Below, piece by piece: positions 1 to 40,564 of a stretch of DNA of 40,564 nt. The notes beneath the pieces were generated by a model. The model had not been told where the DNA came from and did not search any database. It was given only the letters and a program-made list of their open reading frames with translations. This stretch comes from Candidatus Saganbacteria bacterium CG08_land_8_20_14_0_20_45_16. GTDB taxonomy: Bacteria; Margulisbacteria; WOR-1; O2-12-FULL-45-9. The position numbers were made by a program, and so were the translations under genes. How positions within the stretch are numbered: position 1 is the first letter of the stretch; every line of letters begins with the position of its first letter. Location: positions 1-40,564 of the forward strand of contig PEYM01000059.1 of the NCBI GenBank assembly GCA_002774365.1, given 5' to 3'.

Positions 1-21
1 AAGAAAATATTAAAATAAATA

Positions 22-243
22 TTGATTGTGGGGACAGTAGCCGACAAGCAATTCGCTACAACGCTGTCTTACTTGATAAATATGGCCTCACGAGCATATG
101 AATTGTTTGAAAGTTCCAAAGTCGAGCAGAAACGGCAATTGTTAGGTTTTCTACTTTCGAACTTAACACTAAGGGGCAAAAACCTTGAGTTTACCTTGAA
201 AAATCCATTCAATCCATTTCCCGCTATTCAAAATCGTTCGAGA
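22..243 (+). pseudogene. Serine recombinase, C-terminal remnant
   Basis: The reading frame translates to a stretch like the extreme C-terminus of large serine recombinases (resolvase plus recombinase plus coiled-coil proteins), with the pattern ASRAYELFESSKVEQKRQLL followed by LLSNLTLRGKNLEFTLK and PFN. The catalytic and DNA-binding domains are absent. The frame is closed upstream by a TAA at 16-18, and the window edge lies just beyond it, so either the gene was cut at its 5' side or an earlier part lies outside in another frame. Downstream the open frame runs on into the antisense of the tRNA-Gln gene, giving an LDSNQD-like tail that should not be read as protein homology. The likely history is an integrated element next to a tRNA. 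Identity is by eye from the motif string. Confidence 0.6.
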
Positions 244-317
244 TGGTTGCCGGACTTGGATTCGAACCAAGACTGCTTGCTTCAAAGGCAAGTGACCTAC
301 CATTAGTCGATCCGGCA
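244..317 (-). tRNA. tRNA-Gln (anticodon UUG)
   Basis: The reverse complement folds as a full tRNA. The 7-bp acceptor is TGCCGGA with TCCGGCA, the discriminator is A, and CCA is encoded. The D-arm contains GG. The anticodon stem is CTTGC/GCAAG with loop CTTTGAA, giving anticodon UUG. The T-arm is CTTGG TTCGAAT CCAAG. It lies 3' of the LbH/ackA/apbE gene group on the same strand but has its own promoter at 332-360. Confidence 0.95.
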
Positions 318-331
318 AGGTTAACGTAATT

Positions 332-360
332 AGTATATCAATCAAACAGTCTGCTTGTAA
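332..360 (-). promoter_or_regulatory. Promoter of tRNA-Gln
   Basis: On the minus strand there is a TTACAA (-35, 355-360), a 17-bp spacer and a TATACT (-10, 332-337), 14 bp before the mature tRNA 5' end. The -35 lies inside the 3' end of the LbH gene, so the tRNA can be transcribed independently. Confidence 0.6.
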
Positions 361-1154
361 AGATCGCGGAATGATTGTTCCAACATAGGCGTAATACCGA
401 AACCCCGCCGCCCCATAACGATTTTCGCGGTTTTGATAAACTCGTCAAATTTATATTTATCTTTTGTCCCCCAACTAAAATTGGGCACATACTTCGGCGT
501 CACCCCTCCCCCAAAAACACTGGCCCCCACCCCGATTACAGCGCCGGTAGTAATTAACGTCCCAATCCCTGTCTTGGCATGATCGCCGATAAAACAGCCG
601 ACAAACTGCTCGCCAGAATCAATTTCCTGGCCGTTAACCGGGACTTTAACCGTGCCGTAATTATTTTTTAAATTAGAATTAGTTGTCCCTGCCCCCAGGT
701 TCACCCACTCACCAATATAGGAATGGCCAATAAAACCATAATGTCCTTTATTGGAATACCCATGAAAAATTGAGTGAACAACCTCTCCGCCCACCCGGCA
801 CTCAGGGCCGATTGAAAGCGGCCCACGCAAGTTGGCCCCAGCTTTGACAATTGTTCCTTTGGCAAGGTAGATAGGCCCAGACCTTGCGTCAAGCACGGCA
901 TAGGGCTCTATCTCTGCCCCCTTTTCAATTAAAATATTTTGCTCGTTTAAAAGAACAACCGAAGGGTGAACCTTCCCCCAGCACCCAGTACCCAGCACCC
1001 TAAAATCAGCCTCCAAGTCCTCTTTTAAGTTCTTGATCAAGTCCCAAGGGTAATCAATTTTCCGCTCTAGATGGTCAGCCAACGTTCTCGCCCCGCACCG
1101 CAGCTGGGCAACCTCTCGCAGATAAGTCAAAGGATAAAAATTCTCTTTTTTCAT
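342..1154 (-). CDS. GlmU-like left-handed beta-helix transferase, internally shortened
   Basis: This 270-residue protein belongs to the GlmU-like family of UDP-GlcNAc diphosphorylase / glucosamine-1-phosphate N-acetyltransferase proteins. Family hallmarks are the N-terminal FYPLTYLREVAQLRCGARTL, then YPWDLI, and hexapeptide beta-helix signatures GPIYLAKGTIVKAGANLRGP, VVHSIFHGYSNK, GFIGHSYIGEWVNLGAGTTN and GCFIGDHAKTGIGTLI. In the members I recall (about 390-420 residues) the N-terminal motif and YPWDLI are separated by roughly 130 residues of nucleotidyltransferase-like domain. Here they are joined almost directly, so the nucleotidyl-transfer part is missing while the acyltransferase-type helix is intact. 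The ATG at 1154 is preferred because GAGGG lies upstream and the family N-terminus begins there. A GTG at 1175 would overlap the ackA stop by 4 nt. A heptamer repeat at 977-1000 writes the VLGTGCWG stretch. Confidence 0.75.
   Translation of the reverse strand: MKKENFYPLTYLREVAQLRCGARTLADHLERKIDYPWDLIKNLKEDLEADFRVLGTGCWGKVHPSVVLLNEQNILIEKGAEIEPYAVLDARSGPIYLAKGTIVKAGANLRGPLSIGPECRVGGEVVHSIFHGYSNKGHYGFIGHSYIGEWVNLGAGTTNSNLKNNYGTVKVPVNGQEIDSGEQFVGCFIGDHAKTGIGTLITTGAVIGVGASVFGGGVTPKYVPNFSWGTKDKYKFDEFIKTAKIVMGRRGFGITPMLEQSFRDLYKQTV
977..1000. repeat. Heptamer array CCCAGYA x3 (in CDS)
   Basis: Three consecutive 7-bp units CCCAGCA, CCCAGTA, CCCAGCA and a trailing CCC. They lie in frame in the LbH gene, on the strand opposite to coding. 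It is one of the family of degenerate heptamer arrays found throughout the window. Confidence 0.8.
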
Positions 1155-1171
1155 AAGTTGTCCCTCGCCGC

Positions 1172-2425
1172 TCACACCTCATCCCCAGCACGCAATCCCG
1201 ACTCCCTAGTACCCAGTCCCTTTTTTTTATACTTCGGGTCTTCAAAAGAGTACTTAAATTTTGTGTGCATATCATAGCGCCCCTGAAGGATTGCCACAAC
1301 ATCCTCAATAAAAACCAGCTCTTCATCTGTTGGAATGACAAAAATCTTAACAGGTGAATCATCAGTTGAGATCAAGCTTTCCGTCTCGCCATCACGCGCT
1401 TTCTCGTTTCGCTTATGGTCGATTTTGATCCCAAATCGTCCCATCTCATGAAGCACCCGCTCCCTTAAGCCCCAATTACGCTCGCCAGCCCCGGCAGTAA
1501 AAACAATGGCATCAACATGGCCCAAGGCTGCCAGGTAAGCGCCAAGATACTTTCTTAAACGATAAGCCTCGATCTCAATTGCCAGTTGGGCCCGCTTGTC
1601 GCCTTCGGCCGCTGCCCGATCAATGTCCCGCCGGTCAAAATATTTTCCAGTAATGCCTAGCAACCCAGACTTCTTGTTCAAAATTGAACCGATCTCATCA
1701 ACATAAAATCCCTCTTTTTCAATCATAAAAAGAATAATGGCTGGGTCAATGTCACCAGAGCGAGTCCCCATCACCGCGCCCTCAAGCGGGGTCAAGCCCA
1801 TGCTGGTGTCAACCGAAACACCTTTTTCAATCGCAGCAATACTGACCCCATTACCAATGTGCATGGTGATTAAATTGGCCTCGGCCGGCTTTTTATCCAG
1901 TAAGACTGCGGCGCGACGCGAAACATAAAGGTGTGATGTCCCGTGAAAACCATAGCGCCGTACCCCGTACATACCATACCATTCATAAGGCACAGCATAC
2001 AGATAAGAATGCTCGGGCATTGTTTGGTGAAAAGCAGTATCAAAAACCGCAATATGCGAAATGTTGGGCATCACCTGTTGGGCTGCTTCTATGCCAGCAA
2101 TATTTGGCGGGTTGTGGAGGGGGGCCAAATCCTTAACACTCTTAATTGCCTCTAAAACCTCGGCATCAATTAAAACCGAGCTCTTAAATTTTTCGCCACC
2201 ATGGACAACCCGATGCCCAACCGCTGAAATCTCGCTTAAGCTCTTAAGGACAGCAGAGCTGCCAGTGGTCAATTTATCAATGATCTGTTCCAGCGCGGTC
2301 TTATGGTCAGGATACTCCTGGCCAATCCGCTCAATCATGCCTTTGGTAATAACACGGCGCTCTTCCCACGAATAGAGCTGGTATTTAACTGATGAGCTAC
2401 CGCAATTTAGAGCTAAGATTATCAT
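1172..2425 (-). CDS. ackA: Acetate kinase
   Basis: AckA interconverts acetyl phosphate + ADP with acetate + ATP in the cytoplasm. Signatures are NCGSSSVKYQL at the N-terminus, VGHRVVHGGE, FDTAFHQTMPEHSYLYA, RRYGFHGTSHLYV, MHIGNGVSIAAI, SMGLTPLEGAVMGTRSGDIDPAI and the near C-terminal VFTAGAGERN. The start is placed at the ATG at 2425 (MIILALNCGSSS) because GGGGA sits 5 nt upstream; an ATG at 2437 lacks a ribosome site. The protein has 417 residues. The usual end (about EDVVAILQG) is followed by some 35 extra residues, the last part written by a heptamer array at 1183-1220. It overlaps apbE by 29 nt upstream and adjoins the LbH gene downstream. No pta is visible. Confidence 0.95.
   Translation of the reverse strand: MIILALNCGSSSVKYQLYSWEERRVITKGMIERIGQEYPDHKTALEQIIDKLTTGSSAVLKSLSEISAVGHRVVHGGEKFKSSVLIDAEVLEAIKSVKDLAPLHNPPNIAGIEAAQQVMPNISHIAVFDTAFHQTMPEHSYLYAVPYEWYGMYGVRRYGFHGTSHLYVSRRAAVLLDKKPAEANLITMHIGNGVSIAAIEKGVSVDTSMGLTPLEGAVMGTRSGDIDPAIILFMIEKEGFYVDEIGSILNKKSGLLGITGKYFDRRDIDRAAAEGDKRAQLAIEIEAYRLRKYLGAYLAALGHVDAIVFTAGAGERNWGLRERVLHEMGRFGIKIDHKRNEKARDGETESLISTDDSPVKIFVIPTDEELVFIEDVVAILQGRYDMHTKFKYSFEDPKYKKKGLGTRESGLRAGDEV
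1183..1220. repeat. Degenerate heptamer array at ackA 3' end
   Basis: Successive 7-bp units CCCCAGC, ACGCAAT, CCCGACT, CCCTAGT, ACCCAGT, then CCC. It encodes the GLGTRESGL part of the extra acetate kinase tail and ends just before the downstream start codon. Confidence 0.7.
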
Positions 2426-3185
2426 AAGTTTCCCCATTCTTATCTACGATAAATACGCCAACCCTCAGTTTAGCAGCTAAGGCTAAACCCTTGGCCGGAC
2501 CAAGCACAAAAATCGCGGTTGACAGCGCGTCTGCCAGGGCCGCGTCTTTCCCCACCACCGTCACACTCAAACATTTATCGGCCAGCTGGCCGGTCCGCGG
2601 GTCAATAATATGACCTAAGCGCTCATATTGGCCAGAAGTCGCAAGCGCCTCTCCATTGTTTAAAATTATTTGCTTAAAAAAGCACTCGGTTTCTTTGGTC
2701 CGCGGGTCCAAAACCCCGATCTTCCAACCGTCGCCAATTACCGCGATCGACGAACGCATATCAATTATAGCACGTTTAATTCCCTTGTTCAGTAAGAGCT
2801 GGCGCGCTTTTTCTACGGCATATCCCTTGCCAATGCCGCCTAAGTTCATCTGACCAGCAAACTGAATATCAAAGCCCCCGCCTGACAACTCATTAATCCT
2901 GGCCGACAATTCAAGAATCTCTTTGATCTCTGGTAGGTTATCGTAAGGATGGATATTGTTGATGGCGCTCTCAGGCTTGTGCCAATCAAACATCCCTTCG
3001 AGCCGCCGCATTTCAGCCAAGGCTTGATCAATAAGGCTGGCGGCATTTCTACCAGTGACCTGAAGGCGCACAGGGGTCCCCATAATAAAAGCTGTTTTTT
3101 CAACTTGCGGCTCTCGCTTCACCAAGATAACAACAAGTAAGGCCACAAAAATTGCCGCGGCAAGTATTTTGAGGAAAAGTTTCAT
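2397..3185 (-). CDS. apbE: FAD:protein FMN transferase (ApbE family)
   Basis: The ApbE family attaches FMN covalently to threonine or serine of flavoproteins such as NqrB/RnfG. Here residues 5-22 form a membrane or lipoprotein-less signal segment (FLKILAAAIFVALLVVILV). The catalytic part contains MGTPVRLQVTG, MNLGGIGKGYAVEKA (flavin-binding GGIGKGYA), ALATSGQYER, HIIDPRTGQ and a late DALSTAIFVLG, in family order. The chosen ATG at 3185 gives 262 residues, compact for the family (about 300-350). An upstream ATG at 3227 would translate the AT-rich promoter region and is unlikely. The gene is divergent from pyrB and first in the apbE-ackA-LbH group. An Rnf/Nqr target gene is not in the window. 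Confidence 0.9.
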   Translation of the reverse strand: MKLFLKILAAAIFVALLVVILVKREPQVEKTAFIMGTPVRLQVTGRNAASLIDQALAEMRRLEGMFDWHKPESAINNIHPYDNLPEIKEILELSARINELSGGGFDIQFAGQMNLGGIGKGYAVEKARQLLLNKGIKRAIIDMRSSIAVIGDGWKIGVLDPRTKETECFFKQIILNNGEALATSGQYERLGHIIDPRTGQLADKCLSVTVVGKDAALADALSTAIFVLGPAKGLALAAKLRVGVFIVDKNGETYDNLSSKLR

Positions 3186-3208
3186 AACAGTCAAATATAT
3201 GATATAAT
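3181..3208 (+). promoter_or_regulatory. Promoter of pyrB (divergent region)
   Basis: A perfect TATAAT at 3203-3208 is preceded by a weak TTCATA at 3181-3186 with a 16-bp spacer. The start codon of pyrB is 24 nt beyond the -10, leaving a short leader with no obvious Shine-Dalgarno or attenuator. Confidence 0.5.
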
Positions 3209-3232
3209 AAATAAAATTAATTAACAATCGAC

Positions 3233-4174
3233 ATGAACAAGGTCAAAACGATCGCTAAAAAAGATCTCCTCGGGCTCAAGGATCTTTCCATTTCTGAGAT
3301 TAAATTAATTCTAAACACTGCCCGCTCCATGAAAGAAGTCGCGGCCCGGCCAATCCCTAAAGTCCCTACCCTGTTAGCCAAACACATCATCACCCTTTTT
3401 TACGAGCCAAGCACTAGGACCCGGACCTCTTTTAACATGGCAGCTAAGATCCTTTCGGCTAACGTCACAAATGTCGCTATTTCGTCCAGCAGCGTTTCTA
3501 AAGGCGAGAACTTGATCGATACTGTCAAAAACCTTGAGGTTATGGGCTGCGACGCGATCATTATCCGCCACAGCATGGGTGGAGCACCGCACCTGGCAGC
3601 CAAAAACTGCCAATCATCAGTTATCAATGCTGGCGATGGTTTTAACGAACATCCCACCCAAGGCTTGCTTGATATTTTCACTATGCAAGAAAAAAAAGGC
3701 GATCTAAAAAACAAAAAGGTCCTAATTGTTGGGGACATTGCTCATTCGCGGGTCGCCAGGTCAAACATTTGGGGCTTAAAAAAGCTGGGGGCAGAGGTGG
3801 TGGTGGTCGGCCCGCCAACAATGATCCCTGTTGGCCTTGAAGCAATGGGAGTCAGGGTTTCTTGTGATTTTGACGCTGAGATTCGGGACGCTGATATTAT
3901 TAACATGCTCCGCATCCAAAAAGAGCGCCAGGAAAAAGGTTTATTCCCTTCAATTGAAGAATATGCCAAACTTTTTGGCCTGAATGCCGAGCGCATGAAA
4001 AAAGCACCCAAGGATGTTGTTGTCATGCACCCGGGTCCAATTAACCGCGGGATTGAGATCACCTCAGAAGTTGCTGATGGCTCAAACAATGTTATCTTAG
4101 AACAAGTAACCAATGGTGTCGCTGTCCGCGCCGCTATCCTCTTTCTCCTGCTTAGCGGCAAGAATTCAGATTAG
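3233..4174 (+). CDS. pyrB: Aspartate carbamoyltransferase catalytic subunit
   Basis: PyrB condenses carbamoyl phosphate with aspartate in pyrimidine synthesis. The 313-residue protein has the carbamoyl-phosphate loop FYEPSTRTRTSFNMA, the SSVSKGENLIDT segment, HPTQGLLDIFT and MHPGPINRGIEI, all in the expected order and at normal length. The ATG at 3233 follows a clear -10 element. It stands alone: no pyrI or pyrC adjoins it, and its 3' end overlaps the convergent rnhB by 9 nt, with no terminator visible between them. Confidence 0.96.
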   Translation: MNKVKTIAKKDLLGLKDLSISEIKLILNTARSMKEVAARPIPKVPTLLAKHIITLFYEPSTRTRTSFNMAAKILSANVTNVAISSSSVSKGENLIDTVKNLEVMGCDAIIIRHSMGGAPHLAAKNCQSSVINAGDGFNEHPTQGLLDIFTMQEKKGDLKNKKVLIVGDIAHSRVARSNIWGLKKLGAEVVVVGPPTMIPVGLEAMGVRVSCDFDAEIRDADIINMLRIQKERQEKGLFPSIEEYAKLFGLNAERMKKAPKDVVVMHPGPINRGIEITSEVADGSNNVILEQVTNGVAVRAAILFLLLSGKNSD

Positions 4175-4768
4175 CTCCGCCACTGGCGCAAAGCTCCTGC
4201 GATGGATCGGGCATGGCCCATATTTTTTCAGCAGCCGAAAATGTTCCCGGGTCCCATACCCCTTATGGCCAGCAAAATTATACTGTGGATGCTTAAGGTG
4301 ATAGCGGAGCATAATTCGATCACGCGTAACCTTGGCAATAACCGAGGCCGCGGCAATTGAGGCACACAAGGCATCCCCATCAATGATCGCCTGCTGCGGG
4401 ATTGCTAGCTTCTTAAGACTGCTTCGTCCATCAATCAGCAGATAGTCCGGCTTAAAGCCAATGGCCTTGACAGCTTTTTCCATGACCAAGGTATTGGCCT
4501 GGCCAATCCTTAAGCGGTCAATCGTCTTATGGCTAACTTCTGCCACCCCAACTGCTAACGCCTGCTCTAAAATCAAACCATAGAGTTGTTCGCGTTTTTG
4601 TTCGCTGAGAAGCTTTGAATCGTTTAAGCCTGGCAAACGGCTGTGAGGCAGCAAGATCACAGCCGCGGCCACAATCGGGCCGGCCAAAGGCCCCCGGCCA
4701 GCCTCATCAATACCAGCAATAAATTGCCAGCCCTGACGCCACAAAGCTGTCTCAAAATCAAAGTCCAT
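4166..4768 (-). CDS. rnhB: Ribonuclease HII
   Basis: RNase HII cleaves RNA in RNA-DNA hybrids and single ribonucleotides in DNA. The 200-residue protein carries the family metal site DEAGRGPLAGP near residue 20, then LLIDGRSSL and GDALCASIAAASVIAKVTRDRIM, and the C-terminal HKGYGTREH. It is the last gene of the rpsP-trmD-rplS-lepB series, 26 bp after lepB. A weak TAAGAT -10 lies 6 nt before the ATG, so a leaderless internal transcript is possible. Confidence 0.95.
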   Translation of the reverse strand: MDFDFETALWRQGWQFIAGIDEAGRGPLAGPIVAAAVILLPHSRLPGLNDSKLLSEQKREQLYGLILEQALAVGVAEVSHKTIDRLRIGQANTLVMEKAVKAIGFKPDYLLIDGRSSLKKLAIPQQAIIDGDALCASIAAASVIAKVTRDRIMLRYHLKHPQYNFAGHKGYGTREHFRLLKKYGPCPIHRRSFAPVAELI

Positions 4769-4794
4769 GGAGTTATCTTAGCGCGCAGCCAGGC

Positions 4795-5322
4795 CTAGAG
4801 CAAGCCAAACTTACTTAGCGGCCAGAGCCGTAGAAAGGCAGGACCAATAAAATTTGCTTGGGGTAGAAACCCCCAGAAGCGGCTGTCAGCAGAAACAGGG
4901 CGGTTATCGCCAAGAACAAGATAATTGCCTGGCGGAATTACCACTGGCCCAAAATCAGCATAGTCTTGATTGAGTTGATGGTGCTCATCAATTTTTTTGC
5001 CATTGATATAAACAGCACCGCTTTTAAGCTCAAAAGCCTCGCCTGGCAAGCCCATGACCCGCTTGATCAAATCGTTCTTTTCCTGGGACCTGGCTGCCAG
5101 CGGCAACACTTGTCGAAAAACCACCATCTCTTGCCGTCTTGGCTGACGAAAGTGATAAGCCACTTTATTAACTACGATCCGCTCATTAATGTTTAAGGTG
5201 GGCTCCATTGAACTTGAGGGGATCCAAAAAACCTGCAGAAAAAAAGCCCTGATGATCAGGGCCAAAATAAAAGCAACAACAATTGTTTCTGTCCAATCAA
5301 AGAACCAGTTCTTTATTCGCAC
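4795..5322 (-). CDS. lepB: Signal peptidase I
   Basis: This membrane serine/lysine protease removes signal peptides after Sec or Tat export. One N-terminal membrane helix spans about residues 13-32. The catalytic serine is S38 in PSSSMEPTL and the general-base lysine is K87 in LIKRVMGLPGE. The later GDNRPVSADSRFWGFL is the family's box E. At 175 residues it is of the short bacterial type. The ATG directly abuts the rplS stop codon, so translation is probably coupled. Confidence 0.95.
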   Translation of the reverse strand: MRIKNWFFDWTETIVVAFILALIIRAFFLQVFWIPSSSMEPTLNINERIVVNKVAYHFRQPRRQEMVVFRQVLPLAARSQEKNDLIKRVMGLPGEAFELKSGAVYINGKKIDEHHQLNQDYADFGPVVIPPGNYLVLGDNRPVSADSRFWGFLPQANFIGPAFLRLWPLSKFGLL

Positions 5323-5706
5323 CTAATTGGTCCCTGGCAAGGCACCTTCAGTTGCAACCACTTTTTCCTCTGCAACTTTAGTTGCTCTACTACCCACCCG
5401 ACCACGTAAATAATGCAGCTTTGCCCGGCGTACCCTGCCTTTTTTAAGCACCTGAATAGAGTCAACCCTAGGCGAGTGCAAAAGATAGAGCTTTTCAACT
5501 CCAATTCCTTGAACAATCTTGCGCACCACAAAGGCTTCTCTAGCCCCAGGTCCTTGACGCTTAATAACAATCCCTTCAAAACCTTGCAACCGCTCTTTTC
5601 CACCCTCCACAATCTTGGAAAAGACTTTGACCGTATCGCCAACCTTAAACTCTGTAATATCTTTTTTTATCTGTTTGCTCTCTATTTCATTAATTATTTT
5701 GCTCAT
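5323..5706 (-). CDS. rplS: Ribosomal protein bL19
   Basis: bL19 sits at the 30S-50S interface. The 127-residue sequence has the standard KVGDTVKVFSKIVEGGKER, LQGFEGIVIKRQGPG and the C-terminal VRRAKLHYLRGR, followed by a short acidic tail. GAGG lies upstream of the ATG. It follows the PF09936 methyltransferase after about 40 bp containing heptamer-like repeats. Confidence 0.97.
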   Translation of the reverse strand: MSKIINEIESKQIKKDITEFKVGDTVKVFSKIVEGGKERLQGFEGIVIKRQGPGAREAFVVRKIVQGIGVEKLYLLHSPRVDSIQVLKKGRVRRAKLHYLRGRVGSRATKVAEEKVVATEGALPGTN

Positions 5707-5722
5707 CTTAATCCTCTCAATC

Positions 5723-5766
5723 TCCTAAATACCTAAAGGGCCACAGGCCTAACGACCTAACAACCG
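5723..5766. repeat. Heptamer-like CCTAAxx array
   Basis: Units built on CCTAA (CCTAAAT, CCTAAAG, GGCCTAA, CGACCTA and variants) fill the rplS/methyltransferase spacer, with 7-8 bp spacing. Less regular than the other arrays. Confidence 0.45.
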
Positions 5767-6303
5767 ATCTAATATTATAGCACACGCTGACCTGACCGAC
5801 AAGTGATTATAGTCGCCAGGACCCACAATTGGCGCCAAAACCAGGTCAAAATTACTAAAATATTCATCCACTATCCCCCAACCTGTACCAAGAACTATGA
5901 GATACGAGTCTTGCGAATTTCTAAGCTCCAATTTCAAATCTTCGAATTTCGCCCCCCCTTGTGGCTTAGCCGATGTCCCAACTATAATTGGCTTCTTCCC
6001 CTCTTTTTTGGTGACATCTTCAACAGCTTGCTCAAAGGTTTCTTTAATAGAGATCAGCTTAAACGCCTCGGCCCTGGTCCAATTAAACTCCAGGCTTTCC
6101 TCATCAGACCAAAAATCAAGCATCCGTTGAGCAAAGGCCCTTTGGGCCGGCAAGGGATTAACTACATAATATTTTTTCACGCCATAAGTCACAGCCGCGC
6201 GCGCAATATCGTGCAGGTCAAAGCCAGTAATGCAGGTTGAAACAATCATTTGGCGTTTGTTATAGACAGGGTGATGCAAGAGGGCCAAATAAACATTAGC
6301 CAA
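5749..6303 (-). CDS. SPOUT-type RNA methyltransferase (PF09936 family)
   Basis: This 184-residue protein matches the SAM-dependent RNA methyltransferase family often encoded between trmD and rplS. Features are the N-terminal VYLALLHHPVYNK, TGFDLHDIARAAVTYGVKKYYVVNP, IIVGTSAKPQ, YLIVLGTGWGI and a C-terminal LAPIVGPGDYNHLSVRSA like the knotted SAM site of SPOUT enzymes. The RNA target is not known to me. The start codon is TTG at 6303, overlapping the trmD stop by 8 nt, with GGAGG about 10 nt upstream inside trmD. A heptamer-like array (about 5911-5951) writes the KFEDLKLELRNSQ stretch before the SAM motif. Confidence 0.85.
   Translation of the reverse strand: MANVYLALLHHPVYNKRQMIVSTCITGFDLHDIARAAVTYGVKKYYVVNPLPAQRAFAQRMLDFWSDEESLEFNWTRAEAFKLISIKETFEQAVEDVTKKEGKKPIIVGTSAKPQGGAKFEDLKLELRNSQDSYLIVLGTGWGIVDEYFSNFDLVLAPIVGPGDYNHLSVRSACAIILDRLLGR
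5911..5951. repeat. Degenerate heptamer array in methyltransferase gene
   Basis: Units TTGCGAA, TTTCTAA, GCTCCAA, TTTCAAA, then an 8-bp TCTTCGAA and TTTCG. All end in AA at a 7-bp step. They are in frame in the PF09936 gene. Confidence 0.55.
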
Positions 6304-6964
6304 GTAAGTCAGGCCTCCGCTCTTTTGTTAATTTTAAGGCTTGCTCCTGCCGCCACTTCTCGATTGCCTTATGATTTCCGGACAAAAGGACCTCGGGAAC
6401 TTTTTTTCCTTCAAATTCTGGCGGTTTGGTGTAGCTGGGATAGTCAAGCAAGCTGTTACTAAACGAATCATTAATAACAGAGTCCGCTTCTTTGACTACG
6501 CCAGGAATATAGCGCGCCACAGCATCGATTAAGACCATCGCGGGCAGTTCGCCGCCGGTTAATACATAGTCGCCAATCGAAATCTCCTCATCAACATAAT
6601 CAAGCACCCGCTCATCCACCCCTTCATAATGCCCGCAAATAAGGATTAAATGCTTTTCATTAGCTAACTCTTGGGCCTTTTTTTGCGTAAGTTTCGCTCC
6701 ACGAGGTGACATCAATATAATACGACTATCGAATTTCGAATTTCGAATTTCGACTGCTCGTTTCACCACATCCACCCTCATCACCATCCCAGCTCCGCCG
6801 CCATAGGGTGTATCATCTACTGTTTTATGTTTATCTGTGGCAAAATCGCGGATATTGACAAGATTAAAACTTAAAAGGCCCGCGTCGCAGGCCTTTTTAA
6901 GTAAACTTGTTGAAAGTGGTCCCCGAAACATTTCAGGGAAAAGGGTTAGAAGATCAAACTCCAC
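6296..6964 (-). CDS. trmD: tRNA (guanine37-N1)-methyltransferase
   Basis: TrmD methylates G37 of tRNAs reading CNN codons and prevents frameshifting. The 222-residue protein begins FDLLTLFPEMF and contains TPYGGGAGMVMR, ILMSPRGAKLTQ, ICGHYEGVDERV, EISIGDYVLTGGELPAMVLIDAVAR (SAM knot) and YTKPPEF. The start is the GTG at 6964: AGGAG is 4-5 nt upstream and the family starts there. The ATG at 6979 would lie inside the ylqD 3' end. A heptamer array (6723-6757) writes VEIRNSKFDSR, just between the substrate loop and the SAM region where the family normally has a short variable linker. Confidence 0.96.
   Translation of the reverse strand: MEFDLLTLFPEMFRGPLSTSLLKKACDAGLLSFNLVNIRDFATDKHKTVDDTPYGGGAGMVMRVDVVKRAVEIRNSKFDSRIILMSPRGAKLTQKKAQELANEKHLILICGHYEGVDERVLDYVDEEISIGDYVLTGGELPAMVLIDAVARYIPGVVKEADSVINDSFSNSLLDYPSYTKPPEFEGKKVPEVLLSGNHKAIEKWRQEQALKLTKERRPDLLG
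6723..6757. repeat. Heptamer array CGAATTT in trmD
   Basis: Five 7-bp units: CGACTAT, CGAATTT three times in perfect tandem, and CGACTGC. All share CGA. The array is in frame in trmD. Confidence 0.85.
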
Positions 6965-7388
6965 GGATCTCCTGTACAATCCCGTCTTTAACTATGATCT
7001 CAGCGCCGCCAACCTTGCGGTAAAGGTTATCGCCAATCTCAACATTGACCGGCCCTTCCAGCGGGCCCTGAACAAATTCTGAGCCTAGCTCCAGCTTCTT
7101 GGCCTCTTCGATCTTCATGAGTAAATCTGACTTGGCTGCTGCTTGCTTATTGCGCTCTTCTTCAACCTGGTGCTTAAAGGCCGCGGCTTTTTGCATTAAG
7201 CCTTTTTTCTTCAATTCTTCCAGATAAGCCTTGCCCCGTTCAGTAATTTGGGAAGATTGATTCTCAATATTCCCAATCGCTCGCTCTAATTCTTTGACTA
7301 AATTTACCTTAAAAGCCTCGGTCACAATCGCCTTCACCATAACAACTCTTTTCAACTCAACTGCACTGCCTTGTGATTTTTCTGCCAT
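6954..7388 (-). CDS. ylqD: YlqD family protein
   Basis: A 144-residue protein resembling YlqD (PF11068), which in Firmicutes and cyanobacteria lies in the same operon. The first about 50 residues (KRVVMVKAIVTEAF) are followed by a long charged alpha-helical section (about 55-100) rich in E, K and Q, and a C-terminal beta-rich part ending IVVKDGIVQEIR-like. Function is unknown. It has a strong AAGGAGGG ribosome site and overlaps trmD. It occupies the place where rimM usually stands. Confidence 0.75.
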   Translation of the reverse strand: MAEKSQGSAVELKRVVMVKAIVTEAFKVNLVKELERAIGNIENQSSQITERGKAYLEELKKKGLMQKAAAFKHQVEEERNKQAAAKSDLLMKIEEAKKLELGSEFVQGPLEGPVNVEIGDNLYRKVGGAEIIVKDGIVQEIRGV

Positions 7389-7411
7389 GTTTAACCCTCC
7401 TTAAAATAAAA

Positions 7412-7669
7412 CTAAATTGTTTTGTTTTGCGCTTTATCTTCTGTCAAAATTTCAACACTGACTTTTTTGTTTTGTTTAGCAGCCACGGCCTTGGCAATCG
7501 CCCTAATAGCATTAGCAATCCGGCCTTCACGCCCAATTACCTTGCCCACATCTTCCGGTGCAGCCTTGACCTCAATGATGATGACGCTTTCTCCTGAAGT
7601 TTCTTTTATCTCTACCTTGCTTGGGTTATCGACTAAAGCCTTGACAATATATTCAACGAGTTCTTTCAT
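7412..7669 (-). CDS. khpA: KH-domain RNA-binding protein (KhpA/YlqC)
   Basis: An 85-residue single KH domain with the GxxG loop GKVIGREGRIANAIR and the N-terminal LVEYIVKALVDNP typical of KhpA. KhpA works with KhpB in RNA binding and cell-division/envelope control in Gram-positives; its role here is inferred. GGGAGG is 8 nt upstream of the ATG. It is directly downstream of rpsP, as in most bacteria. Confidence 0.92.
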   Translation of the reverse strand: MKELVEYIVKALVDNPSKVEIKETSGESVIIIEVKAAPEDVGKVIGREGRIANAIRAIAKAVAAKQNKKVSVEILTEDKAQNKTI

Positions 7670-7696
7670 AATAAGCGTTCCTCCCTTGGTACAGAC

Positions 7697-8089
7697 TTAA
7701 GCTTTTTCAGGCGCAGGGTCACCCCCTTCTTTTTCCGACGGCGTTACCGCGGCTGGGGGTCCTCCTGGTGCCGGGGCTGCTGGTTTTGCAGCTTCGGCAA
7801 CTTCTTTTTTAGGTTTTCTTTTATGCAAAGCCGCCAAATCAACCGGCGGGAGCAGGCCAGCTTTGCCTAATAAAATGCGGACTTTTTCTGTGGGCATGGC
7901 ACCTTTGGCAATCCAGGCCAAGGTTTTTTCTCTGTCAACAGTAAAAACAACTGGTTCCTTAAGCGGGTCATATTGGCCCAAAATTTCAATCGCACCACCA
8001 TTCCTTGCCTCTGATTCATCCTGAACAATAATTCTGTAAAACGGCTTATTTTTGGCCCCTTTTCTCTGTAGTTTTATCTTTGCTGCCAA
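7697..8089 (-). CDS. rpsP: Ribosomal protein bS16
   Basis: bS16 is an early 30S assembly protein. The core AAKIKLQRKGAKNKPFYRI, LGQYDPLKEP and KGAMPTEKV is standard. About 45 C-terminal residues rich in Ala, Pro, Lys and Glu extend beyond it. The start is taken as TTG at 8089: AAGGAG lies 8 nt upstream and the product then begins MAAKIKLQRKG like other bS16. A GTG at 8107 would include the ribosome site in the coding region. It is the first gene of the operon, behind the promoter at 8119-8147. Confidence 0.95.
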   Translation of the reverse strand: MAAKIKLQRKGAKNKPFYRIIVQDESEARNGGAIEILGQYDPLKEPVVFTVDREKTLAWIAKGAMPTEKVRILLGKAGLLPPVDLAALHKRKPKKEVAEAAKPAAPAPGGPPAAVTPSEKEGGDPAPEKA

Positions 8090-8118
8090 GTTAACGGCTC
8101 CTTTCACTATATTACTAT

Positions 8119-8147
8119 ATTATACGCGCAAAGGCTTATTATACCAA
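8119..8147 (-). promoter_or_regulatory. Promoter of the rpsP operon
   Basis: Minus-strand TTGGTA (8142-8147), 17-bp spacer, TATAAT (8119-8124). A second TATAAT (8138-8143) overlaps it upstream. The predicted transcript start leaves a leader of about 20 nt that carries AAGGAG. Confidence 0.75.
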
Positions 8148-8166
8148 ATGGGGTGATTTTGGTCAA

Positions 8167-9201
8167 TTAAATTCTGGCAAGATACCCTTGGTAAGCTGTT
8201 TGAATATCTTCAAGCACATCCCCGCCAAATTTTTCCAGCAAGGCATTAGCAATCTCCAGGGCTGCCACAGACTCGCCAATCACTGCCGCTGGTTCAACTG
8301 CGCAAACATCAGAGCGCTCAACAAAGGCTTGGGTCGGCTTTTTAGAAACCAGGTCCACAGATTGCAAGGGTTTTTTGAGCGTGGCAATCGGCTTAACCGC
8401 ACCTCGCAAAACTATTGGCTCGCCATTAGACATCCCGCCCTCAATCCCACCAGCATTGTTTGTCTTGTGATAAAACCCTTTATCTTTACTATAAAATATT
8501 TCGTCATGAACCTTAGAGCCTGGCAAATTTGCTACGGCCAGACCTAAGCCAATCTCAACACTTTTCACTGCTGGGATTGCCATCAGCGCCCGGGCCAGGT
8601 TAGCGTCAAGCCGACGGTCCCATTGGACATGACTGCCCAGGCCAGCCGGCACACCAGTAATTGTTACTTCAAAAACCCCACCCAAGGTATCGCCAGCTTC
8701 AGCCGCTTGATCAATCAAAGTTGGCCAGTCTTTTTCGTTTTCCGCCCCGCTGATTTGAACCACTTTACTAAAAAGGCTAATTTTAAATTCAGAAAGCAAG
8801 CGCTTGGCAATTGCGCCGGCCGCGACCTTAGCTGCTGTTTCCCTGGCAGAAGAACGTTCTAAAATATTGCGGGCATCTTTTTGGTTGTACTTTAGGATCC
8901 CGGCTAGATCCGCGTGGCCTGGTCGAAGCTGCGTAAAAGCTTTTTCAAAAAATTCAGTGCTGCAGTTAGGTATCTGCAGGGCGATTGGGCTGCCAATAGT
9001 CTTGCCTTGTCTGACCCCGGAAAAGAGCTCAACCTTATCTTGCTCCAGCTTCATCCGCGGCCCGCGGCCATATCCCTGCTGACGCCGTTCCAGCTCTTTG
9101 TTGATCTCAGCGTCAGAAAGGCTAAGGTTAGCCGGACACCCCTCAACAATGACTAGCAAGGCCTTACCGTGCGATTCACCAGCAGTTAAATAACGTAGCA
9201 T
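8167..9201 (-). CDS. aroC: Chorismate synthase
   Basis: AroC makes chorismate from 5-enolpyruvylshikimate 3-phosphate using reduced FMN. The 344-residue protein has [77 protein letters not shown] and [17 protein letters not shown]. The ATG at 9201 has no Shine-Dalgarno but sits 9 nt after a TATAAT, so a leaderless or near-leaderless message is likely. The other shikimate genes aroE and aroA lie near 25-32 kb. Confidence 0.96.
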
Positions 9202-9210
9202 TATGCGAGG

Positions 9211-9216
9211 ATTATA
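9211..9216 (-). promoter_or_regulatory. aroC -10 element, leaderless start
   Basis: Minus-strand TATAAT ends 9 nt before the ATG of aroC. A TTGATA lies about 15 bp further upstream, a short spacer. No ribosome site can fit between a normal transcript start and the ATG. Confidence 0.55.
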
Positions 9217-9233
9217 ACACGATAATTATCTTA

Positions 9234-10832
9234 TCAACAACTGGTTCCATCCTCTGGCGTCCTGAGATATTGAAATTCATTTGGCCTTTGGAAAACAACT
9301 GTCTGATTGCGGCCAGGATTATCGCCACACCCTTCTTTGGCTCGATACAAGGCTTGGTCAGCAGCTTTGACTAGCCAAGCATCACTATCTTCCCCACCGT
9401 CCCTTTCCAAAAAAGAGAGCAGCTCTTTAATTGCCTCACTCCCAGAAATCCCAGCAATGCCAAGACTAACAGAAAGGAACACCCTTTGAGTTCCATACAT
9501 CAACTTGATCTTTTGAACCGCCCGCCTAATATCCTCTGCCAACGCACCAGCGTTCTCAACATTAGCCTCTGGCAAGATTGCCAAAAACTCCTCCCCACCA
9601 TATCGAATTATCACATCAGTTCGTCTCACCCTTTGCTTTACCGCTTTCGCTAGCTGTCGCAAAGCCACGTCACCAAATGAGTGGCCATAATTATCATTGA
9701 TCAATTTAAAACGATCAAGATCAAACATTACCACAGATAAGCATTGTTTTGAGGAGCGCAGGCCACGGACCAATTCTTCAACCAATTTCTCTTTTAGTCT
9801 TGACCTAGCCCACAAGCCAGTTAAACCATCAATCCCAACCAGTTTTTCATTTTTATAATCTTCAGCTAAAGTTTCTGCTAACGCTTTAAGCATTGGCAAA
9901 TCAACCTTGGGATCATTGATTAACAAGCTGCTGCCTTCTCCCCACTTTGTGAGCTGAAAAACCTTAACACGTTGATCATTTCTTGGATCACCAATTATTA
10001 AAAAGGCAATTTCATCAACATTGCCTAGGCCATAAGTCTTCTCATCCACCGCAATCTTATTTTCATCAATGAAGTTACAACGACTCCTATCTGGAATATA
10101 AAAAATCGCCCAGTTTTCACCGTGTTGTAAGGTGAAAGCTCCTTGCTGCAAATACTCCCTAATAGCACTCTCATAAAGCGTCCCCCGCAAAATTTCCAGA
10201 ATTGTATGATGAAGAAAGGCTTTTTCTTCCCACGGTTCAGGCTGCACCCCCTCCGCTGCAAAACGAGATGAGACCTTGGCCGCATCTCCAGCCAAAGAGA
10301 TCTCTGTCCAATTTCGGCTACTATCAGTGGTCAACTCATAAACCCTGACCCCGCTACAACGAGAAACGGTTCTTATTCCACCAACAATTAAATCTAGTTT
10401 CCCTGTAGCCGAGAGATGATTAGCTAATAGTGATCGAGTAAAAGTTTGCAGTCCCGCCCATCTGTTGAACGAGCCATTGAAATGATCTTGGGCCAGGATT
10501 TTCCCTTCCCACCAAACCATATCGCGATAATCCCCTTCATCAACAGTTGGCCCATCAGCTTCAACTGAAGCAAAAACACCTTGGGCGGCCAAAGCTTGAA
10601 ATAAATCGTCTCCGCTAACTGCTACCCCGGCAATCAGAGTTAATAGAGTAACAAAAGGTCTGGCATAACGCGCTGAAATTTGAGGATTGGGTTTTCCGCT
10701 TAAGGTCACTTTTGGCAACAGTAATCTCAAGTTTGAAGATAAATAAGAATAAGCCCTGGGATCAGAAATCATAAAAGGTCTGATCGCATTTTTTATGGCT
10801 ATTGCTAATTTTCTTGGCACAATTGCAACCAT
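9234..10832 (-). CDS. Diguanylate cyclase with GAF-like sensor
   Basis: This 532-residue protein ends in a GGDEF domain that makes cyclic di-GMP. FDLDRFKLINDNYGHSFGD holds the metal-binding Asp, the active site is GGEEF (412-416), and RRTD (403-406) five residues before it is the canonical RxxD product-inhibition site. A region around residues 120-200 (LDLIVGGIRTVSRCSGVRVYEL) looks like a GAF domain, perhaps one of two. No membrane helix is evident, so it is probably a cytoplasmic sensor of unknown ligand. AAGGAG 4 nt before the ATG fixes the start. Confidence 0.9.
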   Translation of the reverse strand: MVAIVPRKLAIAIKNAIRPFMISDPRAYSYLSSNLRLLLPKVTLSGKPNPQISARYARPFVTLLTLIAGVAVSGDDLFQALAAQGVFASVEADGPTVDEGDYRDMVWWEGKILAQDHFNGSFNRWAGLQTFTRSLLANHLSATGKLDLIVGGIRTVSRCSGVRVYELTTDSSRNWTEISLAGDAAKVSSRFAAEGVQPEPWEEKAFLHHTILEILRGTLYESAIREYLQQGAFTLQHGENWAIFYIPDRSRCNFIDENKIAVDEKTYGLGNVDEIAFLIIGDPRNDQRVKVFQLTKWGEGSSLLINDPKVDLPMLKALAETLAEDYKNEKLVGIDGLTGLWARSRLKEKLVEELVRGLRSSKQCLSVVMFDLDRFKLINDNYGHSFGDVALRQLAKAVKQRVRRTDVIIRYGGEEFLAILPEANVENAGALAEDIRRAVQKIKLMYGTQRVFLSVSLGIAGISGSEAIKELLSFLERDGGEDSDAWLVKAADQALYRAKEGCGDNPGRNQTVVFQRPNEFQYLRTPEDGTSC

Positions 10833-10900
10833 AATACTCCTTCCTTACTATCTATTTCGTCCCCTGCCATGAGAAATTTCACTTTCTCTCATTATTTCTG

Positions 10901-10906
10901 TATAAT
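10901..10906 (+). promoter_or_regulatory. -10 element of leaderless gene 10914
   Basis: TATAAT followed by only 7 nt and then the ATG. There is no Shine-Dalgarno, so transcription would start at or next to the start codon. Confidence 0.6.
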
Positions 10907-10913
10907 AACTAAA

Positions 10914-11243
10914 ATGTCAAAGGTCGTTAGCTGTCTAGAAAATATCAACTTCACAGACAAACAATTCGTGGGTACCATTGCTTTTCGCAGTGAAGATATT
11001 TCCCTGCCCAATGGCAGCAAAATGGCCCTGGGCATTGATGGCGGACATTGGGTCTTGATCTATCAAAAAGAGGCTGGCGCGCATTTTTGCGTCTACAACT
11101 TTCTCCAGGCCGAGAAAAAGCTCTTGGTTGACGAAAAGCTAGGTGGCGAAAAAGAGTTGCAAGAATTTAAAACACTAGTTAACTATTTTTTTGAAAATGC
11201 TAATATTAATGACCTAGTGACAATTTCGCCGCCCAAGGAGTAA
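10914..11243 (+). CDS. Hypothetical protein, 109 residues
   Basis: Not recognised. The product starts MSKVVSCLENINFTDKQF and is a soluble alpha/beta-type sequence with no membrane helix. The central GGHWVLIYQKEAGAHFCVY looks like beta strands. The ATG at 10914 is chosen over an in-frame ATG at 10869 because the TATAAT lies between them. It is first in a likely transcription unit with the next small gene (7 bp gap) and ilvD. Confidence 0.65.
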   Translation: MSKVVSCLENINFTDKQFVGTIAFRSEDISLPNGSKMALGIDGGHWVLIYQKEAGAHFCVYNFLQAEKKLLVDEKLGGEKELQEFKTLVNYFFENANINDLVTISPPKE

Positions 11244-11250
11244 GGAGTTA

Positions 11251-11472
11251 ATGGAGCTAAGTGGTATCGGCGCCTTTGGCATTGTCCCATTCTTAAGCGA
11301 GGACATCATGAAACAAGCCAAATTCGCCAACATCAAGACCCGGGCCGGTAAAATTGCTTATTTTTTGGCCCTGGGCAAGCAAGCCAGGCGGCCAGTCATT
11401 CACGAGGGAATTGAGCAAGCCCGCGGGGCATTAAAATGGATCAAAGAATTTCTAGAGGAGGAAGAAAAATGA
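11251..11472 (+). CDS. Hypothetical protein, 73 residues
   Basis: Not recognised. A small protein with [16 protein letters not shown] at the N-terminus, a basic middle ([20 protein letters not shown]) and an acidic helical C-terminus ending EEEEK. GGAG precedes the ATG and the stop overlaps the ilvD start as ATGA, so translation with ilvD is coupled. Constant linkage to ilvD in relatives would suggest a role in that pathway; nothing in the sequence shows it. Confidence 0.65.
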
Positions 11473-13121
11473 GATCAGATCGCGCTAAAAAAGGCTTAGA
11501 AAGGGTTCCTAATCGAGCACTAGTCCACGCTACAGGCGTAACCGAAAAAGGGATTAAAAAGCCCTGGATCGGGATTGCCAATTCTTACACCAACTTAATC
11601 CCTGGCCACGTTGATATGCGACCACTGGCAGAAGCAATCACCAACGGTATTTACGCTGGCGGCGGCCAGGCTTTTGAATTTGGCATTCCTGGAATTTGCG
11701 ACGGCATTGCCATGGGCCACCGCGGCATGCACTACTCCCTGCCCTCACGCGAACTTATTGCCGACTGCGTTGAATCAATTGCCGAAGCCCACGCTTTGGA
11801 CGGGCTAGTGCTTTTAACCGCTTGCGACAAAATCACACCCGGTATGATCATGGCAGCAGCCAGGCTTGACATCCCAACTATTGTCGTCACAGCCGGCCCA
11901 ATGCTGTCTGGCCACCACAACATGATCAGACGCTCGCTGGTGCGCGATACTTTTGAAGCGATCGCCGCTCACCAAAACAACAAAATTAGCACCAAAGAGC
12001 TGCAATGTCTGGAAATGGAGACTTGTCCAGGCGCTGGCGCTTGCCAGGGGCTTTATACAGCCAACACCATGGCTTGTTTAACCGAAGCCATGGGACTTTC
12101 TTTGCCTGGCTGCGGCACAGCCCTGGCAGTTTCAGCTAAAAAGAAACGGATTGCTTTTGAGTCTGGCGAGCAAGCAGTGGAACTGGTCAGAAAAAACATT
12201 ACCGCGAGAAAAATCATCAATGAAAAAGCAATTTACAATGCCATTGTCATGGACAATGCTTTGGGTGGCTCATCAAATACCGTGCTGCACATCCCAGCCA
12301 TTGCCCACGCCGCAGGAGTACCAATTAAACTGGAACTTTTTGATGAGGTCAGCAAAAAAACCCCGCACATTACCAACTTGCGACCAGGCGGCGAACATTT
12401 TATGGAAGATTTTGATTGGGCCGGCGGTGTCCAAGCTGCCTTAAATGTCTTAAAAAGCAAGCTTCAAGACAACTTAACAGTCACTGGCCAAGACATAAAA
12501 ACTTTGGCTCGCTGCGGCAAGGTCATTGATCACAATGTCATTAAAAATTTAAACAACGCTTATCACCAAGAGGGCGGAATTGCTATTCTGCACGGTAATC
12601 TTGCCCCCAATGGCTGCGTGGTCAAACAAAGCGCGGTCGCGGCTAAGTGCATGAAGTTTACTGGCAAAGCCATTGTTTTTGAGGGAGAAGAAGCAGCCAT
12701 GAAAGCAATTATGTCTAAAAAAGTAAAAGCCGGCCACGTAGTTGTGGTGCGCTACGAAGGGCCAAAAGGCGGGCCAGGCATGAGAGAAATGCTCGCCCCA
12801 ACCGCAGCTATTGCTGGAATGGGCTTAGGCGAATCTGTGGCCTTAATTACTGACGGCAGATTCTCCGGAGGAACCAGGGGGGCTTGCCTTGGCCACATCT
12901 CACCAGAAGCTGCCGAAGGCGGCCCGATCGCTATTGTGCAAAACGGTGATCCAATTGAAATAGATATTCTCAAAAGAAAGCTGACTTTAAAGCTTGCACA
13001 AAGTGAAATCAACCTAAGGCTGGCCAAATGGAAACAACCAAAACCTAAAATTGATAAGGGTTGGTTGGCTAGATACGCCAAAATGGTTACGTCAGCAAAT
13101 ACCGGGGCGGTTTTAAGGTAA
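11469..13121 (+). CDS. ilvD: Dihydroxy-acid dehydratase
   Basis: IlvD dehydrates 2,3-dihydroxy acids to 2-keto acids in valine/isoleucine synthesis, using an Fe-S cluster and Mg. The 550-residue protein has cluster cysteines in ACDKITPGM and [20 protein letters not shown], and also [26 protein letters not shown] and the C-terminal [37 protein letters not shown]. The start is the ATG at 11469, with GAGGAGG upstream; the ATG at 11436 would add 11 residues read through that ribosome site. It ends 3 bp from the convergent malQ. Confidence 0.96.
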
Positions 13122-13124
13122 GAA

Positions 13125-14627
13125 CTAACCTCGTCCTGTCGCCATGGTTAATTGTAATAGGCGGGACCTGACCTCTGGGGTTAGTTGCGAAGCAGTAAAA
13201 CGCCATTGCCAGTTGCCTCCAGAACTAGCTGGCAAGTTCATCCTGGCTGCCTGCCCCAGACCTAGAACATCCTGCAGCGGGATAATCGTGACATTAGCCA
13301 ATGATTTGAATGCCAGCTCAATCAATTGCCAATTAACAGTTTCCTCTGACACCTCCTGGCCCAGATATTCTGCCAGAAGCCTTTTTTCTAAAGCTGTGGC
13401 CTCATTTTTAAACCAGCCCTTGACCGTATTGTTATCGTGCGTTCCGGTGTAAACAACACATTCGATCGGATAATTATGGGGTAAATAAGGATGAGTGTCT
13501 AGGTTCTCACTAAAGGCAAAGAGCAAGACCTTCATGCCTGGTAAGGCAAACTTTTGCATCACAGCTTTGACATCATCAGTTATTACGCCCAAGTCCTCAG
13601 CAATAACAGGCAGCTCCTGAAACCTGGCAACAAGCTTAGTTAAAAAGTCATCAACTGGGACTACCGCCCAATGGCCATTGATCGCAGTTGTTTCCCCAGC
13701 CGGAACCTCCCAAAAACTAACAAACCCGCGAAAATGATCAAGCCTGACAATATCAAACAAGCTAAAATTATGCTCAAGCCGCTGCTCCCACCAAGCAAAA
13801 CCCTGCTGGCGCAAAATATCCCAACGATAGACAGGCGACCCCCACAGCTGGCCAGTGCGGCTAAAAAAATCCGGCGGCACCCCAGCAACGTGGGTTGGCA
13901 ATTTGTTTTCATCAAGCTTAAAAATTTGATTATGTTCCCAAACATCCGCGCTGTCATAGGAAACATAAAAAGGAATGTCACCAATCAGGCTTATCCCTTG
14001 ACGATTAGCATAGTTCCTTAGCTCGTGCCATTGCTGGTAGAACAGATATTGAAAAAACTTTTCTCGCAAGATCTCCTGTTTAAATCTTTCCTTAAGCTCC
14101 CCCAATGCGGCTGCTTGCCGGTCACGAATTGGCTGATCCCAAAGGTTCCAAGTTTGGCCACCAAACTTTTCTTTCAAAACAGCAAACAGAGCGAAATTAT
14201 CAAGCCAATAATCATTCTGCTGACAAAAACCTGCCAGCTCTTTCTGCTGCTGGCCGCTGGACAAAAACTTAGCAAAGGCCAGGTTAAGCAATTTGAGCTT
14301 AAACTGAACCACGGCCTCAAAGTCCACGCGTTCTTCAGGGAAAGAGATAATATTAGCTAGCTCGGCCTCTGCCAACCACCCAGCCTTTTGCAAAAGCTCT
14401 GGGCTAATCAATAATATATTACCGGCATAAGCCGAGTGGCTACTATACGGAGAACTGCCAAACGCCAGGTCAGTTGGATTAAGCGGCAGGACCTGCCAAA
14501 AGGACTGTTTGGTTTCTTTTAAAAAATCAACAAAGCCATAGGCGGCCGGACCCAAATCACCAATGCCAAAAGGAGATGGCAAAGAGGTCAGATGCAACAA
14601 AATCCCACTGCCGTGTTTTTTTATCAT
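13125..14627 (-). CDS. malQ: 4-alpha-glucanotransferase (amylomaltase, GH77)
   Basis: MalQ transfers maltosyl or longer glucan chains in maltodextrin and glycogen turnover. The 500-residue protein shows SGILLHLTSLPSPFGIGDLG, SSPYSSHSAYAGN, GDIPFYVSYDSADVW, and the catalytic Asp in VRLDHFRG, the acid/base Glu in AEDLG and the third Asp in GTHDNNTVKGW. Its length is normal. It follows the GH57 gene with a 1-bp gap and shares its promoter, forming a small alpha-glucan operon. Confidence 0.95.
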   Translation of the reverse strand: MIKKHGSGILLHLTSLPSPFGIGDLGPAAYGFVDFLKETKQSFWQVLPLNPTDLAFGSSPYSSHSAYAGNILLISPELLQKAGWLAEAELANIISFPEERVDFEAVVQFKLKLLNLAFAKFLSSGQQQKELAGFCQQNDYWLDNFALFAVLKEKFGGQTWNLWDQPIRDRQAAALGELKERFKQEILREKFFQYLFYQQWHELRNYANRQGISLIGDIPFYVSYDSADVWEHNQIFKLDENKLPTHVAGVPPDFFSRTGQLWGSPVYRWDILRQQGFAWWEQRLEHNFSLFDIVRLDHFRGFVSFWEVPAGETTAINGHWAVVPVDDFLTKLVARFQELPVIAEDLGVITDDVKAVMQKFALPGMKVLLFAFSENLDTHPYLPHNYPIECVVYTGTHDNNTVKGWFKNEATALEKRLLAEYLGQEVSEETVNWQLIELAFKSLANVTIIPLQDVLGLGQAARMNLPASSGGNWQWRFTASQLTPEVRSRLLQLTMATGRG

Positions 14628-14628
14628 C

Positions 14629-17058
14629 TTAATTGATCCTAACAGCTAAACCATCACCAAGCAGCGAAAAATACTTGAGCCATTCTTCGGCCTCAGGCTG
14701 GCCCTGGGCAAAGCGCCGCTTCATTTCGTTTAGCAGTTTTTGGCCAATCTTGAAATAAAGGTTTTGGGCCTGCCACAGATTGAGCTCAAGCTTAAGCGGT
14801 GGGGCTAAAAAGATAGAGAGTGCTGCCCAAGCATCCTTGAGCCAACCAAGATTTTCCGGCAGCGAAAAATGTCGCCACATCAACCGGCTCATCACCTTTG
14901 AAGCATGGTAATTAAGGGTCTGACGATCAAGTTTTACCGGCCAAGCTGAAAACTCCTTGGCAATTTCCTGAAAGGCTACCAGGTCATAATTGTCTGCCTC
15001 TAACAATTGGCGGAGCTTGTCATTGATCACAAAACGAGCAATAGTATAAAGCGCCATTGGCAAGGAAACTTGCAGCTTATTTAAGCCGCGCATTGTTTTA
15101 TAATGTTGGTCAAAAATCTTGGCCAGCGATTCCCTGATCTCAGTTAAGGCCGGGCCAGCCATTTTCATTAAAATTTTGCGTTGCTCGTCACGGAACAAAT
15201 GTTGCAGCGAATAGCTGTGATGATCAAAATACTTATGAGCCAGCGCGTTTAAGCGTTCATCGCTTTCTTTTTGAAAGGCCTCTTTAAATTCCAAGCGCAG
15301 CGCTTTAAACAAAACTTGATCGTGTTGCTGCACTACCCCCCCCCATATCTCCCCCCCCCCTCGATGAATCGCAAGAAAACCAACGTCTGCTTCTGTCGCC
15401 GTGATACTTGAGTAAATGTGAGCTTGCCCTAGCACCAAAGTTTTACTCCCCTTTGACAAGCGATCAAAATTTATCTTATCAATCCAATAATAGAAAAGCT
15501 TGGTGCTTTCAGGATAGTTCTCAAACAACGAGGAAACAGCGTAATGCGCCCCAACCCTAAAAAGATCAAGCCTCTCGGGTTGGATAATTTTTTCATAAAC
15601 CACCCGGCCGTTTGGAAACGCTGGTAAGTTGCCAGGGGCTAGCTCCAGCAATTTTAAATATTCAGCCTCGAGGTCTGTGCCAGTAATAATTTTTGCCAGT
15701 TGGATTGCCCGAGCAGCATAGGACATAACCTGAATTGTCTCAAGGCCTGAGATATCATCAAAAAACCAGCCGCAGCTTGTGTACATTAACAACGCGTGGC
15801 GCTGCATTTCCAGCAATTGACGAGCACAAGATTGAGCCTGCCATGATAACGGCCGCCCGGCCAAGCGCTCAAAAAACAAGCGTGTTTTATCTTCGTGACG
15901 ATCAAGCACCACCTCAATATATTGGTTGCGCGCCTGCCACGGATCCAACCCAAGCTCTCTCATTTTGGCTTCGTAAATATCCAGCAGCCTGTCCCTGAGC
16001 CAATCCATGGCTTGCCGCAAAGGCGCCCGCCAATTCTGCTGCCAACTAGGGTTAAGACCAGAGGCGCAACCGCAGTTATTTTTCCAACGTTCAACCCCGT
16101 GCGCGCAGCTCCAAGACGAATTTTCAAAAATTTCCGCCTCGAAAACTGGCGGGAATTTCTCAAGGTACTCTCCATAAATAGTTAAGCGCGCCAGATCATT
16201 CTCTTCCAAATGATACAAACAAAAAGACAGCGCCATTTCACCGTAACGATGATGGTGGCCGTAACTCTCGCCATCAGTAGCCAGGTGCACTAATTGCGGC
16301 TCATGGCTGTCCACAAAAGCCCCCAACAGCCGGTCGGCAAAAACCCCGCCATTACCAAGCAAACCGCCAAAGGCCACGTCTCGGGAAATTGGGCCATCAT
16401 AAAAAAAGACAGCAATGGACTTACCCGAAGGCAAAGGAACAAGATAAGGCCTTTTCGGGTCAATGCGGTTACCAGAAACGTCACGCCACGTCTTAGCTCC
16501 CAGTTTCCTTACCCGCTTGGCCTGATTAGGCGCCAGGACAGTAAACTTTACGCCTTGCTCAACTAAAAGTTCCAAGGTCTCAAGGTCGACCGCCGTTTCC
16601 GCCAGCCACATGCCTTCGGCTTTCCTTTTAAAGCGGTACTCAAAATCAGCCAGGCCCCAAATAATTTGCGTTTCTTTGTCCTTGCGGTTCGCCAGGGGCA
16701 TGATCAAATGGTTATAAACCTGGGCCAGGGCCGCTCCATGGCCGGCAAAGTTTTTCTGGCTCATGGCATCAGCCTCAATAATCGCCGCGTAAGTTTCCTT
16801 ATCATTCTTGGCCAGCCAAGAAAGCAGGGTTGGCCCAAAGTTAAAGCTGATCTTAGAATAATTGTTCAAAATATTGATAATTTTCTTGTCAGCATCAAGA
16901 ATACGTGAGGCAGCATTAGGAGCATAGCACTCAGTAGTAATCCGCTGGTTCCAATCGTGATAAGGATAAGCAGGGTCCTGGAGCTCTACCTCCTCCAGCC
17001 AGGGATTTTCCCTTGGCGGCTGATAAAAATGGCCGTGGATACAAACATAGTGCGTCAT
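14629..17058 (-). CDS. GH57 family glycosidase with DUF3536
   Basis: An 809-residue protein of the GH57/DUF3536 type, probably acting on alpha-glucans. The N-terminal HGHFYQPPRENPWL and DWNQRITTECY, the QVYNHLIMPL section, WLAETAVD (near the nucleophile region) and TDGESYGHHHRYGEMAL match the GH57 catalytic fold. SSWSCAHGVERW and CGC follow. The C-terminal half is helical DUF3536. Two G-tracts (9 and 10 G on the coding strand, 15336-15344 and 15351-15360) lie in the IHRGGGEIWGGV region and could slip. No signal peptide is seen. The precise reaction (amylase versus branching-type) cannot be told from sequence alone. Confidence 0.88.
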   Translation of the reverse strand: MTHYVCIHGHFYQPPRENPWLEEVELQDPAYPYHDWNQRITTECYAPNAASRILDADKKIINILNNYSKISFNFGPTLLSWLAKNDKETYAAIIEADAMSQKNFAGHGAALAQVYNHLIMPLANRKDKETQIIWGLADFEYRFKRKAEGMWLAETAVDLETLELLVEQGVKFTVLAPNQAKRVRKLGAKTWRDVSGNRIDPKRPYLVPLPSGKSIAVFFYDGPISRDVAFGGLLGNGGVFADRLLGAFVDSHEPQLVHLATDGESYGHHHRYGEMALSFCLYHLEENDLARLTIYGEYLEKFPPVFEAEIFENSSWSCAHGVERWKNNCGCASGLNPSWQQNWRAPLRQAMDWLRDRLLDIYEAKMRELGLDPWQARNQYIEVVLDRHEDKTRLFFERLAGRPLSWQAQSCARQLLEMQRHALLMYTSCGWFFDDISGLETIQVMSYAARAIQLAKIITGTDLEAEYLKLLELAPGNLPAFPNGRVVYEKIIQPERLDLFRVGAHYAVSSLFENYPESTKLFYYWIDKINFDRLSKGSKTLVLGQAHIYSSITATEADVGFLAIHRGGGEIWGGVVQQHDQVLFKALRLEFKEAFQKESDERLNALAHKYFDHHSYSLQHLFRDEQRKILMKMAGPALTEIRESLAKIFDQHYKTMRGLNKLQVSLPMALYTIARFVINDKLRQLLEADNYDLVAFQEIAKEFSAWPVKLDRQTLNYHASKVMSRLMWRHFSLPENLGWLKDAWAALSIFLAPPLKLELNLWQAQNLYFKIGQKLLNEMKRRFAQGQPEAEEWLKYFSLLGDGLAVRIN
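15336..15360. repeat. Paired homopolymer tracts C9 and C10
   Basis: C9 (15336-15344), ATATCT, then C10 (15351-15360), inside the GH57 gene and in frame in this sequence. A one-base change in either tract would shift the frame. Confidence 0.9.
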
Positions 17059-17076
17059 TTATAATGTGATACTTTG

Positions 17077-17307
17077 TTAGTTGATCGTCCGGAAAATATT
17101 TTTTTCCTCAGGCGTCAAGGAAACAAAATTTTTGTTCTTGTCACGACGGTAAACAAGCTTGCCCTCATGGGCCAGCCAGCCTAGGGCTTGGAAGGTTGTT
17201 TCATTGTCCTCGCGCAGCAACCGGGGCAACTGGAGTACATTGATCTCGTTAGCTTCTCCTAATTTTTTCCAGACCTTCCCAGCAGCTTCGCCAATTTTCT
17301 CTCTCAT
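17077..17307 (-). CDS. Winged-helix protein, DUF2582 type
   Basis: A 76-residue winged-helix domain with the pattern IGEAAGKVWKKLGEANEIN, FQALGWLAHEGKL and a C-terminal beta wing. It resembles PF10771, small DNA-binding-like proteins of unknown role. AGGAGG precedes the ATG and a clear promoter lies 30 bp upstream. As first gene before GH57 and malQ it could regulate that operon (inference). Confidence 0.75.
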   Translation of the reverse strand: MREKIGEAAGKVWKKLGEANEINVLQLPRLLREDNETTFQALGWLAHEGKLVYRRDKNKNFVSLTPEEKNIFRTIN

Positions 17308-17339
17308 ATAGGCCTCCTAATAAAACAATTATTAATGAA

Positions 17340-17367
17340 ATTATACATCTTGGACAAGGGGAGTCAA
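17340..17367 (-). promoter_or_regulatory. Promoter of the wHTH-GH57-malQ operon
   Basis: Minus-strand TTGACT (17362-17367), 16-bp spacer, TATAAT (17340-17345). The spacer contains the near-palindrome CTTGTCCAAG, a possible operator. Confidence 0.75.
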
Positions 17368-17439
17368 CAACTGAAATTTCCAAGGCCTTCCCAGAGTTGC
17401 GCGTTTTCAAAAAGCAGCTACACGAAAGACAAAAGGAGC

Positions 17440-17475
17440 AAAAAAAACGCCCCACCCTTTTAAGGGTGAGGCGTT
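17440..17475 (-). terminator. Rho-independent terminator after the PUR-like gene
   Basis: A hairpin with arms AACGCC-CACCCTT and AAGGGTG-GGCGTT (17446-17475) is followed, on the minus strand, by a run of seven or eight T. It lies just downstream of the stop at 17484. Confidence 0.85.
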
Positions 17476-17483
17476 AATTGTGG

Positions 17484-17723
17484 TTAGACTAAAACTTGAT
17501 TAGCCTCTTCAAGCGATTTCACTAGATCAGCCACTTTTTCCGGAAAAATCATAATTGTGTTGTAATCAAACTTGTCTTTTTCAACTAGTTTTGATTCAGT
17601 CAGCATCAAGTACTTATGATTGTTCTTGCTTTCCTTGACCGCCACAAAATATGTCCTCCGACCAGCCCTGACCATTTTCTTGAATATCTCTTTGCCACCA
17701 TTGCCATTGCCATTCTCTGTCAT
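17484..17723 (-). CDS. PUR-like nucleic-acid-binding protein (DUF3276)
   Basis: A 79-residue protein with GKEIFKKMVRAGRRTYFVAVKE, YLMLTESK and IFPEKVADLVKSLEEA, matching the bacterial PUR-alpha-like domain (DUF3276, PF11680) that binds single-stranded DNA or RNA. The N-terminus is Asn/Gly rich. The ATG at 17723 is 8 nt after GGAGG and is preferred to the GTG at 17732. It ends at a strong terminator, so it is the last gene of its unit. Confidence 0.85.
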   Translation of the reverse strand: MTENGNGNGGKEIFKKMVRAGRRTYFVAVKESKNNHKYLMLTESKLVEKDKFDYNTIMIFPEKVADLVKSLEEANQVLV

Positions 17724-17761
17724 GTTTCTCACCTCCCTTTATAATAACCTTTCAACAAGAT

Positions 17762-17789
17762 CCTAAAGGCCTAATCCCCCAAGGCCTAA
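17762..17789. repeat. Heptamer array GCCTAAx
   Basis: Units CCTAAAG, GCCTAAT, CCCCCAA, GGCCTAA at a 7-bp step, between the PUR-like gene and the small ORF and overlapping that ORF's end. Confidence 0.55.
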
Positions 17790-17917
17790 AGTACCTTCTC
17801 ATAACTAATGATCCTCTCCCTGAGCCAAGCCCAACGCAGCCAGGCTTTAAGCTCATCTGACTTCATGTAAATCTCACGAATGTGATTAAAAGGCAACTGA
17901 TAAAGGACCTTATACAC
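17786..17917 (-). CDS. Possible small protein, 43 residues, coupled to comM
   Basis: Not recognised. A GTG at 17917 overlaps the comM stop (GTGTATAA arrangement), preceded by GGGGGTGAGG three nucleotides upstream. The product reads VYKVLYQLPFNHIREIYMK and then a tryptophan-rich LKAWLRWAWLRERI, plausible for an amphipathic peptide. Composition and the coupled start argue for a gene; the short length and the repeat at its 3' end argue against. Confidence 0.4.
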   Translation of the reverse strand: MYKVLYQLPFNHIREIYMKSDELKAWLRWAWLRERIISYEKVL

Positions 17918-19448
17918 GGGCCTCACCCCCTTTTTTGTCCAAGGACCGGTATTGGATCGCCTCAGCAATATGTTGCGTCTCAATCGTGCTAACCCCGACT
18001 AGATCAGCAATTGTCCGCGCGACCTTCAAAATCTTGTCATAGGCCCGCGCGCTTAGGTTTAGATGAACAATGGCAGCCTTGAGCAATTGCTTAGCCTCTG
18101 GCTCTAAAAAACAATATTTTCTGATCTGCTGCGGGGCCATGTGGGCATTACAAAAAACCTGCTGCCCGCCAAATCTATCAAGCTGCAACTGGCGGGCCGC
18201 AATAACCCTTTGGCGTACGATCTTCGAAGACTCGCCCTGCGGCAGCGCGGCTAATTCGTCAACCTTTAAACGGCTGACCTCAAGCTGCAAGTCAATCCTG
18301 TCCAGCAATGGCCCGGAAAGTTTGCGCCAGTAGTTATGCACTTGCGTCGGGCTGCAGCTGCAGCCTGGCTTGGCATCATAAAGCCGGCCACAGGGACATG
18401 GGTTCATCGAGGCCACCAGCATAAATTTTGCCGGATAAGTCAACGCAGAATGGGCACGTGAAATAGTGACTTGACCATCTTCTAGCGGCTGGCGCAAGAC
18501 CTCTAGCACCCGACGGTCAAACTCTGGAAATTCGTCCAGGAACAAAACCCCAAAATGGGCCAGACTAACTTCGCCAGGCCGCGGGATCCGCCCACCACCA
18601 ATTACCCCAATATCCGACGTGGTGTGGTGCGGCGTGCGAAAAGGCCGGCGCGTAACCAGGGACCCTTTTTCCGCCAGTAACCCAACAACTGAGTAGATCT
18701 TGGTCACTTCCAGGGCCTCGTTAAGCGAGAGCGGCGGCAAAATTGTCGGCAAGCGGCGCGCTAACATGGTTTTTCCGGAACCAGGGGAACCGACCAGGAG
18801 TATGTTATGTCCACCTGCGGCTGCGACCTCGAGCGCCCTTTTAACGTGCCCCTGGCCTTTGACATCAATTAAATCAAGCAGGTCCTCGCTTGGGACTGAT
18901 AAAAGTTTTTCCAAATCAACTTGATATGGTTTGATCTTGGTTTGTCCACTGAGATATTCTGCCGCTTCTTTTAGCGAGCTAACTGGAATAACCTCAAGCC
19001 CTTTGATTAAGGCAGCCTCAGCCGCATTTTCTTTGGGTACCAGGATCCGTCGGTGCGACTTGGCTAGGGAAAAACAAATTGCCAAAAGGCCACTAACCGG
19101 TCGCACACCCCCGTCAAGGGAAAGCTCGCCCACTACCAGCGTATCGGCCAGTTCAATAGCTGTAATCTGCTCAGACACCAGCAACATACCCAAAGCAATC
19201 GGCAGGTCATAAAGCGGCCCTTCTTTTCTGGTGTTGGCTGGAGCTAAATTAATGGTGAAATATCCAGGCGGAAATTCAAACCCTGAGTTTTCAATGGCTG
19301 CCCTGACCCGATCACGCGACTCACGCACCGCTGCATCCGGCAGGCCCACAATTGACTGGCCAGGCAAACCGCGGCTGGAATCGATCTCGATCTCAACTTG
19401 ATAAGCCTCAAGCCCCAAAACCGCAGCACTGGCAATCTTTACAAGCAT
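17910..19448 (-). CDS. comM: YifB/ComM family Mg-chelatase-like AAA+ ATPase
   Basis: ComM is a hexameric helicase promoting branch migration during natural transformation; the same family is also annotated as magnesium chelatase. The 512-residue protein begins MLVKIASAAVLGLEAYQVEIE, has GLPDAAVRESRDRVRAA, Walker A GSPGSGKTMLARRLP, Walker B LFLDEFPEF, and the zinc-type cysteine cluster NPCPCGRLYD and GCSCSP, with a final helical lid. Length is typical. GGGGGA precedes the ATG, and yraN overlaps closely upstream. Confidence 0.95.
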   Translation of the reverse strand: MLVKIASAAVLGLEAYQVEIEIDSSRGLPGQSIVGLPDAAVRESRDRVRAAIENSGFEFPPGYFTINLAPANTRKEGPLYDLPIALGMLLVSEQITAIELADTLVVGELSLDGGVRPVSGLLAICFSLAKSHRRILVPKENAAEAALIKGLEVIPVSSLKEAAEYLSGQTKIKPYQVDLEKLLSVPSEDLLDLIDVKGQGHVKRALEVAAAGGHNILLVGSPGSGKTMLARRLPTILPPLSLNEALEVTKIYSVVGLLAEKGSLVTRRPFRTPHHTTSDIGVIGGGRIPRPGEVSLAHFGVLFLDEFPEFDRRVLEVLRQPLEDGQVTISRAHSALTYPAKFMLVASMNPCPCGRLYDAKPGCSCSPTQVHNYWRKLSGPLLDRIDLQLEVSRLKVDELAALPQGESSKIVRQRVIAARQLQLDRFGGQQVFCNAHMAPQQIRKYCFLEPEAKQLLKAAIVHLNLSARAYDKILKVARTIADLVGVSTIETQHIAEAIQYRSLDKKGGEARV

Positions 19449-19457
19449 CCCATCCCC

Positions 19458-19826
19458 CTAGGTTAGAAAAAAAGCGTTCTGAAAAAGCTCGATCACTCGC
19501 GAGCCATCAAGGCGACGATAAATAGCAACAACATCAAAACGACAATTTTTATTTTTGATCCTGTTCCGGTACAAATATGTTCTAGCGGCGTGAATAATGC
19601 TTTGGCGTTTTTCTCGGCGGATGGCCGCGCTAGGCAAGCCAAAACTTCTAAATGAGTAGTTTTTGACCTCGACAAAAACCATAAAGTCACGGTCAGAGGC
19701 AATAAGATCAATCTCGCCTTGTTGGGAGCGGAAATTTCTGGATAAGATGTGGTAACCGTGGTTGGCTAAATATTCAGCGGCTAGATCCTCGCCCCTCTGC
19801 CCAATTTCATAACTCTCTTTACCCAT
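19458..19826 (-). CDS. yraN: YraN/UPF0102 family nuclease-like protein
   Basis: A 122-residue member of the UPF0102 family: GQRGEDLAAEYLANHGYHIL, the PD-(D/E)XK-like QQGEIDLIASD and VFVEVKNYS with catalytic-type D, E and K. ATG 19826 is preferred to the TTG at 19838. The gene lies 9 bp before comM, a common bacterial pairing. No experimental function is assumed. Confidence 0.9.
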   Translation of the reverse strand: MGKESYEIGQRGEDLAAEYLANHGYHILSRNFRSQQGEIDLIASDRDFMVFVEVKNYSFRSFGLPSAAIRREKRQSIIHAARTYLYRNRIKNKNCRFDVVAIYRRLDGSRVIELFQNAFFLT

Positions 19827-19859
19827 AACAAAAATCAAGTAGCAAGGTTATTGCCAGGC

Positions 19860-19998
19860 CAACTAACAACTGACAAGTAACAACACACCCGTCCCGATTC
19901 CATCGGGACTCGCTACAACTTTTCGAGGATTTTATAATAAATAGTAACTGTAAGTTGTTAGTTGTAGTTCCACCTCTGGCGGGACATGTTGTTAGTTA
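19860..19998. repeat. Inverted heptamer arrays between yraN and HU
   Basis: One array CAACTAA, CAACTGA, CAAGTAA, CAACACA (19860-19887) and its near-complement TAACTGT, AAGTTGT, TAGTTGT (19945-19965), then TTGTTAGTTAA at about 19988. AACTAACAACT (19861-19871) and AGTTGTTAGTT (19953-19963) are perfect 11-bp inverted repeats. Between them is the hairpin GTCCCGA/TCGGGAC (19891-19909). The region holds no gene. Confidence 0.7.
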
Positions 19999-20050
19999 AT
20001 AAAACGTCGCAATTACGACAGGTCGCTGAAGGTGAAAAATGGGGAAAAAG

Positions 20051-20095
20051 AAAAACCCCCTATCTTCTATAGTAAAAGCTATAGAAAACAGGGGG
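20051..20095 (-). terminator. Rho-independent terminator of the HU gene
   Basis: A hairpin of about 13 paired bases with arms CCCCCTATCTTCTATAG-like and CTATAGAAAACAGGGGG (20056-20095) is followed on the minus strand by a T-rich tail. It sits 9 bp past the HU stop. Confidence 0.85.
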
Positions 20096-20103
20096 AGAAG
20101 ATC

Positions 20104-20376
20104 TCAGTTTAAGAGATCGAATAGATTTTGACCCATGCTGAATTTCGCCACGTTCCTGGCTTTGATCGTAATGTTTTGTCCGGTTTGAGGATTGCGTCCG
20201 CGGCGAGCTTTGCGCTTTTGCCGCCGCCAGGTCCCAAAACCAACCAGCCTAACATCTCCGCCTTTTTTCAAAGACCGACTGATGCTTTCAAAAGTAGCGT
20301 CAATAACTGACATGACGTGAGATTTTGGCATCTTTGTTTCTTTGGCAACTTGACTGCAGAGTTCTTGCTTGTTCAT
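20104..20376 (-). CDS. hup: HU/IHF-family DNA-binding protein
   Basis: A 90-residue nucleoid protein with the family sequence MNKQELCSQVAKETK, FESISRSLKKGGDVRLVGFGTW, then RRGRNPQTGQ (DNA-arm tip) and IKARNVAKFSMGQNL. ATG 20376 is 7 nt behind AAAGGAGGTG; an upstream GTG would sit inside that site. It has its own promoter and terminator and is monocistronic. Confidence 0.95.
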   Translation of the reverse strand: MNKQELCSQVAKETKMPKSHVMSVIDATFESISRSLKKGGDVRLVGFGTWRRQKRKARRGRNPQTGQNITIKARNVAKFSMGQNLFDLLN

Positions 20377-20435
20377 CTGTTTCACCTCCTTTGCTTGTTA
20401 TGATCTAGCAACCTTAAGCCCCTTATTCTGAAGGC

Positions 20436-20465
20436 ATTTTAACAACTGTCCTTAACGAATGTCAA
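20436..20465 (-). promoter_or_regulatory. Promoter of the HU gene
   Basis: Minus-strand TTGACA (20460-20465), 18-bp spacer, TAAAAT (20436-20441). The leader of about 50-55 nt ends in a strong Shine-Dalgarno. Confidence 0.7.
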
Positions 20466-20493
20466 GCAGAATATGGGCCCTAAGAAAAGGCTG

Positions 20494-20682
20494 TTACTTA
20501 AGACTGATCGCCTGAACTGGACAAGCCTCAACACACTCGCCGCTGCCATCACAAAGCTCCGGCTTGGTCAGTTTGGCCAAACCATCGACTAACTCTAGCG
20601 CACCATGGGGACAAACATCAACACAAATGCCGCAACCTGTGCAAACGCCTTGATCAACCACTGCTTTTTGTCCTTCAGCCAT
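20494..20682 (-). CDS. Ferredoxin, 4Fe-4S type
   Basis: A 62-residue ferredoxin. The first cluster motif is complete, CTGCGICVDVCP. The second reads CDGSGECVEACP and lacks one cysteine of the CxxCxxCxxxCP pattern, so one normal cluster and one altered or 3Fe-type (or lost) cluster are expected. Its start overlaps the end of the transporter gene by 8 nt; GGGGGTG precedes it. Confidence 0.9.
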   Translation of the reverse strand: MAEGQKAVVDQGVCTGCGICVDVCPHGALELVDGLAKLTKPELCDGSGECVEACPVQAISLK

Positions 20683-22012
20683 GCTCCGTCACCCCCTTTT
20701 TATCATGAATTTTGGCTACCCGCGATTCCATGTCCAGCAAACGCTGGCCAAATAATGGATAGAATAATAATAGTATAAAAGTCAGGCCTAAAGCAAGGAT
20801 CGGCAACCAAGCAATTAACCAACGCAGCCCGCTCAAAAAATCAGTGGGCTGAGTATAAACATAAGGGTTGTAACCCCTATTGGTAAAAACATAACCAATA
20901 CTTAAAGCCTCAAGCACAATCGCTAATCGGCTGATAAAGGAATTCAGGCCAAAATACAGGCCCTCGCGCCGGGTACCGGTGCGAGTTTCGTCCTCGTCAA
21001 TCACATCAGCCAAAAGCACATCTGACAATAAAAGCCAGCCAGCAATCCCCACACCAATAAAAAGCGCGGTCAACAAAGTTGCCCCAAAATTCTGAACAAT
21101 CGCCAGCGGCAGCAGCGCCGAAGCCAGGCAAGCGATTGCCGCTAGATACGCTTTTTTTGCCCCTACCTTCATCACCACTGGCTCCCAAACAAAAAGCATT
21201 GGAATCGCCACTAAGAAAGCTGCGCCAAGCACCAAGGCGGTAAATTCAGCATTTAGACGCAAGACATATTTGACAAAGAACGGGGTAGTGGCCAAAAGCA
21301 AAGTAAACGCGTACTGAACCAAAAGGTTGGCCAGGGCAAAGGTCAAGAAAGAACGGTTTTGCAAACTAGCCTTAAAAGATGGCCAAAGCGTCAGTTGTTT
21401 TTCCCGGCTAAACTCAAGGTGTTCATGGCTGCCCCAAAGCGCAACCAAAAAAGCAGCCGCAATGACCGCCCCTAAGATCAGGCCCATCGTACCCCAGCCA
21501 AAGAGGCTAAAAATAAGCGGTGGTAAAACCAGGCCCAGGCACAAACCAATCATCGCAAACATCTGACGCAACGCATTGACTTGAGATCGTTCAGCTAGGC
21601 TCGGGAACATTTCTGGAAATAAGGACGACCAATTAAGCACTGTAATAGTGTAAAAACCATCAAACAAGCAGATCGTCGCGGTAAAGTAGAGAAAAAGGGG
21701 AAACACCTGAGAATATTCGGTAAAAGGCGGACACCAGATAAGATAAAAAAACAAGCCCAAGGGAATGGCTCCCACCGCAATATAAGGTAACCGCCGCCCC
21801 CATCTTGAGTGGGTGTGATCTGAAACATAACCAGCAATCGGATCATTGATCGCGTTCCAAATAGCATAGATCAACATGCCCAGGGCGGCTAAGTAAGGGG
21901 TTAATTTAATAGTGTCAACATAATAAAAAATTATATATGTAGCAAAGGCTTGGTAAGAAAGCGCAGTCGCAATCGCGCCAAAACTGTAGGCCAGTTTGCA
22001 TGATAATTTCAC
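20675..22012 (-). CDS. GPH-type MFS sugar/cation symporter
   Basis: A 445-residue membrane protein with about 12 hydrophobic segments, in the glycoside-pentoside-hexuronide (MFS_2) family. Motifs are NDPIAGYVSDHTHSRWGRR in the first loop and LLADVIDEDETRTGTRREGL in the later loop. The substrate is not predictable; melibiose- or xyloside-type transport is the usual assignment. The start is GTG at 22012. It sits between two ferredoxin genes and downstream of a glutaredoxin, which is unusual for a sugar permease. Confidence 0.85.
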   Translation of the reverse strand: MKLSCKLAYSFGAIATALSYQAFATYIIFYYVDTIKLTPYLAALGMLIYAIWNAINDPIAGYVSDHTHSRWGRRLPYIAVGAIPLGLFFYLIWCPPFTEYSQVFPLFLYFTATICLFDGFYTITVLNWSSLFPEMFPSLAERSQVNALRQMFAMIGLCLGLVLPPLIFSLFGWGTMGLILGAVIAAAFLVALWGSHEHLEFSREKQLTLWPSFKASLQNRSFLTFALANLLVQYAFTLLLATTPFFVKYVLRLNAEFTALVLGAAFLVAIPMLFVWEPVVMKVGAKKAYLAAIACLASALLPLAIVQNFGATLLTALFIGVGIAGWLLLSDVLLADVIDEDETRTGTRREGLYFGLNSFISRLAIVLEALSIGYVFTNRGYNPYVYTQPTDFLSGLRWLIAWLPILALGLTFILLLFYPLFGQRLLDMESRVAKIHDKKGVTEHG

Positions 22013-22043
22013 TCTAAAAACCTATTCTTTCTCCAGCAAAAGA

Positions 22044-22220
22044 TCAGAGATTGATCGCTTCTGCTGGGCACTGGTCAGAGATCTCTTCTAGGTTACAGCT
22101 TGTGCTCTCTTGTTTAAGCACCACAGCCTTACCGTCGCCACTCCAGGCAAAGACCTCTGGACAAAGCTCAATGCAAAGCCCACACCCAGAACAAAGCGCT
22201 TGATCAACTTGAACCACCAT
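22044..22220 (-). CDS. Small ferredoxin, single 4Fe-4S
   Basis: A 58-residue protein beginning MVVQVDQALCSGCGLC. The cluster motif is CSGCGLCIELCPEVF near the N-terminus, and the fourth ligand-type CP occurs in the C-terminal SDQCPAEAIN, as in Clostridium/Thermotoga-type single-cluster ferredoxins. GGGGAGG lies 8 nt before the ATG. It lies between glutaredoxin (downstream end at 22236) and the transporter, the same strand as both. Confidence 0.88.
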   Translation of the reverse strand: MVVQVDQALCSGCGLCIELCPEVFAWSGDGKAVVLKQESTSCNLEEISDQCPAEAINL

Positions 22221-22235
22221 AATTTATGCCTCCCC

Positions 22236-22469
22236 TTACAAACCTAAGGTTGATTTGATCTTGGCCTTATCAAAACCAACTATGACCTGGCCGTCAATTT
22301 CTAGTACCGGTACGCCCATTTGGCCAGACTTGGCAATCATCTCCTGCGCCGCTGTCTGGTTGCTGGCAACATCAATGTTTTCAAACTCAACATGCTGTTC
22401 AGCTAAGAAATCCTTGACCATTTTACAATAAGGACAAGTTGGGGTTGAGTAGATTTTCACTGTTGCCAC
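22236..22469 (-). CDS. Glutaredoxin-like protein
   Basis: A 77-residue thioredoxin-fold protein with the active site CPYC in YSTPTCPYCKMVKDFL and the cis-proline loop GVPVLEIDG, resembling NrdH/YruB-type glutaredoxins. The start is GTG at 22469, 7 nt behind AGGAGG. Likely partners are thioredoxin reductase-type electron donors or the ferredoxins next to it (inference). Confidence 0.9.
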   Translation of the reverse strand: MATVKIYSTPTCPYCKMVKDFLAEQHVEFENIDVASNQTAAQEMIAKSGQMGVPVLEIDGQVIVGFDKAKIKSTLGL

Positions 22470-22495
22470 TTTCAAACCTCCTGGGATTATGGATG

Positions 22496-22530
22496 TTGCC
22501 GGTTACCTGTTGCCTGTTACCGATTGCCGG
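22496..22530. repeat. Heptamer array TTRCCGG/TTRCCTG x5
   Basis: Five 7-bp units TTGCCGG, TTACCTG, TTGCCTG, TTACCGA, TTGCCGG. The array starts directly after the zinc-ribbon stop codon (22531-22533, minus strand) and fills the spacer towards the glutaredoxin. Confidence 0.85.
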
Positions 22531-22770
22531 CTATAAACGACCTTCTTCAAACAAACGTTTTTTCTCCAAACGTCGTTCACAATCACCACAGCGCATTGGG
22601 TCAAAAACATTTTCCTTGCAAAAAACACAACCCAAAACCAAGCCCCCCTTATGCTTATGCAGCGCTAGCTGCGCAAAACAATGGGGACAAGTGAACCTCT
22701 CCCCTGCTCGAGCGTTTTCTGCAACATCGATCGGGCCTTCACAAATCGGGCATTTTTCCAGACGTTTCAT
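22531..22770 (-). CDS. Double zinc-ribbon protein
   Basis: A 79-residue protein with two paired-cysteine knuckles. The first, CPICEGPIDVAENARAGERF then CPHC, resembles the LysW amino-group carrier zinc ribbon but lacks its C-terminal acidic end. The second is CVFCKENVFDPMRCGDC. It therefore probably binds two zinc ions. It overlaps the DUF1858 gene by one base in the coding junction (stop/start) and is followed by a heptamer array. Specific function unknown. Confidence 0.75.
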   Translation of the reverse strand: MKRLEKCPICEGPIDVAENARAGERFTCPHCFAQLALHKHKGGLVLGCVFCKENVFDPMRCGDCERRLEKKRLFEEGRL

Positions 22771-22970
22771 TATTTAACCTCGTTAAGTTCTTTAATTAAC
22801 TCATTAGCCTTGAGCCCATGGACCTCAGCCGCCTGGCCAACAGTTTCTCCGTGAGCAATGACACAACCTAAACAGTGCATGCCCTTAGCCATTAAAATTG
22901 GGGCGATTTGTGGCTTGATCTCCAAGGCCTCTTTGATCGTCATATCCAAAATAATTTGTTTATTATTCAT
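22770..22970 (-). CDS. DUF1858 domain protein
   Basis: A 66-residue member of DUF1858 (PF08984): LDMTIKEALEIKPQIAPILMAKGMHCLGC with the conserved CxGC-type pair, then a helical GETVGQAAEVHGL. Such proteins are associated with redox and hybrid-cluster systems; the exact partner is unknown. It is the first gene of the redox cassette. A TAAAAT nine nucleotides before the ATG, without Shine-Dalgarno, suggests a leaderless message. Confidence 0.85.
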   Translation of the reverse strand: MNNKQIILDMTIKEALEIKPQIAPILMAKGMHCLGCVIAHGETVGQAAEVHGLKANELIKELNEVK

Positions 22971-23053
22971 AATATGATGATTTTATCACATCACCAAGAT
23001 AATTCAAGACAGGCGAAAAGGCAAAAATATTATCCTCGCCTCAAAATTACCTG

Positions 23054-23059
23054 TATAAT
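23054..23059 (+). promoter_or_regulatory. -10 element of leaderless BaiN-like gene
   Basis: TATAAT with the ATG only 7 nt beyond, and no Shine-Dalgarno. Confidence 0.6.
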
Positions 23060-23065
23060 AGTGAA

Positions 23066-24307
23066 ATGGCAAATAAGTATAAGGTCGCAGTGATTGGCGC
23101 TGGCCCAGCTGGTCTGATGGCGGCAGGCCTGGCGGCCGAAGCTGGGGCCTCGGTCGTGCTGCTAGAAAAAAATGACCAACCTGGTCTAAAACTGCTGCTC
23201 ACTGGCAAAGGCCGTTGCAACATCACCGTGGCTGAAGAAAATTTAGCCGACTTTATCGCTGCCTTTGGCCAAAGTGGAAAATTCCTTTATTCAGCACTGC
23301 ATCAATTCAACCTAGAAGATACAATTGGGTTTTTCGAGAACTTGGGCGTGCCAACTAAGGTTGAGCGGGGCAAGCGGGTCTTTCCTGTTTCTGACCAAGC
23401 AGCCGATGTTTTGGCTGCTCTGCTCAGTTTTGTAAAAAAACAGCCAGTCGAACTAATTCAAGGTGGCCAGGCCCAAAAAATTATCAAGAGCAAAAACAGA
23501 ATTACCAAGCTTTTTACCACCAAGGGAGAAATTCTGGCTGACAAATATATTTTGGCCACTGGCGGCCTGTCCTATTCTGCCACTGGCAGCACCGGCGACG
23601 GTCTAATCTGGGCCAACGAGCTAGGCCATACGGTCATTGAGCCTAAGCCCGCGCTAACCCCAATTAAATGCCGAGAAACTTGGATTAAAGAGACCAAAGG
23701 CTTGTCGCTGCGCAATACGCTGATCTCTGTTTATCAAAACAATAAAAAGCAAGCTGAACGTTTTGGCGAAGCCTTGTTTACTGATGACGGCATGAGTGGA
23801 CCGATCATTTTGGACCTCGCCAAAAAAATCGGCCAACTGCTGGCAACCGGCGAAGTTGAACTAAGGCTTGATCTTAAGCCAACCCTTGATTATCCCCAAC
23901 TTGACGATAGGCTACAGCGCGATTTTAAAAAATACAGTAACTCTATGTTTAAAAATAGCCTGGACGACTTGCTCCCGCAAAGTCTGGTCCCTGTCTTTAT
24001 CAAGCTCTCTGGCCTTGACCCAACCAAAGCCGTTAACAGCGTCACCAAAGAAGAAAGAAAGCGCTTGCTTCATTTATTCAAAGAACTAAAAGTCCACGCC
24101 ACTGGCCTTGAGGGCTTTAACAAGGCGGTTATCACTTCAGGTGGGGTTTCGTTAAAGGAGATTGAGCCTAAAACTATGCGCTCAAAGTTAATTAACAATC
24201 TCTATTTTGCTGGAGAAATACTTGATCTGGACGGCCCAACCGGTGGCTATAACCTACAGGTTTGTTGGAGCACGGGCTATGTGGCTGGGAAAAGTGCGGC
24301 TCTTTAA
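23066..24307 (+). CDS. HI0933/BaiN-like flavoprotein
   Basis: A 413-residue NAD(P)/FAD-dependent oxidoreductase of the HI0933/BaiN family. The FAD motif is VAVIGAGPAGLMAAGLAAEAG and E-binding LLEKND; LLLTGKGRCNI, ATGGLSYSATGSTGDGL, DGMSGPIILDL and the C-terminal YFAGEILDLDGPTGGYNLQV complete the family signature. The reaction is not settled for most members. The gene is divergent from the redox cassette and shares its intergenic region. Confidence 0.93.
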   Translation: MANKYKVAVIGAGPAGLMAAGLAAEAGASVVLLEKNDQPGLKLLLTGKGRCNITVAEENLADFIAAFGQSGKFLYSALHQFNLEDTIGFFENLGVPTKVERGKRVFPVSDQAADVLAALLSFVKKQPVELIQGGQAQKIIKSKNRITKLFTTKGEILADKYILATGGLSYSATGSTGDGLIWANELGHTVIEPKPALTPIKCRETWIKETKGLSLRNTLISVYQNNKKQAERFGEALFTDDGMSGPIILDLAKKIGQLLATGEVELRLDLKPTLDYPQLDDRLQRDFKKYSNSMFKNSLDDLLPQSLVPVFIKLSGLDPTKAVNSVTKEERKRLLHLFKELKVHATGLEGFNKAVITSGGVSLKEIEPKTMRSKLINNLYFAGEILDLDGPTGGYNLQVCWSTGYVAGKSAAL

Positions 24308-24558
24308 TTGTCTTCTATTATTGCTCTTGTTCCTGTCAATTGTTTTGGCTCAGGTTACAAAATTTCCTGAGCAATATTTCTTATGAAACTACCAAATCAA
24401 GCAACTTTAACACAAGCTCAAATTTTTGATCTTTGCTGGAGAATGTTTTGCCTATCTCGGCAAGTTTGTTCTGAACCCAGCTGCCTCAAAGTTTTCATCT
24501 GTGCCAAATCAGCTTATTACCCTAATCAGAAGCTACCTCATATTAAATAAAGATCTAG
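24308..24558. other. Intergenic region, degenerate reading frames only
   Basis: After the flavoprotein there is a hairpin at 24348-24372. Downstream, a 55-codon frame (24383-24550) and an overlapping 54-codon frame (TTG 24426 to 24590, product part FAGECFAYLGKFVLN) look protein-like but have no ribosome site or recognisable family, and the second runs antisense into the ybgC remnant. They may be decayed coding sequence. No confident gene. Confidence 0.4.
24348..24372 (+). terminator. Possible terminator of the BaiN-like gene
   Basis: Arms GCTCAGG and CCTGAGC around an 11-nt loop, followed by AATATTTCTT, an imperfect T-rich tail. Confidence 0.45.
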
Positions 24559-24936
24559 TCAGAGAAAATCTGGTAGCCGTTGTGTCTTAAACGTCATAGT
24601 ACTCACCGCACAAGCCTCAACCTTTCCCTTGACCAAAATAGTCGCGCCTCGTAAAACCTCCTACTTAAAAATGATTCTGGCTTTGCCTTTTTCCGCAATC
24701 TCGGTCGTTACCGTGATCTCATCATCATATATAGCAGGGGCAAGATAGTGGCACTCGACTTTAGTGATCGTAAAAACAAGCTTCTCCTCTTCCCGCAGTT
24801 TTTTAAAGTCAACCCTCATCTGCCGCATGAGCTCTGTCCGTCCCCTTTCAAAAAAACCAAAATAATTAGCGTAATAAACCACCCCTTCAGCATCAGTGTC
24901 CTTATAAATCACGCGGTAGTTAAACGAGTGTTTCAT
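24559..24936 (-). pseudogene. ybgC: YbgC-type acyl-CoA thioesterase interrupted by an amber codon
   Basis: Hotdog-fold thioesterase with the catalytic motif YKDTDAEGVVYYANYFGFFE. The start is ATG at 24936 (MKHSFNYRVIYK), overlapping aroA by 17 nt. After 91 codons (IAEKGKARIIFK) an in-frame TAG occurs at 24661-24663. The same frame then continues EVLRGATILVKGKVEACAVS and ends TFKTQRLPDFL before TGA at 24559-24561, matching the family's last strands, where Tyr is usual at the TAG position. Read through, the protein would be 125 residues, the normal length. TAG terminates other genes here (pyrB, aroE), so a nonsense mutation or a sequencing error is likelier than recoding. Confidence 0.7.
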
Positions 24937-26248
24937 GAAGCAGTTTCTCAAACCCAGGGAACGAGGTTTCAATACACGCAGTATCGTCAATTATAGTTTC
25001 GCCGTCAGCAATTAGCCCAGCAATAGCCAGCGACATTGCAATTCGGTGGTCGCCATAGGATTTAACTTTGGCCCCTTTAAGCTTAGTTGGCCCTTCGATA
25101 ATCATCCCATCATCAAGTTCTTGAATTTTCGCCCCCATTTTTCTAAGCTCAGAAGAGATCGTCGCTATCCGGTCAGATTCCTTAATTCGAAGCTCCCTAG
25201 CCCCGCGAATTTCAGTGATTCCTTCAGCTTGAGTAGCGGCAACTGCGATAATTGGAAACTCATCAATAATCCGCGGCACAATCTCCCCATCAATTTTTAT
25301 GCCTTTTAATCGAATGTTCGAATGTTCGAATGTTCTACTTACGAATATCGTCCCCCTCGGTTCTCCTGAAATAATCTGTTCATCCCTTACCTCAAACTCT
25401 GCTCCCATCCTATGAAGCACGTCAATTATCCCAGTCCGGGTGGGGTTTAAGCCAACATTATGAATGGTGAGCTGTGAGCTGTAAGTTATGAGCGCGGCCA
25501 CAAGAAAAAACGCCGCAGACGAAAGATCACCAGGGACATTTATCTCCCTAGCCTCAAATTCCCTCATCCCTGACACCTCACACCCTGTACCTATCCCAAA
25601 GTATTCAAACATCCGCTCGGTATGATCACGGGACTTGTTTTTTTCAATCACTTGAGTTGTCCCAACCGCAAAAAGCCCAGCCAGCATAATCGCGGACTTA
25701 ACCTGGGCCGAAGCAACTGGAAGGTCATAAGTTATCCCCTTAATCTTTTGTCCTCTGATTAAAAGCGGGGCATAAACTTCTTCTTGACCCTTGACCCTTG
25801 ACCCTTGACCCTCAATATTCGCCCCCATCTCCCGCAAAGGTTTCACAATCCTCATCATCGGCCGCTTTTGAATTGAAGAGTCTCCTGTAATTTCAGAAGA
25901 AAAATCTTGCCCAGCCAAAATCCCAGTCATTAAGCGGATCGTTGTCCCAGAATTACCAACATTCAAGATCCCCTTCGGCTGACTAAGCCCTCTTCGTCCC
26001 TTGCCCCGTATTATCAATTCCTGCGCTCTACGTTCTACGTTCAACATTCTACTTTCCATTTCAATTCCCAACTTCCTAAAGCACTCAACCGTCGCCAAAC
26101 AATCGCCCGAGGGCAAAAATCCCTTCACCACAGTTTCTCCTTTTGCCAAAGCCCCCAACATAATTACCCGGTGGGAGATAGATTTATCGCCAGGAACATG
26201 GATTTCCCCTGTTATTTTGTCGGCTGGTTTAACAACTAAATGTGTCAT
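24920..26248 (-). CDS. aroA: 3-phosphoshikimate 1-carboxyvinyltransferase (EPSP synthase)
   Basis: AroA joins PEP to shikimate 3-phosphate. The 442-residue protein has PGDKSISHRVIMLGALA, LNVGNSGTTIRLM (substrate loop), GDSSIQKRPM, PVASAQVKSAIMLAGL, NKSRDHTERM, the DEFPIIAVAATQAEG motif and RELRIKESDR, then YGDHRIAMSLAIAGL. It is essentially complete. Five heptamer/octamer arrays lie in frame (26021-26062, 25784-25811, 25562-25596, 25462-25496, 25311-25334) and write extra stretches such as SRMLNVERRAQE, GQGSRVKGQEE and RTFEHSNIRLK, in loops where other EPSP synthases vary. It follows the DUF2914 gene with a 1-bp gap. Confidence 0.95.
   Translation of the reverse strand: MTHLVVKPADKITGEIHVPGDKSISHRVIMLGALAKGETVVKGFLPSGDCLATVECFRKLGIEMESRMLNVERRAQELIIRGKGRRGLSQPKGILNVGNSGTTIRLMTGILAGQDFSSEITGDSSIQKRPMMRIVKPLREMGANIEGQGSRVKGQEEVYAPLLIRGQKIKGITYDLPVASAQVKSAIMLAGLFAVGTTQVIEKNKSRDHTERMFEYFGIGTGCEVSGMREFEAREINVPGDLSSAAFFLVAALITYSSQLTIHNVGLNPTRTGIIDVLHRMGAEFEVRDEQIISGEPRGTIFVSRTFEHSNIRLKGIKIDGEIVPRIIDEFPIIAVAATQAEGITEIRGARELRIKESDRIATISSELRKMGAKIQELDDGMIIEGPTKLKGAKVKSYGDHRIAMSLAIAGLIADGETIIDDTACIETSFPGFEKLLHETLV
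25311..25334. repeat. Octamer array CGAATGTT x3 in aroA
   Basis: Three perfect 8-bp units, one of two arrays in the window where the unit is 8 bp throughout. In frame, writing RTFEHSNIR. Confidence 0.85.
25462..25496. repeat. Heptamer array GAGCTGT in aroA
   Basis: Units GAATGGT, GAGCTGT, GAGCTGT, AAGTTAT, GAGCGCG at a 7-bp step, in frame. Confidence 0.7.
25562..25596. repeat. Heptamer array CCTSACA in aroA
   Basis: Units CCTCATC, CCTGACA, CCTCACA, CCCTGTA, CCTATCC, in frame, writing GTGCEVSGMRE. Confidence 0.75.
25784..25811. repeat. Heptamer array TTGACCC x4 in aroA
   Basis: Four perfect tandem copies of TTGACCC, the purest array in the window, in frame as GQGSRVKGQ. Confidence 0.9.
26021..26062. 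repeat. Heptamer array CTACGTT in aroA
   Basis: Units CTGCGCT, CTACGTT, CTACGTT, CAACATT, CTACTTT, CCATTTC at a 7-bp step, in frame as ESRMLNVERRAQ. Confidence 0.8.
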
Positions 26249-26249
26249 T

Positions 26250-26855
26250 TCATTCGCTCACCGAATTAGGCCTGGCCACAACTTTGAATTCTTGTTGGCT
26301 AAGGATCTTTTCGCCGGCCATCACTTTAACCTGCCAAGTTCCATCGCTGTCCGGAGGCAGGGTAATCATACTCCAGGTCCGGCCAGGCTGGCGCCAAATA
26401 TCTAAGTCAATGGCAAAATATCGGTTGCCAGCTCCGTCAAACCATACCTGGGTGATTACAACTGGGGGTGAGGTAGCTTCAATTTCAGTATAACAATACA
26501 CTCGCTCCTCCGGCGCAAAAGTCTTAGCAATTTCCCTTGGTTGCTGATCCTCAAGCATTTTGCAAAAATCTTGCTTAAGAACTTTGATCATATTGTTGTC
26601 AACGGTTGGCTGCTCCAATTTTGGCACAGACTTAACCACCACAGTCGAAGTTGTCGGTTTAAGCTGCTGCTTAGTAGTTGTTGTCGTAGCTGCTTTTTTA
26701 TGGGTTGTGGTTGTGGTTTTCTTTTCCGTCTCCGCAGTTGGGTTAAGGGAAACCAGCCAGAGAACAAACAAGAGTAGGGCAAAAAATAATAAAGCCAGCC
26801 AAAACCACCCTGGCAGCTTTTTTTTATATTGGGTATATCCGACAATTTTACTCAT
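26250..26855 (-). CDS. Membrane-anchored DUF2914 protein
   Basis: A 201-residue protein. A short cytoplasmic N-terminus is followed by one membrane helix at about 16-36 (WFWLALLFFALLLFVLWLV), then a low-complexity Thr/Lys linker (about 43-75) and a C-terminal DUF2914-like domain (PF11141) with VYCYTEIEA, VWFDGAGNRYFAIDLDI, TWSMITLPP and GTWQVKVM. The domain is probably extracytoplasmic. Function unknown. The start overlaps the tyrA stop (ATGA) in the operon. Confidence 0.75.
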   Translation of the reverse strand: MSKIVGYTQYKKKLPGWFWLALLFFALLLFVLWLVSLNPTAETEKKTTTTTHKKAATTTTTKQQLKPTTSTVVVKSVPKLEQPTVDNNMIKVLKQDFCKMLEDQQPREIAKTFAPEERVYCYTEIEATSPPVVITQVWFDGAGNRYFAIDLDIWRQPGRTWSMITLPPDSDGTWQVKVMAGEKILSQQEFKVVARPNSVSE

Positions 26856-27715
26856 TGATAAAGATCGTCACGAAAATTTTTAGCCTGGGCTAAAAGCTTG
26901 CTAATTGCCGCTTTATCCTCAGCCTGAATAGCTTTTTCAAGCTTGCCTAAGGCAACCCTAAAAGCGCCAATACTAGCTAAAACACCAAGTTTATTAGCGG
27001 TAAACATGTCCACACCTAAAACTGGATCGCCAGAAGCGATCCTGGTTGTATCTTTAAAGCCAGAGGCAGCACAGCTCTTGACCTGCGGATAGGCCAGCGA
27101 GGTCTCAGCTACAGAATTAACTAGGGCCGCGGCAATGGCCAGCGGAGCATGGCTAACAGCCGCTACTACTAAATCGTGGGTCATGGGATCCATCTTTACC
27201 ACCTTCCCTCTTAAAGCAGTGACTACTTCTGTCATTATCTTTAAGGCCGGCTTATTTGTCTGCGGTGTTTCAGTTAAGATATAAACCTTATCAGTCAAAA
27301 GATCTGCCTCAGCTGCCTCAAGTTTAACTTGCTCTTTGCCAGCCATGGGATGCCCCCCCACAAAAAAAGTGCCAGCCGGCATCAACGCTGCAGCTGCGGC
27401 CACAATCTCACTTTTAACGCTCCCTACATCTGACACAATCGCCCCCTTTTTCAAGGCCGGCACGAGTTCTTTGAGCTTGGGGATAATCAAACTAATTGGG
27501 GTACAAAGAAGCACAACGTCTGCCCCAGCCACTCCCTCTTTAATATCCAACGTCCCCTCATCAATTGCCCCAAGTGTAATCGCCTCTGCAATCGTCTTTT
27601 TTCTGCGCGGGATACCAACAATGACGTCGGACAGCTGGCCTCGGACATAGGACCGTCTTAAGCCTAACCCTATCGACCCTCCAATTAGCCCCAACCCAAC
27701 AATCGCAATCCTCAC
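26852..27715 (-). CDS. tyrA: Prephenate dehydrogenase
   Basis: TyrA oxidatively decarboxylates prephenate (or arogenate) towards tyrosine. The 287-residue protein has the NAD loop IVGLGLIGGSIGLGL, LLCTPISLI, SDVGSVKSEIV, FVGGHPMAGKE and the C-terminal helical dimer domain with VAAVSHAPLAIA. No ACT or chorismate-mutase domain is fused. It overlaps apgM by 4 nt upstream. Confidence 0.93.
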   Translation of the reverse strand: MRIAIVGLGLIGGSIGLGLRRSYVRGQLSDVIVGIPRRKKTIAEAITLGAIDEGTLDIKEGVAGADVVLLCTPISLIIPKLKELVPALKKGAIVSDVGSVKSEIVAAAAALMPAGTFFVGGHPMAGKEQVKLEAAEADLLTDKVYILTETPQTNKPALKIMTEVVTALRGKVVKMDPMTHDLVVAAVSHAPLAIAAALVNSVAETSLAYPQVKSCAASGFKDTTRIASGDPVLGVDMFTANKLGVLASIGAFRVALGKLEKAIQAEDKAAISKLLAQAKNFRDDLYQ

Positions 27716-28932
27716 AACTTCCCTCCAATAAACTTTTGCATCAGTTCGTGTCCCTGCCTCAGCTTAATCTTTGATTTTTTGATTGCCTTCTCATTATAAC
27801 CCATGACCGGTGACCGGTGACCAGAAACCGACAACCCGCATATAACAAAAGGGACAGAATCCCTAGTATGCGTCATATACTTAATCGGCGTAGGATGATC
27901 TGGGAGAACGAGAATTCGATATTCGATATTCGACAGCCGAGATTCGTCTTCTTTCGAATTGTCGAATGTTCGAATTTTCGAATTCCGAATTTCGTTCCAA
28001 ATAGTCCCCACCACCAACCGATCAAAATCCTCAATCGCTCTGATTTTTTTAGGAATTGACCCTTCGTGTCCCGCTTCATCCGGCGCTTCCACGTGTATAA
28101 ATACAATATCGTGTTTTTTAAGGGCTTTCAAGGCGTATTTAGCCTTACCCACATAGTTTGTATCTAAGTATCCTGTTGCGCCAGGAACATTGATGACTTC
28201 AAGCCCCAAAGTTTTTCCCATCCCCTTTAACAAATCAACTGCAGTAATAACCGCGCCTGTTAAACCATACTTCTTTTTAAAAGTTGGCATGAGAAGGAGC
28301 TTACCTTGGCCCCATGGCCAGATCATCGTGGCTTTACTTTTCATTTGGTGAAGAATAACTTCACTCTCATTCATCAATTCCAGCAAAAGATCAGATTTGG
28401 GCAAATATTTTTTAATTTTCTCCCCAGTAATATCATGCGGAGGGGTAGTTTCAATCCTATTTTCTATTTTCCATTTTCGATTGTCGATTATCAAGAGATG
28501 CCTATAACTCAAGCCAGGAAAAAACTTGATTCCCTTACGCCCCAACCGTTTGCCCAGCTCAAGCATAATCTTCTTGGCTTCTTTCGTCTCGATGTGTCCG
28601 GCGGTAAAATCTTTCATCCTGCCGTCTTTGACAGTGACCAAATTACAACGAAAAGCCACGTCGTCTTTACCAAGCTTAACCCCAAGGCTGGCTGCTTCCA
28701 AGGGACCTCGCCCTGTGTAATACTTGGCCGGGTCATAACCAAAAATGCTCATTGAAGCGACATCTGAGCCAGGTGGCAAGCCGTTGGGGATATTGTTCAC
28801 CCAACCGCAAACACCGTTTTGGGCTAAGCAATCCAGGTTGGGAGTTTTAGCAACCTCAAGTGGGGTATTCCCTTTAAGCTCTTTGCAAGGTAAATCCGAC
28901 ATCCCGTCGCCGATTAGGATCAGAAACTTCAC
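27712..28932 (-). CDS. apgM: Cofactor-independent phosphoglycerate mutase, ApgM type
   Basis: A 406-residue alkaline-phosphatase-superfamily enzyme with LILIGDGMSD, GSDVASMSIFGYDP (nucleophile Ser region), GRGPLEAASLG, VHVEAPDEAGHEG (metal site) and DHPTPI. It interconverts 3- and 2-phosphoglycerate. In some bacteria close relatives in amino-acid operons are proposed homoserine kinases, which cannot be excluded here. Three repeat arrays (27806-27840, 27914-27992, 28457-28491) are in frame and write WNEIRNSKIRTFDNSKEDES, VSGHRSPVM and DNRKWKIENRIE. Confidence 0.88.
   Translation of the reverse strand: MKFLILIGDGMSDLPCKELKGNTPLEVAKTPNLDCLAQNGVCGWVNNIPNGLPPGSDVASMSIFGYDPAKYYTGRGPLEAASLGVKLGKDDVAFRCNLVTVKDGRMKDFTAGHIETKEAKKIMLELGKRLGRKGIKFFPGLSYRHLLIIDNRKWKIENRIETTPPHDITGEKIKKYLPKSDLLLELMNESEVILHQMKSKATMIWPWGQGKLLLMPTFKKKYGLTGAVITAVDLLKGMGKTLGLEVINVPGATGYLDTNYVGKAKYALKALKKHDIVFIHVEAPDEAGHEGSIPKKIRAIEDFDRLVVGTIWNEIRNSKIRTFDNSKEDESRLSNIEYRILVLPDHPTPIKYMTHTRDSVPFVICGLSVSGHRSPVMGYNEKAIKKSKIKLRQGHELMQKFIGGKL
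27806..27840. repeat. Heptamer array ACCGGTG in apgM
   Basis: Units ACCGGTG, ACCGGTG, ACCAGAA, ACCGACA, ACCCGCA; all begin ACC. Confidence 0.8.
27914..27992. repeat. Long 7/8-bp repeat array CGAATTx in apgM
   Basis: ATTCGAT, ATTCGAT, ATTCGAC, AGCCGAG, ATTCGTC (7-bp step), then CGAATTGT, CGAATGTT, CGAATTTT (8-bp step), then CGAATTC, CGAATTT (7-bp). 79 bp, the longest array, with unit length changing within it. Confidence 0.85.
28457..28491. repeat. Heptamer array CTATTTT/CGATTNT in apgM
   Basis: Units CTATTTT, CTATTTT, CCATTTT, CGATTGT, CGATTAT at a 7-bp step, in frame as DNRKWKIENR. Confidence 0.8.
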
Positions 28933-29573
28933 TTCTCCGGCACCCCAGGCACAAGCTTGTTTTCTTTTATCAACTTAATCACATCAGCCTGGTGCTCTTT
29001 CGCTTGCTCAACAATCTTGCCAGCAGTTTTGGAGAGCTCTTGGGTACTGATTTTTTTTATGGCTGGAACTTTCTTGTTTTTTGAGTCTTCGACCTTGATA
29101 AAATCCTTAACCTCAGGCCGAAAGTTCTTGGCAAATGGATAGGCCCAAGCATAAGCCCACCGAGCCAGTCGGCCCAAATAGGCTGACTGCATTTGTTCTT
29201 TAGTCGCAGCCTCAAAAGGACAATAAAGCAAAAGCTGCAAAATAACCCCAGCAATTAATAGCCCCTTAAACCCACCAACTAAGCCACCACCAAATTTATC
29301 CACTGGCCCCAGGATCGCGATATAAATTACCCGCTTAAAAAGCAAGGTCAAGAGGAGATCAAGAACAAAGTAGGTAACCAGTGTAACCAATAAAAACAAA
29401 ATCACCGTGGAAATATTTTGGGCTTCCAACAAATTAAGAGAGCTGACCGCGGCATTAGCCAAAAGGAGCGCAAAAAGCATAGCTGCCACGCTGGAGAGGG
29501 CCTTGACCAATCCTTCGCGCAGGCCAAGGGCCACAAAAACCAGAACCACGATAACAATGATAATATCTACCAT
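28929..29573 (-). CDS. cvpA: CvpA family membrane protein
   Basis: A 214-residue protein with about four membrane helices in the first 130 residues (DIIIVIVVLVFVALGLREGL at the start, GGGLVGGFKGLLIAGVILQ at helix four) and a soluble C-terminal tail with basic and acidic helices. It matches the CvpA/colicin V production family, whose role is linked to envelope and purine-operon contexts; here it lies directly after purE. It overlaps apgM by 4 nt. Confidence 0.85.
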   Translation of the reverse strand: MVDIIIVIVVLVFVALGLREGLVKALSSVAAMLFALLLANAAVSSLNLLEAQNISTVILFLLVTLVTYFVLDLLLTLLFKRVIYIAILGPVDKFGGGLVGGFKGLLIAGVILQLLLYCPFEAATKEQMQSAYLGRLARWAYAWAYPFAKNFRPEVKDFIKVEDSKNKKVPAIKKISTQELSKTAGKIVEQAKEHQADVIKLIKENKLVPGVPEK

Positions 29574-29576
29574 GTT

Positions 29577-30032
29577 TTACTGGGCCGCCAGCTTGGCTTT
29601 CAGCCCCTTGAGCTTAGCTGTAACTTCTGAATACTTTAGCGCTGCAATTTGAGCCGCTAGTATTGCCGCATTCTTGGCGCCGTCTATCGCCACAGTAGCA
29701 ACCGGAACTCCGGGTGGCATTTGGACAATCGCGAGTAGCGCATCCATTCCTTCGAGTGCTTTTGACTTAATAGGAATACCGATTACCGGCAGGGTTGTTT
29801 GAGCAGCCACGCAACCTGGTAGGGCAGCTGCCATCCCTGCAGCCGCAATAAGACAAACGTATTTCCCTTCTGCTTCCCTGGCGTATTTTTCAACCTTTTT
29901 GGGGGTGCGGTGGGCCGAAGCAACCGTGATGTCAGAATCAATCCCCAGCTCTTTTAGCTGTTCCTGCGCTTTTTCAACTACAGCCAGATCAGATTTTGAA
30001 CCAACAATGATCCCAACCCTAGGGCTTGCCAT
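29577..30032 (-). CDS. purE: N5-carboxyaminoimidazole ribonucleotide mutase / AIR carboxylase
   Basis: PurE supplies CAIR for purine synthesis. The 151-residue protein has [19 protein letters not shown] (catalytic His), [34 protein letters not shown] and NAAILAAQI. The QMPPG variant resembles archaeal members. The family's AAHLPG is AAALPG here, so the second conserved His is Ala. GGAGG precedes the ATG. No purK is seen nearby. Confidence 0.92.
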
Positions 30033-30049
30033 TTTCTAGCCTCCTAAAT

Positions 30050-31291
30050 TTACGTCTGCGGAGGAATAACCGTTAAAATCTTTCTCGCTTGATCAGGATA
30101 TTTGGCAATAAATATCAGCTCTTCGCGGGTCAAAGGCTTCTGGGTGTGAACATTGGCATAACGCACTAGCTCCAAAACATCAGCCGCCTCTTTGTCGTTC
30201 TTAAATTCAACTTCCAGCTTGCCCAAAACATTCATAAAGCCCTTAATCCCAGAGTATTCGCCAACTGTGATCATCCGGCCGGTGTCAACCAGCTCTGGCT
30301 CGCCGCGGCCCAGCTCTTCAAACTCATAAAGCTCATAGTTTTTACGGTTTTTCAAAGCACCATCAGCATGGATACCAGACTCATGGGCAAAAGCATTGGC
30401 ACCAACGCCAACTTGGTTAACAGAAAGAGGAATCCCAAAAGCATAAGAAGCGTATTTGGCAAAGGCCCAAATTTTATCCAGCTTAATTCCCTTAGGAAAC
30501 ATCTTCTTATCTTTAAAACCACTGGAATACTTTAGCGCCACTAAAACCGACAGCAAATCAGCGTTACCAGCTCGCTCGCCCACCCCATTGATTGTGGTGT
30601 TAATATAAGCATCCTGGCCACCCTCTATAATCCCCCTCGCCCCTTCAACAGAGCAAGCCACCCCCATCCCCAGGTCATTGTGGCAGTGCATCTCCCAGTC
30701 AATCTTGGTTTTAGAGGCAAGCTCCTTCATCCTAGCGTAGATTGTCAAAGGATCATCGGCCCCTAACGTATCGCAATACCGGATCCTGGCTGCCCCAGCT
30801 GCCTTAGCTACCGCGCCAAATTTAATCAAGTCTTCAATACCGGTCCTAGAAGCATCCTCGGCATTGACCCCGATCGAGGCAGCACCGTGAGCCTTAGCCG
30901 CTTCAACTGCTTTAATCATTGATTTAATTACAGTTTCAATGGTCATCTTCCCTTGGAACTTCAATTCCAGCATTAGCGGCGAAGTTGAAATCGAAAGGTT
31001 AAGATGTTTAATTTTTGGGCAGAGCTTATAAGCTAAATCAACATCTTTTTGGATCGCCCGGCACCAACCCTCAAGCCTGATCGGCGCAAGTGTCCCTTTT
31101 TCCGCGAGTTCTAAATTTGCATTAATGTAATTTGTTTCATGGAGAGTAAATGGGAAACCAAACTCACTCTGAAAAACCCCCATTTCATTAAGATACATGT
31201 TGATCAAGGTCTTTTCCAGTTTAGCTAGGCCGATGCGGGAAGTCTGGACACCATCCCGGTTAGTCACGTCTATAATATATACTTCAGGCAT
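30050..31291 (-). CDS. Homocitrate/Re-citrate synthase-type DRE-TIM metallolyase
   Basis: A 413-residue member of the isopropylmalate/homocitrate/citramalate synthase superfamily. The metal-site region is IIDVTNRDGVQTSRIGLAKL (a D-x-T-x-RDG variant of the DRE motif), followed by EFGFP, NLSISTSPLML, GVNAEDASRT, YCDTLGADDP, HCHNDLGMGVA, NGVGERAGNADL and HESGIHADG. The NRDGVQ form and the N-terminal half look closest to clostridial and sulfate-reducer Re-citrate synthases and nearby homocitrate synthases. The exact product (citrate, homocitrate or citramalate) is unproved. ATG 31291 with AGGAGG is chosen over the ATG at 31336, which lies near the -10. It heads the long operon. Confidence 0.85.
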   Translation of the reverse strand: MPEVYIIDVTNRDGVQTSRIGLAKLEKTLINMYLNEMGVFQSEFGFPFTLHETNYINANLELAEKGTLAPIRLEGWCRAIQKDVDLAYKLCPKIKHLNLSISTSPLMLELKFQGKMTIETVIKSMIKAVEAAKAHGAASIGVNAEDASRTGIEDLIKFGAVAKAAGAARIRYCDTLGADDPLTIYARMKELASKTKIDWEMHCHNDLGMGVACSVEGARGIIEGGQDAYINTTINGVGERAGNADLLSVLVALKYSSGFKDKKMFPKGIKLDKIWAFAKYASYAFGIPLSVNQVGVGANAFAHESGIHADGALKNRKNYELYEFEELGRGEPELVDTGRMITVGEYSGIKGFMNVLGKLEVEFKNDKEAADVLELVRYANVHTQKPLTREELIFIAKYPDQARKILTVIPPQT

Positions 31292-31315
31292 TTTATTTCT
31301 CCTCCTTGACATTCC

Positions 31316-31344
31316 ATTATAGCTTACTTTTTTCACAGTGACAA
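31316..31344 (-). promoter_or_regulatory. Promoter of the long citrate/purE/apgM/tyrA/aroA operon
   Basis: Minus-strand TTGTCA (31339-31344), 17-bp spacer, TATAAT (31316-31321), then a leader with AGGAGG. It overlaps the divergent aroE promoter, so the two may compete. Confidence 0.8.
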
Positions 31345-31347
31345 CTA

Positions 31348-31356
31348 TGGTATACT
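31348..31356 (+). promoter_or_regulatory. Extended -10 promoter of aroE, leaderless
   Basis: TGG then TATACT (TGnTATACT form) with the ATG 9 nt after the -10 and no ribosome site. It faces the operon promoter on the other strand. Confidence 0.65.
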
Positions 31357-31365
31357 CGCTTTATT

Positions 31366-32196
31366 ATGACTAAAATAGTTGGCTTAATCGGCCACCCACT
31401 GGGACACTCCCTCTCACCGCTCATGCACAACGCGGCTTTCAAAGAGCTCGGCCTTGATTTTGAATATAAATTATTTGACGTTAGCCTAAATGAACTCGCT
31501 CAAAAAGTCAAAGAACTAAGAGGGAAAAAATTCGCTGGGTTTAACATCACTATTCCTTACAAAGAAAAAGTCATGGAGCTAATTGATGAAGTAGTTGAAA
31601 ACGCTAAGGTTATCGGCGCAGTCAACACAATTGTTAATGATAACGGCAAGTTGATCGGCTACAACACTGATGGCCCTGGTTTTGTTGAGTCTTTGCGCGA
31701 TGACGCAGGGGTCAATCCGCAAGGGCTGAACGCCGTTGTCCTTGGCGCAGGCGGCGCGTCACGAGCAATCCTTGTCACTTTGGCCGAAGAAAAAGCTAAC
31801 TCAATAATTGTCACAGATATTGACCAAGAAAAAGCCAGTCAATTAGCCCAATATGTCGGCTCATATTTCAATGTTCAGGTTAAAAGTGTTAAGCCAGATA
31901 GCAGAGAACTGCAAGCCGCGCTGGACAACGCCAACCTCCTAATTAACGCCACCCCCATTGGCATGCACCCGCATGAAAACACCTCCCCCTTATCAGACAA
32001 AATCCAGCTTGCCCCAGAGCTCATAGTCTATGATTTAGTCTATAACCCTTACAGCACGAAACTAATGAAAAGATCAAAAAACTCTGTTTCCGGCCTGGGG
32101 ATGCTAGTCCGTCAAGGAGCGCTCGCCTTTACCCTCTGGACTGGCAGAGAAGCCCCAGTTAAATTGATGCACGAAACTGCGTTTGCTGCACTCTAG
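31366..32196 (+). CDS. aroE: Shikimate dehydrogenase
   Basis: AroE reduces 3-dehydroshikimate with NADPH. The 276-residue protein has GLIGHPLGHSLSPLMHNAAF, FNITIPYKEKVM (catalytic Lys), GAVNTIV, YNTDGPGF, the dinucleotide loop LGAGGASRAI, NATPIGM, DLVYNPYST and GLGMLVRQGALAF. Normal length. It is divergent from the aroA-containing operon and followed by a heptamer-rich spacer. Confidence 0.96.
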   Translation: MTKIVGLIGHPLGHSLSPLMHNAAFKELGLDFEYKLFDVSLNELAQKVKELRGKKFAGFNITIPYKEKVMELIDEVVENAKVIGAVNTIVNDNGKLIGYNTDGPGFVESLRDDAGVNPQGLNAVVLGAGGASRAILVTLAEEKANSIIVTDIDQEKASQLAQYVGSYFNVQVKSVKPDSRELQAALDNANLLINATPIGMHPHENTSPLSDKIQLAPELIVYDLVYNPYSTKLMKRSKNSVSGLGMLVRQGALAFTLWTGREAPVKLMHETAFAAL

Positions 32197-32221
32197 TTGT
32201 CTGGATTAAGACATTATGGGT

Positions 32222-32317
32222 CACGAGCCTCGAGTTGCGAGCTAATTTCGTTTTTGTGGCTTTCACAGAAAAAACCCCCTAATCCCTAGCGCCTAGTCCC
32301 CAGTACCCCAACCCCTG
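32222..32317. repeat. Two heptamer arrays between aroE and the ORF6N gene
   Basis: CACGAGC, CTCGAGT, TGCGAGC (32222-32242) and CCCCTAA, TCCCTAG, CGCCTAG, TCCCCAG, TACCCCA, ACCCCTG (32276-32317). Nothing else is seen in the 149-bp spacer. Confidence 0.7.
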
Positions 32318-32345
32318 GCAATAACCTTGCTACATCATCAAAAGA

Positions 32346-32873
32346 ATGAAAAGGGCCAAACAAAACGAACCAATTGAAAATAGAATTTATTACCTCAGGC
32401 ACCTGCGGGTAATGTTAGATCAAGATTTGGCCGCGCTATATGGTGTTACAACAAAAGTTTTCAACCAAGCAGTCAAAAGGAATAAGGAACGTTTTCCCTC
32501 AGACTTCATCTTCCGTCTAACTCGCCAGGAATATCGGTTTTTAAGGTCACAAGTTGTGACCTTAGATAATTCATTAGGTCAAGGAAAACATCGCAAGTAT
32601 CTTCCTTTTGCTTTTACCGAACAAGGCATTGCTATGCTTTCTGGAGTCCTGAAAAGTCAACAAGCTGTTCAAGTCAATATCGCAATTATGAGGGCTTTTG
32701 TAAGGGTGAAACAAATAATAACAACCCACAAAAATATCTATAAAAAATTAAACGAGCTGGAAGCAACAATTAAAACACAAGATCACGACAGAAAGGTTAT
32801 CTTTACCGCTATCCGAAAAATGTTAGCCTATGAAGGAAAGCCCAAAAAGAAAATCGGTTTCTTCTGTGATTAA
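32346..32873 (+). CDS. ORF6N domain protein
   Basis: A 175-residue protein with the ORF6N DNA-binding domain: IENRIYYLRHLRVMLDQDLA, LYGVTTKVFNQAVKRNKERF, DFIFRLTRQEY and KYLPFAFTEQGIAMLSGVL. The C-terminal part is a helical coiled-coil (NIYKKLNELEATIK). Such proteins are common in phage and mobile-element islands and are often annotated as KilA-N/ORF6N regulators; here no phage gene adjoins it. Confidence 0.88.
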   Translation: MKRAKQNEPIENRIYYLRHLRVMLDQDLAALYGVTTKVFNQAVKRNKERFPSDFIFRLTRQEYRFLRSQVVTLDNSLGQGKHRKYLPFAFTEQGIAMLSGVLKSQQAVQVNIAIMRAFVRVKQIITTHKNIYKKLNELEATIKTQDHDRKVIFTAIRKMLAYEGKPKKKIGFFCD

Positions 32874-32874
32874 G

Positions 32875-33837
32875 ATGCAAACAACTGATCTTCTCAACAC
32901 TATCATCCACCAAGCAATCGGCCTCAAGGCCTCAGATATCCATCTTGAACCACACGAAGAACATTTGCAGATTAGATTTCGGCTGGACGGCCTACTGCAA
33001 GACCACGAAAAACTACCGAAAAATTACCACCCCCAGCTCACTTCCAGGATCAAAGTCCTAGTCAACCTTGATATTGCCGAAAAAAGGCTACCACAAGACG
33101 GTCGGACAACTTTTGGCCAGGTTGATTTACGCGTTTCAACCATTCCCACCATTCACGGCGAGAAAGCAGTCCTTCGTCTCCTCAACCGCGAGCAGTTAAA
33201 CCTGAGCTTAGAAGACTTAGGCATGGAAAAAGAAGGTTTGGCTACCTACAAAAGGCTAATTGCCAAACGCTCCGGCATTATTCTTGTGACCGGGCCAACC
33301 GGCTCAGGCAAGACCACCACCCTCTACACAACCTTGGCCAAGTTAAATTCCAAAGAAGTTAACATTATGACTATTGAAGATCCAGTTGAATACAAATTAG
33401 CAGGCATTAATCAAATTCAAGTCAATCAAAAGGCTGGCTTAACTTTTGCCAGAGGCTTACGTTCCATTCTGCGCCAGGACCCGGATATTATCATGGTTGG
33501 CGAGATTCGCGATCTTGAAACAGCTAAGATCGCCCTGCAAGCTGCGTTAACAGGCCATCTAGTTTTCTCAACCCTTCACACTAACGATGCGCCATCTGCC
33601 ATAACCCGTTTAGTTGATATGGGCATTGATAAATATTTGGTTGAAGCAACGGTAATTGGTGTTGTGGCCCAAAGATTAGTTAGAAAAATCACTGGCGGAC
33701 GCGAGGGGATTTTTGAGGTGGTGGCTGGAACAAGCTCCCAAGCTGGGAGAAGAACTTTGCTTGACAACGGCAAGCTCAAGATTGCCCAGGGATTAGTAGC
33801 CAGAGAAGAAGTGGCCAGGGTTATTTACCTCGAGTAA
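32875..33837 (+). CDS. PilB/GspE-type secretion ATPase, minimal form
   Basis: A 320-residue ATPase of the type II secretion / type IV pilus family. Visible parts are ASDIHLEPHEEHLQIRFRLDG, Walker A GPTGSGKTTTLYTTL, the Asp box IEDPVEYKLAGINQIQVN, Walker B ILRQDPDIIMVGEIRDLETA and the His box TGHLVFSTLHTNDA. The N-terminal N1/MshEN domain is absent, and RLVRKI runs straight into GGREGIFEV, so the tetracysteine zinc module usual at that point is deleted. ATG 32875 lies 1 nt after the ORF6N stop; an ATG at 32830 inside that gene is possible. No pilin, GspF or prepilin peptidase is nearby. Confidence 0.85.
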   Translation: MQTTDLLNTIIHQAIGLKASDIHLEPHEEHLQIRFRLDGLLQDHEKLPKNYHPQLTSRIKVLVNLDIAEKRLPQDGRTTFGQVDLRVSTIPTIHGEKAVLRLLNREQLNLSLEDLGMEKEGLATYKRLIAKRSGIILVTGPTGSGKTTTLYTTLAKLNSKEVNIMTIEDPVEYKLAGINQIQVNQKAGLTFARGLRSILRQDPDIIMVGEIRDLETAKIALQAALTGHLVFSTLHTNDAPSAITRLVDMGIDKYLVEATVIGVVAQRLVRKITGGREGIFEVVAGTSSQAGRRTLLDNGKLKIAQGLVAREEVARVIYLE

Positions 33838-34095
33838 TCAACCAAAGTGTTTTTTAAGGCTGATTGCCCTGGATTTAATATATTCAAAAATATTCTTTAC
33901 TTCATCCTTTTTAACATATGGCGCAGCGCGACGACAGCTCTGGCACAGACGAAACTTAAATTGTAGCAAGAGGCATTCAACCGCTGGATAATAAACACAC
34001 GGTTTTTTCTTAGCCAACTTGCCTGGCAACCCCTTTTTCAAAGTCGCAGGCTCAACCTCGCTTTTCTTGGTTTGGTCAATTCGCCCAATTACCAT
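33838..34095 (-). CDS. Small Cys-containing protein, paralogue A
   Basis: Unrecognised 85-residue protein. Its C-terminal half has PCVYYPAVECLLLQFKF, then RLCQSCRR, YVKKDEVKNIFEYIKSRAIS and LKKHFG. It is a clear paralogue of the next gene (34132-34377). The N-terminal M-x-x-x-RID-x-T is also shared. Four cysteines (C-x7-C and C-x2-C) could bind zinc or an Fe-S cluster. No membrane segment. Confidence 0.7.
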   Translation of the reverse strand: MVIGRIDQTKKSEVEPATLKKGLPGKLAKKKPCVYYPAVECLLLQFKFRLCQSCRRAAPYVKKDEVKNIFEYIKSRAISLKKHFG

Positions 34096-34131
34096 GATCT
34101 TCTCTTACTGCTCACCTGCCCTCACCTTTCA

Positions 34132-34377
34132 TCATAACCCCATCCGCTGCTTTAAACTAATCGCTAAGTCCTTAATTTTATGAAATATTGAAGGCACAAT
34201 ATCATTGTGAACATACTTCATTCCCCTAGCGCAAGAACGACAAATTTGAAAGCGCAGTTGTGGCACAGAACACTTACACTCTGGATAATAAATACACGGT
34301 CGCTGCAAAGCTTTTTCATTATCAACCAAATGATCAAACTTCGCGTTCAAGGTTTCATCAATTCGATTGATTTCCAT
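34132..34377 (-). CDS. Small Cys-containing protein, paralogue B
   Basis: Unrecognised 81-residue protein, paralogous to the adjacent 85-residue one: NRIDETLN, PCIYYPECKCSVPQLRFQ, ICRSCARG, YVHNDIVPSIFHKIKDLAIS, LKQRMGL. It has one cysteine more in the first motif (C-x5-C-x-C). The pair is in tandem on the same strand, 36 bp apart, suggesting gene duplication. Confidence 0.7.
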   Translation of the reverse strand: MEINRIDETLNAKFDHLVDNEKALQRPCIYYPECKCSVPQLRFQICRSCARGMKYVHNDIVPSIFHKIKDLAISLKQRMGL

Positions 34378-34442
34378 GCCACAATTCTTTCGACCTTATC
34401 AACCAAAAATTTCACTCAATTTCATCCCGCCCCGCCCTCCCG

Positions 34443-34498
34443 CACTACGAAACTACAACACTACGACACCTCGGCACTACTGTACTACCACACTCCCC
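34443..34498. repeat. Octamer array CACTACxx x7
   Basis: Seven 8-bp units CACTACGA, AACTACAA, CACTACGA, CACCTCGG, CACTACTG, TACTACCA, CACTCCCC, lying in the spacer before plsC; the -10 of plsC follows after 6 bp. All 8-bp, unlike most arrays here. Confidence 0.85.
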
Positions 34499-34502
34499 CT
34501 TT

Positions 34503-34510
34503 GCTATACT
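34503..34510 (+). promoter_or_regulatory. Extended -10 promoter of plsC, leaderless
   Basis: TGC then TATACT (34505-34510), and the ATG is 6 nt later with no ribosome site. Confidence 0.65.
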
Positions 34511-34516
34511 TAGCCC

Positions 34517-35215
34517 ATGAACTTTTTACGCACAATTTTGTTTTATCTAATCCTAGTCATAACTTTTTTTGTCGGATCAACCATTGCTCTGATTTCCTCC
34601 CTTTTTATTCGACCAAGGGCAAAAGCCTTTCAGGTCGCGGCTCATATTTGGGCAAAACTATTAGTCAAGGTATCAGGGATTAGGTGTGAGGTGCGAGGGG
34701 CTGAAAACATTCCGAAAGATAAAGCTGTTATCTTTGCCGCTAACCACCAAGGGGCAGCGGATATCCTGATTGTCCTTGCGTGTCTGCCCACCACCTTTCG
34801 CTTTGCCATTAAAAAAGAGCTGTTCAAAGTCCCTGTTTTCGGTTGGTACTTGCGCTCGGCTGACTACTTTCCTATTGACAGGAAATTAATCTTAAGCGTC
34901 TATCGTACTGTGGAAAATATTATTGGCTATATTAAAGAGGGCGCGTCAGTCCTGATCTTTCCAGAAGGGACCCGCACCCAAACCGGTGAGCTTGGCAAAT
35001 TTAAACGCGGCAGTCTGCTCGCCGCTTTAAAGTCCGGGGCGCCGATTGTCCCGCTCGCTATTTCCGGCAGTTTTGACCTGATGCCAAAAGGGAGCTTTGT
35101 CATCAATCCCCATCCAGTTAAATTTAGCATAGGCAAACCGATTGAGATCACTAATGAAGCAGATTATGAAAGCAAAGTAGAAGAGGTTAGAAGCGCGATT
35201 GAGGAGATGCTTTGA
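34517..35215 (+). CDS. plsC: 1-acyl-sn-glycerol-3-phosphate acyltransferase
   Basis: PlsC adds the second acyl chain in phosphatidic acid synthesis at the inner membrane. The 232-residue protein has one N-terminal membrane helix (about 8-30), the catalytic ANHQGAADILIV (HX4D), IFPEGTRTQTG and the PIVPLAISGS block. The start codon sits 6 nt after the -10. Heptamer units TCAGGGA, TTAGGTG, TGAGGTG, CGAGGGG (34673-34700) write the SGIRCEVRGAE stretch just before the catalytic motif. Confidence 0.92.
   Translation: MNFLRTILFYLILVITFFVGSTIALISSLFIRPRAKAFQVAAHIWAKLLVKVSGIRCEVRGAENIPKDKAVIFAANHQGAADILIVLACLPTTFRFAIKKELFKVPVFGWYLRSADYFPIDRKLILSVYRTVENIIGYIKEGASVLIFPEGTRTQTGELGKFKRGSLLAALKSGAPIVPLAISGSFDLMPKGSFVINPHPVKFSIGKPIEITNEADYESKVEEVRSAIEEML
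34673..34700. repeat. Heptamer array TNAGGTG in plsC
   Basis: Four units TCAGGGA, TTAGGTG, TGAGGTG, CGAGGGG at a 7-bp step, in frame in plsC. Confidence 0.7.
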
Positions 35216-35236
35216 TTGAAAACCACTCTTCTCTCT

Positions 35237-35242
35237 GATACT
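35237..35242 (+). promoter_or_regulatory. Possible -10 of the HI0074-like gene
   Basis: GATACT with the ATG 8 nt later and no Shine-Dalgarno; a TTGAAA stands about 15 bp upstream. Confidence 0.4.
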
Positions 35243-35250
35243 ATTTGTCT

Positions 35251-35670
35251 ATGTTAAATTTATCAAGCCTAAAATTGGCCACCACTTCCCTAAAAAGCTC
35301 ACTGGCTGTTGCTTTATCTGACGCAGAGATGGGCAAAATGAGCCCCGCAGCTAAAGAAACAATTATCGCCGGCGTAATTCAGAATTTTGAATTTACCTAC
35401 GAGCTTTGTTGGAAATTCCTTAAACGCTTCCTGGGAAACGAATTAGGGAGTAATTATGTGGACGGGGTAAGCCGCAAAGAGCTTTTTAGATTGGGAACAG
35501 AACATCACCTAATCAGCAATATTGATAATTGGTTTAAATATCATGATAGCCGCAATGAAACCTCGCATACCTATGACAAAACAACCGCCCAGGAAGTTTT
35601 CGAAGTCGCCACCAAGTTTATTAAGGACGCAGAAGAACTGCTAGCAAACCTTGAAAAACGCAACCATTAA
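35251..35670 (+). CDS. HI0074-family nucleotidyltransferase substrate-binding (HEPN-like) protein
   Basis: A 139-residue all-helical protein with the HI0074 signature QNFEFTYELCWKFLKRFL, SRKELFRLG, W-F-x-Y-H-D and the conserved RNETSHTYDK. In related pairs it is the HEPN-type partner of a small nucleotidyltransferase, often considered a toxin-antitoxin module. It is followed by the partner gene with a 20-nt overlap. Confidence 0.88.
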   Translation: MLNLSSLKLATTSLKSSLAVALSDAEMGKMSPAAKETIIAGVIQNFEFTYELCWKFLKRFLGNELGSNYVDGVSRKELFRLGTEHHLISNIDNWFKYHDSRNETSHTYDKTTAQEVFEVATKFIKDAEELLANLEKRNH

Positions 35671-35965
35671 TCTTGATAAAAAGCATCTGACTGTTGTCAA
35701 AGATATCCTGCGCCAATATGTTCCAGGTTGCGAAGTCTTAGTTTTTGGCTCACGCTTAACTGGTCAAGCCAAAAGCTATTCAGATTTAGACTTAGCGCTT
35801 CGCGGCCAGAAAAAAATCGAGCGAAAAAAGCTAATCGAGCTTAAAGACGCTTTTGAAGAATCAAATCTTCCCTTTAGGGTAGATATTCTTGATTGGCACA
35901 GGATTACGGAGAGCTTCAGAAAGACAATTCAAAAAGATTTTGTTGTTCTGCAAGCGGCTGCCTAG
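35651..35965 (+). CDS. MNT-type nucleotidyltransferase (HI0073-like)
   Basis: A 104-residue minimal nucleotidyltransferase with the catalytic GSRLTGQAKSYSDLDLAL (GSx10DxD) and a further Asp in RVDILDW. It overlaps HI0074-like by 20 nt with a TTG start at 35651. In HEPN-MNT pairs such proteins transfer AMP to the HEPN partner and neutralise it; which role applies to this HI0073/HI0074 type is not established here. Confidence 0.85.
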   Translation: MKNATINLDKKHLTVVKDILRQYVPGCEVLVFGSRLTGQAKSYSDLDLALRGQKKIERKKLIELKDAFEESNLPFRVDILDWHRITESFRKTIQKDFVVLQAAA

Positions 35966-36019
35966 GTAAACCTCGCCAAAATTTCACTTTTTTGCTATAA
36001 AACACTCAACCAGAAAAGC

Positions 36020-39000
36020 TTACGGAACATACAACAGGGCTTGGCTTAGGTCTTTAAACCCGGCCTTGCGACCCATCCGCTGAAAAGCATTTAAGTTTTT
36101 AATTAGTAAGGTCAGGGAAAAAGGGACAACAATATTTTCTTTCTTAACAAAGACCATAATGCTCTTGATGAAATCAACGGCCGGCCCTTTTTTCCACGCT
36201 AACTTTTTTATCCGCTTGGCCAACGCGTGCTGCTCGCTAGGTAAATCAATCGATAAATAAGAACAAAGAGCGCTGGCTAATTTTGCCTGGTTAACCCGTT
36301 GTCCCCGAACTATTCTCAAAATCTGCAAGAAGAGCTGTTGCTCTTCTTCTGGCGGCTCAAGAAAAAGATTTCTGTCTAGGATGGCGACCTCAAATTGTTG
36401 TTCATCATTTGGTAAGCTGTCACTTTCTGCAACTACATTAAAATTGCCGATATGGGCATCAGAGTGGATTAGCCCTTTCTCAACCTGATAATAATAATTT
36501 TGGACAAGTAACGCTACGATCTGTTTGAGATCATGACCCTGTAAACGCAACTTTTTCATCTTAGTCAAATTCAAGCCGTCAAGATATTCCTCACGCTTAT
36601 AATACTTATTATCAACCCCATAAGATTTTGGCACCCTGATCGAATAGCGAAAACTAGCCGGCCGCCATCCTTGGTTGTGCTGATAAAAGACTTTGTCCTT
36701 GGCTAAGAAGCCGGCAAAGTTTATATCTCGAGAGATCCATTCGTTTATCTCTCTTAAAAGCTGCCCCGCAATCCGATAGCCCCGGCCGTATTTTGCCGTC
36801 AAGGCCTCAGCAACTCTGCTCAGTAGTTCATAAGTTTTCTCGAGAAAATATTCGGCATTGGGATTTAAAACTTTTACCGCTTCGTCGCCATGGGCGCGCG
36901 TTTTAATCTTATAAACCCGCATTAATGATCCACCGCCAATCGGCCAGCCAAAATCAAGCACCTCTTCTTTAAAGTTTACCCACTCTCTCTTAAGCACCCT
37001 GAGGGAGGCCCACTTCGATTGTCCGTGCATGTCGTCATAAGCTGACGAAAGCTCTTCTTCATCGGCTGGCGCTAATTTCACCGACTGGCCCAAAACCTGC
37101 AAAAACCTTGTCCCCAAACTCCAAAGGGGGCTGGCACACTCTAAGACAACTTTCATTGGATCAACTGAGCTCTCCCCCTGCTCCCGAGCTTGCGGCCCGA
37201 TTAAATCAAAGACCCTTGGCTCATAGAGTGAACGAAGTCTGGCAATTGTTAAATGAGCTTCTGTGCTCTCTTCAGTAGCCGAGCCTTGATACAATGCCAT
37301 AATGTCTGGCAGGGCCCCTGGATAGCAATTAAGCTCGCTCTTTATTTTTCTCTCCTGGACTTTGGCCCAAACTGTTGATCGTTCGCGAACCCTGCCTAAA
37401 AGCCTACCCTTTAGTCGCCCCCATTTCTCCTTCAAGTCTAGCCAAAAATTATGCAAAAAAGCATTTCTCACCACCCAACCTTCCCTTTTAAACGTTTTCT
37501 CCCACCCGCTAATCTTTTCGGGTGACCTTAAAATCCGTTTTTCAATAAAGGGACCAATGAAGAAAAACAAGGTTTCAAGGTCTGCCAGCTCGGCCAGCTT
37601 AGGCAGGACCCTTTTTAAGACCAGAAGGAGGCTGGCCCGGCCAGGTAGTTTTTTTACGAAGCGCTTAAAAATGTAGTTAAGCAGCCAAACTCGATCCTCT
37701 CTCTTTTGCAGCAAACCATTTTCCCCAACCAGCAAAAACCTTACCAAACCATGCTTGCCAACTCTCCCTAATTGATAAAGACCAGCCAAATCATTGTCGG
37801 TCAAATGCATCCCTGCGGCAATGGTCGCAGTATTTACCGCTCGTCTAAAATTGTGCCACTTCCAAAGCCGGGCAAACAGCAGGTCAGATCTTAATCGCGA
37901 GTCATCCCGATCTGTTTCCATCAAGCGCTTAAAAAGGCTGTGGCTGTCTAGCTTAATTTCCCTTTGCATCATCTCAAAAACATCTTCACCAACCAGCCAG
38001 CCCCCCATTGAGGGACTCCGCATTGTCTCTTCCAGCCGCTGCTTGGCCATCGCCTCTATCTCTTCCAAATGGTCAATCGAGTATACCTCATAATCAACAA
38101 ACTCTTCCTTAGCCGCCAAAGAAGATGAAAAGAAAAAGCGCGCGTCTTCTATGAGGACCTTTTTTTTCTCTGTATAGTCCATCAAACCAGTTAATTTCTC
38201 GCGCAGTTTCATTGCTAAGCGGCCATCCGCGAACAAATAACTTACCTCGTATAAAAAATCAACCTCACTGGAGTCGGCCAGATCAAATTGATAATTTGAA
38301 AACAAAGCGTGCAAAAACTGAGCGGTAAATAAGCCAAAGTCCCAATTGTTTCTTTGCCATTTCTCGGGAAAGGTCCTGCTCGATATTCTCTGGTTAAAGA
38401 ATTGATTTTTGCTCGCATCCATGATGCTAACCAAGACCATGAATTCCTTAATAAAGCTAGCCTGATTACAATTTGGCATTAGTTCTTTTAAGTGGCAAAG
38501 GAGAAAAGCAAAAAACAGCTGCTCGTTGCATCCAGAGAATCTAACAAGCCTAGCATCTCTCTGCTCATTATAAAAAATTGAGGTCACTAACGCCAAATCA
38601 TCAAAGCCCAGCTCGCCATAATCAGCTCGCCACCACGACTCTGACAAGAGGCGGCTGTCTGATCTTAAAATCGTGATCAGTTTATTAAAGGGGGTAAGAT
38701 TAGCATCTTCTTGCATTAATTCCTCAAACAGATAGCCGAACAAACACGTCACAAAGGCCTCGCAATCAAAATAATCAAACATCTCTCCCTCTGCAATCAG
38801 GTGGTCCATCAATGAGGTTAAAGTTGAGAGCTGCTCTAGCCAAGGCAGACTTCTTATCCCCGCTAGATATTGCCTCGCCAAAAATCGCACCCGCCCCAGA
38901 GCCGCCTCCTCCCTGCTTTTGCTAGAAAACCCTTCCATTTCCTCTCGACATTGCTGATAAAACGGCTCTTTACTTGTCTTTCCTGATGATCTCTTGAGCA

Positions 39001-40492
39001 AAAGAGCTTGCAGTCTCTCAACTAACGCCAGTTCAATTTTGTTTCTACGTGATCGCAAAAAATCTACGCTGATGTGATCACCAAAGGTCTTTTCCGCTTC
39101 AGTAAAATACGTGGCCAACTCTATTGTCGTATCAATATAGGCCAAGCCCATCAGGATCCAGTCAAAATAAGGAAAAGAGCCTAACAAGACACGGGCCTTC
39201 TCTCGGAAAGTTTGCAAAAAATCAAAATAAGACGAGATAAAACCCACTTCCGCCAGCGCCTTGCTGCGCAGAGCGTGTCCGACCAGGGCTTTGGCAAAAA
39301 GCGTTTGGTTAAAGGCGCAAACAAAACCCATTTCGCTCAAGGCCGCTGGATCACAATTATCCATCATTGCCCAATAGTCGGCTGGACCTAAGAACTGGGC
39401 ACTGATTTTGGCCAGCAAAGCATGAAACGGGTCAGCCCCATCTCTCAGCCGAAAAGTATCAACCCCCATTTCCAAAAACAAGACAGCAATCATCATAAAC
39501 ATCTTTTCTCTGTTGGTGTATTTTTCTCCGCATCTCTTGAAAAATTTATTCTCAAAAGCATTAACCAAGGCTTCAATCACTAGATAATCGTCTTGGGACA
39601 ATGGTTTTGATGTTTTATATTCCTTAGTCTCCTCAAACTTAGCGTTGAGATCAGCCAAAGCTTCCACGGTTTCAAACAGATCTGCTTTCTTGGCCGCTGC
39701 CAGTCTCTCTGCCAAAGCCAGGGGAGAAGTCAACTTTCGATAATTACCTTGCTCTTGTTCAGAGTTAGCTGGGACCAGCTGCTTAAACTGAGCTAGGACC
39801 CTTGTCAGTTTGGTAGAAAGAGTAGTTAGGTCAATCTCGTGGGCCAGCATCTCCATATTTAGACTGCGCTCAGTCAGGCTACCGTGCACAATATCCTTCC
39901 CTTGTTTAACAAATTGGTTCATCCGGGCCAGCAAAACCTTGCCGCCATACGGATTAATCCCCCTCTCTTCTGCCACATTGACAAAAGCCGCCAGATCAGC
40001 AAACCACTCCTGCTGACGCTTTAAAGCAAGACGAGCAAAATGATTTGACACGCCCTCTTCTATCAGGTGCTGAAAATGCCCTTGCCTTAAATGCTCAAGT
40101 TCATGCCCTAAGACAAACAGTATCTCTTCTTCATATTCACACAAGGCAAAAAAGCGATCACTGATAATAATCGTCCCACTGGGCAAGACTATGGCATTAA
40201 GCTGGTCATCATATTTAGTCACCATGATCTTGCAGGGGTGATTATCGCCAGCAACTCGACGCAACAGCGCCTTGGCATAATTGGTTACTTCATGATTAGC
40301 CTCATAACAGCCGTAGCGAGCAATTATCTTGCGCTCTACTAATTGCGCTTCGTTCTGCCAGGAAGGATTTAGTTGAGGCAAGCTAATTGCGCCAAAAAAA
40401 CTTTGACAAGCCCTTGAACGTTGACCAAGGACTTTTAGGGGGTTTGTCCAGTTGTGCTTTAGAGCTCTAACGGCTCCCATTCCATCAAACAT
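36020..40492 (-). CDS. Giant M48-type peptidase / UbiB(ABC1)-like kinase fusion
   Basis: A 1490-residue protein with two recognisable ends. Residues about 80-200 look like an M48 zinc metallopeptidase: NAIVLPSGTIIISDRFFALC, then FVLGHELEHLRQGH with HELEH at 130-134 and a downstream QQEWFADLAAF (E162, the third ligand type, followed by AD). Residues about 1160-1490 look like an ABC1/UbiB kinase: WPIGGGSLMRVYKI (G-rich loop at 1186-1189), AVKVLNP (K1207), LIHSDAHIGNF (catalytic-loop D1345, N1350) and AILDRN (D1373 replacing the usual DFG region). The 950 residues between are helical without a recognised family. No membrane helix is obvious at the ends. The gene stands alone at the window edge. 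Confidence 0.75.
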   Translation of the reverse strand: MFDGMGAVRALKHNWTNPLKVLGQRSRACQSFFGAISLPQLNPSWQNEAQLVERKIIARYGCYEANHEVTNYAKALLRRVAGDNHPCKIMVTKYDDQLNAIVLPSGTIIISDRFFALCEYEEEILFVLGHELEHLRQGHFQHLIEEGVSNHFARLALKRQQEWFADLAAFVNVAEERGINPYGGKVLLARMNQFVKQGKDIVHGSLTERSLNMEMLAHEIDLTTLSTKLTRVLAQFKQLVPANSEQEQGNYRKLTSPLALAERLAAAKKADLFETVEALADLNAKFEETKEYKTSKPLSQDDYLVIEALVNAFENKFFKRCGEKYTNREKMFMMIAVLFLEMGVDTFRLRDGADPFHALLAKISAQFLGPADYWAMMDNCDPAALSEMGFVCAFNQTLFAKALVGHALRSKALAEVGFISSYFDFLQTFREKARVLLGSFPYFDWILMGLAYIDTTIELATYFTEAEKTFGDHISVDFLRSRRNKIELALVERLQALLLKRSSGKTSKEPFYQQCREEMEGFSSKSREEAALGRVRFLARQYLAGIRSLPWLEQLSTLTSLMDHLIAEGEMFDYFDCEAFVTCLFGYLFEELMQEDANLTPFNKLITILRSDSRLLSESWWRADYGELGFDDLALVTSIFYNEQRDARLVRFSGCNEQLFFAFLLCHLKELMPNCNQASFIKEFMVLVSIMDASKNQFFNQRISSRTFPEKWQRNNWDFGLFTAQFLHALFSNYQFDLADSSEVDFLYEVSYLFADGRLAMKLREKLTGLMDYTEKKKVLIEDARFFFSSSLAAKEEFVDYEVYSIDHLEEIEAMAKQRLEETMRSPSMGGWLVGEDVFEMMQREIKLDSHSLFKRLMETDRDDSRLRSDLLFARLWKWHNFRRAVNTATIAAGMHLTDNDLAGLYQLGRVGKHGLVRFLLVGENGLLQKREDRVWLLNYIFKRFVKKLPGRASLLLVLKRVLPKLAELADLETLFFFIGPFIEKRILRSPEKISGWEKTFKREGWVVRNAFLHNFWLDLKEKWGRLKGRLLGRVRERSTVWAKVQERKIKSELNCYPGALPDIMALYQGSATEESTEAHLTIARLRSLYEPRVFDLIGPQAREQGESSVDPMKVVLECASPLWSLGTRFLQVLGQSVKLAPADEEELSSAYDDMHGQSKWASLRVLKREWVNFKEEVLDFGWPIGGGSLMRVYKIKTRAHGDEAVKVLNPNAEYFLEKTYELLSRVAEALTAKYGRGYRIAGQLLREINEWISRDINFAGFLAKDKVFYQHNQGWRPASFRYSIRVPKSYGVDNKYYKREEYLDGLNLTKMKKLRLQGHDLKQIVALLVQNYYYQVEKGLIHSDAHIGNFNVVAESDSLPNDEQQFEVAILDRNLFLEPPEEEQQLFLQILRIVRGQRVNQAKLASALCSYLSIDLPSEQHALAKRIKKLAWKKGPAVDFIKSIMVFVKKENIVVPFSLTLLIKNLNAFQRMGRKAGFKDLSQALLYVP

Positions 40493-40564
40493 CTATGTGT
40501 TTCCTCTATGAGAGCTCCGAAAAACTAACCGTTTCTGCCGCCCTTCAGAACTCCCACATATCTA

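Follow-up and report, generated by a model that had tools for sequence, protein, structure and literature searches.

Introduction

The biochemical role of UbiB/COQ8 proteins, whether kinase, ATPase or other, is a long-standing question. ADCK3, a UbiB protein that is inactive as a kinase, became active after a single Ala-to-Gly change in its loop (PMC4718504). In plants, the core proteome of plastoglobules includes both ABC1 kinases and the M48-domain protein At3g27110 (PMC3635846). A search of the literature, limited to open-licence papers, found no description of an M48-ABC1 fusion.

Here, we analysed a gene in a window of 40,564 nucleotides (contig PEYM01000059.1 of Candidatus Saganbacteria bacterium CG08_land_8_20_14_0_20_45_16). 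A first-pass annotation, made from the sequence alone, had described its product as a single chain of 1490 residues with M48-like and UbiB/ABC1-like parts.

Results

The fusion is one intact gene

The gene and its three parts are as follows.

36020..40492, minus strand: whole gene, M48 peptidase, helical middle and ABC1/UbiB-like kinase (1490 aa; ORF, in-frame stop before the ATG, domain matches)
39773..40336, minus strand: M48 zinc-peptidase domain, residues ~53-240 (Pfam PF01435, PDB profile matches, motif alignment)
37172..39772, minus strand: middle region, residues ~241-1107, predicted mostly helical, of no known family (Pfam and PDB negative, low-confidence model, lowest identity between members)
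36023..37171, minus strand: ABC1/UbiB-like kinase domain, residues 1108-1490 (Pfam PF03109, PDB profile matches)

The gene is one open reading frame with an ATG start and no internal stops. The contig ends 72 bp beyond it, but an in-frame TAG lies immediately 5' of the ATG, so the N-terminus is complete. In profile searches, which the annotation had proposed, M48 and ABC1 both scored above the curated Pfam cut-offs and the middle gave no significant match. The single-chain description was thereby borne out by an intact frame with Pfam matches to both families. An artefact, in the form of a misassembly joining two genes or of chance motif matches, has nothing in its favour except the position at the contig end. 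It is contradicted by the identical domain order in other, independently assembled genomes and by E-values far beyond chance for both domains, and we regard it as practically negligible. We therefore confirmed that the fusion is real, one very large protein whose two domains are conserved together.

The fusion recurs within one phylum

A survey of domain co-occurrence, suggested by the first-pass annotation, again found both domains in one chain. The order M48, middle, ABC1 was present in 9 of 74 Margulisbacteria (WOR-1/Saganbacteria) genomes, spanning seven families; among the nine copies, one is truncated by contig ends and one is frameshifted. Both domains were recognised by Pfam in genomes G036, G046 and G028, and also across the two frames of G040; G024 gave both as well, with ABC1 just below the cut-off. 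G026 and G030 gave M48 by Pfam and a weak UbiB match, and G006 carries a C-terminal remnant of the gene. No fusion was found outside the phylum in ~309 genomes searched, nor in phage and plasmid collections, where the sole match was to the kinase part in a Collinsella plasmid record. Scans of the collections with degenerate patterns returned only the Saganbacteria contig JABMQY010000089.1.

Several candidates were rejected as members. ABC1 matches of 1340-1704 aa in G030 (contigs C198, C116, C8 and C50) were Ser/Thr-kinase-like and had no HExxH; several of these have a histidine-kinase-like ending. A G015 ORF was an ordinary Pkinase protein, and most weak PF03109 matches (~340 aa) covered only the C-terminal half of the profile and were left out of the count. 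G320 encodes an ABC1 ORF of 1135 aa.

The peptidase site is invariant

The N-terminal HELEH signature noted earlier lies within a genuine M48 match (PF01435 at residues 68-145, E 2.4e-9, 37.7 bits against a cut-off of 20.3) and is accompanied by the other conserved motifs.

40091..40105, minus strand: HELEH, residues 130-134, with zinc ligands and the catalytic Glu (HExxH invariant in 9/9 members)
39995..40009, minus strand: EWFAD, residues 162-166, region of the third zinc ligand, the ExxAD of M48 (E162 and D166 invariant in 9/9)
39866..39886, minus strand: HGSLTER, residues 203-209, corresponding to the M48 HPxxxxR (H203 and R209 identical in 9/9)

A profile of the fusion family matched PDB 3C37 (E 2e-21) and BepA (E 2e-11). 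The M48 active site (HExxH, ExxxD, H...R) is kept in every member, and the residues that define M48 membership in the window protein (H130, E131, H134, E162 and D166) do not vary. From this conservation, we infer that the peptidase would be active. The phage-exclusion protease Lit shares the HExxH, with matches of 16-21 bits over ~45 residues in G036, G046 and G028; this assignment was rejected, as the scores are far under the 274-bit cut-off and the M48 matches are longer and stronger.

The kinase-like domain erodes unevenly

The C-terminal ABC1-kinase loops were likewise recovered. PF03109 matched at residues 1184-1392 (E 1.1e-13, 51.4 bits against a cut-off of 22.9), and the best PDB relatives of the family profile were COQ8B (E 3.2e-19), COQ8A (E 1e-17) and ABC1 proteins.

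37097..37108, minus strand: RFLQ, residues 1129-1132, corresponding to the UbiB KxGQ (alignment with canonical UbiB; Q invariant in 9/9)
36926..36937, minus strand: GGGS, residues 1186-1189, replacing the UbiB A-rich loop AAAS (alignment)
36872..36874, minus strand: K1207, corresponding to the beta-3 lysine that contacts ATP (alignment)
36443..36466, minus strand: HSDAHIGN, residues 1343-1350, catalytic loop HxDxxxGN (alignment; G and N invariant in 9/9)
36368..36379, minus strand: LDRN, residues 1372-1375, DFG counterpart with the Asp kept (D1373 invariant in 9/9)

Alignment agreed with the earlier remark that PIGGGSL (residues ~1184-1190) and LDRN depart from UbiB motifs. RFLQ retains only the Q of KxGQ, and an exact KLGQ occurs in G040 alone; GGGS stands at the A-rich loop, where G036, G046, G028 and G040 have GAAS or GSAS. 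In a low-identity alignment, the positions of the ExD motif and the alpha-C Glu are occupied in the window protein by DxN and Phe. The UbiB equivalog TIGR01982 scored 44.7 bits, far below its cut-off of 487.55. In a tree, the fused kinase domains fell on one side of a branch opposite canonical UbiB with 95/95 support, a grouping that carries a long-branch warning. The alignment nevertheless places K1207, an HxD with D1345, N1350 and the DFG Asp D1373 in the window protein, and the Gly-rich loop is compatible with ATP use in view of the ADCK3 precedent (PMC4718504). The window's kinase may well be active on the strength of these residues, so that a regulatory role might not apply to every member.

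The set of Lys, HxD, Asn and DFG Asp is complete in the window, G036, G046, G028 and G040. HxD is gone in G024, G026, G030 and G029, and the Lys also in the first three of these. The members thus form a series that begins with nearly canonical residues in G040 and ends with their loss in G024, G026 and G030, with the peptidase site unchanged. This bears on an alternative in which the output would come from the C-terminal domain, as an atypical kinase or ATPase whose target is a small molecule, lipid or protein, and the M48 part would process or regulate that domain. The five complete sets of residues speak for it, as does the kinase domain being the best-conserved part between close members; the loss of Lys and/or HxD in four of nine members that all keep the peptidase site speaks against it, together with the window's DxN and its missing alpha-C Glu counterpart. 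We consider this alternative unlikely. Because peptidase motifs are complete in all nine members while kinase motifs erode unevenly, we favour a protease gated by the kinase-like domain.

No member appears membrane-bound

Neither a transmembrane segment nor a signal peptide was evident in any member, and all 19-residue hydropathy windows averaged at most 1.72 in every one. The suggested action on membrane proteins was therefore left without support, and the gated-protease reading takes the fusion to be soluble and cytosolic.

Kinship with UbiB/COQ8 could instead suggest a UbiB/COQ8-type factor that serves the synthesis of quinones or prenyl lipids and has gained a protease, and the two families do meet in the plastoglobule core proteome (PMC3635846). 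However, a UbiA-type prenyltransferase went undetected in five of the nine member genomes (MAGs 73-95% complete) by a search that was positive in 14 of 14 controls. This result and the lack of an evident transmembrane anchor make a quinone role unlikely; the low equivalog score and the altered A-rich loop and KxGQ also count against it. Overall, we hold such a role to be highly improbable.

The middle evolves fastest

The middle had been described as about 950 helical residues of no known family. Profile searches of residues ~241-1107 indeed turned up no relative in the PDB and nothing significant in Pfam, and a low-confidence model predicted helix, but the length is nearer 870; across members, the helical spacer spans ~800-965 residues. 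That model covered residues 600-1490 with a single relative in the alignment (mean pLDDT 37). An AlphaFold2 model of residues 1108-1490 from two sequences reached a mean pLDDT of 47, and a fold search with it gave no match. With such shallow alignments, both models fell short of usable confidence. Comparison of the middles of the three subgroups by hhalign showed no homology, and a search for internal repeats gave a weak hint in one subgroup only.

The fusion gene diverges very fast against a slow genome background, which is itself unusual. Between G036 and G046, of the same genus, identity was 37% in the middle, 50% in M48 and 56% in the kinase domain, compared with 92% for an ordinary M48 protein. 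Between G024 and G026, the fusion was 39% identical and a nearby enzyme 87%.

Neighbourhood and a possible conflict role

Two convergent genes lie next to the fusion gene, the nearer ending 54 bp from its stop codon.

35245..35670, plus strand: HI0074-family nucleotidyltransferase substrate-binding protein (TIGR01987, E 7e-25)
35651..35965, plus strand: MntA-like nucleotidyltransferase, NTP_transf_2 (NF047752, E 2.5e-10, below cut-off; PF01909, E 7.6e-8)

A nucleotidyltransferase gene also adjoins the G006 remnant, and in G028 and G036 one lies no more than 4 kb away. Such proximity in 4/9 has a chance P of ~0.0005, for an association noticed post hoc and a P uncorrected for that. No conserved operon was found around the fusion gene, whose neighbours are mostly ordinary metabolic genes. 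PADLOC gave no component match for the window and, for its relatives, only weak matches to the kinase part (E 7e-4 to 7e-3). G024 shares a neighbourhood with G028 and with G026, a pattern that favours vertical descent over the exchange of islands.

These data touch on the signalling or defence-type effector first suggested, and on a possible accessory conflict or defence protein. In the latter, the helical arm would detect an invader or target and the ABC1-like domain would then switch state, with the M48 head cutting a host or invader protein. Fast divergence, patchy presence (9/74, with the G006 remnant) and the post-hoc MNT/HEPN link are compatible with a possible conflict role and do not show it. 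Against it stand the lack of any PADLOC match beyond the weak kinase-only ones, the metabolic neighbours, the shared neighbourhoods and the lack of a phage homologue, the plasmid match being to the kinase part only. We judge the idea doubtful.

Discussion

Our preferred reading, held tentatively and at somewhat short of even confidence, is a zinc metalloprotease, soluble and cytosolic, whose gate is a UbiB-like domain that binds nucleotide as a (pseudo)kinase or ATPase, so that a single chain would contain the whole control circuit. Proteins would be cut by the M48 head at the N-terminus, and the ~870-residue helical middle would likely be an arm that binds substrate or trigger. The C-terminal UbiB/COQ8-like domain, a (pseudo)kinase or ATPase, would open or close the protease and would not be the main catalytic output. 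Both the regulatory role of the kinase domain and the binding role of the middle are inferred. A bolder version, a phylum-specific one-chain conflict system in which a UbiB-like ATP switch restrains the M48 protease and a diversifying helical sensor arm directs it, seems to us rather improbable; if true, it would be the first UbiB-family domain to control proteolysis, not quinone or lipid metabolism.

A natural fusion of a UbiB-like domain to a protease would offer a direct readout, relating nucleotide state to the activity of a covalently attached enzyme. It occurs in bacteria, several of them without a detectable quinone prenyltransferase, and the nine members provide a natural series of kinase-residue loss on a constant peptidase site.

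Among known systems, plastoglobules bring the same two families together on one particle (PMC3635846), as separate proteins in a lipid-droplet setting, so that the likeness is one of analogy. M48 proteins of the BepA/3C37 type resemble the fusion in their soluble catalytic domain, with the NA motif, HExxH, ExxxD and HPxxxxR counterpart in order; the fusion differs in having no visible signal peptide and no TPR match, and its chain continues for ~1250 residues to end in the ABC1-like domain. With the UbiB/COQ8/ADCK atypical kinases (ABC1, PF03109), it is linked by the Pfam match and by the profile matches to COQ8B, COQ8A and ABC1 proteins in the PDB; the window protein also has Lys, HxD, Asn and DFG Asp in place and a KxGQ counterpart before the domain. 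In contrast to them, the window protein has GGGS for AAAS, RFLQ for KxGQ, DxN for ExD and DRN for DFG, and the fusion lacks a membrane anchor, is joined to a peptidase and, in four relatives, has shed catalytic residues.

A fused M48 and ABC1 protein encoded by an intact gene

Contig C33, part of a 1.78-Mb MAG from the Margulisbacteria/WOR-1 group, makes up the entire window and carries the following fusion gene.

36020-40492, minus strand: intact fusion ORF, 1490 aa
Residues 68-145 of the product: M48 domain (Pfam E 2.4e-9)
Residues 1184-1392 of the product: ABC1 domain (Pfam E 1.1e-13)

Both matches exceed the curated Pfam cut-offs within an intact ORF, bearing out the first-pass annotation, which had placed the two domains in one chain. 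The start codon is secure because an in-frame TAG lies immediately 5' of the ATG and a GAGGAA stretch closely upstream. The middle region of ~870 residues has no Pfam or PDB relative; its modelled part was helical in the secondary structure of a low-confidence prediction. Structure predictions, which used one relative per job, gave pLDDT values of 37 and 47, and a fold search returned no match.

Recurrence of the fusion in the phylum

We surveyed 74 genomes of the phylum for the two families, ABC1 and M48. Six of them (G036, G046, G028, G024, G026 and G030) encode a protein of 1472-1591 aa in which both ends are present, the G030 copy being truncated by a contig end. In G040, the two halves lie in overlapping frames close to a run of eight C; this overlap (G040:C10, L076:3594-3712) may represent a frameshift, a sequencing error or a programmed event. 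In G029, from the window's class, the relative is split over two contig ends: a 562-residue piece carries the peptidase and an 872-residue piece the kinase, both being open where broken. As a putatively linked pair, they fit the window protein in length and order. The co-occurrence survey suggested in the first-pass annotation thus found both domains together in nine of 74 Margulisbacteria genomes, from seven families. This recurrent architecture refutes the joining of two genes by assembly; the fusion is conserved.

A wider search with two family profiles in 383 genomes, ~309 of them outside the phylum, detected no additional fusion; absences are soft given MAG incompleteness. It returned canonical UbiB proteins, mostly of 400-720 aa, and one 1135-aa ABC1-matching ORF outside the phylum (L127:3774-7178, G320:C9). 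In G006, from the window's own family, a 51-residue ORF (L022:8148-8303, G006:C41) matches the fusion's kinase domain over its final stretch only and is apparently the leftover of a decayed copy. We found no description of an M48-ABC1 fusion in the open-licence literature, and to our knowledge it is undescribed elsewhere.

Separately, G030 contains six related giant ORFs of 1340-1704 aa (L077:3-4796, L078:46-10242, L079:3-8692, L082:2804-7801), some cut by contig ends and two pairs in tandem. Their N-terminal part is Ser/Thr-kinase-like, and the C-terminus of several resembles a histidine kinase.

Origin and divergence

In a tree, one branch (support 95/95, with caution for long-branch effects) parted the nine fused kinase domains from ten canonical UbiB proteins, which fits a single fusion event. 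The whole fusion protein diverges very fast. G036 and G046, of one genus, share 50% identity in the M48 domain, 37% in the middle and 56% in the kinase, whereas the figure for an ordinary M48 protein is 92%; this difference may instead reflect ancient paralogy or exchange. The G024 and G026 fusions are 39% identical, compared with 87% and 66% for two genes close by. Vertical descent is favoured for G024/G026, because two genes neighbouring the fusion are common to both, and for G024/G028, whose fusion genes sit in a common block of about twelve genes with a local shift in position. Among close members, the middle is the least conserved part; between subgroups, no homology of the middles was detected, and their length and position are similar.

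Neighbourhood of the fusion gene

No conserved operon partner appeared in the neighbourhoods compared. An MntA-like gene is convergent to the window fusion gene and ends 54 bp away; similar nucleotidyltransferase (MNT) genes occur ~0.5 kb from the remnant in G006 and, in G028 and G036, no more than 4 kb from the fusion.

Window 35245-35965: MNT locus
L022:8359-9025: MNT locus
L075:2709-3409: MNT locus
G036:C34:17534-17731: MNT locus

At three of these four loci, the MNT gene has an HI0074-like or HEPN gene as its partner. The chance probability of such a gene nearby in four of nine is ~0.0005, for a test picked after the pattern was noticed. A PADLOC search gave no solid match. We regard a conflict or defence setting, the main rival to or refinement of a regulated metalloprotease, as possible, though well below even odds.

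Elsewhere in the window, a 277-aa protein (342-1175) matches the alternative bacterial GlmU family over positions 138-394 of 394 only, its C-terminal two thirds; the N-terminal part is seemingly absent. At 32346-33837, an ORF6N-domain protein (phage antirepressor type) immediately precedes and overlaps a 335-aa GspE/PilB-like ATPase, whose similarity to those families is confined to their middle part.

Possible function of the fusion protein

Our working interpretation, to which we give slightly below even chances, is that of a regulated metalloprotease in the cytosol that carries a UbiB-like nucleotide switch. A profile from the nine N-termini matched the M48 structures 3C37 (E 2e-21) and BepA (E 2e-11), and the HExxH, ExxxD and H...R motifs are strictly conserved across the nine members, as is the Ala of the Asn-Ala motif. 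The protein is probably cytosolic, as none of the nine has a signal peptide-like start or a 19-residue stretch reaching typical transmembrane hydropathy (maximum 1.72). A function in quinone synthesis is unlikely, because UbiA-type prenyltransferases were undetected in the window's genome, G028, G029, G036 and G046 (control genomes positive 14/14; MAGs incomplete).

With a profile from the nine C-termini, COQ8B (E 3e-19), COQ8A and bacterial ABC1 proteins ranked ahead of other kinases, and in an alignment the motifs were collinear with canonical UbiB sequences of the same phylum. The kinase Lys is retained in the window, G029, G036, G046, G028 and G040, and HxD in the same members except G029 (LSN); G024, G026 and G030 have NPE at the HxD position. 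Kinase residues are therefore eroded in four of nine members, and peptidase residues in none. The DFG Asp is kept in all nine, as DVG, DAG, DFG, DCG, DRN (window) or DRR. The KxGQ counterpart is KLGQ in G040, KLAQ/KFAQ in G036/G046/G028, KLMQ/KILQ in G024/G026/G030, RFLQ in the window and RILQ in G029. At the A-rich loop, members have GAAS/GSAS, GSGS/GSGT or GGGS, the last in the window and G029. The Ala-rich loop and KxGQ of human ADCK3 keep its kinase activity in check, and a single Ala-to-Gly change permits autophosphorylation (PMC4718504); by this analogy, the Gly-rich loop of the fusion kinase would be compatible with ATP use.
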